This document shows, piece after piece, positions 1 to 64,000 of a DNA stretch of 64,000 nt. The stretch is from Cytophagales bacterium WSM2-2 (lineage in GTDB: Bacteria; Bacteroidota; Bacteroidia; Cytophagales; Cyclobacteriaceae): assembly GCA_015472025.1 (NCBI GenBank), contig BNHL01000001.1:3894001-3958000 (forward strand), in the 5' to 3' direction. The number at the start of each line of letters is the position of its first letter. Positions within the stretch are counted from its first letter, which is position 1. The notes below the pieces were generated by a model. The model did no database searches. It saw only the letters and a program-made list of their open reading frames with translations, and had not been told where the DNA came from. Position numbers and translations under genes: made by a program.

Positions 1-679
1 GGTGAGCGGCTTCGGTAATCATTTTGGTGTTGAGGTTATCAAAACTTATTCCGCGCAGTTCGCTTGCCTCCAGGTGATCGGCCAGTAATTTGTAAACAGT
101 TCGCTTGATTCCCGTTGCCGAGACATAAGTTTCAAGACAGCCGCGCTTACCACAATTGCAGAAGCGCCCCGTTGGGTTAACGGAAGTATGTCCGAGTTCA
201 CCGGCAATTCCATGATGACCATTGAGCAATAAGCCATTGCTTACAAACCCACTTCCGAGGCCTGTGCCAAGCGTGATCACAATGAAATCCTTCATGTTAC
301 GTGCATTGCCATACACCATTTCGCCTACCGCAGCGGCATTGGCGTCATTCGTGAGGATGCATGGTACCCCCAGTCTTTCGGTGAACATTTTGGCCAGCGG
401 AAGGATGCCTTTCCATTTCAGATTTGTGGCATGTTCAATATTGCCAGTGTAGTAATTTCCGTTGGCAGCCCCAACACCGATGCCAATGAGTTTTGAATCA
501 GAAGGAAGACTCGATGAACTCTCATGAATGGCTGTTGCCATTGCTTCGAAGAAATCATCGAAAGTCTCGTGAACAGTGGTGGGAATATTTCCTTGTTGCA
601 ATACATTTCCTTCGCGATCTACAATCCCGAATTTTGTACTCGTTCCTCCAATGTCAATACCAACGGTGAGTTCTCTCAT
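1..679 (-). CDS. ROK-family glucokinase, 3' end outside the window
   Basis: The reading frame opens with ATG at 677-679 and runs off the left edge, so about 226 N-terminal residues are visible. ROK kinases phosphorylate glucose or a related hexose with ATP in the cytoplasm. The frame shows the phosphate-binding motif DIGGTSTKFG near residues 8-17, the catalytic-region motif LTNDANAAA near residue 110, a GTGLGSG loop, and the ROK zinc-binding cluster CNCGKRGCLE (FCNCGKRGC). It starts 10 bases after the pfkA stop on the same strand, so glucokinase, phosphofructokinase and glucose-6-phosphate isomerase probably share a transcript. Glucokinase is the likely activity from this context. Other ROK sugar kinases cannot be excluded without the C-terminus. 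Confidence 0.88.
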   Translation of the reverse strand, partial: MRELTVGIDIGGTSTKFGIVDREGNVLQQGNIPTTVHETFDDFFEAMATAIHESSSSLPSDSKLIGIGVGAANGNYYTGNIEHATNLKWKGILPLAKMFTERLGVPCILTNDANAAAVGEMVYGNARNMKDFIVITLGTGLGSGFVSNGLLLNGHHGIAGELGHTSVNPTGRFCNCGKRGCLETYVSATGIKRTVYKLLADHLEASELRGISFDNLNTKMITEAAH

Positions 680-689
680 TCTGCTTTTG

Positions 690-1673
690 TTAGATAGAAA
701 GGATTTTTGCGATTCGAAGTGATTCTTCGTCTATATCGTGACGAGAATTGGTGATGGTTTCGAAGCTATTATACACGATGAGACCATTTTTGATCCCTAC
801 CATCGCGTTGTTAGTACCTCTGATCAAACCCTCGACCGAAGCCACGCCCATTTTGCTGGCGAGCACCCTGTCGAAATAGGTAGGGGTTCCTCCGCGTTGC
901 AAGTGACCAAGGATAGTGACTTTGATATCGAAGTAATTGTTTCGTTCCGCAAATTTCTTTGCCAAATCCATCGCCCCCCCGATTTTTGAACCTTCGGCTA
1001 CAACTACCAAGCTTGATTTCTTGTTGGTCTTTCCGCCTTCATCCAGTTTCTCGAAAAGCTCATCGAGTGTCATTGTCTCTTCAGGAATGATCGTAGCCAC
1101 AGCACCACCGGCAATGCCGCAGTTGATGGCGATGTATCCTGAATTTCTCCCCATTACTTCAATGAAGAAAAGACGATTGTGTGAAATCGCGGTATCCCGG
1201 ATTTTGTCAATTGCCTCTACTGCTGTATTCGTTGCAGTGTCGAAGCCAATAGTATAATCTGTTCCTGCCAGGTCGTTGTCAATGGTGCCCGGGATGCAGA
1301 TGGAAGGAATTCCAAACTCTTCATAAAAAACATGAAGTCCTGCAAATGTTCCATCTCCGCCAATGGCGACTAAAGCATCAATCCCGTTTTTCTTCAAGTT
1401 GTCAAACGCTTTCTTGCGACCTTCCTTAGTCCGGAATTCCTGGCTGCGCGCTGATTTCAAAATAGTGCCGCCACGCTGGATGATATTGCCGACAGATCGT
1501 GCACCGAGCTTCACAATGTCTCCTGAAATCATGCCATCATAACCTTGCATGATGCCGAAGACTTCCTTCTTGTAGTAAATAGAAGTACGGACAACTGCAC
1601 GAATAGCAGCATTCATTCCAGGGGCATCGCCACCCGAAGTAAAAACACCGATCTTAGAGATTTTAGTATCCAT
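690..1673 (-). CDS. pfkA: ATP-dependent 6-phosphofructokinase
   Basis: This enzyme phosphorylates fructose 6-phosphate to fructose 1,6-bisphosphate in glycolysis. At 327 residues it has the normal bacterial PfkA length. Visible motifs are GGDAPGMN (residues 14-21), GGDGT (105-109), PGTIDND (128-134, with Asp132 as the expected catalytic base), GFDTA, MGRNSGYIA and GHLQRGG. Gly in the GGDG loop and Gly in PGTIDND indicate ATP rather than pyrophosphate as phosphoryl donor, because PPi-type enzymes usually carry Asp and Lys at these places. It lies between pgi (67-base gap) and the ROK kinase (10-base gap), all on the minus strand. Identification is secure. Confidence 0.97.
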   Translation of the reverse strand: MDTKISKIGVFTSGGDAPGMNAAIRAVVRTSIYYKKEVFGIMQGYDGMISGDIVKLGARSVGNIIQRGGTILKSARSQEFRTKEGRKKAFDNLKKNGIDALVAIGGDGTFAGLHVFYEEFGIPSICIPGTIDNDLAGTDYTIGFDTATNTAVEAIDKIRDTAISHNRLFFIEVMGRNSGYIAINCGIAGGAVATIIPEETMTLDELFEKLDEGGKTNKKSSLVVVAEGSKIGGAMDLAKKFAERNNYFDIKVTILGHLQRGGTPTYFDRVLASKMGVASVEGLIRGTNNAMVGIKNGLIVYNSFETITNSRHDIDEESLRIAKILSI

Positions 1674-1740
1674 TACGCTTGAAAGAAGGCCAAAAATAGT
1701 TCTTCCTCAATACTAGGCAAGGATTCTAAATTTTATTTGG

Positions 1741-3396
1741 TCACGATTCGTGTTTCAATCGTTTGAAATAATTGATCAACGCATTTGTAGATGAATCGTG
1801 CGCTGAAATTTCACCTGCAGAAGTCAGTTCAGGCAATATTTTTTTTGCCAGCACTTTTCCTATTTCCACACCCCATTGATCAAAGCTGAAAATATTCCAG
1901 ATGATTCCCTGCACGAAAATCTTGTGCTCATAAATTGCAATAAGGCTACCAAGTGTTCGTGGCGTGAGTTTTTTAAAGAGGATTGAGTTGGTTGGTTTAT
2001 TTCCATTAAATACTCTGAAGGGCGCCTGGAACTCGATTTCTTCTTCAGAGAATCCGGCTGACTTCAGTTCTTTTTCCACTTCTTCCAATGTTTTCCCAAG
2101 CATTAACCCCTCAGTCTGTGCGAAGAAATTTGAGAGCAGTTTATCATGGTGATCACTGATTGGATTGTGACTGACTGCAGGGGCAATGAAATCGCAGGGA
2201 ATCATTTTTGTTCCCTGGTGAATCAATTGATAAAAGGCATGCTGGCCGTTGGTGCCGGGTTCTCCCCAGATGACGGGACCGGTTTGATACATTAATTCTC
2301 TGCCAGAGCGATCAACCGATTTGCCATTACTCTCCATGTTGCCTTGTTGGAAATAAGCTGCGAAACGATGGAGATATTGATCATAGGGCAAGATGGCTTC
2401 GCTGGATGCATCGAAGAAATTGACGTACCAAATGCCGATCAGGGCAAGCATGACAGGAACGTTCTTTTCGAAAGATTCGGTTTTAAAATGATTGTCGATA
2501 GCGTGTGCGCCCTCCAGGAGCTGAACGAAATTCTCAAAGCCGATGGTACAAGCAATCGATAAGCCTATGGCGGACCACAATGAATAGCGGCCACCTACCC
2601 AATCCCAGAATTCAAACATGTTTTCAGTGGCAATACCAAAGGCAGACACTGCTTTCGCATTTGTTGAAAGTGCAACAAAATGTTTGGCTACGTCTCCGCG
2701 CCCTCCTGTTTTTTCAAGGAACCATTTCTTTGCCGACTCTGCGTTTGTCATCGTCTCCTGTGTGGTGAATGTTTTGGAGGCAATGATGAATAGCGTAGTT
2801 TCCGGATCAAGGTGTTTCAATGTTTCCGCAATGTGTGTGCCGTCTACATTGGAAACAAAGTGCGGTTTGATATGTTGATGATAAGGCTTCAGTGCCTCCG
2901 CTACCATAAGTGGCCCAAGATCTGAGCCACCAATTCCGATATTAACTATATCCGTGATTGCTTTTCCGGAGTGTCCTTTCCACTCACCACTTAGCAGGCG
3001 TTGTGAAAAACTCTTCATTTGGTCGAGGACTTTGTTCACTCCTGGCATTACGTCTTTGCCATCGACTAAGATCGGGGAATTGCTCCGGTTGCGTAGTGCT
3101 GTGTGCAAAACAGACCGATGCTCGGTTTGATTGATGATTGCGCCCTCGAACATTGCCTTGATCGCTTCGCTCAGGTCTGTCTGATTGGCAAGCTCAACAA
3201 GTGCATCGACTACTTCCTGCGAGATTAAGTTCTTGGAATAGTCCACAAGGATGTCTTCGAATTTCAAATGGAATTTATCAAAGCGTTGTGCATCTTCGGC
3301 AAAGAGCTCGCGCATATGCATGGCTTGCATGTTCAGGAAGCAAAACGTGAGCTTCGGCCACGCGGTGGTTTCGGTAGGGTTAATAGAATTGAGCAT
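1741..3396 (-). CDS. pgi: Glucose-6-phosphate isomerase
   Basis: This enzyme interconverts glucose 6-phosphate and fructose 6-phosphate in the cytoplasm. The protein has 551 residues, the usual size of the long bacterial/eukaryotic PGI type. It carries the PGI signatures: [10 protein letters not shown] in the first sugar-phosphate isomerase fold, SKTFTTQET in the phosphate-binding loop, [11 protein letters not shown] (PGI signature 1 region), [14 protein letters not shown] with the catalytic Glu/His region, and a C-terminal DQWGVEIGK containing the active-site Lys. The start [13 protein letters not shown] aligns with the usual PGI N-terminus. It is followed by pfkA and preceded by the START-like gene with a 50-base gap, which suggests co-transcription. 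Confidence 0.97.
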
Positions 3397-3446
3397 GTTT
3401 TAATTTAAAAGCCGGAAAATTAAGACAGGAGAGAGGCAGGCGCAAA

Positions 3447-3860
3447 TTATCCGCCCACCACTTTTCTTAATTTTTCAACGAGTCCTTCCCAAAGGTCCTG
3501 GAGTTCATCCATATCGTCAAAGTCAGAGTAGTCGTTTACTTTGAGGAACGTGGTTTGGGTCAGTTCGTTTACTTCAAGTCGAAGTTCAAAATAAGAAGGG
3601 TCTTTTTCGTCAGCTTTAGATTCTGGCAAATATTCAAATCGCGCAAAATGATTGGTGCGGTGGGCTGCCATGATGGCTTTGTGCTCTTCATTGTCCCATA
3701 CAAAGGTGAAAACCTTTTCAGGGCTGATATTTACATTGTCTGCAAACCACTCGGAAAGACCGCTTGCTGTTTGGATGTAAGGGTACAGCATTTTGATAGA
3801 GGCATGGATTTCGAAGTCCGTGGTAAATAAATTCTTCATTTTCGCTTCAGCCGTTGCCAT
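3447..3860 (-). CDS. START-like domain small protein
   Basis: A 137-residue cytoplasmic protein without signal peptide or membrane segment. It resembles the START/AHSA1-like helix-grip proteins common in Bacteroidota: an N-terminal FEIHASIKMLYPYIQTASGLSEWF segment typical of the family start, alternating strands in the middle, and a long amphipathic C-terminal helix (LQDLWEGLVEKLRKVV). The ligand is unknown. An alternative start at Met8 (3839) fits the domain better, since seven residues of low complexity precede it. It is the first gene of the minus-strand run leading to pgi and pfkA. A role in glycolysis is not implied by sequence, only by position. Confidence 0.75.
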   Translation of the reverse strand: MATAEAKMKNLFTTDFEIHASIKMLYPYIQTASGLSEWFADNVNISPEKVFTFVWDNEEHKAIMAAHRTNHFARFEYLPESKADEKDPSYFELRLEVNELTQTTFLKVNDYSDFDDMDELQDLWEGLVEKLRKVVGG

Positions 3861-3938
3861 GCTTCCTGATTCGAATTTAAGTTATGACGATTTTTTATCA
3901 ACAACAAATAAACTTTTGGCTATGCGTTTTTTAGATAG

Positions 3939-3966
3939 TTGAAAAGCATAAAAGTTTGTATGTTTG
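3939..3966 (+). promoter_or_regulatory. Bacteroidota-type promoter of the Met tRNA
   Basis: TTG at 3939-3941 is followed after 17 bases by TATGTTTG at 3959-3966, which matches the Bacteroidota consensus TTTG/TTG (-33) and TAnnTTTG (-7). The mature tRNA begins 14 bases downstream, leaving a short 5' leader for RNase P. No other gene could use this site on the plus strand. Confidence 0.65.
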
Positions 3967-3980
3967 CGCCTCTTTTTCAG

Positions 3981-4054
3981 GGCGAGGTAGCTCAGTTGGT
4001 TAGAGCATCGGATTCATAACCCGAAGGTCGGCAGTTCAAATCTGCTCCTCGCTA
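3981..4054 (+). tRNA. tRNA-Met (CAT anticodon)
   Basis: A complete cloverleaf can be drawn. The acceptor stem pairs GGCGAGG (3981-3987) with CCTCGCT (4047-4053) with a G1-U72 wobble, and A73 is at 4054; CCA is not encoded. The D-arm reads AGCTCAGTTGGTTAGAGC, the anticodon CAT is at 4015-4017 in a TTCATAA loop, and the T-arm contains GTTCAAATC. The anticodon stem has an apparent A31-C39 mismatch at its top. It lacks the C1-A72 mismatch and the three G-C pairs of an initiator tRNA, so it is an elongator Met tRNA, or possibly an Ile tRNA that is read with lysidine at position 34. Confidence 0.96.
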
Positions 4055-4060
4055 CATCAA

Positions 4061-4092
4061 AGCATCAGGGTTTCCTGGTGCTTTTTATTTTT
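4061..4092 (+). terminator. Intrinsic terminator of the tRNA gene
   Basis: AGCATCAGG (4061-4069) pairs with CCTGGTGCT (4074-4082) with one G-T wobble around a four-base loop. The stem is followed by TTTTATTTTTAT. It sits seven bases after the tRNA. Confidence 0.85.
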
Positions 4093-4276
4093 ATACTGAA
4101 TTCAACCGAATGACCTTTGGTGACGCATTAATTTCTGCTTCTGAGGTTGTTATGTCGCTTTAAATTTACATCGTCCGGTACTGTTTGAGTAGTTTACACC
4201 AGCTTGTAAAATACTTTCATTATCAATACTTTAGTGTCTCAAAGTTCATTTTTTAAACGAATCATCATTTTTTGCC

Positions 4277-5116
4277 ATGAGAGCGATTTGGAAAGGACAC
4301 ATCCAGTTTTCTTTGGTAACAATTCCAGTAAGAGTTTATAGTGCTATCGACACTGGAAAAACCATCAGTTTTAACCTCCTTACCAAGGAAGATCACAACC
4401 CGGTGAGTTATGAAAAGAAAGATAAGGTAACGGGCAAGCCGCTTCGCAACGAAGAGATTGTAAAGGGTTATCAATATGAACCTGGACAATTTGTTATCGT
4501 TGAACAAGAGGATCTGGATAAAGTGAAATTGAAGAGTGAGAAGGTGGTGGAGATACAAGGGTTCGTAAAAACAGAAGAAGTTCATCACACCCTTTTTGAA
4601 ACGCCATACTTTGTAGGACCGGATGGTGATATCGCAGCAAAGACTTACGGCTTGCTTTGCCAGGTGTTGAAAGACAGCGGTAAGATTGGTGTGGGTAAAG
4701 TTGTTCTCAGAGATCGCGAGACTCCGGTTTTGATCACACCATACCAAAAAGGAATCATGATGTATCGTCTGCGTTATCCTGACGAGGTAAAAAACATCAA
4801 CGAAGTTCCGCAGCTGCTGGAAGTAAAAGCAGACAAAGAGCAATTAAAACTTGCAAAGACACTAGTTGATTCGATGTCGATCAAATTCTCCGACATCGAA
4901 ATGAAGGATCACTACTACGATGCGCTTAAAGCCATCATCGATGCCAAAGTAGCCGGTAAGGAAATAGTGACTTTTGTTGAGGAAGAGCCGAAAGTAATAG
5001 ACATCATGACTGCACTAAAGGCAAGTATCGATGCAGCCAAGAAGAAGCCGATGGAAAAAGCCAAGGGCGCTGCCAAGGTCGAGGAGAAAAAAGTGGTCAG
5101 AAGAAAAGCGAGCTAA
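4277..5116 (+). CDS. ku: Bacterial Ku, DNA-end-binding protein
   Basis: Bacterial Ku binds double-strand DNA ends as a homodimer and recruits ligase LigD for non-homologous end joining. The 279-residue protein starts with MRAIWKGHIQFSLVTIPVRVY, the standard Ku opening, and continues through the Ku beta-barrel core (NPVSYEKKDKVTGKPL, EQEDLDKVKLKSEK, and the MMYRLRYPDEV segment). The tail from about residue 250 is rich in lysine and alanine (KKKPMEKAKGAAK), as in Ku proteins with a basic DNA-binding C-terminus. No ligD or ATP-dependent ligase is present in this window, so the partner must lie elsewhere. The gene follows the Met tRNA by about 220 bases of non-coding sequence. Confidence 0.95.
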   Translation: MRAIWKGHIQFSLVTIPVRVYSAIDTGKTISFNLLTKEDHNPVSYEKKDKVTGKPLRNEEIVKGYQYEPGQFVIVEQEDLDKVKLKSEKVVEIQGFVKTEEVHHTLFETPYFVGPDGDIAAKTYGLLCQVLKDSGKIGVGKVVLRDRETPVLITPYQKGIMMYRLRYPDEVKNINEVPQLLEVKADKEQLKLAKTLVDSMSIKFSDIEMKDHYYDALKAIIDAKVAGKEIVTFVEEEPKVIDIMTALKASIDAAKKKPMEKAKGAAKVEEKKVVRRKAS

Positions 5117-5134
5117 AGTCTTTAGCTTTGGGGC

Positions 5135-5908
5135 ATGTGCCGTGGATTAATCAATGGATTACATTTTTGCCTGTCTTTAATTCTATGCTCGCGACTCTGT
5201 GCGCAGACTCCCGGATCAGCAATTTCGCACTCCGAAAAACCTGAAAAACTCAACTTGCTCCTGTACACGAGAACAATCTCCGATTCGCACGGCAATGTTC
5301 GACTTGATCAAAACATCGTTCCTAACTTCAGATTAAATCCCTGGCTAAAATTGGAACTCGGCCTCCGCCATGGTGAAACAACAAAACTCTTTGACGCCTA
5401 TTTTCATTACAAGGTCGAACTACAAACGAAATTTTTCTGGAAAAAAATACGATTGATTGCCAGGTTGTCCGATAACGTAGTGAAGTACACTTCACCCGGG
5501 TATAAGAAAAGTAATTACCTATGGATTGCAGAATCCAGGGTTCCTCTTTCAAAGTCGTTTATGCTTCTCGCTGCGGGTGGCTATGTATTCTCGTACCAGC
5601 ACGACAATGTGTTTGATGGATATCCGTCAGTAAATAGCGGAACGCCCAATAACTATCCAACCTACAAACTGACGGTGAGATATACATTCAATCAAAAGGG
5701 GTATGCCGAGATTACTTATGGAGCTTATGATGTTTTCAATCCCTATTTGTTAACCAGCCCATTTACTCAGGCAGCGTTCGAATATGATTTCTCTGAAAAG
5801 TACACGCTCTATTCTTATTTCAGGTACCAATACGACCATCAGATAGATGCACCACTCAACGACTTTTTAGGGCTGGGTGTCCGTATTCATTTCCATTCCC
5901 GCTCCTGA
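5135..5908 (+). CDS. Outer-membrane beta-barrel protein of unknown function
   Basis: A 257-residue protein with an N-terminal hydrophobic segment ending near CAQTPG, consistent with a signal peptide. The rest alternates short amphipathic strands rich in Tyr, Phe, Lys and Asp (for example AYFHYKVELQTKFFW, YAEITYGAYDVF, YTLYSYFRYQY) and ends in a strand LGVRIHFHSRS. This is the pattern of a small outer-membrane barrel of about 12 strands. It is similar in style to the DUF2490 type, but I cannot assign a family with certainty. It starts 18 bases after ku, so both may be transcribed together. No specific function is supported. Confidence 0.7.
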   Translation: MCRGLINGLHFCLSLILCSRLCAQTPGSAISHSEKPEKLNLLLYTRTISDSHGNVRLDQNIVPNFRLNPWLKLELGLRHGETTKLFDAYFHYKVELQTKFFWKKIRLIARLSDNVVKYTSPGYKKSNYLWIAESRVPLSKSFMLLAAGGYVFSYQHDNVFDGYPSVNSGTPNNYPTYKLTVRYTFNQKGYAEITYGAYDVFNPYLLTSPFTQAAFEYDFSEKYTLYSYFRYQYDHQIDAPLNDFLGLGVRIHFHSRS

Positions 5909-6020
5909 GTTCTCAACACAAACGTTTGCGCTGCAACTTGACTGAAGTTTGATTTTGTAAATCTTCACCTTGCACGAAAATAAAATTACATTGCGTATAA
6001 CATCTTTTTGCGCACTGTAA

Positions 6021-7976
6021 ATGAAAATGATTCTTCCCGATCGTGCCCGAGTTTTAATTGAGAATGTGCAACCCGTGGTTGATGGCGGACTGTATCCAGC
6101 CAAACGAACGATAGGGGAGAAAGTGGATATCACTGCGGACATTTTCACAGATGGACACGATCATATTCGTGCTTGTGTTTTATATAAGAAGGAGAAAGAT
6201 GGGCAGTGGATTGAGTTACCGCTTCGCCACACTTTCAACGATGGGTGGATTACTTCTTTCCCAGCGGCTGAGAAGGGAAATTATTTTTTCACCGTTCATG
6301 CCTGGATTGATCATTTTGAAACATGGTACGATGGTTTCAAAAAGAAAGCAGCAGCTAAAGTTGATGTTTCTGTCGAGTTGTTGGAGGGCGCTGCTTTTTT
6401 GCGGAGGCTGAAAAATTCCAACAGAGAATTACAAGCCCTGGCGGAAAAACTGGAAGACAAAACCAAACGTACTGAAGCAATCGATCTGGTACTTAGCAAA
6501 AACTTTGCGGAGATAGTTGAACAAAGTCCGTTAAAAGATATTGTAACCAAAACTGAAAGCGAATATCAGGTAGTGGTTGAATTTTCCAAGGCAAACTTCA
6601 GTGCGTGGTATGAATTTTTTCCCAGGTCTTCTTCCCTGGAGGCGGGCAAGCATGGAACATTCAAAGACTGCACGCGACTTTTGCCGCGTATTGCTTCGAT
6701 GGGATTTGATGTAATTTATTTTCCGCCAATTCATCCGATCGGAAAAATCAATCGCAAAGGCAAAAACAATAATGTGAAATCCGTGACCGGGGAGCCTGGT
6801 TCTCCCTGGGCTGTAGGAAGTGACGAAGGAGGTCATAAGTCATTGCTGCCGGCACTTGGGAATCTCGATGATTTCAAATCATTAGTAAATGAAGCCAAGC
6901 GTCTCGGTATTGACATTGCCATGGACATGGCGTTTCAGTGTGCGCCTGATCACCCGTATGTGAAAGAACATCCGGAATGGTTTATTCTTCGTCCGGATGG
7001 ATCGATACAGTATGCCGAAAATCCTCCCAAGAAATACCAGGACATCTATCCCTTCAACTTTGAATGCGAGAACTGGAAAACATTATGGAACGAATTGCTT
7101 TCGGTCTTCTTCTATTGGATTGACAATGGAATAAAAATCTTTCGCATTGACAACCCCCACACAAAGCCGATCCTTTTCTGGCAGTGGATCATAACCGAAG
7201 TTCACAAGAAAGATCCGGATATTATTTTTCTCTCCGAAGCTTTCACGCGTCCGAAGATCATGGATTCGTTGGCTAAGGTGGGGTTCACACAATCGTACAC
7301 TTACTTCACCTGGCGGATAACAAAACAGGAGCTCACCGAATACATGAATGAATTGGTGAACACGGCTTCACGGAATTATTTCAGGCCTAATTTCTGGCCC
7401 ACTACCCCAGACATATTGCCGTATCATCTTCATCACAAGAGCGAGAATACTTTCATTTTACGGTTTGCCCTGGCAGCTACGTTAAGTTCGAATTATGGAA
7501 TCTATGGGGCTGCGTATGAATTCCGTGATAACGATCCTTACCTGGGGAAAGAAGAGTTCAACAATTCGGAGAAATATGAAATTCGCTACTACGACTGGAA
7601 GCGAACGAATCGCATGACCGACATCATGTCGCTAGTGAATAAGGCAAGGAAGGAAAATGCTTCCCTGCAGTCGACATGGAATATTCAGTTCTGCGACATC
7701 CAAAACGACAACATCATCGCTTACCTCAAGTGCACAGATGACCTTTCGAACATCATTCTGGTTTTGGTGAATCTGAATGCCAATGCAATGGAATCAGGAT
7801 TCGTTCAGCTGCCTAAATCGATACTGAAATTGGACGATAAGATCAACGTGAAGTTGAATGACCTCGTCACCGGAGAGCATTTTACCTGGACGCAGGAGTG
7901 GAATTATGTGCAGATCAATCCGGATAAGATGCCGTTTCATTTGTTTAAACTAACCATCGAAGAATCCAACATGTAA
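6021..7976 (+). CDS. glgE: Alpha-1,4-glucan:maltose-1-phosphate maltosyltransferase
   Basis: GlgE, a GH13 subfamily 3 enzyme, transfers maltosyl units from maltose 1-phosphate to the non-reducing end of alpha-1,4-glucan and releases phosphate. The 651-residue protein has the GlgE N-terminal domain (RVLIENVQPVVDGGLYPAKR), then the (beta/alpha)8 barrel. Catalytic residues are visible: nucleophile Asp377 in FRIDNPHTK, acid/base Glu406 in FLSEAFTRP, and Asp464 in TTPDILPYH. The FRIDNPHTK motif is specific for GlgE rather than amylases. Its stop codon overlaps the start of the next gene by one base (TAATG), so translation is probably coupled. It opens the alpha-glucan operon. Confidence 0.96.
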   Translation: MKMILPDRARVLIENVQPVVDGGLYPAKRTIGEKVDITADIFTDGHDHIRACVLYKKEKDGQWIELPLRHTFNDGWITSFPAAEKGNYFFTVHAWIDHFETWYDGFKKKAAAKVDVSVELLEGAAFLRRLKNSNRELQALAEKLEDKTKRTEAIDLVLSKNFAEIVEQSPLKDIVTKTESEYQVVVEFSKANFSAWYEFFPRSSSLEAGKHGTFKDCTRLLPRIASMGFDVIYFPPIHPIGKINRKGKNNNVKSVTGEPGSPWAVGSDEGGHKSLLPALGNLDDFKSLVNEAKRLGIDIAMDMAFQCAPDHPYVKEHPEWFILRPDGSIQYAENPPKKYQDIYPFNFECENWKTLWNELLSVFFYWIDNGIKIFRIDNPHTKPILFWQWIITEVHKKDPDIIFLSEAFTRPKIMDSLAKVGFTQSYTYFTWRITKQELTEYMNELVNTASRNYFRPNFWPTTPDILPYHLHHKSENTFILRFALAATLSSNYGIYGAAYEFRDNDPYLGKEEFNNSEKYEIRYYDWKRTNRMTDIMSLVNKARKENASLQSTWNIQFCDIQNDNIIAYLKCTDDLSNIILVLVNLNANAMESGFVQLPKSILKLDDKINVKLNDLVTGEHFTWTQEWNYVQINPDKMPFHLFKLTIEESNM

Positions 7977-10900
7977 TGGCAACAAAAAGTAAAACTGATC
8001 CATTGTGGTTTAAAGATGCAGTCATCTATGAAGTAAGCGTTCGTGCATTTTGCGATAGCAATGGAGATGGCATTGGTGATTTCCAGGGACTGATCTCCAA
8101 ACTCGATTACCTTGAGGATCTCGGGATAAATACCATTTGGCTTTTGCCGTTTTTTCCTTCCCCTTTACGCGATGACGGGTTTGATGTAACTGACTATTGC
8201 GACATTCATGCCGACTACGGCAAGCTTTCTGACTTTAAAGAATTTTTGAAAGTGGCTCACGGTCGCGGCATGCGGGTGATTACAGAATTGGTTTTGAACC
8301 ACACCTCTGACCAGCACCCGTGGTTCCAGCGTTCGCGCAAAGCGAAGGCCGGTTCGCGCTATCGCGACTACTATGTGTGGAACAATTCTCCTGACAAATA
8401 CAAGGAAGCTCGGGTCATGTTTGCCGGGGAAGACTCAACTAACTGGGCATGGGATGTGGACGCCAAAGCATATTATTGGCACCGCTTCTATCGCCATCAA
8501 CCGGAACTCAATTACGATAATCCTGAAGTGCAGCTGGAGATCATCAAGGTGATCGACTTCTGGCTAAAAATCGGAGTAGATGGTTTTCGTCTTGGCTCTG
8601 TTCCTTTTCTATTCGAGGAGGACGGGACCAGTTGCGAGAACCTCCCGCAGACACACAACTTCGTGAAGAAGGTCAGGTCACACATGGACAAGCACTATGA
8701 TGACCGCGTACTGTTGGCAGAAGCGAACATGTGGCCCGAAGATGCTGCTGAGTATTTTGGAAAGGGGAATGAGTGTAACATGTGCTTCAACTATTCACTG
8801 ATGCCTCGTTTGTTTTTGGGTTTGAGAACCGAAGACAGTTTTCCGATCATCGATATTTTAGAACAAACACCGGCTACGCCAGAGAACTGTCAATGGGCAT
8901 TGTTCCTTCGAAACCATGATGAAATAGGATTGGAGATGGTGACGGAAGAAGAGAAAGATTACCTCTTCAAGGCTTACGCCACCGATCCGAACATGAAGCA
9001 CAACATAGGCATTCGCAGAAGGCTCGCTCCGTTGCTCAATAACGATCGGAGGAAAATCGAGATGTTGTACATGTTGTTGTTTTCGTTGCCAGGCACACCG
9101 ATCATATATTATGGAGATGAGATTGGCATGGGCGACAATATTTACCTCGGAGACCGCTTTGGGGTTCGCACGCCAATGCAATGGGACATGAACCTCAATG
9201 CAGGGTTTTCAAAAGCGAATCCACAAAAACTATTTCTTCCCGTCATCACCGATCCAGTATATCGTTATGAGTCGGTCAACGTGACGATGCAGGAAGAGAA
9301 TCCTTCTTCGCTGATGTGGTGGATAAAGAATGTACTCGCAATGCGGAAGCGTCTCCATGTTTTCGGACGAGGAGATTTGATTTTTATTGAAAGCTCCAAC
9401 GCGAAGGTTTTGTGTTTCGTTAGGAGTTTCAAAAATCAACGTGTAGCTGTTGTTGCAAACCTTTCGCAGTTTTCACAGGCAACAACGCTTGATTTCTCAG
9501 AGTTTAAAGAATGTGATATTACGGAGGCATTCAGTCAGAATCGCTTCATGAGTATTTCTGGGAGAGAGTATCCGATCACGTTAGGACCCTATGGCTACTA
9601 TTGGTTCCAGATTGATGCATCGGAAAAGAAAGAGACAGGTTTCTCTTCAAGCGAGTTGCCATTATATCAATCCGACTTGAGTTGGGAACGTACGTTTTCC
9701 GATTATGAAAACATACGTTTCATGGAGCGCAAAGTGCTGCAGAATTTCATGCGAAAATGCCGGTGGTTCGGAGGCAAGGCGAGGACCATCAGCAAAGTCA
9801 GCATTGATAAAGTAATTCCGCTTAAGGCAGAAGACGACACACACTATCTTTTAGTCGTTGAAGTTCATTATGTTCAAAAGCTTCCTGAGCTGTATTTCCT
9901 GCCGATCTCATTGGCGCAGTCCGACTCGCTGTTTGAAAGCATGGAATACAATGCACAGAGCGTTCTCTGTCGCGCTGACTTCCAGGGCAGGCCCGGGTTT
10001 ATTGTTGATAGCAGTTACAACAAAAACTTCAGGGATTTTCTTTTCCAGGCGATGGACAAGAAGATCAGGATAAAAGAAGAGGGGGGAACGTTGGAATTCA
10101 ATTCAGGGATTTACGTGAAACTGAGTTCCAGAAATGTGGACTCCAAAATCCTGAAGGCAGATCAAAGCAATACAGCCATTATTTACAACGATCAGTTCTT
10201 CTTCAAATTCTACCGCAGGGTGGAGCGTGAGATCAATCCCGATATGGAAATTGTACGCTTCCTCTCGGAAAGCACTAGTTTCAAGAACTCACCGAAATAT
10301 GCGGGCAGCATTGAATACATCGATGAAGAAGGAAGAATAATTGTGCTTGGCTTGTTGCAGGAGAAAGTGGAAAACCAGGGTGACAGTTGGGCAATGACCA
10401 TCGACTCCGTGGGGCGTTTTTATGAACGAGTGATGACGAATGCAAAGAAGGAAAAGTTGCCCAAGCTTCTTAATAAATCTGCGTTGACGTTCGAAGAATC
10501 TCCTGAGCTTATCCAGGAATTGATTGGCCGTGGTTTTTATGAACGAGTTGTGCGTCTTGGACAACGCACTGCTGAGATGCACATGGCACTTGCGTCCGAC
10601 AATTCCAATCCCGCATTTGCCCCAGAAGACTTTACACACAACTATCAGCGGTCATTATATTCATCATTGAGAAAACTCACCCGCGACAGATTGAAAGTCC
10701 TGGAGCAGTCGATGGATAAATTGAACGAGCATACGCAAATCCTGGCCAAAGAAATTTTGAGCAAAGAGAAATTGATCCTGGAATGCTTCAGCGATGTTTA
10801 TAAGGTCCGACTCGATGCTGTTAAAACGCGAATTCATGGAGACTATCACTTGGGCCAGGTTCTCTTTACCGGAAAGGATTTCGTCATCATCGACTTCGAG

Positions 10901-11296
10901 GGAGAGCCGGGTTTTAGTTTCAGTGAACGAAGATTGAAGAAGAGCCCGCTCAAAGATGTTGCAGGGATGATGCGCTCTTTCCACTATGCCGCGTTCGGGA
11001 AGATTCTGCTTAATGAAAATTACCGCGAGCGCGACCTGGAATTCCTAGGGCAGTGGGCGGAAGTGTGGCAACATTATATAAGCCGCTTCTATATGGGTGC
11101 TTATCTCGAAAGAAAAGGAATGAAACAGGATTTGTCTGAAGGCGATGATATTCTCATGAGCGTTTACCTTCTGGAGAAGGCGATCTATGAATTGGGATAT
11201 GAACTCAATGGGCGGCCAGACTGGGTGATTATCCCGCTCCGCGGAATTCAATATCAACTCAATCGCTGGGCACTGTCAAAGAAACGAGAGGCATAA
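7976..11296 (+). CDS. treS-pep2: Trehalose synthase/maltokinase fusion (TreS-Pep2) with altered TreS active site
   Basis: A 1106-residue fusion. Residues 1 to about 550 are a GH13_16 trehalose synthase domain, which normally interconverts trehalose and maltose. Residues from about 585 are a maltokinase that makes maltose 1-phosphate for GlgE. The kinase looks intact: HGDYHLGQVL with Asp956 and IDFEGEPG. In the TreS part, Glu249 (LLAEANMWPED) and Asp315 (RNHDE) are present. However, the nucleophile position in region II reads GFRLGSVP, with Gly207 (codon GGC, 8594-8596) where Asp is expected, and region I has Glu104 (ELVLNH) where Asp is usual. The frame is otherwise undamaged and full length. 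The TreS domain is therefore probably not a normal trehalose isomerase and may act as scaffold or glucan/sugar sensor. glgB follows after three bases. Confidence 0.93.
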   Translation: MATKSKTDPLWFKDAVIYEVSVRAFCDSNGDGIGDFQGLISKLDYLEDLGINTIWLLPFFPSPLRDDGFDVTDYCDIHADYGKLSDFKEFLKVAHGRGMRVITELVLNHTSDQHPWFQRSRKAKAGSRYRDYYVWNNSPDKYKEARVMFAGEDSTNWAWDVDAKAYYWHRFYRHQPELNYDNPEVQLEIIKVIDFWLKIGVDGFRLGSVPFLFEEDGTSCENLPQTHNFVKKVRSHMDKHYDDRVLLAEANMWPEDAAEYFGKGNECNMCFNYSLMPRLFLGLRTEDSFPIIDILEQTPATPENCQWALFLRNHDEIGLEMVTEEEKDYLFKAYATDPNMKHNIGIRRRLAPLLNNDRRKIEMLYMLLFSLPGTPIIYYGDEIGMGDNIYLGDRFGVRTPMQWDMNLNAGFSKANPQKLFLPVITDPVYRYESVNVTMQEENPSSLMWWIKNVLAMRKRLHVFGRGDLIFIESSNAKVLCFVRSFKNQRVAVVANLSQFSQATTLDFSEFKECDITEAFSQNRFMSISGREYPITLGPYGYYWFQIDASEKKETGFSSSELPLYQSDLSWERTFSDYENIRFMERKVLQNFMRKCRWFGGKARTISKVSIDKVIPLKAEDDTHYLLVVEVHYVQKLPELYFLPISLAQSDSLFESMEYNAQSVLCRADFQGRPGFIVDSSYNKNFRDFLFQAMDKKIRIKEEGGTLEFNSGIYVKLSSRNVDSKILKADQSNTAIIYNDQFFFKFYRRVEREINPDMEIVRFLSESTSFKNSPKYAGSIEYIDEEGRIIVLGLLQEKVENQGDSWAMTIDSVGRFYERVMTNAKKEKLPKLLNKSALTFEESPELIQELIGRGFYERVVRLGQRTAEMHMALASDNSNPAFAPEDFTHNYQRSLYSSLRKLTRDRLKVLEQSMDKLNEHTQILAKEILSKEKLILECFSDVYKVRLDAVKTRIHGDYHLGQVLFTGKDFVIIDFEGEPGFSFSERRLKKSPLKDVAGMMRSFHYAAFGKILLNENYRERDLEFLGQWAEVWQHYISRFYMGAYLERKGMKQDLSEGDDILMSVYLLEKAIYELGYELNGRPDWVIIPLRGIQYQLNRWALSKKREA

Positions 11297-11299
11297 AAC

Positions 11300-13255
11300 A
11301 TGGGAAAGAAGAAAACGGCCAAAACAGAAGACCCCGGCTTTAGCCTCCTGACGGATTTTGACATACATCTGTTCAAAACAGGGAAGCATTTCAAACTTCA
11401 CGAGAAACTCGGTGCTCACCTGGTTAAGAACAATAAAGAACAAGGAACTTATTTTGCAGTTTGGGCGCCCAATGCTAAATCCGTTTCCGTCATCGGCAAT
11501 TTCAACCAATGGAAAGACAATGAACAAAAGCTTTCTCCGAGATGGGATGAGTCAGGGATATGGGAAGGTTTCTTCGTCGGAATAAAAAAGGGTGAAGCGT
11601 ACAAATATGCCATCCACTCCAACACTGGAGAATACCTGGAGAAAGCCGACCCGTTTGCGTTCTTCAGCGAAGTGCCGCCACGCACAGCATCTATTGTCTG
11701 GGACCACGACTATACCTGGAATGACAAGGCGTGGATGAACAAGCGCAAGAAAGAACAGGCGCAGTCGCGGCCGATGTCTGTTTATGAAATTCACTTTGGT
11801 AGCTGGCGAAGAAACCCGGGAGAGGCAAACCGGTCGCTGACTTACAAGGAAATGAAAATCGAATTGGTGAACTACATCCAAGAGACAGGATTCACACACG
11901 TGGAATTCCTTCCGATGATGGAGCATCCGTTCTTTGGATCGTGGGGATACCAGATTACTGGCTACTATGCACCCACCAGCCGTTATGGTTCACCGCAGGA
12001 ATTCATGGAGTTGATCGATGCCTTGCACGAGGCGGAGATCGGAGTAATTCTCGATTGGGTTCCATCACATTTCCCTGGCGATGCGCATGGCTTGTACAAA
12101 TTTGACGGAACCAATCTCTACGAGCATGCCGACCCGCGCAAAGGTTTTCATCCCGACTGGAGCAGTTACATTTATAATTATGGCCGCAACGAGGTGAGGT
12201 CGTTTCTCATCAGCAATGCGATCTTCTGGCTGGAATTCTTCCATGCCGATGGTTTGCGTGTTGATGCCGTAGCCTCCATGCTATACCTCGACTATTCGCG
12301 CAAAGCAGGAGAGTGGATACCCAATCAATATGGAGGTAATGAAAATATTGAAGCGATTCAATTCCTGAAAGAATTGAATGAAGTGGTGTACAGCAATTTT
12401 CCTGATGCCGTGACAATTGCTGAGGAATCTACTTCGTGGCCTGGTGTTTCTAGACCAACCTATCTTGGTGGCCTCGGCTTCGGACAAAAGTGGATGATGG
12501 GATGGATGCATGACACACTTCATTATTTTCAGAAAGATCCTGTGCATCGCAAATACCATCAGAACGATATCACATTCAGCATCATGTATGCGTTCACGGA
12601 GAACTTCATGCTGCCGCTTTCACACGATGAAGTCGTTCACGGCAAGGGCCCGCTGATTGGCCGGATGCCCGGCGATGAATGGAGGCGCTTTGCCAACCTT
12701 CGCCTCTTGTATGGCATGATGTACATGCATCCCGGCACGAAGCTTTTGTTCATGGGCGGAGAGTTTGGGCAGACAGCAGAATGGAACCACGACTATAGCT
12801 TACACTGGCATTTACTTAAACATGATTTTCATAAAGGGGTGTTGAACCTTGTCAAAGATCTCAATGCGCTTTACCGCTCAGAGTTAGCGCTGCATCAGTA
12901 CCAGTTTAGCAACAAGGGATTCGAGTGGATTGATTATGCCGACCGTGAGAACAGTGTGATCGTTTTCATGCGTAAGTGTGATGACCCAATGCAGTCACTC
13001 ATTGTTGTTGCCAATTTCACACCCGAACTACAAGGGCAGTATAGACTGGGAGTGCCTTTCCGTGGAATCTGGAGTGAAGTATTGAATTCAGACAACCTCA
13101 ACTACGGAGGAGGAGGTCAATTGAACAACAGCAATCAGTTCACTTCGCCTGTAAAATACCATGGAAAAGATTTCTCTATTTCTGTTACGCTCGCCCCGCT
13201 AGGCATATCAGTTTTCAAATTAAACAAGTCGTTGTCAGAGTTTGAATTGGAATAG
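11300..13255 (+). CDS. glgB: 1,4-alpha-glucan branching enzyme
   Basis: This enzyme forms alpha-1,6 branches in glycogen-like glucan. The 651-residue protein has a CBM48 domain (residues about 45-130, YFAVWAPNAKSVSVIGNFNQW region), a GH13 barrel and an all-beta C-terminal domain. Catalytic residues are visible: Asp322 (GLRVDAVASM), Glu375 (IAEESTSWP) and Asp443 (SHDEVVHGKG). The SHDEVVHGK and RVDAVASMLYLDYSR motifs are specific for branching enzymes. It begins three bases after the TreS-Pep2 stop and is followed by the GH57 gene after 33 bases, consistent with one operon producing branched alpha-glucan by the GlgE route. Confidence 0.97.
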   Translation: MGKKKTAKTEDPGFSLLTDFDIHLFKTGKHFKLHEKLGAHLVKNNKEQGTYFAVWAPNAKSVSVIGNFNQWKDNEQKLSPRWDESGIWEGFFVGIKKGEAYKYAIHSNTGEYLEKADPFAFFSEVPPRTASIVWDHDYTWNDKAWMNKRKKEQAQSRPMSVYEIHFGSWRRNPGEANRSLTYKEMKIELVNYIQETGFTHVEFLPMMEHPFFGSWGYQITGYYAPTSRYGSPQEFMELIDALHEAEIGVILDWVPSHFPGDAHGLYKFDGTNLYEHADPRKGFHPDWSSYIYNYGRNEVRSFLISNAIFWLEFFHADGLRVDAVASMLYLDYSRKAGEWIPNQYGGNENIEAIQFLKELNEVVYSNFPDAVTIAEESTSWPGVSRPTYLGGLGFGQKWMMGWMHDTLHYFQKDPVHRKYHQNDITFSIMYAFTENFMLPLSHDEVVHGKGPLIGRMPGDEWRRFANLRLLYGMMYMHPGTKLLFMGGEFGQTAEWNHDYSLHWHLLKHDFHKGVLNLVKDLNALYRSELALHQYQFSNKGFEWIDYADRENSVIVFMRKCDDPMQSLIVVANFTPELQGQYRLGVPFRGIWSEVLNSDNLNYGGGGQLNNSNQFTSPVKYHGKDFSISVTLAPLGISVFKLNKSLSEFELE

Positions 13256-13288
13256 CACTGCATACTAAATCTGAAGTTTCCTTAGTTC

Positions 13289-15682
13289 ATGTCATCGAAT
13301 AATTTCATTTGCATTCACGGTCATTTTTACCAACCGCCACGTGAGAATGCGTGGCTTGAGGTGATTGAAGTACAGGATTCCGCGCATCCCTACCACGACT
13401 GGAATGAACGCATCAATGCGGAGTGCTACGATCCCAATGCTACAGCGCGTATCCTGAACGAACAGGGCGTGATACGTGACATTGTCAACAACTACTCACG
13501 TATCAGTTTCAATTTTGGCCCGACTTTGCTTTCGTGGATGGAGATCAACGCGAAGGAAACGTACGATGCCATTCTTGAAGCCGACAAAGAAAGTATGAAG
13601 CGCTTCGGAGGTCATGGCTCCGCCATTGCACAGGTGTACAATCACATCATCATGCCCCTGGCAAACGCCCGCGACAAACAAACGCAGATTCTCTGGGGCA
13701 TACGTGATTTTGAACATCGCTTTGGCAGGAAACCCGAAGGCATGTGGTTGGCCGAAACAGCGGTGGACACCGCGACACTCGAAGCTCTTGCTGATCATGA
13801 TATCAAATTCACCGTTCTCGCTCCGCGCCAGGCAAAGGCGATAAGAAAAGCAGGAGAGGAGTGGACTGAAGTGAATGACAAGACGGTTAACACAAAACAG
13901 GCTTACCGCTGCAACCTTCCTTCCGGCAGATCGATTCACCTTTTCTTCTACGATGGAGACATTTCGCAATCCATCGCCTTCAATGGCTTGCTCAATGATG
14001 GTAAACACTTTGCCGAGAGCTTGCTGAACGCCATCGATGCGAAAGAAACATCCTCTCAATTGATCCACGTTGCTACGGATGGAGAGACTTACGGTCATCA
14101 TCATTCGCATGGAGATATGGCACTGGCCTTTTGCCTGGACTATATTGAGAAAGATCACCGTGTTAATCTGACAAACTACGCGCAATTCCTTTCACTGGTG
14201 CCGATCACGCACGAAGCCCAGATTTTTGAGAACAGTTCGTGGAGCTGTGTGCATGGTGTGGAGCGTTGGCGCAGCGACTGCGGGTGCAATACCGGTGGCA
14301 AGGCAGAGTGGAACCAGAAGTGGAGAAAACCATTGCGTGAAGCATTGGACTGGCTCCGCGATGCTGTGAACGAAATTGTAGAGCGTGAAGGAAAGAAAGT
14401 ACTTCGTGACCTGTCCATCGCGCGAAATGATTATATCAATGTCATTCTCAACCGGAATGAGGGTACGGTAAAGAAATTCCTGAAGTCGAATATCATTGAG
14501 AGTGCTTCTTCTATGGATGTATTGCGGTTGATGGAAATGCAACGCCATGCGCTGCTCATGTATACGAGTTGCGGTTGGTTCTTTGATGAAATTTCCGGTA
14601 TTGAGACCACACAAGTGCTGCAGTATGCCTGCCGTGTGATCCAGTTGGCTAGCCAAACGGGTGGAGTAGATCTCGAGCCGGAATTCCTTCAACGGCTGGA
14701 ACTAGCACCAAGTAACATTGCCGCGCATCAAAATGCAGCGGAGATATACAAGAAGTATGTTATTCCCGCCCGCACCAACCTGAAGCGCGTGGGCATGCAC
14801 TATGCTGTGTCTTCCATCTTTGATGAAGAACCCGAGGTCCTGAACATTTTCAACTACAAGACGTTTTCAGAGTCGTTCATCAAAAAAGAGGCGGGCGATC
14901 AGAAACTGGCTTTGGGGATTACCCGGGTGAAGTCACTCGTAACCTTATCGGAAAAGAAATTCTCTTTTGCAGTGATCTGCCTCGGTAAACATAATATCAT
15001 CGGCAACATCTCTCTTGATATGGGGCCCGACAATTTTGCGAGCATGCAGTTCCGAATGGTCAAAGCTTTTGAAGAAGGAAGACTCGGTGATGTGATAGGT
15101 TATATGCAGTCGTATTTCGGACAGGAGAAGTACACCATCTGGCAACTGTTCAGCGATGAGAAACGCAAAGTGCTTGAGTTGATCGCGCAAGATAGTCTGT
15201 CAACACTGGAGAACTCCCTGCGTAAGAGCTACAACAGCGACTACCAACTTATCACTGCGCTCTCCAACAACGGCATTCCTATTCCGCCAGCCTACAAGAC
15301 CGCTTTCGAATATGTTTTGAATGCTGACCTTATCAAATGTTTTTCTTCTGAGAAGATCAATATCAAGACCATGGAGCGCATCGCCTCTGAACTTGATCGC
15401 TGGAACCTCAAGATTGAGGACGTCAGCAAGCTCTCTCGTCTTGCCGGTGAAAGTATCTACAAAGAACTCAAGCGCATCGGCAGTGAACAGGAAAACCTGA
15501 AGCGCCTGCAGCGTCTTAACCGCATGTTTCCTTTATTGAAGAAATTCGGTTTGAGCCCGCATCTGCACAAGAGTCAGAATTACTACTTCCAGCTTTCGAA
15601 AGAACCGCACATTATTAATGGTGAGGCGGAGTGGAAGGAACAGTTTGGAGTGCTGGGGGAGAACCTGGGAGTGAAGGTGTGA
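13289..15682 (+). CDS. GH57-family glycosidase with DUF3536 domain
   Basis: A 797-residue cytoplasmic protein without signal peptide. The first ~300 residues are a GH57 barrel, a family of alpha-glucan-acting amylases, 4-alpha-glucanotransferases and branching enzymes. Visible GH57 motifs are the opening HGHFYQPPRENAW, GMWLAETAVD with the expected nucleophile Glu156, and ATDGETYGHHH with the expected acid Asp264. The remaining part matches the DUF3536 type of long C-terminal helical region (ARNDYINVILNR, MLMYTSCGWFFDEISGIET). Its place behind glgE, treS-pep2 and glgB suggests degradation or remodelling of the same intracellular glucan. It could supply maltose to the maltokinase; that is inference, and the exact product is not known. 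Confidence 0.88.
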   Translation: MSSNNFICIHGHFYQPPRENAWLEVIEVQDSAHPYHDWNERINAECYDPNATARILNEQGVIRDIVNNYSRISFNFGPTLLSWMEINAKETYDAILEADKESMKRFGGHGSAIAQVYNHIIMPLANARDKQTQILWGIRDFEHRFGRKPEGMWLAETAVDTATLEALADHDIKFTVLAPRQAKAIRKAGEEWTEVNDKTVNTKQAYRCNLPSGRSIHLFFYDGDISQSIAFNGLLNDGKHFAESLLNAIDAKETSSQLIHVATDGETYGHHHSHGDMALAFCLDYIEKDHRVNLTNYAQFLSLVPITHEAQIFENSSWSCVHGVERWRSDCGCNTGGKAEWNQKWRKPLREALDWLRDAVNEIVEREGKKVLRDLSIARNDYINVILNRNEGTVKKFLKSNIIESASSMDVLRLMEMQRHALLMYTSCGWFFDEISGIETTQVLQYACRVIQLASQTGGVDLEPEFLQRLELAPSNIAAHQNAAEIYKKYVIPARTNLKRVGMHYAVSSIFDEEPEVLNIFNYKTFSESFIKKEAGDQKLALGITRVKSLVTLSEKKFSFAVICLGKHNIIGNISLDMGPDNFASMQFRMVKAFEEGRLGDVIGYMQSYFGQEKYTIWQLFSDEKRKVLELIAQDSLSTLENSLRKSYNSDYQLITALSNNGIPIPPAYKTAFEYVLNADLIKCFSSEKINIKTMERIASELDRWNLKIEDVSKLSRLAGESIYKELKRIGSEQENLKRLQRLNRMFPLLKKFGLSPHLHKSQNYYFQLSKEPHIINGEAEWKEQFGVLGENLGVKV

Positions 15683-15778
15683 TACACGCGCTGCAAATTC
15701 TAAATCTCTGAGAGCGCAAATTCGTTAACGCCAACAAGGAGTAACGGACAAATCAACATTCCTCACTATCTTAACCGA

Positions 15779-16591
15779 ATGAAACGAATACTTGTCCCGA
15801 TCGATTTCTCCCGATCATCCGGGCTTGCAGCCCACTATGCCGTGGGCATCGCCAAACAACTTTCAGCCACGGTTGAGATTGTACATGTCATCAATATAGA
15901 TCCGTCCACACGCCTTCCTAACTGGAAGAAGCTGGAAGAGGAGCTGGTGAAAAGTGCCCAAAAAGACGCGGATCTTTTTATGGCTGACCTCAACGACAGC
16001 GGGGTCACCTACAAGCCCTTGTTCGGGTTCCCTTTCCAGGATGTAGTAGAAGAACATGCACTGAAAACAAAGACAGATATAATAGTCATGGGTTCCACAG
16101 GAGCCTCGGGACTAAAGAAACTCGTGGGTAGCAATGCGGCTGCACTGATCGACAAGAGTCAGATTCCGGTGCTGGTGGTACCCGTAGATGCTAAGTTTAA
16201 TGGGCTCGCCAAAATCGTGTACGCCTCAGACATGACTCAGTTGAATGAGGAGATCAAACCGATTGCCCGGTTCACAAAACCGTTTGATGGAGAGCTGACA
16301 GTCCTTCACATCTCCAACAAAGACCAGAGTGATTGGGAAGATCATTCCCTGTTGGTGCAGACACTCAGGCGCGCCACTGGCTATGACCGCATCAGGTTTC
16401 ACGAAGACAAAAATGAAAACATTGCGGAAGGGATTGAAGAGTTTGTAACTAAAGAAGAACCGGACTTGCTGATCATGTTCACCCACAAGCTGGCCCTCTA
16501 TGAGAAAGTGTTTGGAAAGAGCGTAACCCGGCAGCTGGCTCATCACAACCGGATACCCTTGCTGGCCTTCAATGGATATTTTTCACGGTGA
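15779..16591 (+). CDS. Tandem universal stress protein (UspA family)
   Basis: A 270-residue cytoplasmic protein with two Usp folds, residues about 1-140 and 148-270. The first begins MKRILVPIDFSRSS and carries the ATP-binding signature GSTGASGLKKLVGSNA (G-2x-G-9x-G-S), so it probably binds ATP. The second repeat ends in KSVTRQLAHHNRIPLLAF and has lost the glycine-rich signature. Tandem Usp proteins are common regulators or stress factors in Bacteroidota. It lies 96 bases after the GH57 gene on the same strand and could be the last gene of the alpha-glucan operon; a convergent DinB gene follows behind a terminator. Confidence 0.9.
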   Translation: MKRILVPIDFSRSSGLAAHYAVGIAKQLSATVEIVHVINIDPSTRLPNWKKLEEELVKSAQKDADLFMADLNDSGVTYKPLFGFPFQDVVEEHALKTKTDIIVMGSTGASGLKKLVGSNAAALIDKSQIPVLVVPVDAKFNGLAKIVYASDMTQLNEEIKPIARFTKPFDGELTVLHISNKDQSDWEDHSLLVQTLRRATGYDRIRFHEDKNENIAEGIEEFVTKEEPDLLIMFTHKLALYEKVFGKSVTRQLAHHNRIPLLAFNGYFSR

Positions 16592-16648
16592 GAAATGCGG
16601 GTTATTGGATTGCTAATATTGCGTCTGGTATAGAGTATCGGGTATCAT

Positions 16649-16687
16649 CAAAAAAAGCAGAGCCTGTTACCGAACTCTGCATTTTTC
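16649..16687. terminator. Bidirectional terminator between convergent genes
   Basis: GCAGAG (16657-16662) pairs with CTCTGC (16675-16680) across a 12-base loop. A-tracts lie on the left and ATTTTT on the right, so both the usp gene and the opposite DinB gene could terminate here. The stem is only six base pairs, which lowers confidence. Confidence 0.6.
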
Positions 16688-16706
16688 AAGTTGAGCTTAT
16701 TGAAGC

Positions 16707-17228
16707 TTACTTTTTATCATTCCATGGAGGAGTGATTCCATTCATTCTTGAATAAGCAATAGCCTGCCCTAAATGTTCCGTAGAGTGACCAACCGCAATC
16801 AGCACTGCTGACATTTGAGTGTATTCTCCGGGGAAAGGGAATTCTACTTTCTTGGCCATATCACCGTCCTTCATTGCTTTCACTGCTCCGATGATGACAT
16901 CATACGATTGCTTGAGGGCAGCTGTAAGTTGTTCCTTGGTTTTCAGATCTTTTTCAATCGTTTCCATCTTTACACCATCGGGAATTTTAGCGCCCAACTT
17001 TGAAGCAAAGAAATAGTTGGCTGAAACGAGATGCGCAAAAACTTCAGCAACCGAACGTACCCCCGGTTGAGGAGCCCATGCAAATTTATCGCCAGGGATA
17101 GCTTGTGCCAGCATCATTACCTGGCCAGAAGAAAACATAAGTGAACCGGCTGCTTCTTTTTGCAACTGACCCTGGCCGAATGCATTCAAGGCAACGATAA
17201 ACGCGATAAGTGTTAATAATTTTTTCAT
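16707..17228 (-). CDS. Secreted DinB-family protein
   Basis: A 173-residue protein with a clear signal peptide (MKKLLTLIAFIVALNAFGQ, cleavage expected after AFG-Q). The mature part is a DinB/YfiT-type four-helix bundle. The three metal-ligand histidines can be placed: HLVSANYF in helix 2 and the pair in GHSTEHLGQ near the C-terminus. DinB-fold proteins include thiol-dependent transferases and many proteins of unknown substrate. The export signal makes a periplasmic or lipid-surface role likely. It is transcribed alone, convergent to the usp gene. Confidence 0.88.
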   Translation of the reverse strand: MKKLLTLIAFIVALNAFGQGQLQKEAAGSLMFSSGQVMMLAQAIPGDKFAWAPQPGVRSVAEVFAHLVSANYFFASKLGAKIPDGVKMETIEKDLKTKEQLTAALKQSYDVIIGAVKAMKDGDMAKKVEFPFPGEYTQMSAVLIAVGHSTEHLGQAIAYSRMNGITPPWNDKK

Positions 17229-17418
17229 ACGGGTAAAAGTTTGTTAATGAGATGTTAGTATTAGATATAATGTAGCAAATATTTTGCCGCTGGGCAAAGA
17301 TACATCTTCTAATCTCCGCAGTGCATACATTCAGATGAAAGCTTGATAGAAATCAAAAGACCAATTCTGTTTTAGATGAATTTTTATAAAATTTGCACTT
17401 TGATAATTAGTTTTTTTT

Positions 17419-17634
17419 ATGGCATTTGACAGAAAAGCACAGAACTTAAAAAAGATTGAAGTTGGAGATGTGGTGAAGATGACATCACATCCTGAATTTA
17501 AGATGACCGTATTCAGCGTTGATAGCAACAGCGTTAAGTGTGCGTGGTTTGATAATGACAAGTCACTTCGAATTCATGATTTCCCGATTCAGACGGTGTA
17601 TGTCGCAAACAAATCTATGCAGCGGTTAAAGTAA
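17419..17634 (+). CDS. Small DUF2158-like protein
   Basis: A 71-residue cytoplasmic protein. It has the DUF2158 (YodC-like) layout: GDVVKMTSHPEFKMTVFSV, then CAWFDNDKSLRIHDFP, ending in a hydrophobic-strand segment IQTVYVAN. These small proteins form an SH3-like barrel; their function is not known. ATG at 17419 is preceded by an A/T-rich leader with TATAAAATTTGC about 15-26 bases upstream, which could be a promoter element with an unusual three-base gap. The gene is monocistronic. Confidence 0.75.
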   Translation: MAFDRKAQNLKKIEVGDVVKMTSHPEFKMTVFSVDSNSVKCAWFDNDKSLRIHDFPIQTVYVANKSMQRLK

Positions 17635-17742
17635 CCGATCTACTGGACTTTCAGGTAATAATGTGCCGTGGACCCTTCCATGTAAATAGACCTTGCTAAT
17701 TCTTTGCACAGGTCTATTTTTGGGTATCAAAACCTTTTACCT

Positions 17743-18483
17743 ATGAAAACCATTGTTTCCTTTTTACTTACGTTTATTGTCGGAGTGACTCTGGCACAAC
17801 GCCCTGCATCCGATGAGATCGAGACATCCAAGGGCAAACTCACGATCCAGCCGCTGAGTCATGCCACACTCGCCTTTACCTTTAACGGGAAAACAATTTA
17901 CGCTGATCCGCAAGGAGGCGCTAAACTGTTTGAAGGTGTTGCAGCCCCCGACCTGGTCCTGATCACCGACATTCACGGTGACCATTTTAATGTAGAGACA
18001 CTGAAGGCCATCAATCTTGCCAGTGCCGTGCTCGTAGTACCGCAAGCTGTGGCAGATAAACTCCCGGAAGACTTGAAATCAAAAGCCGTAGTTGTCAACA
18101 ATGGGCAGTCCATCACAAAACTGGAAATCGGCATCATGGCCATTCCCATGTACAACTTGCCTGAGGCTGCCGATGCAAAACACACCAAAGGCCGGGGCAA
18201 TGGCTACGTGCTCACCTTCGGCAATAAAAAAATCTACCTCTCCGGCGATACCGCAGGTATACCTGAGATGAAGTCGCTCAAGGATATTGATGTCGCTTTT
18301 GTGTGCATGAACCTTCCCTACACCATGGACATCAACGAAGCATCAGAGGCAGTGCTTGCCTTTCAACCTAAGATCGTATACCCTTACCACTACCGCGGCC
18401 AGGATACCGAAGCTTTTAAGAAACTGGTGAACGACAAGAACGCGAAGATCGATGTGCGTTTGAGAAACTGGTATTCAAAGTAA
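17743..18483 (+). CDS. Secreted MBL-fold metal-dependent hydrolase
   Basis: I place the start at ATG 17743, where MKTIVSFLLTFIVGVTLAQ forms a typical signal peptide; an upstream in-frame TTG at 17704 is less likely. The 246-residue protein has the UlaG-like metallo-beta-lactamase fold. The metal motif reads TDIHGDH (residues 75-81), so the first His of HxHxDH is Asp, a variant seen in this clade. Further ligands are probably in LSGDTAG and in YPYHYRGQD near the C-terminus. The substrate cannot be predicted. A strong palindrome lies 22 bases after the stop. Confidence 0.85.
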   Translation: MKTIVSFLLTFIVGVTLAQRPASDEIETSKGKLTIQPLSHATLAFTFNGKTIYADPQGGAKLFEGVAAPDLVLITDIHGDHFNVETLKAINLASAVLVVPQAVADKLPEDLKSKAVVVNNGQSITKLEIGIMAIPMYNLPEAADAKHTKGRGNGYVLTFGNKKIYLSGDTAGIPEMKSLKDIDVAFVCMNLPYTMDINEASEAVLAFQPKIVYPYHYRGQDTEAFKKLVNDKNAKIDVRLRNWYSK

Positions 18484-18504
18484 CACTCAAGTCTTTGTGA
18501 TCCT

Positions 18505-18556
18505 CTGTGCTCTTCGTGGTTTATTTAAGAGTCTAAATAAATTACGAAGAGCACAG
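18505..18556. repeat. 52-base near-perfect palindrome (REP-like)
   Basis: The 23-base arm 18505-18527 (starting CTGTGCTCTTCGT) is complementary to 18534-18556 (ending ACGAAGAGCACAG), with a six-base loop AGAGTC. The only imperfect positions are two adjacent G/T pairs, which would be G-U pairs in RNA. There is no T-tract, so it is not a standard terminator. The left flank reads TTTGTGATCCTCTGTGCTCTTCG, a type of CTTTGTG/CTTCGTGG wording that recurs in dispersed intergenic repeats of several bacterial groups. That resemblance is from memory and needs checking. It lies between the MBL gene and an unrelated gene. Confidence 0.75.
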
Positions 18557-18780
18557 GTGCGATCAATATTTCAGTCAACTTCATTTCATTTATCCCGGTA
18601 GTAGCACCAGGTATTTTTCACTGGTAGTCCGGGGGATTTTCTTTCTATAGAACGGGGATTTTCCCATCTCTGAAGTTTAGCAAACAATTTTCCATACACG
18701 TACTTAGCTGTCGCTTGACAAAGGCGGGGATTGGCGTTCCTGAGTATGAGATTTTTGTAAAACTTTAACCACAAACAATC

Positions 18781-19557
18781 ATGAGACATTTAAAACACCC
18801 CGAACGCGATCAACTGAAAGGCATTCACCACAAAATTGAAGATGCCCTGAAGAAACTCAAAGATCCTACGCAAGAGTCAGCAGAAAAAACAATCCATGCA
18901 CTCCTGGGCTCCAGGTCCAATGACACGAGTTCGTTGGTTCTTTTCACTGGTTATTATAGTATGAACACAGCCCCTCATGCTTTTCTCAGCATTGATACCA
19001 CCGAGCTGTACGTCACTTACGTTCTCTCGCAAAAAATCACAATCAGTATTCACATACCAGCCATTACCGTCAACGTGTCGATGGATGGGATCACATCCAC
19101 TCCACATACCTTCGACAGCAGTTGCTCGTTTGACGGAAGAAACCTGGTCATCCCCAACGTGCTTCAATTGGTTTTGACACGGGTATATAATTCAGGACAG
19201 CTGGTCACATTTTCCGGGACGATCACAGATAAAGGTAAATCCACAGCGGTTTCCGGTTCTACTTATTTCAACCCTGTGGAATTGCCTGTCTTTGTGGGAG
19301 ACTATAAAGAAGCAAAGCAAGGAGTAAAGAACCCGAAGACGATTCTGAAAGTAGCTAAGGGATCGCTGAAGTTTGACTTTGGCACGGGCCTGGAAAATAT
19401 TTCCATATTTACCTACACACCGGCTATGTACGTGGTCTTGTTTGAACATCCCGCTGGAACACTGTACACGTTAATGCTGGGGACTGACTCCGAACACGGA
19501 CTGGCTTGTTTCATCACCGATGGTAAGACCAACGATTTTGCAGTCACTATCCCATAA
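18781..19557 (+). CDS. Unknown protein, beta-rich
   Basis: I do not recognise this 258-residue protein. It has no signal peptide or membrane segment. The first ~45 residues are helical and charged (RDQLKGIHHKIEDALKKLKD). From residue 55 the sequence is a succession of hydrophobic beta strands with Thr/Ser-rich turns, such as TISIHIPAITVNVSM, VIPNVLQLVLTRVY and MYVVLFEHPAGTLYTLML. The ending GLACFITDGKTNDFAVTIP is also strand-like. Internal symmetry between the GYYSMN and GDYKEAK segments hints at two related beta-sandwich halves. It is convergent to the PhyH gene with a 12-base gap. Confidence 0.65.
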   Translation: MRHLKHPERDQLKGIHHKIEDALKKLKDPTQESAEKTIHALLGSRSNDTSSLVLFTGYYSMNTAPHAFLSIDTTELYVTYVLSQKITISIHIPAITVNVSMDGITSTPHTFDSSCSFDGRNLVIPNVLQLVLTRVYNSGQLVTFSGTITDKGKSTAVSGSTYFNPVELPVFVGDYKEAKQGVKNPKTILKVAKGSLKFDFGTGLENISIFTYTPAMYVVLFEHPAGTLYTLMLGTDSEHGLACFITDGKTNDFAVTIP

Positions 19558-19569
19558 TTTGTTCCAGGG

Positions 19570-20472
19570 TCACAAGGCCAGATTATCAGAATTTGAAAGG
19601 GCCGAAGTGAATATTTTATTGAACCTGTCATGCATGGAGACATCAAAGGGGATGTCTTCTGCCTTTTCCTTGAAGTAGAAAGGTTCGTAATAACCTCTTT
19701 CGATGTAGCTGTCTTCTTTCAGATTATTGTATCGGGTGCTGATCGCGAGCCTGCTGTCTTTAGCGCCTGCAGTCTCTCCTGTACGGTGTACAAGAAATGA
19801 GGAGAAGAGTATCGCATCTCCGCGTTTCGGTAAGAGTTTTATGAAATCATCTTCGGGTAAGTCCTTTGGTGTGATCTCCAGGTTTTTTGAATGGAATGGT
19901 AAGAGCCCGTTCAAATGAGATCCGGGGATCACTTCCAGGGGGTATCCCGACTCTGAAATATCAAAGAGCGGAAACCAGAGCGTAGCGGAATCAAGGCTTC
20001 CCCGCATGAAAGCCCAGTCCTGGTGTGCCAAGGCCTTTTGTGTGCTTTCTTCTCCATCGTTAGCAACAAGAAAATTACAAACAGGTCTTGCTGACATGGC
20101 AGGAATTTCAATACCCAATTTCTTAACACAGCGAATGACCCGGTCTGATGACGCCAGATTACCAATACTTGATAAACTTTCAATTGCTGAAATCGACTTG
20201 TGGTAGAAGGATGGATTAGTTTGAAGCAAAAGCTTCATGCGTGTAAAAATGCTTTCTTGAGCTATGACAAGTGAGGAATCCGATGTTTCGTTTTTATCAT
20301 TCCCTAACGCTGCCTGAAGGATACTATTTATATCAAGAAGGATACTTTCAACCTCAGCCTTAATGAAAAGGTCTTCGATAACAACAAAGCCATTAGCTAA
20401 ATAGGAATGTAAAAAATTCTCACGGTCGATAGATTCATACGGAAAAGAATAATTGAGATTTAGTTTTTTCAT
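19570..20472 (-). CDS. Phytanoyl-CoA dioxygenase (PhyH) family protein
   Basis: A 300-residue Fe(II)/2-oxoglutarate-dependent oxygenase. The metal triad is visible as His150-x-Asp152 in ALAHQDWAF and His229 in FLVHRTGE. The likely 2-oxoglutarate-binding Arg lies about a dozen residues later in SRLAISTRYN. The central strand pair LWFPLFDISESGYPLEVIPGSH is typical of PhyH proteins. Members hydroxylate fatty acyl-CoA, ectoine, secondary metabolites or, in PhnY, 2-aminoethylphosphonate. No neighbour indicates the substrate. The gene stands alone with about 200 non-coding bases upstream. Confidence 0.85.
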   Translation of the reverse strand: MKKLNLNYSFPYESIDRENFLHSYLANGFVVIEDLFIKAEVESILLDINSILQAALGNDKNETSDSSLVIAQESIFTRMKLLLQTNPSFYHKSISAIESLSSIGNLASSDRVIRCVKKLGIEIPAMSARPVCNFLVANDGEESTQKALAHQDWAFMRGSLDSATLWFPLFDISESGYPLEVIPGSHLNGLLPFHSKNLEITPKDLPEDDFIKLLPKRGDAILFSSFLVHRTGETAGAKDSRLAISTRYNNLKEDSYIERGYYEPFYFKEKAEDIPFDVSMHDRFNKIFTSALSNSDNLAL

Positions 20473-20678
20473 GCTCTTATAAACTTACAATCAAACCTAA
20501 AGTAAAATTTAGAAATATACGGATACTAAAATTGCAGATGCATCAAGTATCATGCTTTGTAGGAGCACAAAAAGAATATCCTTTAGATTTGTTTTAATTT
20601 GAAAGGAGAAGAGGTGGATAAAGCGAGGTAATTCAATGCATGAGAAAGTAGGAACGGCTTCATAACAACCTGATTAAA

Positions 20679-21818
20679 ATGAGCAAGCATTACTTTTTTT
20701 CGATTTTCATTATCGCGATTGCTTTAAGTAGCAACATCACTTTAGCACAATCTCACAAGCATGCGCCTACAGTGCAAACCCCTGGTACCGTTGACGTATC
20801 CCGGATAGGCAACAACCCTGCTTTATACTATGAACTCTATTTATCAAATTTTTCATCTGACACATTTAAGCTTAAAGGAATAAAAGTAGTAGACGTTAGT
20901 GATTCATCCATTCTTTGCGACATGCAAAATCAAGGATTGAAAAGCAGGTATAGTAAAATCGGTTCTGCATTAAAGGATACTTCAATGTGGCTGGTGCCAG
21001 GTAACAATGCCGTAGTTTATATTGAGCTTATCCTGCAAAAACAAATAAGAGAAATAGTGCATCGCATTTTTTTTGATGTAATAGGGAAAGACAAGTCAGG
21101 AGAATTTTCAATTCAAACTTCAACCACAAAATGTAATTCAGATAATCAGTTGGTTTTAGGCGCACCTTTAAGAGGAGGCCCCTGGACTGCTGTATATGAA
21201 CCGTCCTGGGAGAGGGGACACCGCAGAGTAATTTATAAAACGAATGAAAAGAATCGAATACCAGGACGCTATGCTATTGATTTCATTAAAATGGAAAACA
21301 ATGGGAAGTACGCAAATGGCGATGAAAACTTAATCAGGAATTGGTTTGGATATGGCGTTGATGTGCTGGCTGTTGCTGACGGTATTGTTTCATCAACACG
21401 AGATGATTTTTTTGAAAGCCCAACATTGTCAGGGCACCCTGTATATCCTGCAGACAAAGCAACAGGGAATTATATCTCAATTAAAATTGGAGACAATCGG
21501 TTTGTATTTTATGAACACTTAAAACCCGGTAGCATTAAAGTAAAAATCGGGCAGAAAGTAAAAATAGGAGATGTTATTGCTTCACTTGGCTTTACGGGAC
21601 AAACAACAGGACCTCACCTGCATTTTCACGTTGCTGACGCTGACTCACCACTTGGTGCACAGGGGATACCGTTTGTATTTGAATACTTTGAATTGGCAGG
21701 CACCTATAAAGATTTTGGGAATTTCGGGAAAGTAGCCTGGACCCCAATAGATAATTCAAAGCATGCAAACCGAAGTAACGAACGACCATCACCAAATGCT
21801 GTAATAAAATTTAGATAA
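20679..21818 (+). CDS. Secreted M23-family metallopeptidase
   Basis: A 379-residue protein with signal peptide (MSKHYFFSIFIIAIALSSNITLAQ). Residues about 30-160 form a beta-rich domain. Residues about 175-345 form the M23 LytM-like fold with GRYAIDFIKM, VLAVADGIV, FYEHLKPGSIKVKIGQKVKIGD and the HxH motif PHLHFHVAD. The first metal site follows the RFAIDW-type subfamily, where the Asp of AIDF is used instead of the classical HxGxD. M23 peptidases cleave peptidoglycan cross-links or glycine-rich peptides in the periplasm. Transcribed alone; no partner gene is seen. Confidence 0.88.
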   Translation: MSKHYFFSIFIIAIALSSNITLAQSHKHAPTVQTPGTVDVSRIGNNPALYYELYLSNFSSDTFKLKGIKVVDVSDSSILCDMQNQGLKSRYSKIGSALKDTSMWLVPGNNAVVYIELILQKQIREIVHRIFFDVIGKDKSGEFSIQTSTTKCNSDNQLVLGAPLRGGPWTAVYEPSWERGHRRVIYKTNEKNRIPGRYAIDFIKMENNGKYANGDENLIRNWFGYGVDVLAVADGIVSSTRDDFFESPTLSGHPVYPADKATGNYISIKIGDNRFVFYEHLKPGSIKVKIGQKVKIGDVIASLGFTGQTTGPHLHFHVADADSPLGAQGIPFVFEYFELAGTYKDFGNFGKVAWTPIDNSKHANRSNERPSPNAVIKFR

Positions 21819-22012
21819 TTTAAGAAGGGAACAACATAGATACAGCTGTATCAATCTTCAGGACGAGTAGATTTACTTCATACCTTTCTTTCCCTTGTCA
21901 TCTCTGACTTAGGCAAATCTGCTGGACAGGAATTTTATCCTACCACAGGCTAAAGAGAACGAATCAGGTTCGATGTTTCTGCTTTACTAGCAGGTGTAAA
22001 ACAAAATAATTT

Positions 22013-22501
22013 ATGTCAGACACAAATCAGGTTTCCATCTCTATGAGTAGTGGTGATATGGACGAAATCTTTGGCGCCATTGCTACGATTCAGTCCAGAC
22101 TTTCACCGGTTCTTATTTCGTTGACACGCGAGGAACGTAAAGGCTTGTTGAAAATGGGTGACAAATCAGTGGCATTTGTTGAAAAGGCCATGGAGCATGC
22201 TATTGCAAATCCCACCCTTGTGCCTCCCTATACTGACATCGGAGAACTTAAAAAAGACGTAATAGCAGTTCGGGATCTGCTCAAGATCCAGAACCAGCTA
22301 AAACAGCTTAACGAAGGCCTGGATGATACGATCATGCTGGCTGGGAGCGAGGCTTTTACCAGCGCTCTTTCTTTTTATAATTCAGTGAAGGGTGCAGTAA
22401 AAAAAGGAGTGCCTATGGCCAAGAGTATTGAAGAAGACCTGGCAGACCGTTTTGTCGGTAAACCAAGAAAGCCAAAAGGTACACCTCCATCTGATAATTG
22501 A
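22013..22501 (+). CDS. Unknown small helical protein next to the 21-bp repeat array
   Basis: A 162-residue cytoplasmic protein that I cannot assign. It is predicted to be almost all helix: SSGDMDEIFGAIATIQSRL, then LTREERKGLLKMGDKSVAFVEKAMEHA, then a Lys/Leu-rich helix LLKIQNQLKQLNEGLDD, and a basic Pro/Lys tail (GKPRKPKGTPP). The LTREERKGLLKMGDKS segment looks like a conserved core of a Bacteroidota family of unknown function. There is no signal peptide. The stop codon lies six bases before the first unit of the tandem array, so gene and array may form one genetic unit. Confidence 0.65.
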   Translation: MSDTNQVSISMSSGDMDEIFGAIATIQSRLSPVLISLTREERKGLLKMGDKSVAFVEKAMEHAIANPTLVPPYTDIGELKKDVIAVRDLLKIQNQLKQLNEGLDDTIMLAGSEAFTSALSFYNSVKGAVKKGVPMAKSIEEDLADRFVGKPRKPKGTPPSDN

Positions 22502-22506
22502 AAATG

Positions 22507-22779
22507 CTTTTAGCTAACGAAATGACTCTTTTTCATTCGATGTAGACTCTTTGAACATCATCATCGAACTGCTCAGAGTCTCTGTTGACTCCCAAAGCAT
22601 CAAAGTCGAACCTCATGGGTTCGACTTTGTTATTTAAAGCATCTCCACCGATACTTTTTGGATCAAGCGAGACTCTTTTGGAGTCATTGTTGAGCCTCTT
22701 GGAGTCTCGGTTGATTCTGAAAGGATCAAAATCGAACTCGAAAGGTTCGATTTTGATATTGAGAGCATCTGCGACTTCA
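22507..22779. repeat. Tandem array of about thirteen 21-bp units
   Basis: The stretch divides without any insertion or deletion into 21-base units starting at 22507, 22528, 22549 and so on to 22759. Units are degenerate but share a core around positions 6-11 (for example CCCAAAGCATCAAAG, CTTTTGGAGTCATTG, CTGAAAGGATCAAAA). Neighbouring units form hairpins: 22600-22628 has a 12-bp stem (CAAAGTCGAACC with GGTTCGACTTTG) and 22724-22756 a 13-bp stem around ATCAAAATCGAAC. Both strands are partly open in a seven-residue period. On the minus strand a frame ending at TGA 22533-22535 reads units beginning with Asp (DSKRLNN, DSKRVSL, DPKSIGG), but it has no ATG, GTG or TTG start after the upstream stop. 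This fills the 376-base space between 22502 and 22877. Confidence 0.85.
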
Positions 22780-22877
22780 TAATAACAGATAGACGAGATT
22801 AGGTTTGAGACAGTACCGAGAGAAGGTTTGTTTATCTACCAGCAAGTTTTGAAGCATATATTCTAATTTCAATAAGG

Positions 22878-23792
22878 TCACAAAGCAGCAACGACTTCGT
22901 TTTGAGTACTTTTATATAAATGCTCTCTTCTCACTAAGCGGTTGCCGGAGTTTTCATCATGTGAAGGCAAATAAATAAGCGAATGTCTCTTAGCGTACTG
23001 CTTGATCTTATCGTATGTTTTCTGCGACTGGACAAAATCAATATTGGAGCCCGCATACTGATTGTCCAGCAACTGTTGATGCTTGTACGATACATCGCCT
23101 GCAAATAAAATATGCTCCTGGTCTGTTCTTAATAAAATTGAACTGTGGTGATACGTATGTCCTGGCGTTGGCACTAACAGGAGGTCTTCAGCCTTTGTGA
23201 GTGGGAATGCTGAGTCAAAAAAATCAACCCTGTCTTTAGAAAAATTGACCAGTGTTGGGTGAAACCATTTTGGATAAGTGGTGGGCAAATTGCCGTAAGG
23301 CTTTTTATGTTCCGCTTCATTTAAAATGACTTCATTCTTTTGAAAGAACTTCAGTCCATCGGTGTGGTCACCATGCAAGTGTGTTAACACCACCTTCGAG
23401 ACTTGTTCCGCCCGGATGCCGAGCCTCAGCAACTGTGTATCCAGCTCATCTTCCTTGCTGATCTTCCTGATATTGGACATTGCTTTTAAGGTGAGCCTTG
23501 TACCAAAGGTCTCACCTTTATAAAAATCCTGGTAACGGGATTCTTCAATGTCACCAGTGTCGAGCACCATAATGCCTTCCGGATGCTCAATTACCCACGT
23601 CCAGATGGGCATGAAGCTCGCGTAAGTATTGCTCACGACAATATTCAGCTTACTCATGATGCCAATACCTTTTCGATTCAGAAAATTTTCTTTCACGGAG
23701 ATCAGGCCGGTTTGAACAGCATGTACTTTCACCGTCTTACCATAAGAAGTAAAAACTGCTGTTTGAATTTCGTTTGTCAGGAGATTTTTCAT
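22878..23792 (-). CDS. MBL-fold hydrolase of the lactonase type
   Basis: A 304-residue metallo-beta-lactamase-fold protein without signal peptide. It has the full dinuclear metal set: HLHGDH at residues 138-143, His in PTPGHTYHH, Asp in FAGDVSYK and His in YLPSHDEN. The layout, with VLDTGDIEES before the motif and FAGD after it, resembles N-acyl-homoserine lactonases of the AttM/AiiA type, although the family also hydrolyses other lactones and esters. Its ATG overlaps the stop of the upstream alpha/beta hydrolase gene (ATGA), so the two are translationally coupled. Quorum-signal degradation is possible but not shown. Confidence 0.87.
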   Translation of the reverse strand: MKNLLTNEIQTAVFTSYGKTVKVHAVQTGLISVKENFLNRKGIGIMSKLNIVVSNTYASFMPIWTWVIEHPEGIMVLDTGDIEESRYQDFYKGETFGTRLTLKAMSNIRKISKEDELDTQLLRLGIRAEQVSKVVLTHLHGDHTDGLKFFQKNEVILNEAEHKKPYGNLPTTYPKWFHPTLVNFSKDRVDFFDSAFPLTKAEDLLLVPTPGHTYHHSSILLRTDQEHILFAGDVSYKHQQLLDNQYAGSNIDFVQSQKTYDKIKQYAKRHSLIYLPSHDENSGNRLVRREHLYKSTQNEVVAAL

Positions 23793-24874
23793 TTTGCAGA
23801 TGTGAGTATGGAAGAATCCTTGACAGTGGATTTGATCAGTTGCGAGAACTTCAGGGGTTCTTCGTAGTGCGGCATGTGGGCCGAGTTTTCAAATACTGTA
23901 AAGCTCTTGTTTTCAGTCTGTAATTGTTCATAATACTCTTTCCCTTTCGTGAGTGGAGCAATAGCATCCAGGGAGCCCTGTACAAAATGTACAGGCACTG
24001 ATATCTCTGTCACTTTCTTAAATAGATTAAATGAATTGAACTCCGGCAACAATGAATTCTGAGAAAACGAAATACCCTTCACAGCTCTGACTAGTCCGCT
24101 GATTCCATAGTGCTTGGAGAACAACATGTTTCCGACCGTACTGAGTGCGAGACTGTTGAACGTAGCCTTTGAGTTAATGCCACCCAGGTTGGTGAGGATC
24201 TTTGCCCTTTGCTGAAATCGTTTGGTATCAACAACGGGATGTTGTCTCAGCTCAGTAATTTCTTTCATCAGTTTTTTGTCAGCTTTTGCCAATGCTTTGC
24301 TCATGGCAAAATCCAAGGCAAACTCATTTGCGTAAGGAATGTCTACATCGATGCCCGTGACAACCATCGAACTAAAAAGAGAGCTGTCTTTTGCACCGGC
24401 AAGTACACTGAGGGTAGCGCCTAAGGAATAGCCTACAAGCACCGCCTTGCTCTTGTTATATTTTTTGAGCAGTTGCTTCGTGCATTCGATCAAATCGTCC
24501 CTCATTTGGTCGAAGGTGATTGTTTCAGCAGGAATGCTCTTGTTGTACGAAAGACCGCAGCCTCGTTGATCCCAATAAGCGACAATGAAATCGTTTTCCA
24601 GATGCAGGTTTTTTTCCATGGCGTTCGCTTCGGCTATCATCGGAAAGCCTGGACCAGCCTGAACATGGATTAACAATGGACTATCACTATTTTTTCCACG
24701 GACCAGAACCCATTGGGTGGAGTTATTGATATTCAGTTTTTCGAGATTAGAGATGCTCATAGTTTTGTTGTTAGTTTTTTGATTTGATTTCGTCTGCGCT
24801 TGTACACTGAGGCTGGTAGCAATAATTCCTGGAGCTATTGCTGTTAGCAGAAAGTGAGATAGTTTTTGATGCAT
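23789..24874 (-). CDS. Exported alpha/beta hydrolase
   Basis: A 361-residue protein with a signal peptide of about 27 residues (ending SVQAQT). The catalytic serine is Ser150 in VGYSLGATL; the oxyanion-hole region is HVQAGPGFP near residue 70; DQRGCGLSY matches the DQRGxGxS motif of proline iminopeptidase-like enzymes; the catalytic His is probably in NSAHMPHYEEP. The substrate could be a small peptide or an ester. It is coupled by a four-base overlap to the downstream MBL hydrolase and follows the AraC regulator by 129 bases on the same strand, suggesting a small regulated operon. Confidence 0.87.
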   Translation of the reverse strand: MHQKLSHFLLTAIAPGIIATSLSVQAQTKSNQKTNNKTMSISNLEKLNINNSTQWVLVRGKNSDSPLLIHVQAGPGFPMIAEANAMEKNLHLENDFIVAYWDQRGCGLSYNKSIPAETITFDQMRDDLIECTKQLLKKYNKSKAVLVGYSLGATLSVLAGAKDSSLFSSMVVTGIDVDIPYANEFALDFAMSKALAKADKKLMKEITELRQHPVVDTKRFQQRAKILTNLGGINSKATFNSLALSTVGNMLFSKHYGISGLVRAVKGISFSQNSLLPEFNSFNLFKKVTEISVPVHFVQGSLDAIAPLTKGKEYYEQLQTENKSFTVFENSAHMPHYEEPLKFSQLIKSTVKDSSILTSAK

Positions 24875-25003
24875 AGTTTTTGTGTTTTAACATTTGTCTT
24901 TATTTCCCGGTCAGTTGGGAAATGATGGCACAAAAGTGAAGCGCAGACGAAGCTCATTCGCCTTAAACTATAAAGTGAGCCTGTTTAGGAGTAAAATGAG
25001 TCC

Positions 25004-26152
25004 TTATTTTCGAAGATGAAGCCTCTGGTACTCTGAAGGTGAAAACCCGGTTTGCTCTTTAAATACCCGGTTAAGAGATGCTTTTGAGTTAAAACCGCTT
25101 TCCAGGCCGAGCGCCAGAATGGTAAATCGTTTTTGAGCCGGGTCTTCCAGGAGCTTTTGGAGGTATTTGACCCGATAACCGTTGATGAAATCGGAAAAAG
25201 GCTTTAAGGCCACGGTATTAATAGTTTGAGACAAACTGTGGGGAGATACCCGGAGCCTCTCGGCCACATCCAGTAACTGCAGTTTTGACTCGCGGTAAAC
25301 CGAATCGTCCTCAAATAATTTCAGCAACTCGTCAAAAATGGCTTGTTGTTCCCCAGGTGTAAGCGAAGAAGTCTTGTATTTGTCATTGTCAACGGATGCC
25401 TTGACAGGCGTGTTTATTTCTTCGAAAAGGTCCGAACCTTTTTCGCCATAATATTCGGCAATGGAATACTGCCGGATGCCGTGGAAACTAAGATAGAAAA
25501 TAAGCAATGCCATGCAGGCACTCACAATTGCGAAGCTGGCACCTGCACCTGTGGGAAGAACTTTAAAATTGGCGAGCAGAAACGCAATCAGTGACGCGAG
25601 GGTCAAACCCAGGTACATCCAACTGGCATTGATGAGCCAGTTCAAATTGATGGGATCGGTGAATGAAAAATTATTTCTGATCTCACGTTTGTAGACTCTC
25701 AGTTTTTTGATCAGCATAACCAGCGCAATGATGAAAAGTAACTGATTGCCTTTATATACGATGTGATAAAAGAAAGGCGGATCATTATAAACCTGGTGAA
25801 GCAATTCAGGGCTGCTATAATCATGAACGAGGAACAAATCAACGGCTATGCAAATCGAACCGATGATCGCTGGCGTGAATAAGAGCAGCCATGCTTTATT
25901 TCTTTTTTTCTGAAGCTTCTCCAGCGCAAAAAGTAAATAAGTAGGAAAAAGATAAAATGGCAGCTGAGCCTGTAAGAAGAATATAAGGGTGTTGAATTTC
26001 TGATTTGCCAGGATGACCAAGCCAAGAAATCCGATCATGATCAGGTTGATGAGGATTAACCAAAAATCAGCCCTGCTGTGACCTTTCTTTAATAGAATGA
26101 AGACTACAAATAATGCTGATACTGCAATGCCGGCTATATTAAGTATTGACAT
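25004..26152 (-). CDS. AraC-family regulator with membrane sensor domain
   Basis: A 382-residue protein. Residues 1-235 carry seven or so hydrophobic segments (for example ALFVVFILLKK, LILINLIMIGFLGLVILA, FIIALVMLIKKL, ASFAIVSACMALLIFYLSF). Residues about 270-380 are a double helix-turn-helix AraC domain: LLDVAERLRVSPHSLSQTIN for the first and the conserved TILALGLESGFNSKASLNRVFKEQTGFSPSEYQ for the second. This layout occurs in many Bacteroidota regulators in which the membrane part is thought to sense a signal. It probably controls the two hydrolases directly downstream. Confidence 0.9.
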   Translation of the reverse strand: MSILNIAGIAVSALFVVFILLKKGHSRADFWLILINLIMIGFLGLVILANQKFNTLIFFLQAQLPFYLFPTYLLFALEKLQKKRNKAWLLLFTPAIIGSICIAVDLFLVHDYSSPELLHQVYNDPPFFYHIVYKGNQLLFIIALVMLIKKLRVYKREIRNNFSFTDPINLNWLINASWMYLGLTLASLIAFLLANFKVLPTGAGASFAIVSACMALLIFYLSFHGIRQYSIAEYYGEKGSDLFEEINTPVKASVDNDKYKTSSLTPGEQQAIFDELLKLFEDDSVYRESKLQLLDVAERLRVSPHSLSQTINTVALKPFSDFINGYRVKYLQKLLEDPAQKRFTILALGLESGFNSKASLNRVFKEQTGFSPSEYQRLHLRK

Positions 26153-26389
26153 CTGAAGATTAAATGTGCAAAATCATACTTGAAGAATGTTCCTGCAACA
26201 GGAAATTAAGCTGCCGGTGAAATAATCTTGATTGTCATTGATAAATCCTACCCCCAAATGCATTATGCGAAGATGAAGCTTCTGGAATTTCACCGCAGCA
26301 CTGGTGCTAATTCAAGTAAGACAGCCTTGCATCTGTTTATAGAGTGCGGTAGTTATGACATGTCCACTAATACTAACTACAAAACGATT

Positions 26390-27472
26390 TCACGGCAGAT
26401 CACTTCCACCAATAACTGCCTTGAAATCCATGCTCTTGGTTCCGTTACCGTTTTTCCAGGTGCCTTTCAGTTTTCCATTAACAGATGTAAACTCGAACGA
26501 GCCTGTCTTGACGCCTTTCTCATCGGCCTCATCGATCCAATAAGAAGTTCCGCGCACTCCACCCTTTAGCGTAAGCGTTCCCCCATAATTATCGTAGACT
26601 TCAAAGCCGGTAATATCCGTGCTTCCCGGTTGACTGGTAATCATAAACGTAACAGGAATCTTGCCGCCAATCATTCCTGACCACATATGGGTAATCGGAT
26701 CGGGTGTGGGTGGTGTGGTAGAAGTTCGCAAAATATAGTAAGACCAGAAGTCGGAGGTGAAAGGTTTTAATTCGGCAGGGCCGAAGACTACAATAATAGT
26801 CTGGTCCAGGTCAGCTTCCATTTCTTCGCGGTAGTCGTCAACTGTCCAGTAGGAATAGAATGTGAAAGTTTTGTCATTTACATTGTACCCATCAAACATC
26901 TGGTCTGGGTTGGTGATTTCTGTTCGCATCCGGGCTATATTCTCTTCGAGCTTGGGTAGAGCCTTACCAAAGTCTTTCGGAGGAAATTTCTTCACGAGTT
27001 CCGCATGCCTTTTTCTCATCGTTTGCTCCATGATATCGGCTACACGCGATTTCATCTGGGGCAGCTTTTCTCTCGATATAAAATACCAGAGTTGGACCTT
27101 GTCGCCGGTATTGGTATCAAACCAGAAATCAACATTTTCAGTACGGTCAGGCGTATTCATGGATTGCTTCGGAAAGAAATGCAACAGTGTAACACGCAGG
27201 AGGCGGTCGTTGGAGTAGTCAACGGTATAGTTCCATTTGGAGTACCTGTCGGTGTCTTCGTAATCTCCGGGGTTCTTTTCAACGTTGGTGTGATTGAATG
27301 AAAATATTTGCAATGCTCTGTTAATAGTGGCCGCCACCCGAGGTTTAGTCGCAGACTTGAAAAGAGGAAATATGTTGGTACCCTCTGTTGAAATAGTAAT
27401 GCTGGTGTGAGTGATGGTTTGTGCTTGTGAAATAACAAACGAAAGACAGAGACAGAAAACGGTAAGGCGCAT
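26390..27472 (-). CDS. Secreted protein of unknown function
   Basis: A 360-residue protein with a short signal peptide (MRLTVFCLCLSFVISQAQ). I do not recognise a family. The N-terminal half is mixed alpha/beta with a charged helix (EQTMRKRHAELVKKFPPKDF) and the segment FWFDTNTGDKVQLWYFISREKL. The C-terminal third (from about residue 255) is a run of short strands with Gly-rich turns ending in TGSFEFTSVNGKLKGTWKNGNG, a pattern seen in small beta-barrel or lipocalin-like domains of the DUF-type that measure about 100 residues. It is transcribed alone. Confidence 0.65.
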   Translation of the reverse strand: MRLTVFCLCLSFVISQAQTITHTSITISTEGTNIFPLFKSATKPRVAATINRALQIFSFNHTNVEKNPGDYEDTDRYSKWNYTVDYSNDRLLRVTLLHFFPKQSMNTPDRTENVDFWFDTNTGDKVQLWYFISREKLPQMKSRVADIMEQTMRKRHAELVKKFPPKDFGKALPKLEENIARMRTEITNPDQMFDGYNVNDKTFTFYSYWTVDDYREEMEADLDQTIIVVFGPAELKPFTSDFWSYYILRTSTTPPTPDPITHMWSGMIGGKIPVTFMITSQPGSTDITGFEVYDNYGGTLTLKGGVRGTSYWIDEADEKGVKTGSFEFTSVNGKLKGTWKNGNGTKSMDFKAVIGGSDLP

Positions 27473-27506
27473 AGGGCAGGGGTTTAAGTAAAGTTAAGAG
27501 GAATTT

Positions 27507-27532
27507 TACGAGGTACGAAGTACCAGATACGT
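27507..27532. repeat. Short palindromic repeat between two genes
   Basis: GGTACGAAGTACC (27512-27524) is a perfect inverted repeat with a three-base loop, flanked by TACGA and AGATACG. The wording ACGAGGTACGAAGTACCAGATACG, built from GTAC/TACG units, resembles mobile intergenic repeats. No second copy is seen in this window. Confidence 0.4.
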
Positions 27533-27589
27533 GATTCACTCTTTGCATGATAACGTTACTTCCTTGCGTACCCCTGCGCAATTGTAGAA

Positions 27590-28792
27590 CTACCTCTTGG
27601 TCCTCTCTTCCATATTCAGGTTGCTGTCGAATGGACTTTTTGTGAAAGGATAAATCGTTTGCTTGAGGTAGCCTTTGGGAAAATTAGCTTCATGCAAACC
27701 TGTGCCTTCCGGCCAGGTATTTCCCGGCAGGTAGTACGTGCCAAAGATCATATCGATAAATGGAAAAATGGTGGCAAAGTTCTTTCCGTAGTACCGGGGA
27801 TCTTTGCAATGATGCCAGTGATGGTACTGTGGTGTGCCGATGATGTATTTCAGGAAACCGAAGTTAATCCTGGTATTGGCATGAATCAGAACGGCATGGA
27901 TAGCCATGAAAATGATATAGGTGTTGAATGTGATCTCCGAGAAGCCGAAAATATAAAGCGGAACGAAAGTCATAGCTCTTGTGAAGAAGATATCCATAAA
28001 ATGGGTTCGCGATCCGGCAAGCCAATCCATATTTTGAGTGGAGTGATGTACCGAATGAAACCGCCACAGGTAGTGATGACTATGAAAGATGCGGTGTGCC
28101 CAGTACTGGAAAAAATCAGTAATGAAAAAAGCAAAGAACAACTCAATGGCAAAGGGCAGATGACGAACCCACTCCTGCAGACCTGATAACCCCATCCATC
28201 CGAAAAACAGCCGGGCTGGTTGTTGCGTGATCACTCCAAAAAACTGAATGAATAGGTGACTGATGACAAAGTAGACGAGGTCGGTTCGCCACTCGTCATG
28301 AAACTTACTTTGCTGCGTGTTCCTCGGAAATACCATTTCGATGGGAACAAAAATGACAGCCATTAATAAAAGGTCGAGCAGGAGCCAATCAAGGCCGAGA
28401 TGCCAGTTTGTTTTTTCCACTGAGCGCCCCTGCACGTTGAAGCCACCGATAACAATAGCCAGTGTGCAACTGATCAGCCCGAGGAGTGCCCACCTTTTTT
28501 GTTTGCTCAGCATGAAGCTCAGTGCCGCAAAGAAGAAAGACGCAATGATTGCCCCGGTGAGTAGCATCTTCATGGATTCACCGGTATAAATCTCCCGGAA
28601 CTCTGGCGATGTAAGCCATTCCGGGAACTTGAAACAAAGAACAGCCAGGAAAGAAGATATTCCCAGGAAGATGGATATGTATCCACTGATTTTTCCTTCA
28701 CCAAATTTTAATCGATTCGCCATTTCCGATTCAGTTTTAAGACGCCTGAAATATAAAACTAATTTTGCTTCGTGCTCCAGGCTCGTTTTCAC
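27590..28792 (-). CDS. Sterol desaturase / fatty acid hydroxylase family membrane protein
   Basis: A 400-residue integral membrane protein with a long N-terminal membrane region (residues about 35-160, including AVLCFKFPEWL, GAIIASFFFAALSFML and WLLLDLLLMAVIFVP). The C-terminal half is the di-iron hydroxylase domain with histidine clusters HRIFHS, HSVHHS and HHWHHCKDP. These enzymes insert oxygen into lipids; relatives include C5-sterol desaturase and alkylglycerol monooxygenase. The extra N-terminal segments are longer than in the minimal family. The lipid substrate cannot be named. No neighbouring lipid genes are seen. Confidence 0.88.
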   Translation of the reverse strand: MKTSLEHEAKLVLYFRRLKTESEMANRLKFGEGKISGYISIFLGISSFLAVLCFKFPEWLTSPEFREIYTGESMKMLLTGAIIASFFFAALSFMLSKQKRWALLGLISCTLAIVIGGFNVQGRSVEKTNWHLGLDWLLLDLLLMAVIFVPIEMVFPRNTQQSKFHDEWRTDLVYFVISHLFIQFFGVITQQPARLFFGWMGLSGLQEWVRHLPFAIELFFAFFITDFFQYWAHRIFHSHHYLWRFHSVHHSTQNMDWLAGSRTHFMDIFFTRAMTFVPLYIFGFSEITFNTYIIFMAIHAVLIHANTRINFGFLKYIIGTPQYHHWHHCKDPRYYGKNFATIFPFIDMIFGTYYLPGNTWPEGTGLHEANFPKGYLKQTIYPFTKSPFDSNLNMEERTKR

Positions 28793-28894
28793 CGCCCGTA
28801 ATCCACTCTTTACTTAACTGATTCAGGGGTTCACCAAGTCTTCCCGGTTCAGAGTATAGTATTTCATAACATTGATATCGCAACCCCAATAACA

Positions 28895-29707
28895 ATGAAA
28901 ACTAAAATTATTCCAATCCTCCTAACCCTATCAACTCTAATGCAAGCAAACACCTCAGAAGCGCAGGTCACTAAAGACCAATTGGAAACCACCTATAATG
29001 GATTCCTTTCGTCATTGAAAGAAAAGAATGAAGGAAAAATGAAAAGCACGCTGAGTTCTTTTGCTTACATGACTATTAAGAATAATATGGCTTCGATGGG
29101 TGCCCAATTTCCTGACGCCTTATACGGAGCTGTCTCGGACATGTACGATCTCGCTAAGTTGAAATTCCTGAAGTTGAATATCAACGGACCTACTGCGTAC
29201 TGCATTTATTCCGAAAAAGACGATGTCTACATATTCAAGTATCTGAAAGAACCGGCAGGGTGGAGATACAACCTGGTGGAAGGTTATGGTTCAGCAGCTG
29301 TCAGCAAGGGGCTTGCCTCAAACGATCTCTCATTCCTCTCTGATAAAAAATACCAACCCGATGGCGTCTTACCTCAGGTCCCGGCAGCGATCGTGCAGGG
29401 CGATTATAAAGCCAACCTGGAAATCTGGGGTGATGGTAAATACGAGATAGAAGTGATAGTGAATGGCAACACACAGCATAAGACGAACGGAGGCAGCAGT
29501 GTGAGTCCTGTGATGGGAGGAGTAAAGAAAGGCAACAACAAAATTATTGTCAAGTCCAAGTCACTGAAGCCTGGCGAGGACCCCGGTACGATCAAAGTGA
29601 CAATTCGGGCGGAGCTGACTAAGGGGGAAGAACTGGTTGAAGTATTTGCGATGGAAGAAGGCGATCCAATGGAGACCATCACGAAAGAGTTTGTGGTTAA
29701 AAAGTAA
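28895..29707 (+). CDS. Secreted protein of unknown function
   Basis: A 270-residue protein with a signal peptide (MKTKIIPILLTLSTLMQANTSEAQ). Residues about 25-145 look like a compact alpha/beta domain (QLETTYNGFLSSLKEKNEGKM followed by strands such as TAYCIYSEKDDVYIFKYL), in the style of NTF2-like lipid- or ligand-binding proteins. Residues about 165-270 are a beta sandwich (YKANLEIWGDGKYEIEVIVNGN, NKIIVKSKSL, TIKVTIRAEL). The family is not recognised. It is divergent from the sterol desaturase gene with about 100 bases between starts. Confidence 0.65.
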   Translation: MKTKIIPILLTLSTLMQANTSEAQVTKDQLETTYNGFLSSLKEKNEGKMKSTLSSFAYMTIKNNMASMGAQFPDALYGAVSDMYDLAKLKFLKLNINGPTAYCIYSEKDDVYIFKYLKEPAGWRYNLVEGYGSAAVSKGLASNDLSFLSDKKYQPDGVLPQVPAAIVQGDYKANLEIWGDGKYEIEVIVNGNTQHKTNGGSSVSPVMGGVKKGNNKIIVKSKSLKPGEDPGTIKVTIRAELTKGEELVEVFAMEEGDPMETITKEFVVKK

Positions 29708-29833
29708 CAACGCATCTACTGACACCGACTCTTGTGCAATAAATGAGATTGTTAAATGCTCAAACACGTCCAGTAATTACTAACTAAAATGTGACGTCAG
29801 AGGTGTGTTTGCCTATTTGCCTAAAAAAACTTT

Positions 29834-30535
29834 ATGCAAGCAATGGCAAATCAACTGGAAGCAATCAACAACGCAACAAACCTGGAAGGTAAAAAGGAAG
29901 CGCTGTTGAAGCATCTTGACTTTTTGTGCGAGACCGATCAATGTAAGGGCATCCTCGGGCAATTGATCAACGAGGTCGTTGAAGTAAGGACCAATGGAAA
30001 CGAATTGATAGTCTTCATTCCATGGGAGTACACGGAAAACGATGATGAGAAACAGTATGCCCGGATCGTATTCGGTGAGCCCTTTACCAAGACTTTTCAT
30101 TCTGGTGTTCCGGAATCGTTCCGTCATGTATTCAGTCGCCACAACGGAGTTGCCTACTCCTTCGTTTTCGACTGGAACGAGGAAGTGGAATACTATACCT
30201 GGCGTTTTTTCGGAGTGTCAGAAGAGGGAAAGATCGATTCTAACGGACACTGGGAAAGTGAAGCCATCGAAGAGGGAGGTAACGAAGAGGTAATGGAATT
30301 TCTTGAAGAGCGGGGAAAGTCAGCCGCTGACGTTCAGTGTGTAGGTATTTTCGATGAGAGCCAGAACTGGTATCTGCTTCACCCTATGAAAAGAAATGCC
30401 CGTGGAGAAAATGCGATCGTACAATTTGATCATGGTGATTGTGACATGGAATCAAACGCGCCTTTTTCGAATGGTTTAGGCGGAGTCGTTATTCGGGAGC
30501 TGGCCTATTGGATCAGGAATATCAACGAAGGATAA
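29834..30535 (+). CDS. Unknown cytoplasmic protein, possibly SMI1/KNR4-like
   Basis: A 233-residue acidic protein without signal peptide. The segment GVPESFRHVFSRHNGVAYSF resembles the start of SMI1/KNR4 (SUKH) domains, in which a helix is followed by a conserved NG, and the final LGGVVIRELAYWIRNI resembles their C-terminal helix. The similarity is weak. SUKH proteins are often immunity proteins, but no toxin gene is adjacent. A second in-frame ATG occurs at 29843. The gene is convergent to the TfoX-like gene with a 12-base gap. Confidence 0.55.
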   Translation: MQAMANQLEAINNATNLEGKKEALLKHLDFLCETDQCKGILGQLINEVVEVRTNGNELIVFIPWEYTENDDEKQYARIVFGEPFTKTFHSGVPESFRHVFSRHNGVAYSFVFDWNEEVEYYTWRFFGVSEEGKIDSNGHWESEAIEEGGNEEVMEFLEERGKSAADVQCVGIFDESQNWYLLHPMKRNARGENAIVQFDHGDCDMESNAPFSNGLGGVVIRELAYWIRNINEG

Positions 30536-30547
30536 CCACAAGAACAG

Positions 30548-30907
30548 CTACTTCTCCTTCTTCTTCGGTTTCGTTGTCGCCTTTGGTCTTAATGTCTTGG
30601 CGTATTCAAAACTGATGTCGAAATAACGCTTCAGTTCAGTTGTCTTCTTCAGAAGCTCGTCTGGAACTACGACATACTCTTTCCTGACCACGCCATAGAT
30701 TTCCATGAGTTTGGTCTTGTATTTCTTCAGGAAAGGTTCGATTTCTTTTTCCGGCAAGCGCAACGAAAAGATACCATCTGGAGTGAGGTGGCTAAACATG
30801 TTGCCGTTAACCGAAGTGTAGGGATTGGTATTTCCTTTTCGCTCAACTTTCGGATTGGTTGCGACCAACTTATCAAACAAGGCCTTATTGTCGATATCCT
30901 TTGCCAT
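30548..30907 (-). CDS. TfoX N-terminal-domain-like small protein
   Basis: I choose ATG 30907 (MAKDIDNKALFDKL) rather than the longer form starting at 30958, because the extra 17 residues are not family-like. The 119-residue protein has the TfoX/Sxy N-terminal wording: a helical start, GNMFSHLTPDGIFSLRLPEKEIEPFL for the strand-helix core, and DELLKKTTELKRYFDISFEYAKTL for the terminal helices. In Gammaproteobacteria TfoX controls competence. In Bacteroidota this stand-alone domain has no known role. A lysine-rich tail (KPKKKEK) closes the protein. Confidence 0.75.
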   Translation of the reverse strand: MAKDIDNKALFDKLVATNPKVERKGNTNPYTSVNGNMFSHLTPDGIFSLRLPEKEIEPFLKKYKTKLMEIYGVVRKEYVVVPDELLKKTTELKRYFDISFEYAKTLRPKATTKPKKKEK

Positions 30908-31197
30908 TACCAGGTATTGAATTGATCTATTCTTATTTAAAGTTAAAGATTTCCTCACTTGTCGTCTAAAATCGAACCCAACTTAATGCGGGTACTTTTC
31001 CAAGAGTAGCCACTACTTTGGCGAATGTGGTTCCTCATAGCCACTTGGCCATTGCTTTAAAATACCTATCGAATGGTTGTGGTTCAGATTGCATGGAATC
31101 ACCTGGGCTTCCATGCTATTGGCTTCCCCGTTTATCACTTAGGCTGTGGTATCTATCGCAGAATATGCTAGTTTTAAGCATCTTAACCTTTCTGCCT

Positions 31198-33369
31198 ATG
31201 AAGAAGAAATATCTATTTATCTCTGCCCTGGCTTTGCTCGCATCGGTGAGCTATGCCCAGAGTGGAAAAACATTTACAACAGCCGAATACCAGCATGCAG
31301 CTGATATGCTTGGCGGCAATGTTACCAAACTTGTCGACAATGCCATCCAGCCGCAATGGTTGCCTGACGGTAAACTTTGGTACCGCAGTCTGACGGATCA
31401 ATCGAAATATGTATTGTTCAACCCTGCCGATGGGAAAAAGACCGTAGCCAATACACGCAAGGAATTACCGGTAACATTCCCTGAACCGGCGAGGCGTAAC
31501 GGCAACGAGGTGCTTTCGCCCGATGGCAAGTACGCAGCCTATATCCGCGATTGGAATTTGTGGGTAAAGGAAGTAGCCACGGGATCGGAAAAAGCACTTA
31601 CTACCGATGGGATTAAAGACTTCGGTTATGCCACTGATAACGCAGGCTGGAAACACAGTGATACTCCCATCATCACCTGGTCACCCGATTCAAAAAAAAT
31701 AGCCACATTTCAGCAGGACCAGCGCCATGTGAGCAATATGTACCTTGTGCGAACGAAAGTAGGGGCTCCTGAACTGCAAGAGTGGAAATATCCTATCCCT
31801 ACTGATGCTGATATCATTCGAATCTATCGTGTCATCATCGATGTGACTGCTCCGAAAATCGTGAAACTAAAAATGAACTCGGATGCCCGCAGAGGTACTC
31901 AGTGCGATGATATCTCGTGTGATGGAGGCTTTGATGATGTGGTGTGGAGCGATGACAGCAAGCAGTTGGTCTTTGTTTCTACCAGCCGCGATCACAAACA
32001 AGAAAACGTGCGGATCGCCAATGCCGAGACAGGTGAAGTGAAAGACCTCTTCGAAGAGAAAGTGGCCACACAATATGAATCAGGTCAAGGCACCATCAGC
32101 TGGAAATATTTTTCGAAGACAAATGAGATCATCTGGTATTCAGAAAGAAGCGACTGGGCTCATTTGTATTTGTATGATGCCAATACAGGTCAGATCAAAA
32201 ACCAGATTACATCCGGCAACTATGTCGTTACACAGGTGTTGAAGGTAGATGAGAAAAACCGGGTGATCTATTTTGAAGGCAGGGGCAAGGAAGCAGGACG
32301 CAACCCTTATTTCAGGCACTTGTATCGTGTGGATTTTTCAGGAAAGAACCTGGCACTGCTGACTCCCGATGATGGAGATCACACCATCCGTTTCTCACCA
32401 GACGACAAATATTTTATCGACAGCTATTCAAAACCAGATGTTCCGGCCGTTCATGCCGTGCGCGACATGAAAGGAAAACTGGTGGCTCCATTGGAGAAGA
32501 CCGATATCACCAAACTCACGGCTACAGGCTGGAAGCCTCCAATACCTTTCTCAGTGAAATCGGCAGATAACCGCTGGGATTTGTATGGATTGATGTACAC
32601 TCCGCAAAACATGAACAACTCCTCAAAGTACCCCGTGATCGTTGGTATCTATCCGGGACCACAGGGAGGAAGCGTTGGCTCGTGGAGCTTTTCGGCCAGC
32701 CGTGGCGATTGCCAGGCGTTGGCGGAACTCGGCTTTGTAGTGGTGCAACTGGAAGGAAGCTGCAATCCCAATCGCTCTAAATCTTTCCATGATGCCTGCT
32801 ATGGCAATATGGGAGAAAATACGTTACAGGATCAAATCTCCGGACTGAAGCAGCTCCAGGATAAATACAAGTACCTTGATCTCGATCGCGTTGGTATCTG
32901 GGGACACTCCGGTGGTGGATTTGCTACAGCTGCAGCGATGTTCAAGTATCCTGACTTCTTTAAGGTCGGCATCTCCGAATCTGGAAATCACGACAACCGC
33001 AATTACGAGGACGATTGGGGAGAAAGATACATTGGCCTTGAAACTAAAAATGACAAGGGTATCTCCAACTACGACCAGCAGGCGAACCAAACTTATGCGA
33101 AGAACCTGAAAGGAAAATTACTACTGGTACACGGTGGTATGGATGACAATGTGCCTCCTTACAATTCCTACCTGGTTGCAGATGCGCTTATCAAAGCAAA
33201 TAAAGATTTTGATTTCTTCGTTTTCCCTAACGCACGTCACGGCTATGGTGGCGACAGCAACTACATGATGCGTAAACGTTGGGATTACTTCGTGCAGCAC
33301 CTGATGCAGGCAACGCCACCAAAGGATTTCCAGATTAAGTTTACACTGGATCCGAGAATGAAGGAATAA
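31198..33369 (+). CDS. Secreted prolyl oligopeptidase / dipeptidyl-peptidase IV family (S9)
   Basis: The start is placed at ATG 31198, giving a signal peptide MKKKYLFISALALLASVSYAQ; the longer open frame from 31018 has no leader character. The 723-residue protein has an N-terminal beta-propeller (DPPIV_N, with ITWSPDSKKIATFQQD and WYSERSDWAHLYLYD) and a C-terminal alpha/beta hydrolase. The triad is Ser571 in WGHSGGG, Asp in HGGMDDNVPP and His681 in NARHGYGG. DPPIV-type peptidases release N-terminal dipeptides in the periplasm or on the surface and serve in peptide nutrition. A strong terminator follows. Confidence 0.93.
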   Translation: MKKKYLFISALALLASVSYAQSGKTFTTAEYQHAADMLGGNVTKLVDNAIQPQWLPDGKLWYRSLTDQSKYVLFNPADGKKTVANTRKELPVTFPEPARRNGNEVLSPDGKYAAYIRDWNLWVKEVATGSEKALTTDGIKDFGYATDNAGWKHSDTPIITWSPDSKKIATFQQDQRHVSNMYLVRTKVGAPELQEWKYPIPTDADIIRIYRVIIDVTAPKIVKLKMNSDARRGTQCDDISCDGGFDDVVWSDDSKQLVFVSTSRDHKQENVRIANAETGEVKDLFEEKVATQYESGQGTISWKYFSKTNEIIWYSERSDWAHLYLYDANTGQIKNQITSGNYVVTQVLKVDEKNRVIYFEGRGKEAGRNPYFRHLYRVDFSGKNLALLTPDDGDHTIRFSPDDKYFIDSYSKPDVPAVHAVRDMKGKLVAPLEKTDITKLTATGWKPPIPFSVKSADNRWDLYGLMYTPQNMNNSSKYPVIVGIYPGPQGGSVGSWSFSASRGDCQALAELGFVVVQLEGSCNPNRSKSFHDACYGNMGENTLQDQISGLKQLQDKYKYLDLDRVGIWGHSGGGFATAAAMFKYPDFFKVGISESGNHDNRNYEDDWGERYIGLETKNDKGISNYDQQANQTYAKNLKGKLLLVHGGMDDNVPPYNSYLVADALIKANKDFDFFVFPNARHGYGGDSNYMMRKRWDYFVQHLMQATPPKDFQIKFTLDPRMKE

Positions 33370-33407
33370 GAGAATTCATTATGGTTGTTGGTGAGTGAAG
33401 AACGACT

Positions 33408-33446
33408 AAAAAAGTAAAGGCCTGCGATGCGGGCCTTTACTTTTTT
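33408..33446 (+). terminator. Strong intrinsic terminator after the S9 peptidase gene
   Basis: AAAAAAGTAAAGGCC (33408-33422) pairs with GGCCTTTACTTTTTT (33432-33446). The stem can be extended inward by TGC/GCG to a three-base loop. The A/T ends make it usable in both directions, but only plus-strand genes border it. Confidence 0.9.
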
Positions 33447-33522
33447 GTGAGGTTCTGTTTTATACAATTTGCACGCGCAATCCTGCTCTAGGTTTGCTCT
33501 ATAATTAACAAAAACAATTTAT

Positions 33523-33906
33523 ATGAATTTACCAAAAAGAGCAGAGGACGTCCATGCCGCATTGGCTGATGCCTTCAACACAGGAAAAGTGGATGTAGTA
33601 ATGACGATGTACGATTCTACCGGAGTGATTGTACCTGATCCGGAAACGCCTGTTTCGGGAAAACAGAAATTTGAAGAGGCCATCAAAGGCATTCTTGCTA
33701 TTCCCGGAAAGATGAAGATCAACACCGTCTATTGTTTGCAAGCCGGCAACGTAGCGGTAGGCAGATCTGAGTGGAGCATCAAAGACGGCAATGAAACAAA
33801 GATCAGCGCCAAGGGTATCGAGTTGATGAAACAGCAACCCGATGGAACATGGAAGATTGTTGTCGACCATGCATTCGGTGCCGAAGAGGCATTGGTTGCC
33901 AGGTAA
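33523..33906 (+). CDS. SnoaL/NTF2-like protein (DUF4440 type)
   Basis: A 127-residue cytoplasmic protein with the cone-shaped NTF2-like fold: an N-terminal helix (EDVHAALADAFNTGKVD), MYDSTGVIVPDPETPVSGKQKFEEAIKGIL and paired strands ending in ELMKQQPDGTWKIVVDHAFG. The wording is typical of the SgcJ/DUF4440-like proteins, a group of enzymes or binding proteins of mostly unknown substrate. It is transcribed alone between two terminators. Confidence 0.85.
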   Translation: MNLPKRAEDVHAALADAFNTGKVDVVMTMYDSTGVIVPDPETPVSGKQKFEEAIKGILAIPGKMKINTVYCLQAGNVAVGRSEWSIKDGNETKISAKGIELMKQQPDGTWKIVVDHAFGAEEALVAR

Positions 33907-33910
33907 AGCA

Positions 33911-33942
33911 AAAAAAGACTCCGGATAACGGAGTCTTTTTTA
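33911..33942. terminator. Bidirectional terminator between convergent genes
   Basis: AAAGACTCCG pairs with CGGAGTCTTT around the loop GATAA, with an A-run to the left and TTTTT to the right. It serves the SnoaL-like gene on the plus strand and the isocitrate-lyase/PEP-mutase-family gene on the minus strand. Confidence 0.9.
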
Positions 33943-33963
33943 TTTAAGTCAGTTAGTAAGACG

Positions 33964-34740
33964 CTACTTCGACACCAGAGATTTAATGTCCTTGTTCTTC
34001 TTTACCTCATCTGTCAGTTTTTCAATCGAGTTGTAGACTGCATCAAACAGGAACCCGCCAAGACTCAATCTTTTCACGCCCCACGATGACAGCGAGTCAA
34101 AATCCGGCAGACCGGGATAGGCCATTACATTGAGTGGAAGTTTTGTAGCAGAGACAGCGGCCCTGATATCTTCGCCTTTGACGATACAAGGTAGGAACAG
34201 CCCATCAGCACCTGATGATTCATAAAGCTTTGCTCTTCTCGTGGTTTCGGTTTGCTTGTCTTCCACGTTGATCAGGTAAGCGTCACACCGTAGGTTAATG
34301 AATATATCCAGATGATTGGATACGAGAAGATTTTTTAGCTTCGACAGCTTTTTTGAAAAGGAGTCTGCCTCTTGCAACACTCGTTTGGATTTGCTGAACT
34401 CCGAATCTTCCAGGTTGATGCCGGCTACACCGAGGTCAGTCAGGCGGGAAATATTGGAATAGATTTCTTCAGCTGTTTTACCATAGCCCATTTCCATATC
34501 TACTGTGAATGGAACTTTGATGGTGGCAGCAATTCGCTGGATCACGAAGAAGTAATCTGCAAACGGCATTTGCTCTCCGTCTTTATATCCAAGGGTAGAG
34601 GCTACTGCCGAGCTGGAAGTGGCGACAGCGGGAAAACCTTGCTGCTCAACGCGTGAAGCGCTTTCGGCATTCCAGGCATTGGGCAACACGAATAACTCTC
34701 CGGCATAGTGCAGGTCTTTGAATTTTTTGAATTGTGACAT
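33964..34740 (-). CDS. Isocitrate lyase / PEP mutase family protein
   Basis: A 258-residue cytoplasmic protein with the PEP-mutase/ICL barrel: LPNAWNAESASRVEQQGFPAVATSSSAVA, TVDMEMGYG with the metal-binding Asp/Glu, and GVAGINLEDSE at the ED motif. The KKCGH catalytic loop of true isocitrate lyase is absent. The PEP mutase loop (EDKxFPK) is also not matched, since this protein reads EDSEFSKSK. It is therefore probably a member of the general PF13714 group with C-C lyase activity on an unknown substrate. Phosphonate synthesis is not supported. It is convergent to the SnoaL gene. Confidence 0.85.
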   Translation of the reverse strand: MSQFKKFKDLHYAGELFVLPNAWNAESASRVEQQGFPAVATSSSAVASTLGYKDGEQMPFADYFFVIQRIAATIKVPFTVDMEMGYGKTAEEIYSNISRLTDLGVAGINLEDSEFSKSKRVLQEADSFSKKLSKLKNLLVSNHLDIFINLRCDAYLINVEDKQTETTRRAKLYESSGADGLFLPCIVKGEDIRAAVSATKLPLNVMAYPGLPDFDSLSSWGVKRLSLGGFLFDAVYNSIEKLTDEVKKNKDIKSLVSK

Positions 34741-34815
34741 AAGAAATATTTTTTATTGATGAATTGATGTGTGAAATTATTCACTTCAACAGGCGATCGA
34801 TTGGATAAAACAGAA

Positions 34816-35631
34816 CTAGCTGTTGCTAAGCGCCAACGCCACCGGAAATGATTCTGCGGAATAGTCAGAAGGAGTTATTCCCGTAAAGGATTTAAACTCG
34901 CGGATGAAATGAGACTGATCAAAATAACCGCAGTCGTAAGCAATATTGGTGAGTGATGATTCTTTTTTGGTCACTAGCCGTAAACTCGATTGGAACCTGT
35001 TTATTTTGTGATACAACTTCGGAGTGACTCCGGTGTATTGCAGAAATAATTTTTGAAGGTAACGGGGAGTCATGTCGTACTTCGATGCAAGCGTTTTGAT
35101 ATCGCCCGTTAAAGTCTCCGTTTGCAGTTCTCTCGCGATCTGACCGATCATTGATATCCTGTTAGAGTTCTTTTCAATGGAGAAAAGTCTTTCCAATAAG
35201 TAACACTCAATCAGTTCAATCCGCTGGGGCAGGTTTGAAACTTCTAAAAGTTTCTCCCGCAGTTGTCTGACTGATTTTCCTAACAGGTCGGATGCATCTG
35301 ATACCTGATCATTGAATTCCCACAATTCTTCTTTCAAGAATGAAGAAGCACCATGGGAGTAAAACCGGATGCCGAGCATTCTATTTTTCCCTTCAGATCT
35401 TACTGGCAACGGGCGTGTAATCTGCCCCCAGAGCTCGATTTTTGGAGTTTGATGGTAAATACCACGAGAAGCTGTTTTCCAGATGCCTTCGCCCAGGTTA
35501 AAAATGATCTCCATGTTGCCACCGGGAAAAACAATGTCGCTGATATCAGTACTGTCGTCCGACTCAAAGAAATAGAAGCACTTGATGTAAGTGGTCAGTC
35601 TTTCACAAGGCGCAAATTCAGTGTATTTCAT
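34816..35631 (-). CDS. AraC-family transcriptional regulator
   Basis: The start is set at ATG 35631 (MKYTEFAPCERLTTYIKCFYFFE). The longer frame from 35727 would run into the C-terminal coding part of the symporter gene and has an unlikely leader. The 271-residue protein has an N-terminal DUF6597-like ligand domain (VFPGGNMEIIFNLGE) and a C-terminal AraC double helix-turn-helix (IKTLASKYDMTPRYLQKLFLQYTGVTPK and NIAYDCGYFDQSHFIREFKSFTGITPSDY). It lies directly after the symporter on the same strand. It could regulate the symporter or the ICL-family gene downstream; the signal is unknown. Confidence 0.88.
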   Translation of the reverse strand: MKYTEFAPCERLTTYIKCFYFFESDDSTDISDIVFPGGNMEIIFNLGEGIWKTASRGIYHQTPKIELWGQITRPLPVRSEGKNRMLGIRFYSHGASSFLKEELWEFNDQVSDASDLLGKSVRQLREKLLEVSNLPQRIELIECYLLERLFSIEKNSNRISMIGQIARELQTETLTGDIKTLASKYDMTPRYLQKLFLQYTGVTPKLYHKINRFQSSLRLVTKKESSLTNIAYDCGYFDQSHFIREFKSFTGITPSDYSAESFPVALALSNS

Positions 35632-35665
35632 GATGGCTTTCCGAGTGCTTTCTAATGCAGTAAAG

Positions 35666-36904
35666 CTAGGACAATTTACTTGCTTCAATTGTTCCGTTTT
35701 GTACAAATTCTCTTTCGTTTTTAGCAATTACCATCGTGGCAACGCCATTGCCGATAATGTTGGTAATAGCCCGTGCTTCGCTCATAAATTTGTCAACGCC
35801 CAAAAGAAAAGCAAGGCCCTCTACCGGAATCTTGTGAATGGCCGTCAATGTTGAAGCCAGCACGATAAATCCACTACCGGTGACGCCCGCAGCTCCCTTA
35901 GAGGTGAGCATTAGTATGCCGAGGATAGAAAGAAGTTCAACAGCGCTTAGTTCTACTCCATAAAGCTGGGCAATAAAGATGACCGCCATGGAAAGGTAGA
36001 TCGAAGTGCCATCCAGGTTGAATGAATAACCCGCCGGTACTACGAGACCGACTACGGATTTCCGGCATCCCAGCTTTTCCAGTTTACTCATCAAAGAAGG
36101 TAAGGCGGCTTCGGAAGATGAAGTTGCCAACACGATGAGTAATTCTTCTTTGATGGTCTTCAGAAATGTCAGGATGTTGAAATTGAAGTAGCGCATGATT
36201 GCACCGAGGATCAGAAACACAAAAAGGGCCATCGCGAGGTAAACACACATCATCAGTTTGGCGAGAGGTACCAACGAATGCAATCCGAATTTTCCTACAG
36301 CAAAGGCTATCCCGCCAAAGGCCCCAACCGGTGCCAGGTACATTACGTATCTCAGCCCCTTGTAGATTATTTTGGAAATACGCTCAAGCCACGCAACGAT
36401 TTTTTCCCGCTGGCCGGCATAGCTTAAGCCGATGCCGGTGATGATCGCCACTACTAATACTTGCAGTGTAAAATTGGCCATTAGAAACTGTGTCCAGCTG
36501 AAGGCGGTCTTGTTGCTGGTGTACTTTGAAGCATCGGATATCTGGAGCCCCGCCTGATCAATGTGCCCCGGTTTGACAACGAGTGCAACAAGTACACCTA
36601 GCCCTAGGGCAATGGTTGTAACTACTTCAAAATAAATCAGCGCCTTTACACCGAGGCGCCCCACTTTCTTCAGATCACCGATAGCTCCGATACCGATGGT
36701 GATGGTGAGAAATATGATAGGCCCGATGAAGAGCTTAATAATGTCGACAAATGTCTTTCCTACGATTTCCATTTTTACCGCCTGGCCAGGGGCAAAGTGG
36801 CCGAGAACGATTCCGAAAACGATTGCAAATAGCACCTGGAAAGCGAGGTTACCGATTATCTTTTTGAAGGTCGCCAAGTGAAAAGGGGTAAAGTTTATTT
36901 GCAA
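35666..36904 (-). CDS. Dicarboxylate/amino acid:cation symporter (DAACS family)
   Basis: A 412-residue membrane protein of the glutamate/C4-dicarboxylate transporter family. It has the expected hydrophobic segments, the serine-rich hairpin ATSSSEAALP, the YSFNLDGTSIYLSM helix (TM7 motif related to NMDGT), and TSKGAAGVTGSGFIVLASTL for hairpin 2, followed by LLGVDKFMSEARAITNIIGN. It imports glutamate, aspartate, succinate or related acids with Na+ or H+. Its start lies only 40 bases from the divergent GH2-GH53 gene, leaving a very short shared promoter region. The substrate cannot be decided from sequence. Confidence 0.93.
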   Translation of the reverse strand: MQINFTPFHLATFKKIIGNLAFQVLFAIVFGIVLGHFAPGQAVKMEIVGKTFVDIIKLFIGPIIFLTITIGIGAIGDLKKVGRLGVKALIYFEVVTTIALGLGVLVALVVKPGHIDQAGLQISDASKYTSNKTAFSWTQFLMANFTLQVLVVAIITGIGLSYAGQREKIVAWLERISKIIYKGLRYVMYLAPVGAFGGIAFAVGKFGLHSLVPLAKLMMCVYLAMALFVFLILGAIMRYFNFNILTFLKTIKEELLIVLATSSSEAALPSLMSKLEKLGCRKSVVGLVVPAGYSFNLDGTSIYLSMAVIFIAQLYGVELSAVELLSILGILMLTSKGAAGVTGSGFIVLASTLTAIHKIPVEGLAFLLGVDKFMSEARAITNIIGNGVATMVIAKNEREFVQNGTIEASKLS

Positions 36905-36944
36905 TATGTTGATTAGATTCGAGAGTATTTCAAAACCTGAATAA

Positions 36945-39900
36945 TTGATGAAACACCTTGCCTGCTTTTTAGTGTTTTCTCTGATTTTTTACACCACGGG
37001 TTTTTCTCAGTCACGAACACGGACATCATTGGATGAGAAGTGGAAATTTCATTTTGGCCATGCTGCTAATCCCGAGAAGGATTTTAACTACAGCATCAAT
37101 ACAATCTATTCCAAGTCGGGCGGAGCTTACAAGACCGCCATCGATCCCCGGTTCAACGACAGCACCTGGAGAACTTTGAATGTTCCACACGATTGGGCGG
37201 TTGAGTTGCCGTTTGTCAATGTAAAAAATTCGGACGTAGAGTCTCACGGGTATAAACCTGTGGGAGGGATGTTTCCCGAAACAAGCATCGGCTGGTATCG
37301 CAAACACTTTACAGTTGCCAAGGCCGACTCTGGTTCACGATTTCAAATACAATTCGATGGCATTTTCAGAAACGCTTCTGTATGGCTCAACGGATTTTAT
37401 TTAGGCACGAATTTCAGTGGTTATATCGGGGCATCGTATGACGTCACAGACTATGTCCGTTTTAACAAGGACAATGTTCTTGTGGTCAGAGTCGATGCCA
37501 CTCAGTACGAAGGATGGTTTTATGAAGGAGCGGGTATCTATCGTCACGTGTGGCTGAACAAATACAACAACGTCCACATTACGGAGGGAGGCCTTTTTGC
37601 CTACACCGATGTGCAGGGCACTTCTGCCAATGTGACGATCGAGACAAGTGTGGAGAATCAAGACTTGAATGCAGCCAACTGTACGGTCTACTCTTATGTC
37701 ACCAACAGGGAAGGTAAAATACTGACTCAAAGCAAAGAGCAACCGCTCAGTCTAGGAGTAAATGCAAAGAGCAAAGTGAAACAACAACTGACTCTCGCCA
37801 ATTTCCGCTGGTGGTCACTGGATGACCCGTACATGTACCGGGCTGTGTCTGTGATAAAGTCAGGAGGTAAAGTGGTGGATGTTGTCAGGAGTAAGTTCGG
37901 CATCCGGACGTTGCGCTTCGATGGAAATGAAGGCTTCTTTCTCAACGGGAAGCACGTGAAGATTCTTGGTACAAACAATCATCAGGACCATGCCGGGGTC
38001 GGGAGCGCGTTGCCAGACTACTTACATTATTATAGAGTTCGCTTGTTGAAAAACATGGGATCGAACGCTTATCGCGCAAGTCATAATCCACCGGCCCCTG
38101 AATTGTTAGACGCATGCGACAGTCTCGGGATGTTGGTAATGGATGAACCCCGGTTGCTCAACAGTAGTCCGGAATATATCAGTCAGTTCGAGCGAATGGT
38201 TCTTCGTGATCGCAATCATCCATCCATTTTTATCTGGTCCATTGGGAATGAAGAAGGATGGATACACACCACAAGCAATGGTAAGAGAATAGCTTTGACG
38301 GTGATGGCAAAGCAAAAGGAACTTGACCCGACAAGGACAAGTACTTATGCCGCAGATGTTGCCAACGTATACAAAGGCGTTAATGAAGTTATTCCGGTTC
38401 GTGGATTTAACTACCGCCAGTATGGTGTAGCGGATTATCACCGTGATCACCCGAGCCAGCCGATCATCGGCACGGAGATGGGAAGTACCGTGACGACACG
38501 TGGAATCTATGTGAAGGACTCCATTCGTGGTTACGTACCTGATCAGGACATCACTGCGCCCTGGTGGGCAAGCAAAGCGGAAGTGTGGTGGAAGCTCGCG
38601 GCCGACAATAATTACTGGGCCGGCGGTTTTGTATGGACCGGTTTCGACTACCGTGGCGAGCCGACACCTTTTCATTGGCCGAATATCAGTTCGCATTTCG
38701 GAATCATGGACGCCTGTGGTTTCCCGAAGAACATCTATTACTACTATCAAAGCTGGTGGACAGACAAAGATGTGCTGCACATTTCGCCACATTGGAACTG
38801 GCGCGACAAACGCGGACAACCTATAGATGTGTGGGTGAACACCAACGCGGACAACGTTGAGCTATTTCTCAATGGAAAAAGTCTCGGAAAAAAAGACATG
38901 GAACGCAACGGCCATTTGCAATGGTCTGTCAACTATCAACCCGGCGCACTTGAAGCAGTTGCATTCAAGAAAGGGAAGAAGCTGACCACCAAAGTTGAAA
39001 CTACCGGCACTCCGACCGAAGTGGTGATGACTCCTTACAAAACAACGATGCTTGCTGATGGGAAAGACGTTTGTGTTATTAATCTCACGGCCATTGATCG
39101 TGAAGGGCGTGAGGTGCCGGACGCAGACAACATGGTGAAATTTGAAATTACCGGACCGGGAAAAATTATTGGTGTTGGCAATGGCGATCCCAGTAGTCAT
39201 GAACCGGACCAGGGAATTGATGGCGCATGGCAACGCAGTTTCTTTAATGGGAAATGCCAGGTTATCGTTCAGTCTAATGGCAAGTCGGGTACGATTCACT
39301 TCGAAGCAAAAGCAAGCGGCCTATGGACAGGCTCAACGGATATTGTCACCGTGCCTATTGGAAGTGCAACGTCAGTTTCTATCGACAGGAAATATGAATT
39401 GAAAGGTGAGGCTGCCAAAATGAGAAAGTCAACTCCAATGATTGGTGCTGACATTTCTTTTTTGCCTGAACTGGAAGATCGTGGAATAAAATTTTCAGAT
39501 AACGGAACGTCAAAGGATGCTATTCAGATATTGAAAGATCATGGATTCAACTATGTGCGTTTGCGAGTCTTCAACGATCCTGCTAAAGAGAAGGGATATT
39601 CTCCAGCGAAAGGTTTTTGTGATCTTGCGCACACCAAGCAAATGGCCAAACGAGTAAAGGAGGCAGGTATGAAACTTTTGCTCGACTTCCACTATAGCGA
39701 CTACTGGGCTGATCCGGGCAAGCAGTACAAGCCGGATGCTTGGAAAGATCTCTCTTTCGAGAATCTGAAAAAGGCTCTTCATGATTACACTAAAAAAGTA
39801 GTACAAGAGCTGAAAGATCAGGGCACAACACCCGATATGGTGCAGGTTGGAAATGAAATCAATCATGGCATGGTATGGCCCGAAGGAAATGTCAATCACG

Positions 39901-40346
39901 TGGACAGTCTTGCACAATTATTCTCTGCAGGTGTAGCCGGTGTCAAAGCCGTTGATACCAACATTATCATTATGCTTCATGTGGCTTTGGGAGGGCAAAA
40001 TGATGAAACGGTTTGGTTTGTAGATCAGATGTTAAAGCGGCAAGTCCACTTTGATGTGATCGGACTTTCGTACTATCCCAAATGGCATGGTACGCTTGAT
40101 GATCTCCGGGATAATATGAATGATTTATTAAAAAGATACGAACAGGACATTATCCTCGTAGAGTACTCTGCAAAGAAAGAGGAGGTAAGCAAAATCGTTT
40201 TCGAATTGCCAGGAGGCCGTGGTAAAGGCACATGCATTTGGGAGCCGTTGAATACGTGGGAGTCCGTCTTTGACCGCGAAGGCAAGTCAAACGACTTCCT
40301 GAAGATGTACGACCAGATTAGTAAGAAGTACCTGACCTCAAATTGA
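36945..40346 (+). CDS. Secreted GH2-GH53 fusion (beta-galactosidase / endo-beta-1,4-galactanase)
   Basis: An 1133-residue protein with signal peptide (ending YTTGFSQ). Residues about 25-810 are a GH2 enzyme: sugar-binding jelly roll, Ig-like domain, barrel with acid/base Glu436 (IGNEEGW) and nucleophile Glu511 (IIGTEMGS), and two further beta domains. Residues 826-1133 form a complete GH53 endo-galactanase: MIGADISFLPE start, acid/base Glu971 (VGNEINHGM) and nucleophile Glu1073 (ILVEYSA). GH53 cuts beta-1,4-galactan of pectin side chains; the GH2 half would release galactose from the oligosaccharides. Both active sites are intact, so the protein is probably bifunctional. The stop TGA joins the opposite gene's stop in TGATCA. 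Confidence 0.93.
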   Translation: MMKHLACFLVFSLIFYTTGFSQSRTRTSLDEKWKFHFGHAANPEKDFNYSINTIYSKSGGAYKTAIDPRFNDSTWRTLNVPHDWAVELPFVNVKNSDVESHGYKPVGGMFPETSIGWYRKHFTVAKADSGSRFQIQFDGIFRNASVWLNGFYLGTNFSGYIGASYDVTDYVRFNKDNVLVVRVDATQYEGWFYEGAGIYRHVWLNKYNNVHITEGGLFAYTDVQGTSANVTIETSVENQDLNAANCTVYSYVTNREGKILTQSKEQPLSLGVNAKSKVKQQLTLANFRWWSLDDPYMYRAVSVIKSGGKVVDVVRSKFGIRTLRFDGNEGFFLNGKHVKILGTNNHQDHAGVGSALPDYLHYYRVRLLKNMGSNAYRASHNPPAPELLDACDSLGMLVMDEPRLLNSSPEYISQFERMVLRDRNHPSIFIWSIGNEEGWIHTTSNGKRIALTVMAKQKELDPTRTSTYAADVANVYKGVNEVIPVRGFNYRQYGVADYHRDHPSQPIIGTEMGSTVTTRGIYVKDSIRGYVPDQDITAPWWASKAEVWWKLAADNNYWAGGFVWTGFDYRGEPTPFHWPNISSHFGIMDACGFPKNIYYYYQSWWTDKDVLHISPHWNWRDKRGQPIDVWVNTNADNVELFLNGKSLGKKDMERNGHLQWSVNYQPGALEAVAFKKGKKLTTKVETTGTPTEVVMTPYKTTMLADGKDVCVINLTAIDREGREVPDADNMVKFEITGPGKIIGVGNGDPSSHEPDQGIDGAWQRSFFNGKCQVIVQSNGKSGTIHFEAKASGLWTGSTDIVTVPIGSATSVSIDRKYELKGEAAKMRKSTPMIGADISFLPELEDRGIKFSDNGTSKDAIQILKDHGFNYVRLRVFNDPAKEKGYSPAKGFCDLAHTKQMAKRVKEAGMKLLLDFHYSDYWADPGKQYKPDAWKDLSFENLKKALHDYTKKVVQELKDQGTTPDMVQVGNEINHGMVWPEGNVNHVDSLAQLFSAGVAGVKAVDTNIIIMLHVALGGQNDETVWFVDQMLKRQVHFDVIGLSYYPKWHGTLDDLRDNMNDLLKRYEQDIILVEYSAKKEEVSKIVFELPGGRGKGTCIWEPLNTWESVFDREGKSNDFLKMYDQISKKYLTSN

Positions 40347-41492
40347 TCAAAGAAACTTCAGCCATTTCTTTTCAGGGTGATTGAACTTGTACTTTACATA
40401 CCATCGGCACGCGATGTACAACAAGATAACGTCAACGAGGAAAACGAGATAAAGTAATCCCAGGCTCCAGCGGAATTCTTCCGGCATCCAGGTGTATGGA
40501 GCGGAGTCATACCATTCGGAATTGACACGACCATCTTTGATCATTTGCACAACTAATGCACTGACATGAATTAAAGGGATGTGCAACAAATAGTAGAAGA
40601 ACGGCACCTTGCCGAAGGTGATCATCGCTTTCGCAAATGCGTTTGTCATCTTTTCAACGTAAGGCATGAGCGATATCAGCGGTCCGAGCGTCATCATCAG
40701 GAAGAGTTGTGATGCCGGGTATTTGACTTGATTAAGCAATCGGAATATAAATGGAGGGGCTTCCGGATTCGAATTCATCAATGCTCTCACTGTTCCGAAT
40801 ACGAGGAACAATCCTGTTGCTCCAAGTCCGATGTTTAGGAGAAACTTATTTCTCTTGATTTCATCTAATTGTAATATCATTCCAAAACCGTAACCGGCAG
40901 CCATCACGCCTATCCATGGAACAAGGACATAGAGAATAGTAATGTGTGGTGGAGCTTCGAGCCCGGAAGAATAAATGAACTCCCAAAAATATCCGAATGG
41001 AATCCTTGAGGCCTCTGGTAATAATCGAGGCACGAAACTGAAAATGTTCTGAAGGAAGATGATCGCCAGCCCAATAATTCCGACAGTCTTTGCATTAAGC
41101 CGCACGAGAAGAGAAAGAGTTACCATGCACCAACCCAGCATCCAGATCACTCCGGCCAGTGTGAACTTCGCATAGTCAAAATTAAAAGTCCAGCAAAAGC
41201 GGATGAGAGTCAACTCCAGTACAATCAACAAAATACCCCTCGTCAAAAGATAGCGGGCAAGTTGTTTGGTGTCGTTGAGTTTTACGCCATACAAGAAAGC
41301 GCTGGTGCCGGAAAGGAATACAAAAGCAGGAGCACAGAAATGTGTTACCCATCGGGTAAAGAAGATTCCGGGATCAGGACCTCCTGGAGGCAGCCCTGAA
41401 TAGACACGCACGTGGTCAATGGCCATGAGAACTATTACGAGTCCGCGAATAAAATCTACAGACTGGATACGACTGAGGTTGGTAGCTTGCAT
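40347..41492 (-). CDS. DUF1624 / acyltransferase-like membrane protein
   Basis: A 381-residue integral membrane protein with about ten hydrophobic segments. The opening RIQSVDFIRGLVIVLMAIDHVRVY is the hallmark of DUF1624 and heparan-alpha-glucosaminide acetyltransferase-related proteins, in which a membrane His/Asp pair (here IDHVR) is thought to carry an acyl group. FLSGTSAFLYG and PLIHVSALVVQM are further family segments. The protein could acylate a cell-surface sugar, but this is inferred from the family. It is convergent and directly abutting to the GH2-GH53 gene. Confidence 0.85.
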   Translation of the reverse strand: MQATNLSRIQSVDFIRGLVIVLMAIDHVRVYSGLPPGGPDPGIFFTRWVTHFCAPAFVFLSGTSAFLYGVKLNDTKQLARYLLTRGILLIVLELTLIRFCWTFNFDYAKFTLAGVIWMLGWCMVTLSLLVRLNAKTVGIIGLAIIFLQNIFSFVPRLLPEASRIPFGYFWEFIYSSGLEAPPHITILYVLVPWIGVMAAGYGFGMILQLDEIKRNKFLLNIGLGATGLFLVFGTVRALMNSNPEAPPFIFRLLNQVKYPASQLFLMMTLGPLISLMPYVEKMTNAFAKAMITFGKVPFFYYLLHIPLIHVSALVVQMIKDGRVNSEWYDSAPYTWMPEEFRWSLGLLYLVFLVDVILLYIACRWYVKYKFNHPEKKWLKFL

Positions 41493-41517
41493 AGGGTAGT
41501 GAATTTATAACTATGCC

Positions 41518-41550
41518 TTAAAAAGAAAAAGCCATCCGTTGATGGATGGC
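41518..41550 (-). terminator. Intrinsic terminator of the DUF5723 gene
   Basis: On the minus strand GCCATCC, loop ATCAAC, GGATGGC is followed by TTTTTCTTTT. It is 24 bases beyond the stop codon of the DUF5723 gene. Confidence 0.85.
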
Positions 41551-41574
41551 CTGGTTTGTTTGTACCTGATGTAC

Positions 41575-43056
41575 TTACCGCTTCCTGACTTTATCGGGAG
41601 TGTAGTTCTTGTATAGTTTTCGCCTGATGGATTTGCTTTCCTCTTTCTCAGGTGTGAGTTGGCCAGTAGGAGTGGAACCATCTTTCGGCCTCTTTTCTCT
41701 CTTGATCCTGTCCCAGCCCCAGACGAAATTCAGCCCAGCTCTGACGTTAAAGAACTGTGTGTTGTTGGTGAAATTGTTCAACTCTTTTCCTGACATGGCG
41801 ATGCTGAGCAAATTGTCTCCAACCATATATAATTGAAATGGAGCAAGGTTAAATGATACTCCAGCGCCTACGTTCTTAAACGAGTTGCTGGCAATTGAAT
41901 AGCTGGCGGCAACGCTTACAATTCTGCCTAAGTGCTTGTTAGCTCCAAGTGTAATACCCGTGTTGAACCTTCCTTTGAATTTCTCCATGAACACCACTGC
42001 TCCTGCTGTAAAGTTGTGAGGCATCTCGTACATGCCGCTCAGGTATGCACGGCCTGGAATGGGAGAATTGTATGCACCGATAGGCGCCTCTTTCACTTTG
42101 AATTTATTCTGAAGAGTATCTCCCAGCGAATTCAGGTAATCGGTATTGCCGTTGACCACCTTACTCAGGTCAACACCATCAAATGTATAAGACGCTTTCT
42201 TAGGATCTAGTGAGTATCCATAGGTGTTGTTTTGCCAATGAATGGTGCCGATGTCGATCAAACTGGCGCCAAGTGTGATGCGATCCATAACTTTATAAGT
42301 AGCTCCAAGGTCTACACCGAATCCGTTGTTGTTGAGATAATTCTTGTAACTGCTACCGAAGTCAAAGCCTGACTGTGTGAAGTTGTAAATACCAGATGTG
42401 CGAACGTCCATAGCACCAGTTGCTGTTAATGCATAATTGGAAGCGTCAGTTTGTAGATTCAACGTTGCGCTTTTGGTAGTTACGTTTGTAATACCTTTTA
42501 GAATTTTCAAGCGTGCGCCAACGGTGAGCTTTTCGTTAACACGGTAAGATCCGCCCACTGCAGTTTCCAAAAAAGTAACTGACTCAGCTTTTGGAGAGAG
42601 AGAAGCTGTTTGTCCAATATAAGCCGCATTGCCATTGATGAAAACACCCATGAGGTCCTTCGGCAGTAAAAGGCGATTGTAAACTTTGGCTGTTGAATTC
42701 AAAGTAATGTACAACCTGGAATTGATCTTTATGCCGAGACGGAACAAGTCCAGGTGAAGTGCCTGGGTGATGTAATTATTCGGCTTCAGGTTACCGTAGA
42801 GTTTGGGCAAGTCGGCTTTTACCGAATCGTGCTCATGTTTGATTGCATCATTATAAGTAAAGGCATTGTTCGAATAGTATGCCATGACCGAAGATCCTGG
42901 CAGCCCTACAGATACTTTATATTTTGGAATGATCGCGGGATTATTGTAGACCACCTGCGGCAGGCTGTTCATAAATGTCAGCGTGCTTTCAGTTTGTGCT
43001 ACTACACTACTAACAGAGGCAAGGCAAAACGCCAAGAGAGGAATTATCTTTTTCAT
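41575..43056 (-). CDS. Outer-membrane beta-barrel protein, DUF5723 family
   Basis: A 493-residue protein with signal peptide (MKKIIPLLAFCLASVSSVVAQ). It has the DUF5723 layout: TFMNSLPQVVYNNPAIIPKYKVSVGLPGS near the start, ISSR-like barrel strands such as GVDLGATYKVMDRITLGASLIDIG, and RAYLSGMYEMPHNFTAGAVVF. This is a FadL-like porin-type barrel of unknown role, frequent in Bacteroidota. The C-terminal tail (residues about 445-493) is strongly basic (KREKRPKDG, RRKLYKNYTPDKVRKR). It overlaps the upstream lipoprotein gene by one base (ATGA), so both are probably made together. Confidence 0.88.
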   Translation of the reverse strand: MKKIIPLLAFCLASVSSVVAQTESTLTFMNSLPQVVYNNPAIIPKYKVSVGLPGSSVMAYYSNNAFTYNDAIKHEHDSVKADLPKLYGNLKPNNYITQALHLDLFRLGIKINSRLYITLNSTAKVYNRLLLPKDLMGVFINGNAAYIGQTASLSPKAESVTFLETAVGGSYRVNEKLTVGARLKILKGITNVTTKSATLNLQTDASNYALTATGAMDVRTSGIYNFTQSGFDFGSSYKNYLNNNGFGVDLGATYKVMDRITLGASLIDIGTIHWQNNTYGYSLDPKKASYTFDGVDLSKVVNGNTDYLNSLGDTLQNKFKVKEAPIGAYNSPIPGRAYLSGMYEMPHNFTAGAVVFMEKFKGRFNTGITLGANKHLGRIVSVAASYSIASNSFKNVGAGVSFNLAPFQLYMVGDNLLSIAMSGKELNNFTNNTQFFNVRAGLNFVWGWDRIKREKRPKDGSTPTGQLTPEKEESKSIRRKLYKNYTPDKVRKR

Positions 43057-44630
43057 CAGAATTTGGCGCTGAGTTTAAAAGTAGCACGCAACCCAAACTT
43101 CACGTTGATCTTGTATTGCGATTTAAATTTCACATTAACCTGTGCGCCACTCGCATCTTTAGAGGTATTCATCTTGGCGCGCACAATGATCTTTTTAGCT
43201 TTAAAAATCTGGGAGACTTTACTCTGCACCAATGGAATTGATTTGTCAAAGACTCCGGGTGATTTGAGCTCACCGTTCCCGTCTACTGTACTTCCCTTGA
43301 CAACTCCTGTCTGCGAGGCTGTCAAAAGCGAGTCGATAAATACGTACTTATCCGTAGTAAGAATGAATTGCAAGTTAGCATCCAACGGAAGTTCATTGGT
43401 GACAAGAGCTTTCAGTGATGCTGAATCAATTTTTGACTGATCAACATCGCTGAAATCTATATCCATGGTATCTGCTATGATAATGTTAGAAGCCTTTCCG
43501 TAGAGCGGAATTTCAACGTGCATTTTTACCCGCATTTTGCTGGTATCTGCCATGAAATTAGTTCCTGACGAAAGCCCCGCATTGATGTGCCCCGCTACCT
43601 GGTAATAAAACTGGGAGGGAGCAAAATCGATCACCTGGTTTACATTGGAAATCGATACGGGTGTAGTAGCCGAACTGCCAAGCGTTGCAGGTTGTGTGAT
43701 GGAAATAGGACTGGCAGGATTAGTTTGAATAGTGAGCGGATTGCTTCCTGTTTTTCTTGCTTCGAGCTTGGTGAAAGTAACCGTCAGGGGGACTCCGTAA
43801 TCGCTTGTTACATCCATGGTGATCGATGGCTGTGCAAAGGAAACAGAGGCTCCACTTTGAAACGAACTACCGAATGCTCCAATATCGATGGTCTGTGGGG
43901 CAGGCGTTGCTACCTGATCTCCCAGGAAGCCCTTGATATATGAGAAGTCCATCCCGGCGAAGGACATACCTACGTTTAATGTGGTGCCGGGTACGATGGT
44001 CGATGAAGAAGTATTTTTCTTGATAATCAGTGTGAGCTGAAGCGTAAACTTATTGGCCGTTGCGCTTTTAAATGTATAGCCTGCAATGGAAATGGTACCA
44101 GTTCCAGTGACCTCTTGTGAAAACGCGATCCCATTGTTGGTTACAAATTCCGGGATACTGATAAGCACGGCATATTTGAAATTATTGTTTACGGGGGTAA
44201 GGTTCATGTTGTAAGAAAGTGCCCCAGCCTTGAATGCGATTTCTGTTAGTTTTTCGGGAGTGATCCCCATATCTACGACTTGTGAAAGCGTAGTGGCGCT
44301 TACATCGTTTTGGTTAGCCGGGTAAATTCCCGGAGGCACGGCCAGTTGCTTATTGAGATTTCCGACAGCCGGAATCACTATTAGATCGCGAATATCCTGC
44401 GATGCAAGAGACTGATCATAACTTAGGTAGATCAACCCATCGGACTTGACTTTTATATTGGCAGAGTCTTTGTCACTGAGAAAGTCAGTAATGGAAAGGG
44501 TGCCCGAAGCCAGCGGCACAGCAAATTGTGGATTGGCGGTAACGCCTTTTACTTTAAAGTCGCTGTCATTAAAAGTACACGCCCAAACAGCTGTGGCCAA
44601 CGCCAACAATAGCACCAATTTCGTCCTCAT
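43056..44630 (-). CDS. Large predicted lipoprotein, beta-rich
   Basis: A 524-residue protein with a type II signal: MRTKLVLLLALATAVWAC, lipid-anchored Cys18. The rest is Thr/Ser-rich and almost all beta strand (for example GTISIAGYTFKSATANKFTLQLTLIIKK and VSFAQPSITMDVTSDYGVPLTVTFTKLEA). No catalytic motif is visible and I do not recognise a named domain. Its translation is coupled to the DUF5723 barrel protein, so a lipoprotein-barrel pair at the outer membrane is likely. The function is unknown. Confidence 0.75.
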   Translation of the reverse strand: MRTKLVLLLALATAVWACTFNDSDFKVKGVTANPQFAVPLASGTLSITDFLSDKDSANIKVKSDGLIYLSYDQSLASQDIRDLIVIPAVGNLNKQLAVPPGIYPANQNDVSATTLSQVVDMGITPEKLTEIAFKAGALSYNMNLTPVNNNFKYAVLISIPEFVTNNGIAFSQEVTGTGTISIAGYTFKSATANKFTLQLTLIIKKNTSSSTIVPGTTLNVGMSFAGMDFSYIKGFLGDQVATPAPQTIDIGAFGSSFQSGASVSFAQPSITMDVTSDYGVPLTVTFTKLEARKTGSNPLTIQTNPASPISITQPATLGSSATTPVSISNVNQVIDFAPSQFYYQVAGHINAGLSSGTNFMADTSKMRVKMHVEIPLYGKASNIIIADTMDIDFSDVDQSKIDSASLKALVTNELPLDANLQFILTTDKYVFIDSLLTASQTGVVKGSTVDGNGELKSPGVFDKSIPLVQSKVSQIFKAKKIIVRAKMNTSKDASGAQVNVKFKSQYKINVKFGLRATFKLSAKF

Positions 44631-44858
44631 AGATTAAAGCAATAATATGTGATTTATTCATTAAAGCGAAGGCTTCGTAACCTGCTCAGCCAAATAAACC
44701 GGTCACATATTTAGGTGATTGTTAGGATAAAGCAAAACTTACTTTAAGGATTACGATAATAACCGTAGAGTTCCGGGTTAACACATACTTCATATGGGCA
44801 TAACCTAAATATAAAGGACTTGCACCCTTACAAGTCGCTTTCTCCCGTTAAATTCAGT

Positions 44859-45020
44859 ATGACTTCAAAAGCAACTAAAATAGGGAGAGCGCTCATTTCC
44901 GCGATTTTTATCGCAGGTTCTGTGGCGATTATCATTTATGACGGGAGGACGCGTAAGGAAGAGAAAGTGGTCAAGGTTGACACTATGAAAAAAGATACCG
45001 TTCAACATGTCAGGAAGTAA
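44859..45020 (+). CDS. Small single-pass membrane protein, putative
   Basis: From ATG 44859 the frame gives 53 residues: a short basic start (MTSKATKIGRA), one membrane helix (LISAIFIAGSVAIIIYDG) and a charged tail with alternating Lys, Asp and Glu. A longer version from TTG 44820 is less likely. The end overlaps the HD-domain gene on the other strand by 11 bases. No known family is recognised. It may be a real small protein, because the TM-plus-charged-tail layout is typical, but coding evidence is limited. Confidence 0.4.
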   Translation: MTSKATKIGRALISAIFIAGSVAIIIYDGRTRKEEKVVKVDTMKKDTVQHVRK

Positions 45021-45576
45021 CTGCCAGGACGGACTTGATTCTTGACTTGATCTCTTCGAAATCAATAATAGCAACCCCGGGTTCTTTCGCAAGCTCATCC
45101 CATCTCCTTAATAGAATACTTTCCTTGAATTCAGCGGCAACTTCGAACAAGCGTGCTTCAGGTTCAGTCATTTTTCCACCCTGGTATTCCAATGTCTTCT
45201 TGCTCGCCTCCGATAGCGAAGCATAATATTCGGGGTATCGAAAGGTTAGATATCTCTTAGCTTTTACATGATTTTCGACCAGTTGTGCTATGCGTTCGGA
45301 AAAACCCTTGGCTCTTAAAAAGTCAGCACCGATTTGCTCATGACTGCGTGTACCGAATCCGCCCATTGAGTTTTCTGATGAAGCCTGAACGCAGATGTGG
45401 CCTATGTCGTGAAAGAAGGCAGCAAGTACTATTTCATCATCATAACCACCCTCAATGGCGAGCTGTGCCGCTTGCGACATATGCTCCATTTGAGAAACAG
45501 GCTCTCCGATGTAGTCGGCATCGCCAAATTTCCTGTAAAGTGAGATGATCTCGTTGGCAACGGTTTCGGAATTCAT
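45010..45576 (-). CDS. HD-domain oxygenase of the PhnZ/TmpB type
   Basis: A 188-residue mixed-valent di-iron HD protein. PhnZ and TmpB oxidatively cleave the C-P bond of 1-hydroxy-2-(trimethyl)aminoethylphosphonate to phosphate and an amino acid. The sequence follows PhnZ closely: DYIGEPVSQMEH (Tyr22 and Glu25 of the amine-recognition loop; His32 a metal ligand), FFHDIGH (His56-Asp57), SHEQIGADFLRAKGFSERI (His79), ENHVKAKRYL (His103), and SEASKKTLEYQGG. All metal ligands visible in this part are present. The hydroxylase partner (PhnY or TmpA) is not next to it. It is divergent from the PhnX-like gene with a 137-base intergenic region. Confidence 0.88.
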   Translation of the reverse strand: MNSETVANEIISLYRKFGDADYIGEPVSQMEHMSQAAQLAIEGGYDDEIVLAAFFHDIGHICVQASSENSMGGFGTRSHEQIGADFLRAKGFSERIAQLVENHVKAKRYLTFRYPEYYASLSEASKKTLEYQGGKMTEPEARLFEVAAEFKESILLRRWDELAKEPGVAIIDFEEIKSRIKSVLAVTS

Positions 45577-45713
45577 GGATCGAAATAGAAAAAAAGAAGA
45601 CAGCTAATAAATTTTCCAGTATTAAGGTTCCGTGAAAAATCTTCTTTGAGAATTAAAACTTTGATTATGCGTCATCATTGGACGGATATTGATTCAATGC
45701 TGAATTTAGCCGC

Positions 45714-46415
45714 ATGATGAAACCGGAGCTTTTCATATTCGACCTGGCAGGTACTACGGTACACGACAACCGTGATGTGCATCGTGTGTTGCAGCATGTT
45801 TTCAAAGAAATTCATCTTGACATCTCCATTCATGAAGCCAATGAAGTGATGGGGATACCGAAGCCGGAAGCGATCAAAATACTTCTGCAGCAACACAGCT
45901 ATCCCGATATTGATGAGCGGCTGGTGAATGATATGCATGAACAGTTTGTGAAAAACATGACTGAATTCTATCGTCACGATTATTCGGTAAGAGAAAAAGA
46001 AGGAGCGAGCGAAATTTTTCGACAGGTAAAATCCATGGGAGCCAAAGTAGTAGTCGATACGGGCTTTGACAGGGCTATTGTGAACCCGCTGCTGGAACGC
46101 CTTGGCTGGCAAAAGAAAAAACTCATCGATGCCAGTGTTACCAGCGATGAAGTAAAGCGTGGGAGGCCATTTCCCGACATGGTTTTTAAAGCCATGGAAT
46201 TGACGGGCGTGAAAAAAGCAGATGCGGTTGTGAAGGTTGGAGACACGTTGTCGGATTTACAGGAAGGCAGTTTTGCGGGCTGTGGCTGGGTGATCGGAAT
46301 TACTTCAGGCGCTTATTCGCGTGAGCAATTAAAAAAAGGGCCGCACACCCATCTCATTGATCAACTGTCTGAGCTGGCTGTCCTCTTTCAATTGAAGCAA
46401 TCTGTTTCGGGCTAA
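45714..46415 (+). CDS. Phosphonatase-like HAD hydrolase (PhnX-like)
   Basis: A 233-residue HAD-superfamily protein of the TIGR03351 type, the nearest relatives of phosphonoacetaldehyde hydrolase. The nucleophile motif is FDLAGT (Asp10) instead of the usual DxDxT; the cap domain carries MGIPKPEA with Lys50 in the place of the Schiff-base lysine of PhnX; the Lys before the last motif is replaced by Arg in VKRGRPFPDM; and KVGDTLSDL ends the active site. A C-P bond-cleaving role on phosphonoacetaldehyde or a close analogue is therefore likely. The last four bases overlap antisense the end of the transporter gene. It is flanked by other phosphonate-type genes. Confidence 0.88.
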   Translation: MMKPELFIFDLAGTTVHDNRDVHRVLQHVFKEIHLDISIHEANEVMGIPKPEAIKILLQQHSYPDIDERLVNDMHEQFVKNMTEFYRHDYSVREKEGASEIFRQVKSMGAKVVVDTGFDRAIVNPLLERLGWQKKKLIDASVTSDEVKRGRPFPDMVFKAMELTGVKKADAVVKVGDTLSDLQEGSFAGCGWVIGITSGAYSREQLKKGPHTHLIDQLSELAVLFQLKQSVSG

Positions 46416-47701
46416 TTCTGAATTTGAAATCTCCGCTGTTTTTGATAAAAATAGATCATCGAGGCAGCTATTAGCACGGTTCCACAGATAGAAATTGCAT
46501 AAGCACTCCGGATAAAAAAATTAAGCCAACTGATTTTCAGAGGGCTGAATTCCTTGATAAATAGAACCCCTACGCTTCCCAGGTAGCCAAAAGCATCACA
46601 CACATACATCACAAACCCGACAGTGCCTGCAATTTTAAAACTTGCCAGCAGCCGGTCGAACAAGATGCTGTTGAAAGGAACGTATCCAAAGTAAAGGCCC
46701 AGACCTGAAAGGATCATCCATTGTAAAGGAGTGATGTGGTTTTGCTCGAAGAGAAAAGTAGAACCTCCAATCAGAAGCAGCCCGGCGATAATGAGTGTGA
46801 GATTCGTCAACAATGCTGCTTCATTATTTTTTATAAGGATCATGCTTCCCATGACGATGAGCACTGCAAGCGAAATCGGTATTTCAGTTTGAGTAAATAT
46901 TTCAGGTGAATTACCATAGCCGAGTGATTTCCAAAGTTCTGCCGAGAAGTTGTCCCGGAAATCGCGAAAGGCTGTAAGCAGCATGTACGATAAAACGAAA
47001 AGGATAATTCCTGGTGCAAATTCATACAAGAATTTTTTCCGTTCAGGTCCGGACATTGGCTGTCGTTTCGTGCGTAGTTTTTCATCCAATGACGAGGGTG
47101 GAGGTACTTGCTCCAGCAACCAGAGAAATGCAAGGAGTGGCAGTGTGAAAAGACAGCTTGTTACAAAAGGCATCCAGTATTCAGAGGCGCCCCAGTCGCG
47201 CATGATCAACCCGCCAACCGATTTGGCAAAACCCGCAGAGAAAATAAAACTCACTGACAGGCCTGCCCCGAGAATTTCAGTTGTTCTCCTTCCTTCGAGG
47301 TGATGGAAGATCATTCCCCAAATCATTCCCAACGGCATTCCATTGGTAAACAGGAAAAGAATATTGAGGGGTGCTGGAGTGACAGCGAATAAAAACCACG
47401 ATATCCCGGCAATGGCTATCAGTATTTTAATTCCCTGCGAACGATTCTCTGCTTTGAGTTCGGAGATGATCTTAATGCCCGCAAATTTTGACAGCGCATA
47501 ACCAGCTACCTGGGCACAGACAAGCCAAACTTTGTAACTCACGTTCAGAAAATATAAATCATCAAATGTGGCTACTGAAAAAGCTTTGCGAAATCCGTAT
47601 ACACAACTATAAAGGCAGAACGCAGTTATGGCGGTGTAGAGGCTGAACCAAAACGGATGAGCATTCTCCAGCCAGGATGTGATCGGACTTGACTTTCTCA
47701 C
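46412..47701 (-). CDS. DUF5690 family MFS-type transporter
   Basis: A 429-residue membrane protein with about 12 hydrophobic segments. The wording CVYGFRKAFSVATFDDLYFLNVSYKVWLVCAQVAGYALSKFAGIKIISELK matches the Bacteroidota DUF5690 family. The CVYGFRKAFS opening resembles the organophosphate:phosphate antiporters (GlpT/UhpC), which supports import of a small phosphorus- or sugar-phosphate-like compound, but this is inference. It overlaps the upstream oxidoreductase gene by four bases (ATGA), so both are one translational unit and probably act on the same compound. Confidence 0.85.
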   Translation of the reverse strand: MRKSSPITSWLENAHPFWFSLYTAITAFCLYSCVYGFRKAFSVATFDDLYFLNVSYKVWLVCAQVAGYALSKFAGIKIISELKAENRSQGIKILIAIAGISWFLFAVTPAPLNILFLFTNGMPLGMIWGMIFHHLEGRRTTEILGAGLSVSFIFSAGFAKSVGGLIMRDWGASEYWMPFVTSCLFTLPLLAFLWLLEQVPPPSSLDEKLRTKRQPMSGPERKKFLYEFAPGIILFVLSYMLLTAFRDFRDNFSAELWKSLGYGNSPEIFTQTEIPISLAVLIVMGSMILIKNNEAALLTNLTLIIAGLLLIGGSTFLFEQNHITPLQWMILSGLGLYFGYVPFNSILFDRLLASFKIAGTVGFVMYVCDAFGYLGSVGVLFIKEFSPLKISWLNFFIRSAYAISICGTVLIAASMIYFYQKQRRFQIQN

Positions 47702-48876
47702 AGGTGCAGTATTTTCTGAATGCTCGCTTCTGCATACCCTGCCGATGATGTCATCCCCTTTCCGCCAATAGCGGTACGGATATGCACTTTATCCTCGATG
47801 TCTATCTCAATGATGTCTTTTTCATTGTGCTGTGGATAGTAGCCTGCCCATGAAGAAGAGAGTTGCTTCAAGTCAAAAGAGACGATGCGCTCGGCTTCCG
47901 TCAGAATAAGTTGATTGATGTAATCATTGATTTCGAAATTCAAATCTTCCACTTGCATTGCGGGAGCATATTCGTGGGAGTCGCCTATGATCACTGACCC
48001 GTCAGTTGCTTGCTTGAATAGAATATGAACTCCCCACTTTTTCAGTTCTTTGAGGTGGTCGGGCGTTTTTAAAGATTCAAAGGAGGGACAGTCATGGAAA
48101 GATTCGTACCTGCGTATTGTGAGGCCGGTCAGAATGTTTCCGGGAAGAGACACCGTCTTCAATGGAACTGTTTTCATCATCTGCAGCTTGCTTACGACAA
48201 TTCCGCTCTGAGAGAAAAGCTGTGGGAACAAGAGCTTGAATTCGGCTCCATTACATATGATCACTTTGTCTGCATAGAATTTTTCAGTTCCTGTTGTGAT
48301 CAACTCAACCTTCTCATTTGTGTAGTCACAAGAAACTACGGTCATTTTTGGGTAATAGTGGAGCAATTCAAATTTCTCCTGTAGAAAACGAATCAGTCTA
48401 TGAATCATCAGTTCAGGTTCAGCGCTCAATTCTGCAGGAAAGAAAAGACCTTCCTTGCAGTAAGCTGAATTGAGTGTGGGCCATTTATCAAGACAAGTAG
48501 GGCCAGTTAGTAACTCGGAAGCATAGCCTCTTCTGATCATCAGGTCATGGAGCTCATGTATGAGTTTGACTTCGCTCTCATCAGAAGCGATGTAAACAGA
48601 TCCATTCTGACGAATGCTTATATCGAACTCCTTCTGAATAGATTGATAGATTTCGAGACTTCGTCTGCCAAAATCAAACCATTGCCCGCCCATACCGGAA
48701 GGGACGATCTGCCCGAAATTTCTGACTGTGGCTTGCTGGGGGTAGGCATCCTTTTCGAGTAGCAACACTTTTTTGTGTTGAAGAGCAGCATGGTATGCGT
48801 GAAAAGCACCAAGCACACCTGCACCTACCACGGCTACATCAAATGAGTTATCAGCCATAAAATTGTTATCCGGCAA
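47698..48876 (-). CDS. FAD-dependent oxidoreductase of phosphonate-degradation type (HpnW/PbfD-like)
   Basis: A 392-residue DAO-family flavoprotein. The FAD motif is VAVVGAGVLGAFHAYHAA (residues 13-30). The segment ATVRNFGQIVPSG is characteristic of the TIGR03364 clade found in phosphonate operons. Members of this clade (PbfD) are reported to oxidise N-methylated 2-aminoethylphosphonate to phosphonoacetaldehyde. That substrate would fit the PhnX-like hydrolase in this locus. The C-terminal AIGGKGMTSSAGYAE is the second FAD contact. It follows the XRE-cupin regulator by 61 bases and is coupled to the transporter. Confidence 0.85.
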   Translation of the reverse strand: MPDNNFMADNSFDVAVVGAGVLGAFHAYHAALQHKKVLLLEKDAYPQQATVRNFGQIVPSGMGGQWFDFGRRSLEIYQSIQKEFDISIRQNGSVYIASDESEVKLIHELHDLMIRRGYASELLTGPTCLDKWPTLNSAYCKEGLFFPAELSAEPELMIHRLIRFLQEKFELLHYYPKMTVVSCDYTNEKVELITTGTEKFYADKVIICNGAEFKLLFPQLFSQSGIVVSKLQMMKTVPLKTVSLPGNILTGLTIRRYESFHDCPSFESLKTPDHLKELKKWGVHILFKQATDGSVIIGDSHEYAPAMQVEDLNFEINDYINQLILTEAERIVSFDLKQLSSSWAGYYPQHNEKDIIEIDIEDKVHIRTAIGGKGMTSSAGYAEASIQKILHL

Positions 48877-48937
48877 GAAACAGACGGGAGATTATCGCAG
48901 TATTATTGGGGTGTTCTGTTGTGCTTAAGGTTTGAAC

Positions 48938-49519
48938 TCAGTTGCTTTCAGTTTTGATAAAGTAAAGCACCAGCATCACCACTTTGCCTTTGCTTCGGTT
49001 GACCGGCATATGCGGCTTCGATGCATCGAAGTACAGCGAGTCTCCCTCTTCTAGCGTGATGACTTCATCGCCTATATGGTAATCGCACCTGCCATGAATC
49101 ATGTATTTGAATTCAAATCCGTCAGTAGTGGTTGGTTTACTTTCTGATTTGGGTTGGACCGTGAGTAAATAGCTTTGCCAACGGCATCCGGGAAGCATCT
49201 GTGATAAGATAAAATTGTACTCAAACCCCATGCGACCTTCTTTTTTCATGGTGGAGTAGCTACTTTTCTTCAAGTGAATGAAATTCTTGTCGCCATGTAG
49301 GGAAGTCCCTTCAAAGAAATCACTGGGGTTTGTATTGAGCGCTTTCGCCAAATTCATAAAAACAGGAAGCGAGGGGATGGTTCTTCCATTCTCGATTTTA
49401 GAAAGCAGACTTTTGCTAAGGACCGTTCGCTTGCTTAAATCAGAAAGAGTGACTCCTTGCTGCTGCCGTATCTCCCTGATCTTTTTAGCGATGGCATCGG
49501 TCATCTCATGGTCAATCAT
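48938..49519 (-). CDS. XRE-family regulator with C-terminal cupin domain
   Basis: A 193-residue cytoplasmic transcription factor. Residues about 8-65 are a helix-turn-helix (IREIRQQQGVTLSDLSKRTVLSKSLLSKIENGRTIPSLPVF). Residues about 115-190 are a cupin (FEFKYMIHGRCDYHIGDEVITLEEGDSLYFDASKPHMPVN), which often binds the pathway substrate. It is the first gene of the minus-strand run with the oxidoreductase and transporter, and faces the SusC gene across a 248-base region. It is probably the local regulator of both directions. Confidence 0.92.
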   Translation of the reverse strand: MIDHEMTDAIAKKIREIRQQQGVTLSDLSKRTVLSKSLLSKIENGRTIPSLPVFMNLAKALNTNPSDFFEGTSLHGDKNFIHLKKSSYSTMKKEGRMGFEYNFILSQMLPGCRWQSYLLTVQPKSESKPTTTDGFEFKYMIHGRCDYHIGDEVITLEEGDSLYFDASKPHMPVNRSKGKVVMLVLYFIKTESN

Positions 49520-49705
49520 AAGCCGTGTTTACCCTTTGTCAACTTTTTCGTCACATCAAAGTAAACGATGAACTATTAATCCAGCGTTAAGCAAAATTGA
49601 TGTTATGGAAAGCCGATTCCCTATTTTTCAGATCAGCTTTATTCCATTGTTATAAAAGAAAAATACTTTATGCCTTTTTTAATGCGCATATAACGCTTTG
49701 CTAAA

Positions 49706-49757
49706 AACCACAATAAAGTGGTTCGCAAGTTTTGGGTTCACAAAGTTTAAACCCAAA
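49706..49757 (+). promoter_or_regulatory. Two hairpins in the leader of the susC gene
   Basis: AACCAC (49706-49711) pairs with GTGGTT (49718-49723) around AATAAA. TTTGGGTT (49731-49738) pairs with AACCCAAA (49750-49757) with an 11-base loop. Both lie between the regulator and susC, 10 to 60 bases before the susC ATG. They could affect mRNA stability or translation; neither has a T-tract. Confidence 0.45.
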
Positions 49758-49767
49758 CTAAAATCGT

Positions 49768-52700
49768 ATGCACATTTCTTTACTGCAAAGAGGAGAGAAG
49801 CTGAAATACAGATGCGGAATGTTTTTCCTGCTTCTGTTGCTGACAGCCGGCACCGTAATGGCCCAGGTGTCCGTTACCGGTGTTACTTCTAAAGTCACTT
49901 CCGGAAGAATAATTTCTTCGGAAGATAATGGCCCAATGCCCGGTGTGAACGTCCTGGTGAAGGGCAGCACCAATGGTACTGTTACTGATGCTAATGGAAA
50001 TTTTCAAATCACAGGAGCGGGACCTAATGACATTATTGTCGTTTCCTTTGTTGGTTTTCTGACGCAGGAAATTCAAGTGGGCGATCGGTCTTCACTTGAT
50101 TTGATTCTTGCTCCGGATGCGAAACAATTGCAAGAAGTAGTTGTAACGGCATTGGGCATCGAGAAGGATGCTGCTAAACTCGGATATGCCCAGCAAAAAG
50201 TACAGGGCGCTGATTTGACCAAAGCTCGGGAGCCTAACCCCATGAACTCACTCGTTGGAAAGGTTGCAGGTCTTACTGTTGGTGCCTCATCCGAAATGCT
50301 CGGACGTCCGCAACTGGTGCTCCGTGGAGAGACGAATCTGTTAATCGTAATCGATGGTGTTCCGGTAGTATCTGATACCTGGAATATTCCTTCAGACGAC
50401 ATCGAATCATACACCGTATTGAAAGGACCTAACGCAGCTGCTCTCTATGGATCGCGTGGGCAAAACGGTGCCATCATTATCACTACTAAAAAAGGAACGC
50501 GCGACAAGAGAGGATTCAGCGTAGACTTCAATTCAAGTACAATGGTTGACAAAGGCTTCCTGACGCTTCCTGATGTACAAAATGCTTACGGCCCCGGAGA
50601 ATACAACTCATATAAATATGGCAATGACGTTTTTGGTCAGCAGGGCGGATATAATCAAAACGACTATGATGTTTGGGGACCGAAATTCAATGGTCAGTTA
50701 ATACCGCAGTATGACAGCCCGGTCGATCCGAATACAGGTATCAGACAAGGAACACCCTGGGTTGCGAGAGGTGTTAATAATCTGCAGCGTTTTTTGCAGG
50801 CCGGCATTCTCTCTACAAACAATATTGCCCTGAGCACTTCGAATGATAAGTATGATCTAAGGGTTTCATATTCACATTCTTACCAACGCGGTATAGTTGA
50901 AACCACACAGCTCAATATTGCCAATTTCAATATTTCCAGTGGGTACAACATCACTCCAAAGTTGAGAGTAGAGACAAATATCAACTACAACCGTCAATAC
51001 ACTCCCAATTTTCCTGATGTCAACTATGGCCCCAATAGTATGATCTATAACATATCGATCTGGGGTGGCGCAGACTGGGACATCAATGATTTAAAGAACT
51101 ACTGGCTGCCCGGACAAGTAGGAGTGATGGAGCGCAATTATGAATACTATCGTTACAACAATCCCTGGTTCATGGCGAAAGAATGGACTCGCGGACATTA
51201 TAAAACTGATGTCTATGGATATGTGGCAGTGAAGTACACTATCAATCCGTGGTTGAAAGCTTCTGTTCGCACACAGATCACCACATGGGATATGTTTCGC
51301 AATGAAAAATTTCCTTATGGTGCTACGGTATATGGACGCGAACAGCGCCAGGGCGACTATCGCGAAGACCGTAGGAGCCTGTTTGAAAATAATACGGATG
51401 TGTTGCTGAGCATTAACAAGGACATCAATGCCGATTTCAATATCAGTGGTGTGGTAGGCGGAAATCTGCGCACGTACACTTTTAATTCGATGTATGGTAC
51501 AACCAACTACTTGAATGTTCCGCAAGTGTATAATTTTGGTAACTCCAAAAACCCGGTATCGATCTGGAATTTTACTGCTCCAATGCAGGTAGGAAGTGCA
51601 TACTATTCTTTTGATTTCTCTTATAAGAATTTCATCACACTTTCAACTACCGGTCGCTTTGACAAGTTTTCTACATTCTATCCTGGATATAACACTGGTT
51701 TCTATCCATCAGTATCGGCTAGCACTGTGATCAGTGACTATGTGAAGTTGCCTGAGGTGATTTCCTTCCTGAAAGTGAGAGCGTCCTATGCTAATGTTAG
51801 AAATGCTTTCACTCAGTCTACTATTGGAGCAGCCTGGAGCGCCAGCGGTGCTGGTAATCCATTGCAATATGGATCAACATATTCTTCTGTCTATGATGGA
51901 CCGATCTACAATAGCAATACTTACACGATTACCAAGCCATACAACAATACAGGTACAGCCTACTATACTACGGTTCAGGCGAATACCAAACTTCAGCCCA
52001 GTTCAAACTCGTCTGTTGAAGGTGGGTTAGATATGAAATTTTTGGAGAACAGGATCAGTTTAGGAGTTACTTACTTCGATGCGATCAAAGGGCCAAGTAT
52101 TGTTGCGGAGCAGTGGTCAGAAACGTCAGGATTTACAGGTGGGTTAATCAACGGTGTCAAGACTGAAAAGAAAGGCTGGGAGATTGCGTTGAGCGGAACA
52201 GCGGTGAAGTCAGGTGATATTACATGGACTACCGCAGTTAACTGGTCCACTTATGTAGAACGCTATAAAGAGTTTTACAATGGGTTGACATCTGTTAACG
52301 GAGGATTTCTCAATAACATAGAAGGGCGCAACGCTGATAATCGCATTAGCTACAAAATCGGTGATCGCGTTGACAATCTCTACGGCTTAAAATTCTTCCG
52401 TTCGCCTGATGGCCAGATCATACACGACAGCAACGGCCAGATACTTACAGACAATCGCAAAGCTCAATTACTTGGGCACTCCAATCCGGATTGGGTATGG
52501 TCATTCATTAATACAGTGTCATACAAGAATTTCTCTCTCAATTTCCAGTTTGATGGCCGTGTAGGCGGAGTTGGAATCGATTACTTGTACAAAAAATTGC
52601 TGCAAGGAGGTCGTGATATTTCAACGATCCAGGGAGCCTATGGTGAAGCGCGTCTTGCTGAGTTTAATCAGAATCCTAACAACGACCCCAACAACATTCC

Positions 52701-53103
52701 TAAGACCTACGTAGGACAAGGGGTGGTGGCATCCGGTCCGCTCGTACTTGACGGTGATGGCCACGCGACAAACCTCAACTCACTGACATACACTCCCAAT
52801 ACTGTTGCTAACTCGTTACAAGATTACATCAATCGGGAAACAGGTTTTGACGAGCGCACATTGATCGATAAGAGTTTTGCAAAATTGCGCCAGGTAACAC
52901 TCACCTACAATTTGCCTCAGCAGTTCCTGAGGAGGTCAGGTATTCGCCAGGCCAGTGTTTCACTGGTAGGACGTAACCTGCTTTACTTCGCCAGCCGGAA
53001 AGACATTGACCTTGATCAATTCATCGGCACCAGTACTTCTTCGCAAGTCTTGCAATCGCCTACACTGCGCAGGTATGGTGTTAATATCAATCTTACATTC
53101 TAA
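49768..53103 (+). CDS. susC-like: SusC/RagA-family TonB-linked outer-membrane transporter
   Basis: A 1111-residue TonB-dependent transporter. It has a signal peptide (FFLLLLLTAGTVMAQ), a carboxypeptidase-regulatory-like domain (residues about 45-115, MPGVNVLVKGSTNGTVTDANGNF), the TonB-box-like LQEVVVTALGI (about 119-129), a plug domain (LRGETNLLIVIDGVPV, YGSRGQNGAIIITTKKG) and a large beta barrel ending in GVNINLTF. It works with the SusD lipoprotein encoded directly downstream (one-base spacer). Substrates of SusCD pairs are glycans or other oligomers. The location beside phosphonate genes suggests a phosphorus-containing substrate here. Confidence 0.95.
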   Translation: MHISLLQRGEKLKYRCGMFFLLLLLTAGTVMAQVSVTGVTSKVTSGRIISSEDNGPMPGVNVLVKGSTNGTVTDANGNFQITGAGPNDIIVVSFVGFLTQEIQVGDRSSLDLILAPDAKQLQEVVVTALGIEKDAAKLGYAQQKVQGADLTKAREPNPMNSLVGKVAGLTVGASSEMLGRPQLVLRGETNLLIVIDGVPVVSDTWNIPSDDIESYTVLKGPNAAALYGSRGQNGAIIITTKKGTRDKRGFSVDFNSSTMVDKGFLTLPDVQNAYGPGEYNSYKYGNDVFGQQGGYNQNDYDVWGPKFNGQLIPQYDSPVDPNTGIRQGTPWVARGVNNLQRFLQAGILSTNNIALSTSNDKYDLRVSYSHSYQRGIVETTQLNIANFNISSGYNITPKLRVETNINYNRQYTPNFPDVNYGPNSMIYNISIWGGADWDINDLKNYWLPGQVGVMERNYEYYRYNNPWFMAKEWTRGHYKTDVYGYVAVKYTINPWLKASVRTQITTWDMFRNEKFPYGATVYGREQRQGDYREDRRSLFENNTDVLLSINKDINADFNISGVVGGNLRTYTFNSMYGTTNYLNVPQVYNFGNSKNPVSIWNFTAPMQVGSAYYSFDFSYKNFITLSTTGRFDKFSTFYPGYNTGFYPSVSASTVISDYVKLPEVISFLKVRASYANVRNAFTQSTIGAAWSASGAGNPLQYGSTYSSVYDGPIYNSNTYTITKPYNNTGTAYYTTVQANTKLQPSSNSSVEGGLDMKFLENRISLGVTYFDAIKGPSIVAEQWSETSGFTGGLINGVKTEKKGWEIALSGTAVKSGDITWTTAVNWSTYVERYKEFYNGLTSVNGGFLNNIEGRNADNRISYKIGDRVDNLYGLKFFRSPDGQIIHDSNGQILTDNRKAQLLGHSNPDWVWSFINTVSYKNFSLNFQFDGRVGGVGIDYLYKKLLQGGRDISTIQGAYGEARLAEFNQNPNNDPNNIPKTYVGQGVVASGPLVLDGDGHATNLNSLTYTPNTVANSLQDYINRETGFDERTLIDKSFAKLRQVTLTYNLPQQFLRRSGIRQASVSLVGRNLLYFASRKDIDLDQFIGTSTSSQVLQSPTLRRYGVNINLTF

Positions 53104-53104
53104 A

Positions 53105-54931
53105 ATGATTATGAATATGAAATCCTATAGAAATTTCATGGCGCTGACTCTCCTGGTTCTTCTGGGAAGTTGCCAGGACTATAACCAGTTAGTTCAAAAC
53201 CCTAACCTGCCAACAAAAGCAGCGCCTTCGCTTATTCTCACAGGTGTTATCAATTCAATGAACGATGCCAATGCATGGAATGGCTTCCAGGGATCCATGG
53301 GCTCGAACCAATATTGGGTCAGTACTTATACTTATTACGGTTCGAACAACTACGATCAGGCGCCTTTCATGAATAATACCTTCACGTACTATGCGACACT
53401 CGAAAATATTGATCGCATGGAGGTTGAAGCGAAGAACCTTGGTATTGAAGGTGTCAATCCATACGGTGCGTTGGCTAAGTTTTTCAGAGCCTACTATTTC
53501 AACTTAATGTCCCAGAAGTTTGGCGACTTGCCAATGACTCAGGCATTGCAGGGAGGTGCAAATAAATCACCTGCATACGACACGCAAAAGGACGTGTATT
53601 TGCAAATCCTGAAATGGCTTGACGACTCGAATACTGAACTGAGCCAGTTAATTGCAAAAAATGATCAAACCCTTTCGGGAAGTATCTTCCTGGGCAATAG
53701 TCTTCCGGCCTGGCAAAAAGTAGTTAATTCTTTTGCTCTCCGGGTGCTGATCAGCTTAAGCAAAAAGAGCGCAGACGCTGACCTTAATATCAAGCAAAAG
53801 TTTGCAGCGATTGTTAACGATCCTGGCAAGTATCCCGTCATGACAGGAAATGCCGATAATCTCCAGTATACGTACAACAGTCAGTTCAATATCTATCCGA
53901 AGAATCCGGGAAACATCGGTCAGGTCATAGCGAGGGAAGTGGTTTCGGCTACATTTCTCAACCTGACCACATCGCTGAATGACCCGCGGACATTTATTTC
54001 GTCAACACCGGCTCCGCTTCAACTCTCAAATAAGATTATGAAGATTACTTCTGGTGGAACTACAACTGCAACAGTGACGACCAAACCGGCTCACTTCTTT
54101 AAATCAGGTCAGACACCGGATATCACTGGTGTTTCCGTTGGAGGTTATAACATCAATGGAGCGTCTATTCAAGTGACCAGTGATACAACCTTTACTTATG
54201 TTGTGCCTGCGGGCCTGGCAGATGTTCCACGTTTGCCCAAAGTGAAAGGCGCTGACGTTGCTGTCGGAGGTACACGGAAAGCTTTCACAAATATAACGGC
54301 TTATGTTGGCGCAAATCCTGGCGATGATATGAGTACGCTTGGAACCAACTCACAAGCAGGTAGCTATTCTTATGTCAGCGCTTTGCGTTACTACAGCACT
54401 TTCGATGGGTCGAAAGCTGAGCCTGCTATCATCATTGGTTATCCTGAATTGTGTTTCAATATAGCGGAAGGAATCAACCGAGGTTGGGCCTCCGGTGCTG
54501 CGGACACGTGGTATAACAAAGGAATTACTGCGTCAATGAATTTTCTCGGTATCACTGAGGGAGGAACTATTGCGGTAGGTGACTTTCAAATGAATACCTA
54601 TGGAAATGTAACAACTTCCATTAGTGCGTACCTCGCTCAGCCTTCTGTGCAATACCAGGGAAACAATGCAGCCGGGTTGAACCAAATACTTACACAGAAG
54701 TATATCGCCTTCTGGCAAAACTCTAATTGGGAAGCGTTCTTCAATCAACGCAGAACAGGTGTGCCGACTTTTCTGACTGGATTAGGAACTGGAAACGGAT
54801 CGAAAATTCCGACACGCTGGCAATACCCAATTGCAGAACAGGCGGCTAACCCCTCCAACTATCAGTCTGCAATTCAACGGCAGTACAGTAGCGTAGATGA
54901 TCTGAACGGAATCATGTGGATTCTTCAGTAG
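53105..54931 (+). CDS. susD-like: SusD/RagB-family surface lipoprotein with an inserted domain
   Basis: I place the start at ATG 53105, right after the susC stop; upstream extension lies inside susC. The 608-residue protein has a lipobox LLGSC (Cys near residue 24) and the SusD-like_2 helical fold (AKFFRAYYFNLMSQKFGDLPMTQAL, IGYPELCFNIAEGINRGW, KYIAFWQNSNWEAFFNQRRTGVP). Between about residues 308 and 385 there is an extra segment rich in Thr, Gly and Val (TTTATVTTKPAHFFKSGQTP ... DTTFTYVVPAG), which is not normal SusD. The length excess over the usual ~520 residues fits this insertion. A terminator follows, then a phosphatase-like gene. Confidence 0.93.
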   Translation: MIMNMKSYRNFMALTLLVLLGSCQDYNQLVQNPNLPTKAAPSLILTGVINSMNDANAWNGFQGSMGSNQYWVSTYTYYGSNNYDQAPFMNNTFTYYATLENIDRMEVEAKNLGIEGVNPYGALAKFFRAYYFNLMSQKFGDLPMTQALQGGANKSPAYDTQKDVYLQILKWLDDSNTELSQLIAKNDQTLSGSIFLGNSLPAWQKVVNSFALRVLISLSKKSADADLNIKQKFAAIVNDPGKYPVMTGNADNLQYTYNSQFNIYPKNPGNIGQVIAREVVSATFLNLTTSLNDPRTFISSTPAPLQLSNKIMKITSGGTTTATVTTKPAHFFKSGQTPDITGVSVGGYNINGASIQVTSDTTFTYVVPAGLADVPRLPKVKGADVAVGGTRKAFTNITAYVGANPGDDMSTLGTNSQAGSYSYVSALRYYSTFDGSKAEPAIIIGYPELCFNIAEGINRGWASGAADTWYNKGITASMNFLGITEGGTIAVGDFQMNTYGNVTTSISAYLAQPSVQYQGNNAAGLNQILTQKYIAFWQNSNWEAFFNQRRTGVPTFLTGLGTGNGSKIPTRWQYPIAEQAANPSNYQSAIQRQYSSVDDLNGIMWILQ

Positions 54932-54944
54932 GTAAAAGTGCCAG

Positions 54945-54975
54945 GGATTCCGGGTTAAACCGGAATCCTTTTTTA
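54945..54975 (+). terminator. Intrinsic terminator after the susD gene
   Basis: GGATTCCGG (54945-54953) pairs with CCGGAATCC (54960-54968) with loop GTTAAA, followed by TTTTTT. It separates susD from the phosphatase-like gene, so that gene may be read only partly from the susCD promoter. Confidence 0.9.
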
Positions 54976-54994
54976 AACCAATAATTTTTTAACT

Positions 54995-56083
54995 ATGAAA
55001 CATATATTATTTAGTGTGGTGCTCGTGCTCTTAGCTTTCACCGCTTTTGCTCAGCGCAAAAACAAAACAGAAAATGTGATTCTGATTACGCTTGACGGGA
55101 TGCGTTGGCAGGAAGTATTTGGAGGAGCCGAGCAGCGGCTCATTACCAAAAAATTTGTCGGTGATACAAGCAAGCTCGCTAAGACCTATTTACTGAACAC
55201 TCCGGAACAGCGCAGAGAAAAACTCATGCCTTTCTTTTGGAATGTAATTGGTAAGCAAGGTCAGCTCTACGGAAATCGTAAGCTGGGCAACAAGGTGAAT
55301 GTGACTAACAAAATGTGGTTCTCTTATCCCGGATACAACGAGATACTATCAGGTGCAGCCGATGATGCAAGGATTACGAGCAACGATGCAAATGACAATC
55401 CCAATAAAACTGTGCTTGAATTTATCAATGGACAAAAAGGATATGAAGGAAAGGTGGTGGCATTTACCTCGTGGGAAGCTTTTCCGGCTATCGTCAATTC
55501 TAAGCGGAGCGGTGTTTATGTCAATGGTGGTCTGACGAAGGCAACGAATCCAAACGAACGCGAAAAAATGATGAATGAGTTGATGTTCCAGCTTCCGGAT
55601 GTGAGTGGTGAAACACGATTGGACGCATTTACTTTTAATTATGCCATGGAATATTTGCAGAGAAACAAACCGAAAGTGATGTACATCTCATTCGATGAAA
55701 CGGATCACTTTGCACATGCAGGCATGTATGATCGTTACCTCGCGTCAGCTCACTATACCGATGGTTTCATCAAACAACTGTGGGATTGGCTTCAATCACA
55801 ACCGGCATACAAGGACAAGACGACATTGATCATCACTACTGATCACGGTCGTGGTAATATAAGTATTGATGACTGGCGGCATCATGGTTCAAAGATGGCG
55901 GAATGTGATCAGATTTGGTTTGCATTTCTTGGACCAGATACAGAACCATTGGGTGAAATGAAAACAGAACAACAGCTTTATCAAAACCAGGTTGCAGCAA
56001 TGCTCGCCAGGTTCCTGAACTTTGAATATACAAATGAGACTAAACCCGGTGAAACAATCTCTTCCGCGATCAAAAGCAAGTGA
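54995..56083 (+). CDS. Secreted alkaline-phosphatase-superfamily protein
   Basis: A 362-residue protein with signal peptide (MKHILFSVVLVLLAFTAFAQ). The metal-binding segments of the alkaline phosphatase / phosphodiesterase superfamily are visible: VILITLDGMRWQEVF (first Asp), SYPGYNE (expected nucleophile Ser near residue 112), ISFDETDHFAH (metal-binding Asp and His) and TTDHGRG (metal-binding Asp-His). The superfamily includes phosphatases, nucleotide pyrophosphatases, phosphonate monoester hydrolases and phosphonoacetate hydrolase. With SusCD and the phosphonate genes upstream it probably cleaves a phosphorus-containing ester in the periplasm. Its precise substrate is not known. Confidence 0.87.
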   Translation: MKHILFSVVLVLLAFTAFAQRKNKTENVILITLDGMRWQEVFGGAEQRLITKKFVGDTSKLAKTYLLNTPEQRREKLMPFFWNVIGKQGQLYGNRKLGNKVNVTNKMWFSYPGYNEILSGAADDARITSNDANDNPNKTVLEFINGQKGYEGKVVAFTSWEAFPAIVNSKRSGVYVNGGLTKATNPNEREKMMNELMFQLPDVSGETRLDAFTFNYAMEYLQRNKPKVMYISFDETDHFAHAGMYDRYLASAHYTDGFIKQLWDWLQSQPAYKDKTTLIITTDHGRGNISIDDWRHHGSKMAECDQIWFAFLGPDTEPLGEMKTEQQLYQNQVAAMLARFLNFEYTNETKPGETISSAIKSK

Positions 56084-56086
56084 TTT

Positions 56087-57073
56087 CTAATTTGAGAGAT
56101 ATCTCTCGTAATTGGTTTTGGTGATGATGCCCAATATGCCTCCATAAATACCACCGTTGTTTCCAATGTCCTCGACCAGTATTTCAATAGTGTTTGTACC
56201 CTTTTTTAAAAGATAAGATGGGATTGTGTACACGCGTTGTTCTCGGTAAGATTGACTTGGACCGTATGGCAAGTGATCATTGGTTTTTCCGATGAATTGG
56301 CCATTGAGGTAAACCTCATCAAAGTCATCTATTTTCCCGGCTAAGAAGAACAGTGGCTCTTTGGGAATGGGTGAGGTTATTGAAAATGTGCGCTTGTACC
56401 AACCGAAGCCATCGTACCCGGCATAGCCATTGTATTCCCACATACTGGGTACCATGAATTGTTTCCAATTGTTTTCGTTTTTGATGGGATCCCCTCTCTT
56501 ACTTTTGGCAAATGACCAGATGCCTTGCAGGTCGATGAGGAGATATTTGTTGGTTTCGTACAGCCCCAATTTACCGTCTGCAATTCCGCCACCGAGTGCA
56601 GCATCAAACACACGAACAGCTATCGTATTTTCTCCCTGGTAGTTGATCAGGTCAGGAGGCAACTGGTATCTCCTTTCATTGTTGAAGGCGGTTCGATAGT
56701 GGGGGGGCATGGAGCCTGAAAACCCGACAAGTTTTCCATTGAAATAAACTTCGTCTGTATCATCGATGTAACCGACACCGAGGCAATAGTTCTTGTCTTT
56801 ATCGAGGTTTCGTCCGTCAAATTTTCTGCGATACCAGGCAAATCCATCATAACCGTTGAAACCCTGATCCTCCCAATAAGCAGGTGCCTTTATGGCTGAC
56901 CAACGGGAATCATCAAAATTCGAGGCGGACCAATCCGCCTGATCGCCAATGTGAAATTTCCAGCTGCCATCAAGATCGATTACCTGGCTAAAAAGGGGGG
57001 ATGCTGACAGAAAAAAAATGGCGACTAGAAAACGCGGCATCAAATATCTTTTTACAAAAGTACGTAATTTCAA
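56087..57073 (-). CDS. Secreted protein with two GH2-like sugar-binding jelly rolls, no catalytic domain
   Basis: A 328-residue protein with signal peptide (LVAIFFLSASPLFSQ). It consists of two homologous jelly rolls: residues about 31-170 (DLDGSWKFHIGD, WSAIKAPAYWEDQGFNGYDG, EVYFNGKLVG) and about 178-325 (DLQGIWSFAKSK, WKQFMVPSMWEYNGYAGYDG, EVYLNGQFIG). These match the GH2 N-terminal sugar-binding domain. No barrel or catalytic Glu is encoded after them, although the frame is intact and has its own start. It may be a carbohydrate-binding protein. It is convergent to the phosphatase gene with a three-base gap. Confidence 0.85.
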   Translation of the reverse strand: MKLRTFVKRYLMPRFLVAIFFLSASPLFSQVIDLDGSWKFHIGDQADWSASNFDDSRWSAIKAPAYWEDQGFNGYDGFAWYRRKFDGRNLDKDKNYCLGVGYIDDTDEVYFNGKLVGFSGSMPPHYRTAFNNERRYQLPPDLINYQGENTIAVRVFDAALGGGIADGKLGLYETNKYLLIDLQGIWSFAKSKRGDPIKNENNWKQFMVPSMWEYNGYAGYDGFGWYKRTFSITSPIPKEPLFFLAGKIDDFDEVYLNGQFIGKTNDHLPYGPSQSYREQRVYTIPSYLLKKGTNTIEILVEDIGNNGGIYGGILGIITKTNYERYLSN

Positions 57074-57113
57074 AAAAAGGTGAGCGACCCAACAACGGTC
57101 ACTCTACCTTTTT
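57072..57113. terminator. Bidirectional hairpin terminator
   Basis: GGTGAGCGACCC (57079-57090) can pair with GGTCACTCTACC (57097-57108) with one bulge and one wobble around AACAAC. It has an A-run on the left and TTTTT on the right. It would end the minus-strand secreted gene at 57128, whose stop is 14 bases away. Confidence 0.85.
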
Positions 57114-57127
57114 CACATCATTAAAAC

Positions 57128-57535
57128 CTAGTTGATCGAAGCAACAACCGAAGTATTGAGCGAGGTGTGCTCCAATTGGGCTTCAAATGTGTAGGGGTCT
57201 TTTGATTTGACCATTTTATAAGTTGCGGTCAGAGACGAGTCAATGAAACTGATTGAGACCCAGAAATCCTCAGACTGGACCTGACTGACATCATATCTTT
57301 TGAGAAAACCATTTTGAAAAACGTTCTTATCGATTACGTCAACGTAGTGCAAGCCTTTCTCATTGTAAAACTTTACTGATACGGATTGTTGATTTTCATG
57401 TACAAAGAGAACCTTGATCAAGCCGCGATCTTTGCTGGGTAATATCTTGACAGGTACATCTGTTTGAGCCTGGGTAGTGCAGAACACAGCCACCATTGCG
57501 ATTACTAAGCCTGCGATTATTGCGAATTTCTTCAT
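57128..57535 (-). CDS. Small secreted protein of unknown function
   Basis: I choose ATG 57535, giving a signal peptide MKKFAIIAGLVIAMVAVFCTTQAQ; the longer frame from 57625 is not plausible. The mature part of about 110 residues is a beta-rich fold (PVKILPSKDRGLIKVLFVHENQQSVSVKFYNEKG, then DVSQVQSEDFWVSISF). It is similar in style to Bacteroidota proteins with a single Ig-like or T9SS-independent domain, but no family is certain. The region upstream (57536-57834) has no other gene and shows no strong structure. A good terminator follows. Confidence 0.7.
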   Translation of the reverse strand: MKKFAIIAGLVIAMVAVFCTTQAQTDVPVKILPSKDRGLIKVLFVHENQQSVSVKFYNEKGLHYVDVIDKNVFQNGFLKRYDVSQVQSEDFWVSISFIDSSLTATYKMVKSKDPYTFEAQLEHTSLNTSVVASIN

Positions 57536-57834
57536 GACTATTTGTGGTTTAATTACAAGTACAAGTAACGCAGGTTGCCTGCCCCGGATGTCACTAGGCT
57601 GTAAACGTTTGTAACAAGTTGTCACGGCTTCTTTTATCGAAGCAAAAGATGAAACCGGCTAGAGCGAAATCCTATTACTGTATTTGTTTATAAGGGCAAA
57701 GTTGCGTGTATCTGTAATCATCGTATAGTCACTCTGATTCATTCTCTTTGAATTACCCGGATGGAGTTCTTCTATTCGAGACATGTAAACTGGTAGATAC
57801 GAGACAAGTGATGTCGAGATTTCTATTTTTGAAA

Positions 57835-58518
57835 CTAGAGGATCATCTTATAGCCAGCCCCATGTACCGTCAGGATGATTTTGGGATTGTTGGGGTTGAC
57901 TTCAATTTTCTGCCTTAGTCTTGCAATGAAATTATCAACCGTTCGCGTGGTGATTTCTTCTTCGTATTGCCAGACATTCTCAAGTAAGTCGTAGCGGCTA
58001 ACGACTTTATTCTTGTTCTTGCTCAGGTAGGAGAGGATCTCAAATTCTTTGTGAGACAGCTTTACTTCAATGCCATTTTCTTCTGACTGAAAGGAATTGA
58101 AATCAACTTTTAATCGCCCGATGGTGACTTTTGAATTTTCGTTTTGGCTTGCGCTCTGGCTTCTCCGCAGGATGGCCTTAACGCGAGCCAATAATTCCCG
58201 CACGCTGAATGGCTTGGTGATGTAATCATCTGCTCCTAACTCCAGTCCAACGATCTTGTCGATCTCTTCACCTTTGGCAGTTAGCAAGATAATAGGTGTG
58301 GTCACCCCGGCTGCGCGTGCGGACTTGCAGACATCGAAACCTGACAACTTCGGTAGCATCACATCAAGGATGATCAGGTCGTACTTTCCTGCCCTTATTT
58401 TTTTGAGACCATCGTCTCCATCTCCGCTGATGTCAACGGAATAGTTCTCCAATTCGAGGTTGTCTTTCAATCCCAATTGCATGGCGGGCTCGTCTTCAAC
58501 AATCAGTATGCTGGCCAT
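57835..58518 (-). CDS. Response regulator, OmpR/PhoB family
   Basis: A 227-residue two-component response regulator. The receiver domain (residues 1-120) has the acidic pair EDE, phospho-acceptor Asp in DLIILDVMLPKLSG (about residue 52), Thr in ILLTAKGEE and Lys in YITKPFS. The DNA-binding winged helix (about 130-227) has VKLSHKEFEILSYLSKNKNKVVSRYDLLENVW and TRTVDNFIARLRQKIE. It starts three bases after the sensor kinase gene, with which it certainly pairs. Confidence 0.95.
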   Translation of the reverse strand: MASILIVEDEPAMQLGLKDNLELENYSVDISGDGDDGLKKIRAGKYDLIILDVMLPKLSGFDVCKSARAAGVTTPIILLTAKGEEIDKIVGLELGADDYITKPFSVRELLARVKAILRRSQSASQNENSKVTIGRLKVDFNSFQSEENGIEVKLSHKEFEILSYLSKNKNKVVSRYDLLENVWQYEEEITTRTVDNFIARLRQKIEVNPNNPKIILTVHGAGYKMIL

Positions 58519-58521
58519 GGC

Positions 58522-60099
58522 CTATAGTTTGATAAGTGGAAAATACAATGTGAATGTAGTGCCTTCACCGAGAGTACTGGAAACGGTGACACTTCCCTGC
58601 TGGGCATCCATAAGCTGTTTTACCAATGATAAACCCAATCCCGTGCCCCGGGCTTTTGCCAGGTCACCGGTAGACACACGGTAAAACTTGTCAAATACAT
58701 GCTTCTGATCTTCGCGGCTAATGCCGATGCCATAGTCCCTGACTTTGACGAGGCCCATGCCGTCTTCAGTCAATGCGGTGATCTCTATCTTCTTGCGGTC
58801 GGTGCTGTACTTGATCGCATTATCCAGGAGATTGACGATAATTTCCGTGAATGCTTCCTTATCGGCAAAGATCTTCTGACCTGAGGTACGATCATCAAAA
58901 GTGTACTCGAAGCATTTATTTTTTAAATGGAAATCATAAGTGGTCAGGATTCCCCGGATGGCTTCTGCCGATTCAAAAAATTCGGGATGAAGAACTTTTT
59001 TGTTGGCTTCCGTCTGGCTGAAGTTTAGAATTTTGTTAACTATCCCGGAAAGACGCTGTGTTTCCTTGCTGATGATATTGTAGTACTCACGTTTTTTATC
59101 TTCTGTTTTAACGCGGTCCATCTCCAATGTTTCTGCAAACATGCTGATCAGTGCCAGCGGAGTGCGGATTTCGTGAGAGACATTTGATACGAAGTCGGCT
59201 TTGTTTTGTGCGAGCTGCACTTCCTTTTTTACATTACGGAATACCAGCACCACAGCAACCATGAGAATAGCGTCAAGCGAAAGCAGTAGAATTAGATTCG
59301 TTCGTGTACGTTCTTTTACAATAAGCTGGATAGAATTCCCGATAGATTCAATTCCCAAGCTGTAATCCGGAAACAGCCAGAAATCTTTGGTCAAAGCAGC
59401 TGTATTCTCAATAATAGTGTGAGTCTCAGAAGTCATCGTGGAGTAAATCGTACTGCTTGTGCCCTTATGGATGACGGACAAGATGAATTGATCTTTGGCT
59501 ACGTTTTGCAGACGCGGAGCAACGAGATCGCGAATAAACAGAACAGGATTAACCAATAACCCTGCCACCCGGAAATGATGTGGCGTATTTTCAACGATAA
59601 ATATGAAGCATTGCAACTCCTGCAGATTTTTTCCTTGGTAAGGAACCACATTGGCTTTTTGGAAACCACTACTTTTAAAGGAGATCAGTTGCTGGGCAAT
59701 TTCCCTGCTCTTGACTATCGCATAATCAATGGCTGATCCGGAAGTAACTGAAGAATCAAGCGAATAGAGCTGTTGAACACTTTTGCCATTAACAGTGTCG
59801 TAGATAAATACAGTTGCGAGCGATGGGTTGTAGCTCAGCAGTTCATTGATTTTGACAGGGATACCGTTGACTTCCTGTTTTTCGTTGGCTGCGGCTTCTG
59901 TTTTTGTCATCCAACCGCTCAGCAGGTCATCGGCATACTGATTGACGGAAAATAGGATAGCCTCCAGTTGTTTGTCATAGATGTCCTGGATCATTTCTTC
60001 CTCTTTGTTCAGGGAGGAAATTTCATACACCGAGAAGAACAAAGCGGGGAGAAGGAATACGAGTGAGAGCAATAAGGCAATCCTTCTTGTGGATTTCAT
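58522..60099 (-). CDS. Sensor histidine kinase
   Basis: A 525-residue kinase. A membrane helix at residues 8-25 (ALLLSLVFLLPALFFSVYEI) and another near 272-290 (LILLLSLDAILMVAVVLVF) enclose an extracytoplasmic sensor domain of about 245 residues. The cytoplasmic part has the H-box FVSNVSHEIRTPLALI with the phospho-acceptor His near residue 313, N-box EIIVNLLDNAIKYS, G1 VRDYGIGIS and G2 RGTGLGLSLVKQLM. It forms an operon with the TonB receptor upstream (79-base gap) and the response regulator downstream. The signal is unknown. Confidence 0.94.
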   Translation of the reverse strand: MKSTRRIALLLSLVFLLPALFFSVYEISSLNKEEEMIQDIYDKQLEAILFSVNQYADDLLSGWMTKTEAAANEKQEVNGIPVKINELLSYNPSLATVFIYDTVNGKSVQQLYSLDSSVTSGSAIDYAIVKSREIAQQLISFKSSGFQKANVVPYQGKNLQELQCFIFIVENTPHHFRVAGLLVNPVLFIRDLVAPRLQNVAKDQFILSVIHKGTSSTIYSTMTSETHTIIENTAALTKDFWLFPDYSLGIESIGNSIQLIVKERTRTNLILLLSLDAILMVAVVLVFRNVKKEVQLAQNKADFVSNVSHEIRTPLALISMFAETLEMDRVKTEDKKREYYNIISKETQRLSGIVNKILNFSQTEANKKVLHPEFFESAEAIRGILTTYDFHLKNKCFEYTFDDRTSGQKIFADKEAFTEIIVNLLDNAIKYSTDRKKIEITALTEDGMGLVKVRDYGIGISREDQKHVFDKFYRVSTGDLAKARGTGLGLSLVKQLMDAQQGSVTVSSTLGEGTTFTLYFPLIKL

Positions 60100-60178
60100 T
60101 AGGCAATCTTACGGATATTTTCGATTTAGGATGCAATTCCATCCAAAACCTTTGCCCCTAATGAACTACTAAGGCCAA

Positions 60179-62584
60179 TTAATTGTCCCTGGACTCATCG
60201 TCCGCCAATTGCTTCTTTTTGTCTTGAGCAACCTTTCCGATTTTGTAACTAAAGCTTGCTTTCACGATGAAATTATGCAGCGTGTTGGTACTTGTCTGAG
60301 AAAGCAGAGCCGAATTTATTTGTGAATAGACTTGATATGAAGGAGTTGCGAAATTATCAACCCCAACTGTAATTGAGCCATTCTTTCCCCAAATATTCTT
60401 CTTCATACTTACACTGTGATTGATCGGACTAGTGCGGTAGCCTTGTAAATTATATGACCGTCCCTGGTATGAACTGAAAAACTGGAAGCTCCAGCCATTT
60501 GAAAAATTATAGTTACCAAACAATCTGAAGTTAGGAGTAAACCCTTGCTTGGAGGCATTCAGGTTAACATCATTTGAATTGTTTTTCAGGATACGATAGA
60601 AAACATCTGTTCCTGCATTGACGGTGAATTTCTGCGAGACTGGAATAGTTACAAAAAATGAGCCTCCATAATTTGCTTCCGTCCCGATGTTCTGGGCGAT
60701 GGAGATGATCGTGTCTCCCTTAATGATTCGAGCAGACTGGATGTCATTAGTATTATAACGAACATATACCGACATGTTGATGGTGGCTTCCTTGAGATTG
60801 GTTTTGTAAGCGATTTCGTACTGGTCTGTATATTCTGGCTTGAGATTAGGATTACCCTGTGTTGCACTTTTGGGGTTGGAGGCCTGCAAGTTCGGATTAA
60901 GATCACGCAAGTTGGGACGTTGAATGCGCTTGTTGTATGCCACCTTCAGCAGGTTCCCGTTTTTAAGTTTACGCGAGAGGTTGATACTTGGAACCATCAC
61001 TCCGTAAGACGGAATAGAGATATCGGGCTGACCTTTGAAGTGAGCATTGATGGATGTGTATTCATACCGGCTCCCGGCTTTGAGGGTGTATTCATTCGCA
61101 GTGAAAGTGTAAGATGCGTATCCTGCAGAGACAGACTGGTCGTAGTTGAACCCGGTGGATGGATGCAGGTTGTCCGGTGTATATGTTCCATTCGTACCGG
61201 TGGCAACAAAATAAGCGTAGTCACTCTGAACATTTCGGATGGTGGCTTTTCCACCAAATTCCAACAAGTGATTTTCTTTTATAGGCTCCTGGTAGTCAAG
61301 CTGGAAAACCATTTCCTGTGTATATCCTGGGTTGTCGTTTTTGTTACGTTGCAGAACGGACTGGTCTGTCGCCAGGGTATTGTTTACATATCCGTTGGTT
61401 TGATTATTCCTGCTGTAGATACCCAGGAAATTCAATTCACGTTCTTTCTTTGCAAACTTCCTCGTATAAGTCAGTGAGGCATCAAAATTATTGCCAGTGT
61501 TAGTTGAAACAATATTCTGCAATTTCGAAGAAGTCAGTGCATCGTGCTGATAAGAATTAGTCGCCAGCTGATCCTGGTAAGAATTTTGATTGCGTTCCCC
61601 GTAACGCACTGAAGCAGTTAGCGAATTATTTTTATTGATGTCATAATCCCAGGCGAAATTGTAAGTCTCCTGCATACCGTCATTGCGCGTGTGAGCGCTC
61701 TGGGTGTTGAGGGTGGTATCCGCGGATTTCGTGAGCTGTTCATTGGAGAAATCTCCAATCACGTTGTAGGTTGGACGGACAAAAGCGCCCAGCGAAATTC
61801 CCATCTTGCCTTTTCGATAGGCGGTATTCACACCGACATTTGATCCACGCGAGCCAACGGTGATATCGCTGTTAAAGAACGTTCCTTCCAATGTATTTTT
61901 CTTCAGAACTATGTTGATAATCCCCCCGGAGCCTTCCGCGTCATATTTGGCAGAAGGAGAGGTGATCACCTCAACTGTTTTGATCATGTCTGCCGGAATT
62001 TGCTTCAAGGCATCAGCAACACTGTTAGCAGAAATGGTTGAAGGCTTGTTGTTGATCAGCACTTTTACGTTAGAGCTTCCGCGTAACGAGACATTGCCGT
62101 CTACATCCACCGTGAGCATGGGCACCCGCTTGAGGACATCGGTAGCGTCACCTCCTTTGGTAGTGGCATCTTGCTCCGCGTTATAAATGGTGCGATCTAC
62201 TTTCTCTTCGACCAGTGTCTTCTGGCCTTCGACTACCACCTCGCGCAACACTTGCATGGATGGACTTAGCGCAATTGTACCTACGTTGATTTCACTTCCC
62301 TTGTCAGGAATCTGAATGCTCATTTTTTTTGTGGCATATCCGACAAAAGAAATCGCCAGTTGATAGTTGCCTTTAGGCATTTTACTGATGACGAAACGGC
62401 CATGGTCATCACAAAGTGTTCCGTTGACGGCCTTGCCGGAAGGGTCAAGAACTGTGATCGTAGCGAATTCCACTGGTTTTGAAGTCAAGGAGTCAGTGAT
62501 TACTCCGGAGATGCCGCTCCCTTTTTGGGCAGTAGCCCATACAGAGCACATTATGAAAGTGAAAACGAGAAATAAGTTCTTCAT
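60179..62584 (-). CDS. TonB-dependent receptor-like outer-membrane protein (OMP_b-brl_3 type)
   Basis: An 801-residue protein with signal peptide (LVFTFIMCSVWATAQ). It has an N-terminal carboxypeptidase-regulatory-like domain (GVITDSLTSKPVEFATITV), the segment LREVVVEGQKTLVEEKVDRTIYNAE, a plug (SLRGSSNVKVLINNKPSTISANSVADALKQIPADMIKTVEVITSPSAKYDAEGSGGIINIVLKK) and a long beta barrel of the outer-membrane protein beta-barrel family type. It lacks an obvious SusD partner. It is the first gene of a minus-strand operon with a histidine kinase and a response regulator, so it may take part in signalling or be controlled by them. Confidence 0.92.
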   Translation of the reverse strand: MKNLFLVFTFIMCSVWATAQKGSGISGVITDSLTSKPVEFATITVLDPSGKAVNGTLCDDHGRFVISKMPKGNYQLAISFVGYATKKMSIQIPDKGSEINVGTIALSPSMQVLREVVVEGQKTLVEEKVDRTIYNAEQDATTKGGDATDVLKRVPMLTVDVDGNVSLRGSSNVKVLINNKPSTISANSVADALKQIPADMIKTVEVITSPSAKYDAEGSGGIINIVLKKNTLEGTFFNSDITVGSRGSNVGVNTAYRKGKMGISLGAFVRPTYNVIGDFSNEQLTKSADTTLNTQSAHTRNDGMQETYNFAWDYDINKNNSLTASVRYGERNQNSYQDQLATNSYQHDALTSSKLQNIVSTNTGNNFDASLTYTRKFAKKERELNFLGIYSRNNQTNGYVNNTLATDQSVLQRNKNDNPGYTQEMVFQLDYQEPIKENHLLEFGGKATIRNVQSDYAYFVATGTNGTYTPDNLHPSTGFNYDQSVSAGYASYTFTANEYTLKAGSRYEYTSINAHFKGQPDISIPSYGVMVPSINLSRKLKNGNLLKVAYNKRIQRPNLRDLNPNLQASNPKSATQGNPNLKPEYTDQYEIAYKTNLKEATINMSVYVRYNTNDIQSARIIKGDTIISIAQNIGTEANYGGSFFVTIPVSQKFTVNAGTDVFYRILKNNSNDVNLNASKQGFTPNFRLFGNYNFSNGWSFQFFSSYQGRSYNLQGYRTSPINHSVSMKKNIWGKNGSITVGVDNFATPSYQVYSQINSALLSQTSTNTLHNFIVKASFSYKIGKVAQDKKKQLADDESRDN

Positions 62585-62792
62585 CGGTAGTTAAAGAAGC
62601 CACAAATAACTCTCTCAATTTTGAAGAAATTCTGCTTAAATGATGAACGGTAGAGGTTTTGATGGGTCAACGCGGACTAATCCTGGCCATCCAAACAGCC
62701 CACTACATCATTCCTACACTTCACTCCAAACTCTTTGTACGGCCTGAATCCCTGACCCACCTTTGTGTCGTTGTATTGACAAAATCTATTTT

Positions 62793-64000
62793 ATGAAAAA
62801 GCTTAATTCCTTTCTCGCCCTTTGCTTCCTGTTGACCTCATTGGCTCTTTCAGCCCAGACGGAGGTCTACAGCAGTTCTTCCAACAACGGCTTTTCACGT
62901 ATTACTTTTAACCGTGGCGGTCTCAATAGCTTTAATGTAGAGTTGCGCGGCAAAATCGAATTGACCGATGACGACAAAGACATTAAAAGCATATCCTCTG
63001 ATGGCTATCTCGAAATCACGAAAACCACTTTTGGAGGTAAACGCACACTTGTATTTACTCCGCAGGCAAATGGCATTAAGCGTGAATACTATGAAGGGCG
63101 CGAAAAAATGGATTTTGAAAAGGAGGGCAGACAATGGATGGGTGAAATACTTCCGGAGCTTGTCCGCAGTACTACGATTGGTGCCGAAACACGGGTGGCA
63201 CGTTTCTTTAAACAAGGCGGTGCCACTGCGGTGATGGCAGAGGTTAAGCGCCTGGAAAGCGATCACGTAAGAACAGCTTATGCCAAATTGCTGATGGAGC
63301 AGAATATCCCGTCAAAGGATTATGCCATGATCATTACACAGTTCACTTCAGCGGTCAACTCTGATCATTACAAAACCGAATTCCTGAAAGCGAGGATTGA
63401 TAAATTTCTTGAAACAAAAGAATCAGCCGATGCCTTGTTTGCCGCTACGGCTAGAATGGAATCAGACCATTACAAGACAGTGGTGATCAAGGAGGCATTA
63501 GACCAGCAAAACCCTTCACTGGAATCGATCAAATCCATTCTTCTTGCTTCAAGCAAAATGAATTCTGATCATTATAAAACAGAAGTGCTCACGGCATTGT
63601 TGAGAAAGGATAATCTTTCCGATGCGATCATTAGTGAAATGATCAATGGTACTATGAATCTGCAGTCGGATCACTATCGTACCGTGGTATTGACTAAAGC
63701 ATTGGTTAAATCGGGCCTTTCAACTGCTTCGTTTCAGAAAGTACTTGAGTCTGTGAAAGGAATGGATTCAGACCATTACAAAACAGAGGTGCTTACCTCT
63801 TTACTCAACAACAAACTTTCGAATGAATTGAATATGCAGTTGGTAGACCTGAGTACTGCTATCAACAGTGACCATTATGTGACGGTTGTTCTTAATGCAA
63901 TCATGAAGAAACAGGAATTGAATGACGAAGCTTTCAGAAAAGTGGTGACCCGCGGAGGTAATTGCAATAGCGATCATTACGCGACTGAAATACTGACCTA
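62793..64000 (+). CDS. Secreted protein with 34-residue S-D-H-Y repeats, 3' end outside the window
   Basis: The frame starts at ATG 62793 (signal peptide MKKLNSFLALCFLLTSLALSAQ) and is open to the window end (402 residues seen). Residues about 25-110 are a beta-rich domain (VELRGKIELTDDDKDIKSISSDGYLEI). From residue 156 follow helical repeats keyed by SDHY(K/R)T: the Asp codons begin at 63261, 63363, 63465, 63567, 63669, 63771, 63870 and 63972, a spacing of 102 bases with one step of 99. Each unit has the form SDHYKTEVLxxLL plus a connecting helix. The same layout occurs in a little-studied group of Bacteroidota proteins, sometimes next to BlaR1/M56-type peptidases. The function is unknown. 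Confidence 0.8.
   Translation, partial: MKKLNSFLALCFLLTSLALSAQTEVYSSSSNNGFSRITFNRGGLNSFNVELRGKIELTDDDKDIKSISSDGYLEITKTTFGGKRTLVFTPQANGIKREYYEGREKMDFEKEGRQWMGEILPELVRSTTIGAETRVARFFKQGGATAVMAEVKRLESDHVRTAYAKLLMEQNIPSKDYAMIITQFTSAVNSDHYKTEFLKARIDKFLETKESADALFAATARMESDHYKTVVIKEALDQQNPSLESIKSILLASSKMNSDHYKTEVLTALLRKDNLSDAIISEMINGTMNLQSDHYRTVVLTKALVKSGLSTASFQKVLESVKGMDSDHYKTEVLTSLLNNKLSNELNMQLVDLSTAINSDHYVTVVLNAIMKKQELNDEAFRKVVTRGGNCNSDHYATEILT

Follow-up and report, generated by a model that had tools for sequence, protein, structure and literature searches.

Gene organization of the locus

The question raised by this locus is why a trehalose synthase (TreS) domain without its catalytic nucleophile is kept in fusion with an intact maltokinase. 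The locus lies in a stretch of 64,000 nucleotides from Cytophagales bacterium WSM2-2 (contig BNHL01000001.1, positions 3,894,001 to 3,958,000), which is referred to as the window. All coordinates are those of the window, and all features are on the forward strand. The fusion gene (7976-11296) is an open frame of 1106 aa. Residues 1-550 (7976..9625) form a TreS-like GH13 domain without nucleophile, referred to as TreS*, and residues 579-1106 (9710..11293) form the maltokinase (Mak/Pep2) half.

The GlgE maltosyltransferase gene (6021..7976) matched GlgE structures (4u2y, 576 bits, residues 10-642), and its stop codon shares bases with the start codon of the fusion in TAATG. The fusion is followed by the GlgB branching enzyme (11300..13255; NF003811, 949 bits, above the cut-off) and by a GH57-DUF3536 protein (13289..15682; PF03065 and PF12055), a possible alpha-glucan-modifying enzyme and maltose source. 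The window thus has the layout of a GlgE pathway operon, with GlgE upstream of the fusion and GlgB downstream. The other nucleophile-less loci had GlgE in 52/55 and GlgB in 51/55 cases. Neither the promoter scan (23 promoter-like sites, 14.9 expected, sd 3.2) nor the terminator scan (10 terminator-like sites, 10.7 expected) was informative.

Loss of the nucleophile in the window and its relatives

TreS* scored 832 bits with TIGR02456 (GH13_16 trehalose synthase; cut-off 678), and its best Foldseek match was the TreS structure 5x7u, with a TM-score of 0.93 by target length. The AlphaFold model of the whole fusion had a mean pLDDT of 82.4 and a pTM of 0.54, with low confidence at residues 337-349, 384-400, and 405-432. 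In GH13_16 enzymes the catalytic nucleophile is an Asp on strand beta-4. The preliminary description had read this position as Gly207 (GGC, 8594..8596) in the motif GFRLGSVPFL, and the alignments confirmed it: Gly207 stands at the end of the predicted strand 203-207 and is aligned to the Asp of 5x7u and 5h2t. The open frame, Glu249, Asp315, and the kinase motifs HGDYHLGQ (954-961) and DFEGEPG (973-979) were likewise found as described.

A sequencing or alignment error at codon 207 can be dismissed for practical purposes, because every relative read with at least 65% identity also lacks the Asp. Nothing was found in favour of such an error. The Cytophagales sp. WSM2-2 genome is a hybrid assembly of 242x Illumina and Nanopore data (PMC7849703), and the assembly holding the window comprises 5,547,679 bases in 4 contigs.

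Among 127 distinct fusions, the nucleophile Asp was kept in 71 and replaced by P, A, S, G, T or N in 56. Additional fusions outside the nucleophile-less clade, read as a check, carried the Asp in 60/60 cases. Two separate domain trees were built from 71 rows (27/52 of clade A, 4/4 of clade B, and 40/71 intact fusions), one without the nucleophile residue and one on the kinase half only. The nucleophile-less proteins formed one clade (SH-aLRT 99) with no Asp-bearing row inside. Clade A, the main subclade, has 52 proteins including that of the window, and clade B has 4. The placement of the long branches L173, L174, L131, L129, and L172 in the kinase tree is unsure. Both clades were first sorted by residue 207, and counts such as 56/56 without Asp follow from this sorting. 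The single clade in trees made without residue 207 or from the kinase alone, the relatives with at least 65% identity, and the later 60/60 are therefore independent of it.

Before rows were dropped, the set held 93 intact, 66 clade A, and 5 clade B proteins. Repeats of the same locus (L001, L137, L164-L167), L038-L040 (identical or 99.6% identical to L011, L016, and L017), partial proteins (L025, L026, L028, L049, and L136), and identical sequences were removed. Of the 25 related intact fusions in group f37, 21 were also removed, and the intact counts cover part of the f37 matches. L030, L051, and L052 yielded no fusion. None of the clade matches listed had an internal stop, and a few genes were cut by contig ends. 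The nucleophile-less clade spans several families. Judged by sequence, the loss is common to a whole group of soil Bacteroidota species. Among the papers listed by full-text searches of the open-licence literature on the subject, none showed a nucleophile-less TreS.

Other residues of the active site

The two other members of the catalytic triad, the general acid/base Glu249 (8720..8722) and the transition-state stabiliser Asp315 (8918..8920), are retained in the window and in 52/52 clade A proteins. The same holds for D70, H109, R205, H314, and R398 (each 52/52), and the remaining catalytic and −1 subsite residues of clade A are all retained. In the gate, R146, E221, N251, and E316 are kept in 52/52, and E320 is E or D.

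Glu104 in region I (residues 101-109, VITELVLNH, 8276..8302) had been taken as a second anomaly. The residue is present as stated, but it is Glu in 71/71 intact fusions and in 5x7u. Glu104 is therefore normal in these TreS proteins, a second lesion at this position is ruled out, and the argument for lost activity drawn from it was wrong.

The +1 subsite (Tyr213/Glu320/Glu324 in Deinococcus numbering) is altered. Both Glu residues are kept in the window (Glu316 and Glu320), and the Tyr is replaced by Phe211 (8606..8608). This Tyr, Tyr213 of D. radiodurans TreS, is present in 71/71 intact fusions and lost in 50/52 clade A proteins, all 50 with Phe. The Deinococcus mutant reported in PMC4257617 as having no detected activity is Y213A, not Y213F. 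A Thr that is invariant in intact fusions (71/71 and 60/60 further ones) is Gly318 in the window (8927..8929) and Gly or Ala in 52/52 clade A proteins.

A shift of the nucleophile to a neighbouring Asp is ruled out: residues 206-212 of the window hold no acid, and position 208 is S or N in 52/52 clade A proteins. Clade A has a single new conserved acid, Glu177, which took the place of an Asp. Position 207 holds only small residues, with Pro in 23/52 clade A proteins. It changed at least 15 times within the clade, a number exceeded at just one of the 215 positions that intact fusions conserve. Clade B has lost the gate residues R146 (4/4) and E320 (4/4), and one of its members is also altered at R205, N108, and E249.

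Selection and divergence of TreS*

The median dN/dS of the TreS* half was 0.025 (9 pairs). The dN/dS of intact fusions was left out of the comparison because, among the 39 pairs, many seem too divergent or poorly aligned. The ratio of TreS to kinase divergence was 0.82 in nucleophile-less fusions vs 0.44 in intact ones. The excess divergence of TreS* was largest in the catalytic barrel and gate and smallest in the dimer (S8) and kinase-docking parts; S7, a part of the gate, showed the largest excess in clade A. At 178/205 positions conserved in intact fusions, the clade retains the same majority residue. The substitution pattern indicates that TreS* remains under purifying selection. With an essential residue lost clade-wide and fold and sequence still under selection, TreS* has the marks of a pseudoenzyme.

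The maltokinase half

The kinase half carries Mak_N_cap and scored 428 bits with TIGR02457 (maltokinase Mak/Pep2; cut-off 375). The HGD motif (10835..10843) holds Asp956, the putative catalytic base, and the DFE motif (10892..10900) holds the Mg-binding Asp973, with roles taken from PMC4306142. The invariant Lys is Lys744. The kinase residues checked are kept in 52/52 clade A and 4/4 clade B proteins, and the kinase aspartates in 56/56, including the clade B member with the altered TreS* pocket.

The mirror state also exists: a kinase aspartate is lost in 20/131 fusions with intact TreS. Among the flanks seen, the count for this state in intact fusions beside GlgE or GlgB was 0/77. A related kinase without a TreS domain is encoded by a 503-aa frame in L052.

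Trehalose and maltose genes

The pathway comparison covered 43 of 56 family genomes with a fusion, of which 17 hold only the nucleophile-less (dead) form and 26 are others. The 13 genomes left out (G060, G061, G123, G136, G138, G140, G143, G187, G189, G211, G215, G232, and G235) all lack TreS*, and several have a dead kinase. TreY was found in 0/17 dead-only genomes vs 26/26 others, and MalQ in 0/17 vs 25/26. None of the 17 dead-only genomes had a second TreS, each genome giving one TreS match at E 1e-90 or better. In the window genome a compensating second TreS is ruled out, the other GH13 matches reaching at most 199 bits. An OtsA-like gene was found in the window genome and in two more of the dead-only genomes (3/17); trehalose may therefore be present in the window organism. 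The dead form occurs together with a trehalose pathway in 12 genomes. GlgA gave no match above the cut-off in the 43 genomes, just a fragment.

The proposal that the maltose has another origin than trehalose is supported by the 17/17 dead-only genomes without TreY, MalQ, and a second TreS. The GH57 enzyme encoded after GlgB is a plausible candidate supplier. For its Pontibacter counterpart, which also has DUF3536, hydrolytic and 4-alpha-glucanotransferase activity are reported (PMC11206854). A full-text search of the open-licence literature for maltokinase, Bacteroidota, and GlgE together found no paper.

Function of the nucleophile-less domain

We consider it probable (roughly three chances in four) that the TreS half is a pseudoenzyme acting as a structural, perhaps sugar-sensing, partner of the maltokinase in a trehalose-independent GlgE pathway. 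With small residues in place of the Asp on which the covalent glucosyl intermediate is formed, and with a modified +1 subsite, TreS* would have lost the interconversion of trehalose and maltose. The domain would be kept because the fused maltokinase needs a partner for its assembly and activation. Maltose from alpha-glucan breakdown or uptake would be phosphorylated by the maltokinase, and the maltose 1-phosphate would be polymerised by GlgE into a glucan that GlgB then branches. The net result would be a GlgE pathway uncoupled from trehalose, and the nucleophile was probably lost because the pathway is fed with maltose. The preliminary description is partly supported. Its Glu104 argument fails. 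For lost isomerase activity in a domain retained for the maltokinase, the sequence comparison gives good support: the loss is clade-wide, the fold persists, selection is purifying, the kinase is intact, and trehalose genes are missing. Against this reading, the full conservation of the other catalytic, the −1 subsite, and most gate residues in clade A is beyond what would be expected of a mere scaffold, related kinases occur without a TreS domain, and some genomes with the dead form have trehalose genes.

The conserved pocket leads to a special form of the partner reading. TreS* may be a sugar sensor that closes on a disaccharide or glucose without cleavage, its closed state switching the fused maltokinase on or off. 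We regard this as possible and hold it tentatively. It is consistent with the complete retention in clade A of D70, H109, R205, E249, H314, D315, and R398 and of the gate residues R146, E221, N251, and E316, with the E or D at 320, and with the small residues at 207. D200 of the sucrose isomerase MutB is presumably its nucleophile. The title of structure 4ha1 describes a MutB inactive double mutant, D200A-D415N, in complex with isomaltulose. However, the kinase aspartates are still kept in clade B despite its gate losses and the member with further pocket changes, S7 of the gate has the largest excess divergence in clade A, and the active sites of the M. smegmatis complex are given as 53 Å apart (PMC6509496).

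It is quite unlikely that another residue lets TreS* retain a residual or slow trehalose synthase activity. The pocket is otherwise conserved, and the BmaN1 alpha-amylase group, GH13 proteins with an aberrant triad, offers a precedent (PMC5347038): like TreS*, it lacks the usual nucleophile Asp, and activity is reported. In BmaN1, however, the stabiliser is changed too and an Asp adjoins the changed site, whereas TreS* has no adjoining Asp. The S or N at 208, the exchange of one acid for another at 177, and the lost +1 Tyr also argue against it, as do the absence of TreY and the scarcity of OtsA-like genes in the dead-only genomes.

A changed chemistry, in which phosphate or a sugar acceptor replaces the Asp, would make TreS* act as an inverting phosphorylase or as a natural glycosynthase, supplying or consuming the maltose used by its own kinase half. 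Clade A has kept the triad except for its nucleophile, and the small replacements leave room, but the frequent Pro, the repeated changes at position 207, and the loss of the +1 Tyr make this very improbable. That TreS* is decaying and simply still present is hardly credible: its divergence is about twice that of intact fusions at equal kinase divergence, but its low dN/dS, the lack of internal stops in the clade matches listed, the majority residues kept, and a clade spanning several families contradict decay.

Comparison with known systems

The TreS-Mak fusion of Estrella lausannensis resembles that of the window in domain order, in the GlgE pathway, and in a kinase making maltose 1-phosphate (PMC7935935). 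Both of its halves are reported there as active, unlike the window TreS without nucleophile. P. aeruginosa shares the glgE-treS/pep2-glgB cluster, and for it a trehalose-independent route to maltose 1-phosphate via MalQ and a weak TreS domain are reported (PMC8084333), a precedent for the reading preferred here. According to the same source its TreS is active and TreY, TreZ, and MalQ are present, whereas the dead-only genomes compared here lack TreY and MalQ. In the mycobacterial TreS:Pep2 complex, TreS is the core carrying the maltokinase, as proposed here, but the two are separate proteins and the TreS is active (PMC6509496). The same source reports that TreS raises Pep2 activity in the M. 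tuberculosis pair, a precedent for the partner role, and does not stimulate Pep2 in M. smegmatis, which speaks against it.

GH13-like heavy chains such as rBAT were among the PDB matches. In rBAT-type heavy chains the GH13 fold is kept in a partner protein of another activity; unlike TreS*-maltokinase, they are membrane transporter subunits without a fused kinase. In RelA/SpoT and degenerate GGDEF-EAL proteins, one of two enzyme halves dies and may regulate the other, although their folds and pathway are unrelated to the TreS-maltokinase fusion.

TIGR02456 scored above its cut-off in 17/17 dead-only genomes. These proteins would be annotated automatically as trehalose synthases, and pathway predictions for such genomes may therefore be wrong. 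Taken together, the nucleophile-less TreS and the mirror state of a dead kinase are a natural experiment on what preserves fused partners, be it scaffold, stability, or allostery. The finding is also relevant to the mechanism by which mycobacterial TreS activates the maltokinase in its complex. Descriptions of the GlgE pathway have it lead from trehalose to glycogen. A whole clade of bacteria seems capable of operating it in the absence of trehalose, with the trehalose enzyme apparently persisting as a catalytically silent partner.

Loss of the nucleophile in the TreS domain

The preliminary description held that the TreS half of the TreS-maltokinase fusion lacks its catalytic nucleophile, and this was borne out. 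Residue 207 is Gly (codon GGC at 8594–8596) and aligns with the Asp that serves as nucleophile in 5x7u and 5h2t, two structures of trehalose synthase. Glu104 had been proposed as a second lesion, which is ruled out by the same Glu in 5x7u and in 71/71 fusions with an intact nucleophile.

Relatives were sought by overlapping genome searches of the near relatives (58 genomes), the family (196), the order (390), the phylum (395) and the class (395), supplemented by 15 loci from one scan across the contigs of named genomes and by fetched stretches. After removal of repeats, partial proteins and redundant rows, 127 distinct fusions were left, and residue 207 was Asp in 71 of them. In clade A (52 proteins, window included), it was Pro (23), Ala (12), Ser (12) or Gly (5). 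In clade B, comprising four Saprospiria proteins, it was Thr in two, and Ser and Asn in the remaining two. Position 207 changed at least 15 times within these 56 nucleophile-less proteins. Among 215 positions conserved in intact fusions, only position 265 changed more.

The proteins were sorted by residue 207 itself, and the tests, including the trees, were independent of this sorting. Clades A and B fell into one clade without any Asp-bearing row, both in the tree of the kinase half (SH-aLRT 99) and in the tree built from the TreS half after removing the motif columns (SH-aLRT 99); both trees had 71 rows and were made by quick search without bootstrap, and the kinase tree had some long branches. 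Clade A members belong to the family of the window or to close named relatives such as Chryseolinea. All relatives read at ≥65% identity were without the Asp, and the next nearest intact ones were at ≤53%. A check set comprised 60 fusions outside the clade that had been found earlier and were read later, 49 of them from the search of the order and 11 from that of the phylum; residues 207, 211 and 318 were Asp, Tyr and Thr, respectively, in 60/60. Judged from these sequences, the loss is a property of a clade and not a single mutation.

Residue numbers were transferred from Deinococcus TreS, whose pocket residue roles are covered in the consulted part of PMC4257617, by motif spacing. All 52 clade A proteins keep the equivalents of Asp63, His106, Arg207, Glu251, His318, Asp319 and Arg398, as well as the gate and pocket residues Arg148, Glu223, Asn253 and Glu320; at Glu324, 42 have Glu and 10 have Asp. 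Ala210 was replaced by Ser or Asn and the Thr at 322 by Gly or Ala in 52/52, and the +1 residue Tyr213 by Phe in 50/52. No activity was detected for Y213A, E320A and E324A of the Deinococcus enzyme, according to the same excerpt (PMC4257617). Of 205 TreS positions that are ≥98% conserved in intact fusions, 27 no longer carry the conserved residue in most clade A proteins, counted before deduplication. Arg148 and Glu324 were altered in 4/4 clade B proteins, and one of these (L047) was additionally altered at Arg207, Glu251 and the Asn preceding His106. By its residues, the clade B domain is more worn than that of clade A.

Selection on the nucleophile-less domain

The median dN/dS of nine close clade A pairs was 0.025 for the nucleophile-less TreS domain (TreS*) and 0.016 for the kinase, and TreS* is evidently still under selection. 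The median ratio of TreS to kinase protein divergence was 0.82 in clade A (1306 pairs) versus 0.44 in intact fusions (2480 pairs), these pairwise ratios being descriptive, since the pairs share ancestry. When kinase divergence was 0.2–0.3 (1009 pairs in clade A, 52 among operon-borne intact fusions), the barrel pieces, subdomain B and S7 (part of the gate) showed a clade A excess of 1.9–2.7 fold, compared with 1.8 for S8 (a dimer part) and 1.6 for the C-terminal domain. When it was 0.3–0.4 (150 versus 37 pairs), the excess was 3.4 in S7 and 1.2–2.1 in subdomain B and the barrel pieces, and S8 and the C-terminal domain were both at 1.1. Because the excess is larger in the barrel and S7 than in S8 and the C-terminal domain, constraint appears to be relaxed in the catalytic parts of TreS* and less relaxed in those for assembly.

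Operon and neighboring genes

A compact operon in + orientation comprises GlgE (6021–7976; match to GlgE structures, 4u2y, 576 bits, residues 10–642), the fusion (7976–11296; both halves over the cut-off, TIGR02456 and TIGR02457), GlgB (11300–13255) and a GH57-DUF3536 protein (13289–15682). The GlgE stop and the fusion start overlap as TAATG. Cytophagales sp. WSM2-2 was isolated from garden soil, and its genome was assembled at 242x from a combination of Illumina and Nanopore reads (PMC7849703); the assembly used here has 5,547,679 bases in 4 contigs. PfkA and Pgi adjoin the operon (690–3396) and are also close to it in Chryseolinea loci (L044, L050), in L044 beside a ROK-family kinase. Elsewhere in the window, a 1133-aa ORF (36945–40346) appears by eye to be a putative GH2 beta-galactosidase fused to a GH53-type galactanase.

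With the window excluded, GlgE lies upstream of 52/55 nucleophile-less loci (exceptions L011, L045 and L048) and GlgB downstream of 51/55 (exceptions the four Saprospiria); the flanks of L045 are short. In the 12 genomes with both forms, neither GlgE nor GlgB neighbors the intact copies (the downstream flank of L113 is short).

Kinase half and mirror-image fusions

Lys744, His954, Asp956, Asp973 and the other checked kinase residues were retained in 56/56 nucleophile-less proteins. In the consulted part of PMC4306142, Asp305 of the M. vanbaalenii maltokinase is the putative catalytic base and Asp322 the Mg ligand, and an Asp-to-Asn change at the Mg ligand abolished the activity of the M. tuberculosis enzyme.

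Asp956, Asp973 or both were lost in 10 of the first 71 intact-TreS fusions (L029, L126, L129, L130, L132–L135, L172, L174). The losses were 0/41 with GlgE or GlgB adjacent, 0/12 sharing a genome with TreS*, and 10/18 among the others (Fisher p = 7 × 10−7 for 0/41 versus 10/18, kinship ignored). The later 60 fusions gave 0/36 adjoining GlgE or GlgB and 10/24 elsewhere, all at Asp956 (L202–L204, L207, L212, L214, L215, L217, L222, L224). Both sets together had 20/131 losses: 0/77 adjoining GlgE or GlgB, as judged within short flanks of about 0.9 to 2.6 kb, 0/12 co-resident with TreS*, and 20/42 elsewhere. Several more of these 42 have both aspartates and changed adjacent motif residues. On their motifs, fusions with an intact TreS nucleophile and a lost kinase aspartate are the mirror image of the nucleophile-less ones. 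In Neolewinella antarctica, a relative of the maltokinase half (34% identity) is encoded by a separate frame of about 500 aa (L052:9929–11437) that has no TreS domain.

Proposed role of the domain

The predicted structure of the fusion has a mean pLDDT of 82.4, and the best match of its TreS* half is 5x7u. Most likely, TreS* would fold as TreS, hold the kinase half via the TreS C-terminal domain, and be without isomerase activity, since the double-displacement mechanism of TreS (excerpt of PMC4257617) needs the nucleophile. A caution is BmaN1, reported in the part of PMC5347038 consulted as active despite an aberrant triad. TreS* may also bind sugar and signal to the kinase: the pocket conserved in clade A favors this, but its worn state in clade B argues against such a role being generally required.

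Pathway genes and maltose source

Pathway genes were compared in 43 of the 56 fusion-bearing family genomes: 17 with only the nucleophile-less (dead) form, 12 with both and 14 with only the intact form. The TreS model gave a single match per genome in 17/17 dead-only genomes. TreY was found in 0/17, 12/12 and 14/14, respectively (by genus 0/5 versus 11/11, hand-computed Fisher p about 2 × 10−4), and MalQ (GH77) in 0/17, 11/12 and 14/14, one being split in two pieces (G154). OtsA-like genes occurred in 3/17, including the window genome, 12/12 and 14/14, and matches over the model cut-off only in the 14 intact-only genomes. The OtsA-like frame of the window genome (G000:C1:4658575–4659984, outside the window) has 488 aa, and the others listed have 727–785 aa.

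GT3 glycogen synthase was found in 12/17, 9/12 and 1/14; it is common with the dead form (21/29) and rare in intact-only genomes (1/14). Neither GT3 glycogen synthase nor a full GlgA was found in the window genome. A frame of about 270–340 aa matching only the N-terminal part of GlgA is present in 42/43 genomes (window genome, G000:C1:2545094–2545759), and the consulted part of PMC11046441 mentions a conserved GlgA-GT5 fragment in Bacteroidetes.

According to excerpts of PMC8084333, the TreS domain of P. aeruginosa has weak activity, with a kcat/Km of 0.65 per M per s, and MalQ can feed maltose to the kinase there, bypassing TreY, TreZ and TreS. The dead-only genomes are without MalQ, and another maltose source is therefore needed. 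The GH57-DUF3536 protein of the operon is one candidate; its Pontibacter counterpart has hydrolysis and 4-alpha-glucanotransferase activity (PMC11206854, in part). GH13 amylases 5′ of GlgE in some relatives, with N-termini that look lipoprotein-like by eye, are another candidate, and no amylase of this type was found in the window operon.

Fused TreS-Mak proteins and the GlgE operons holding them are already known. Our literature search found no description of a clade-wide nucleophile-less TreS half, of its association with TreY and MalQ absence, or of the mirror case of intact TreS with a dead kinase. Because 12 genomes hold the dead form together with TreY and an OtsA-like gene, nucleophile loss did not need the loss of trehalose synthesis. 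Division of labor may have come first.
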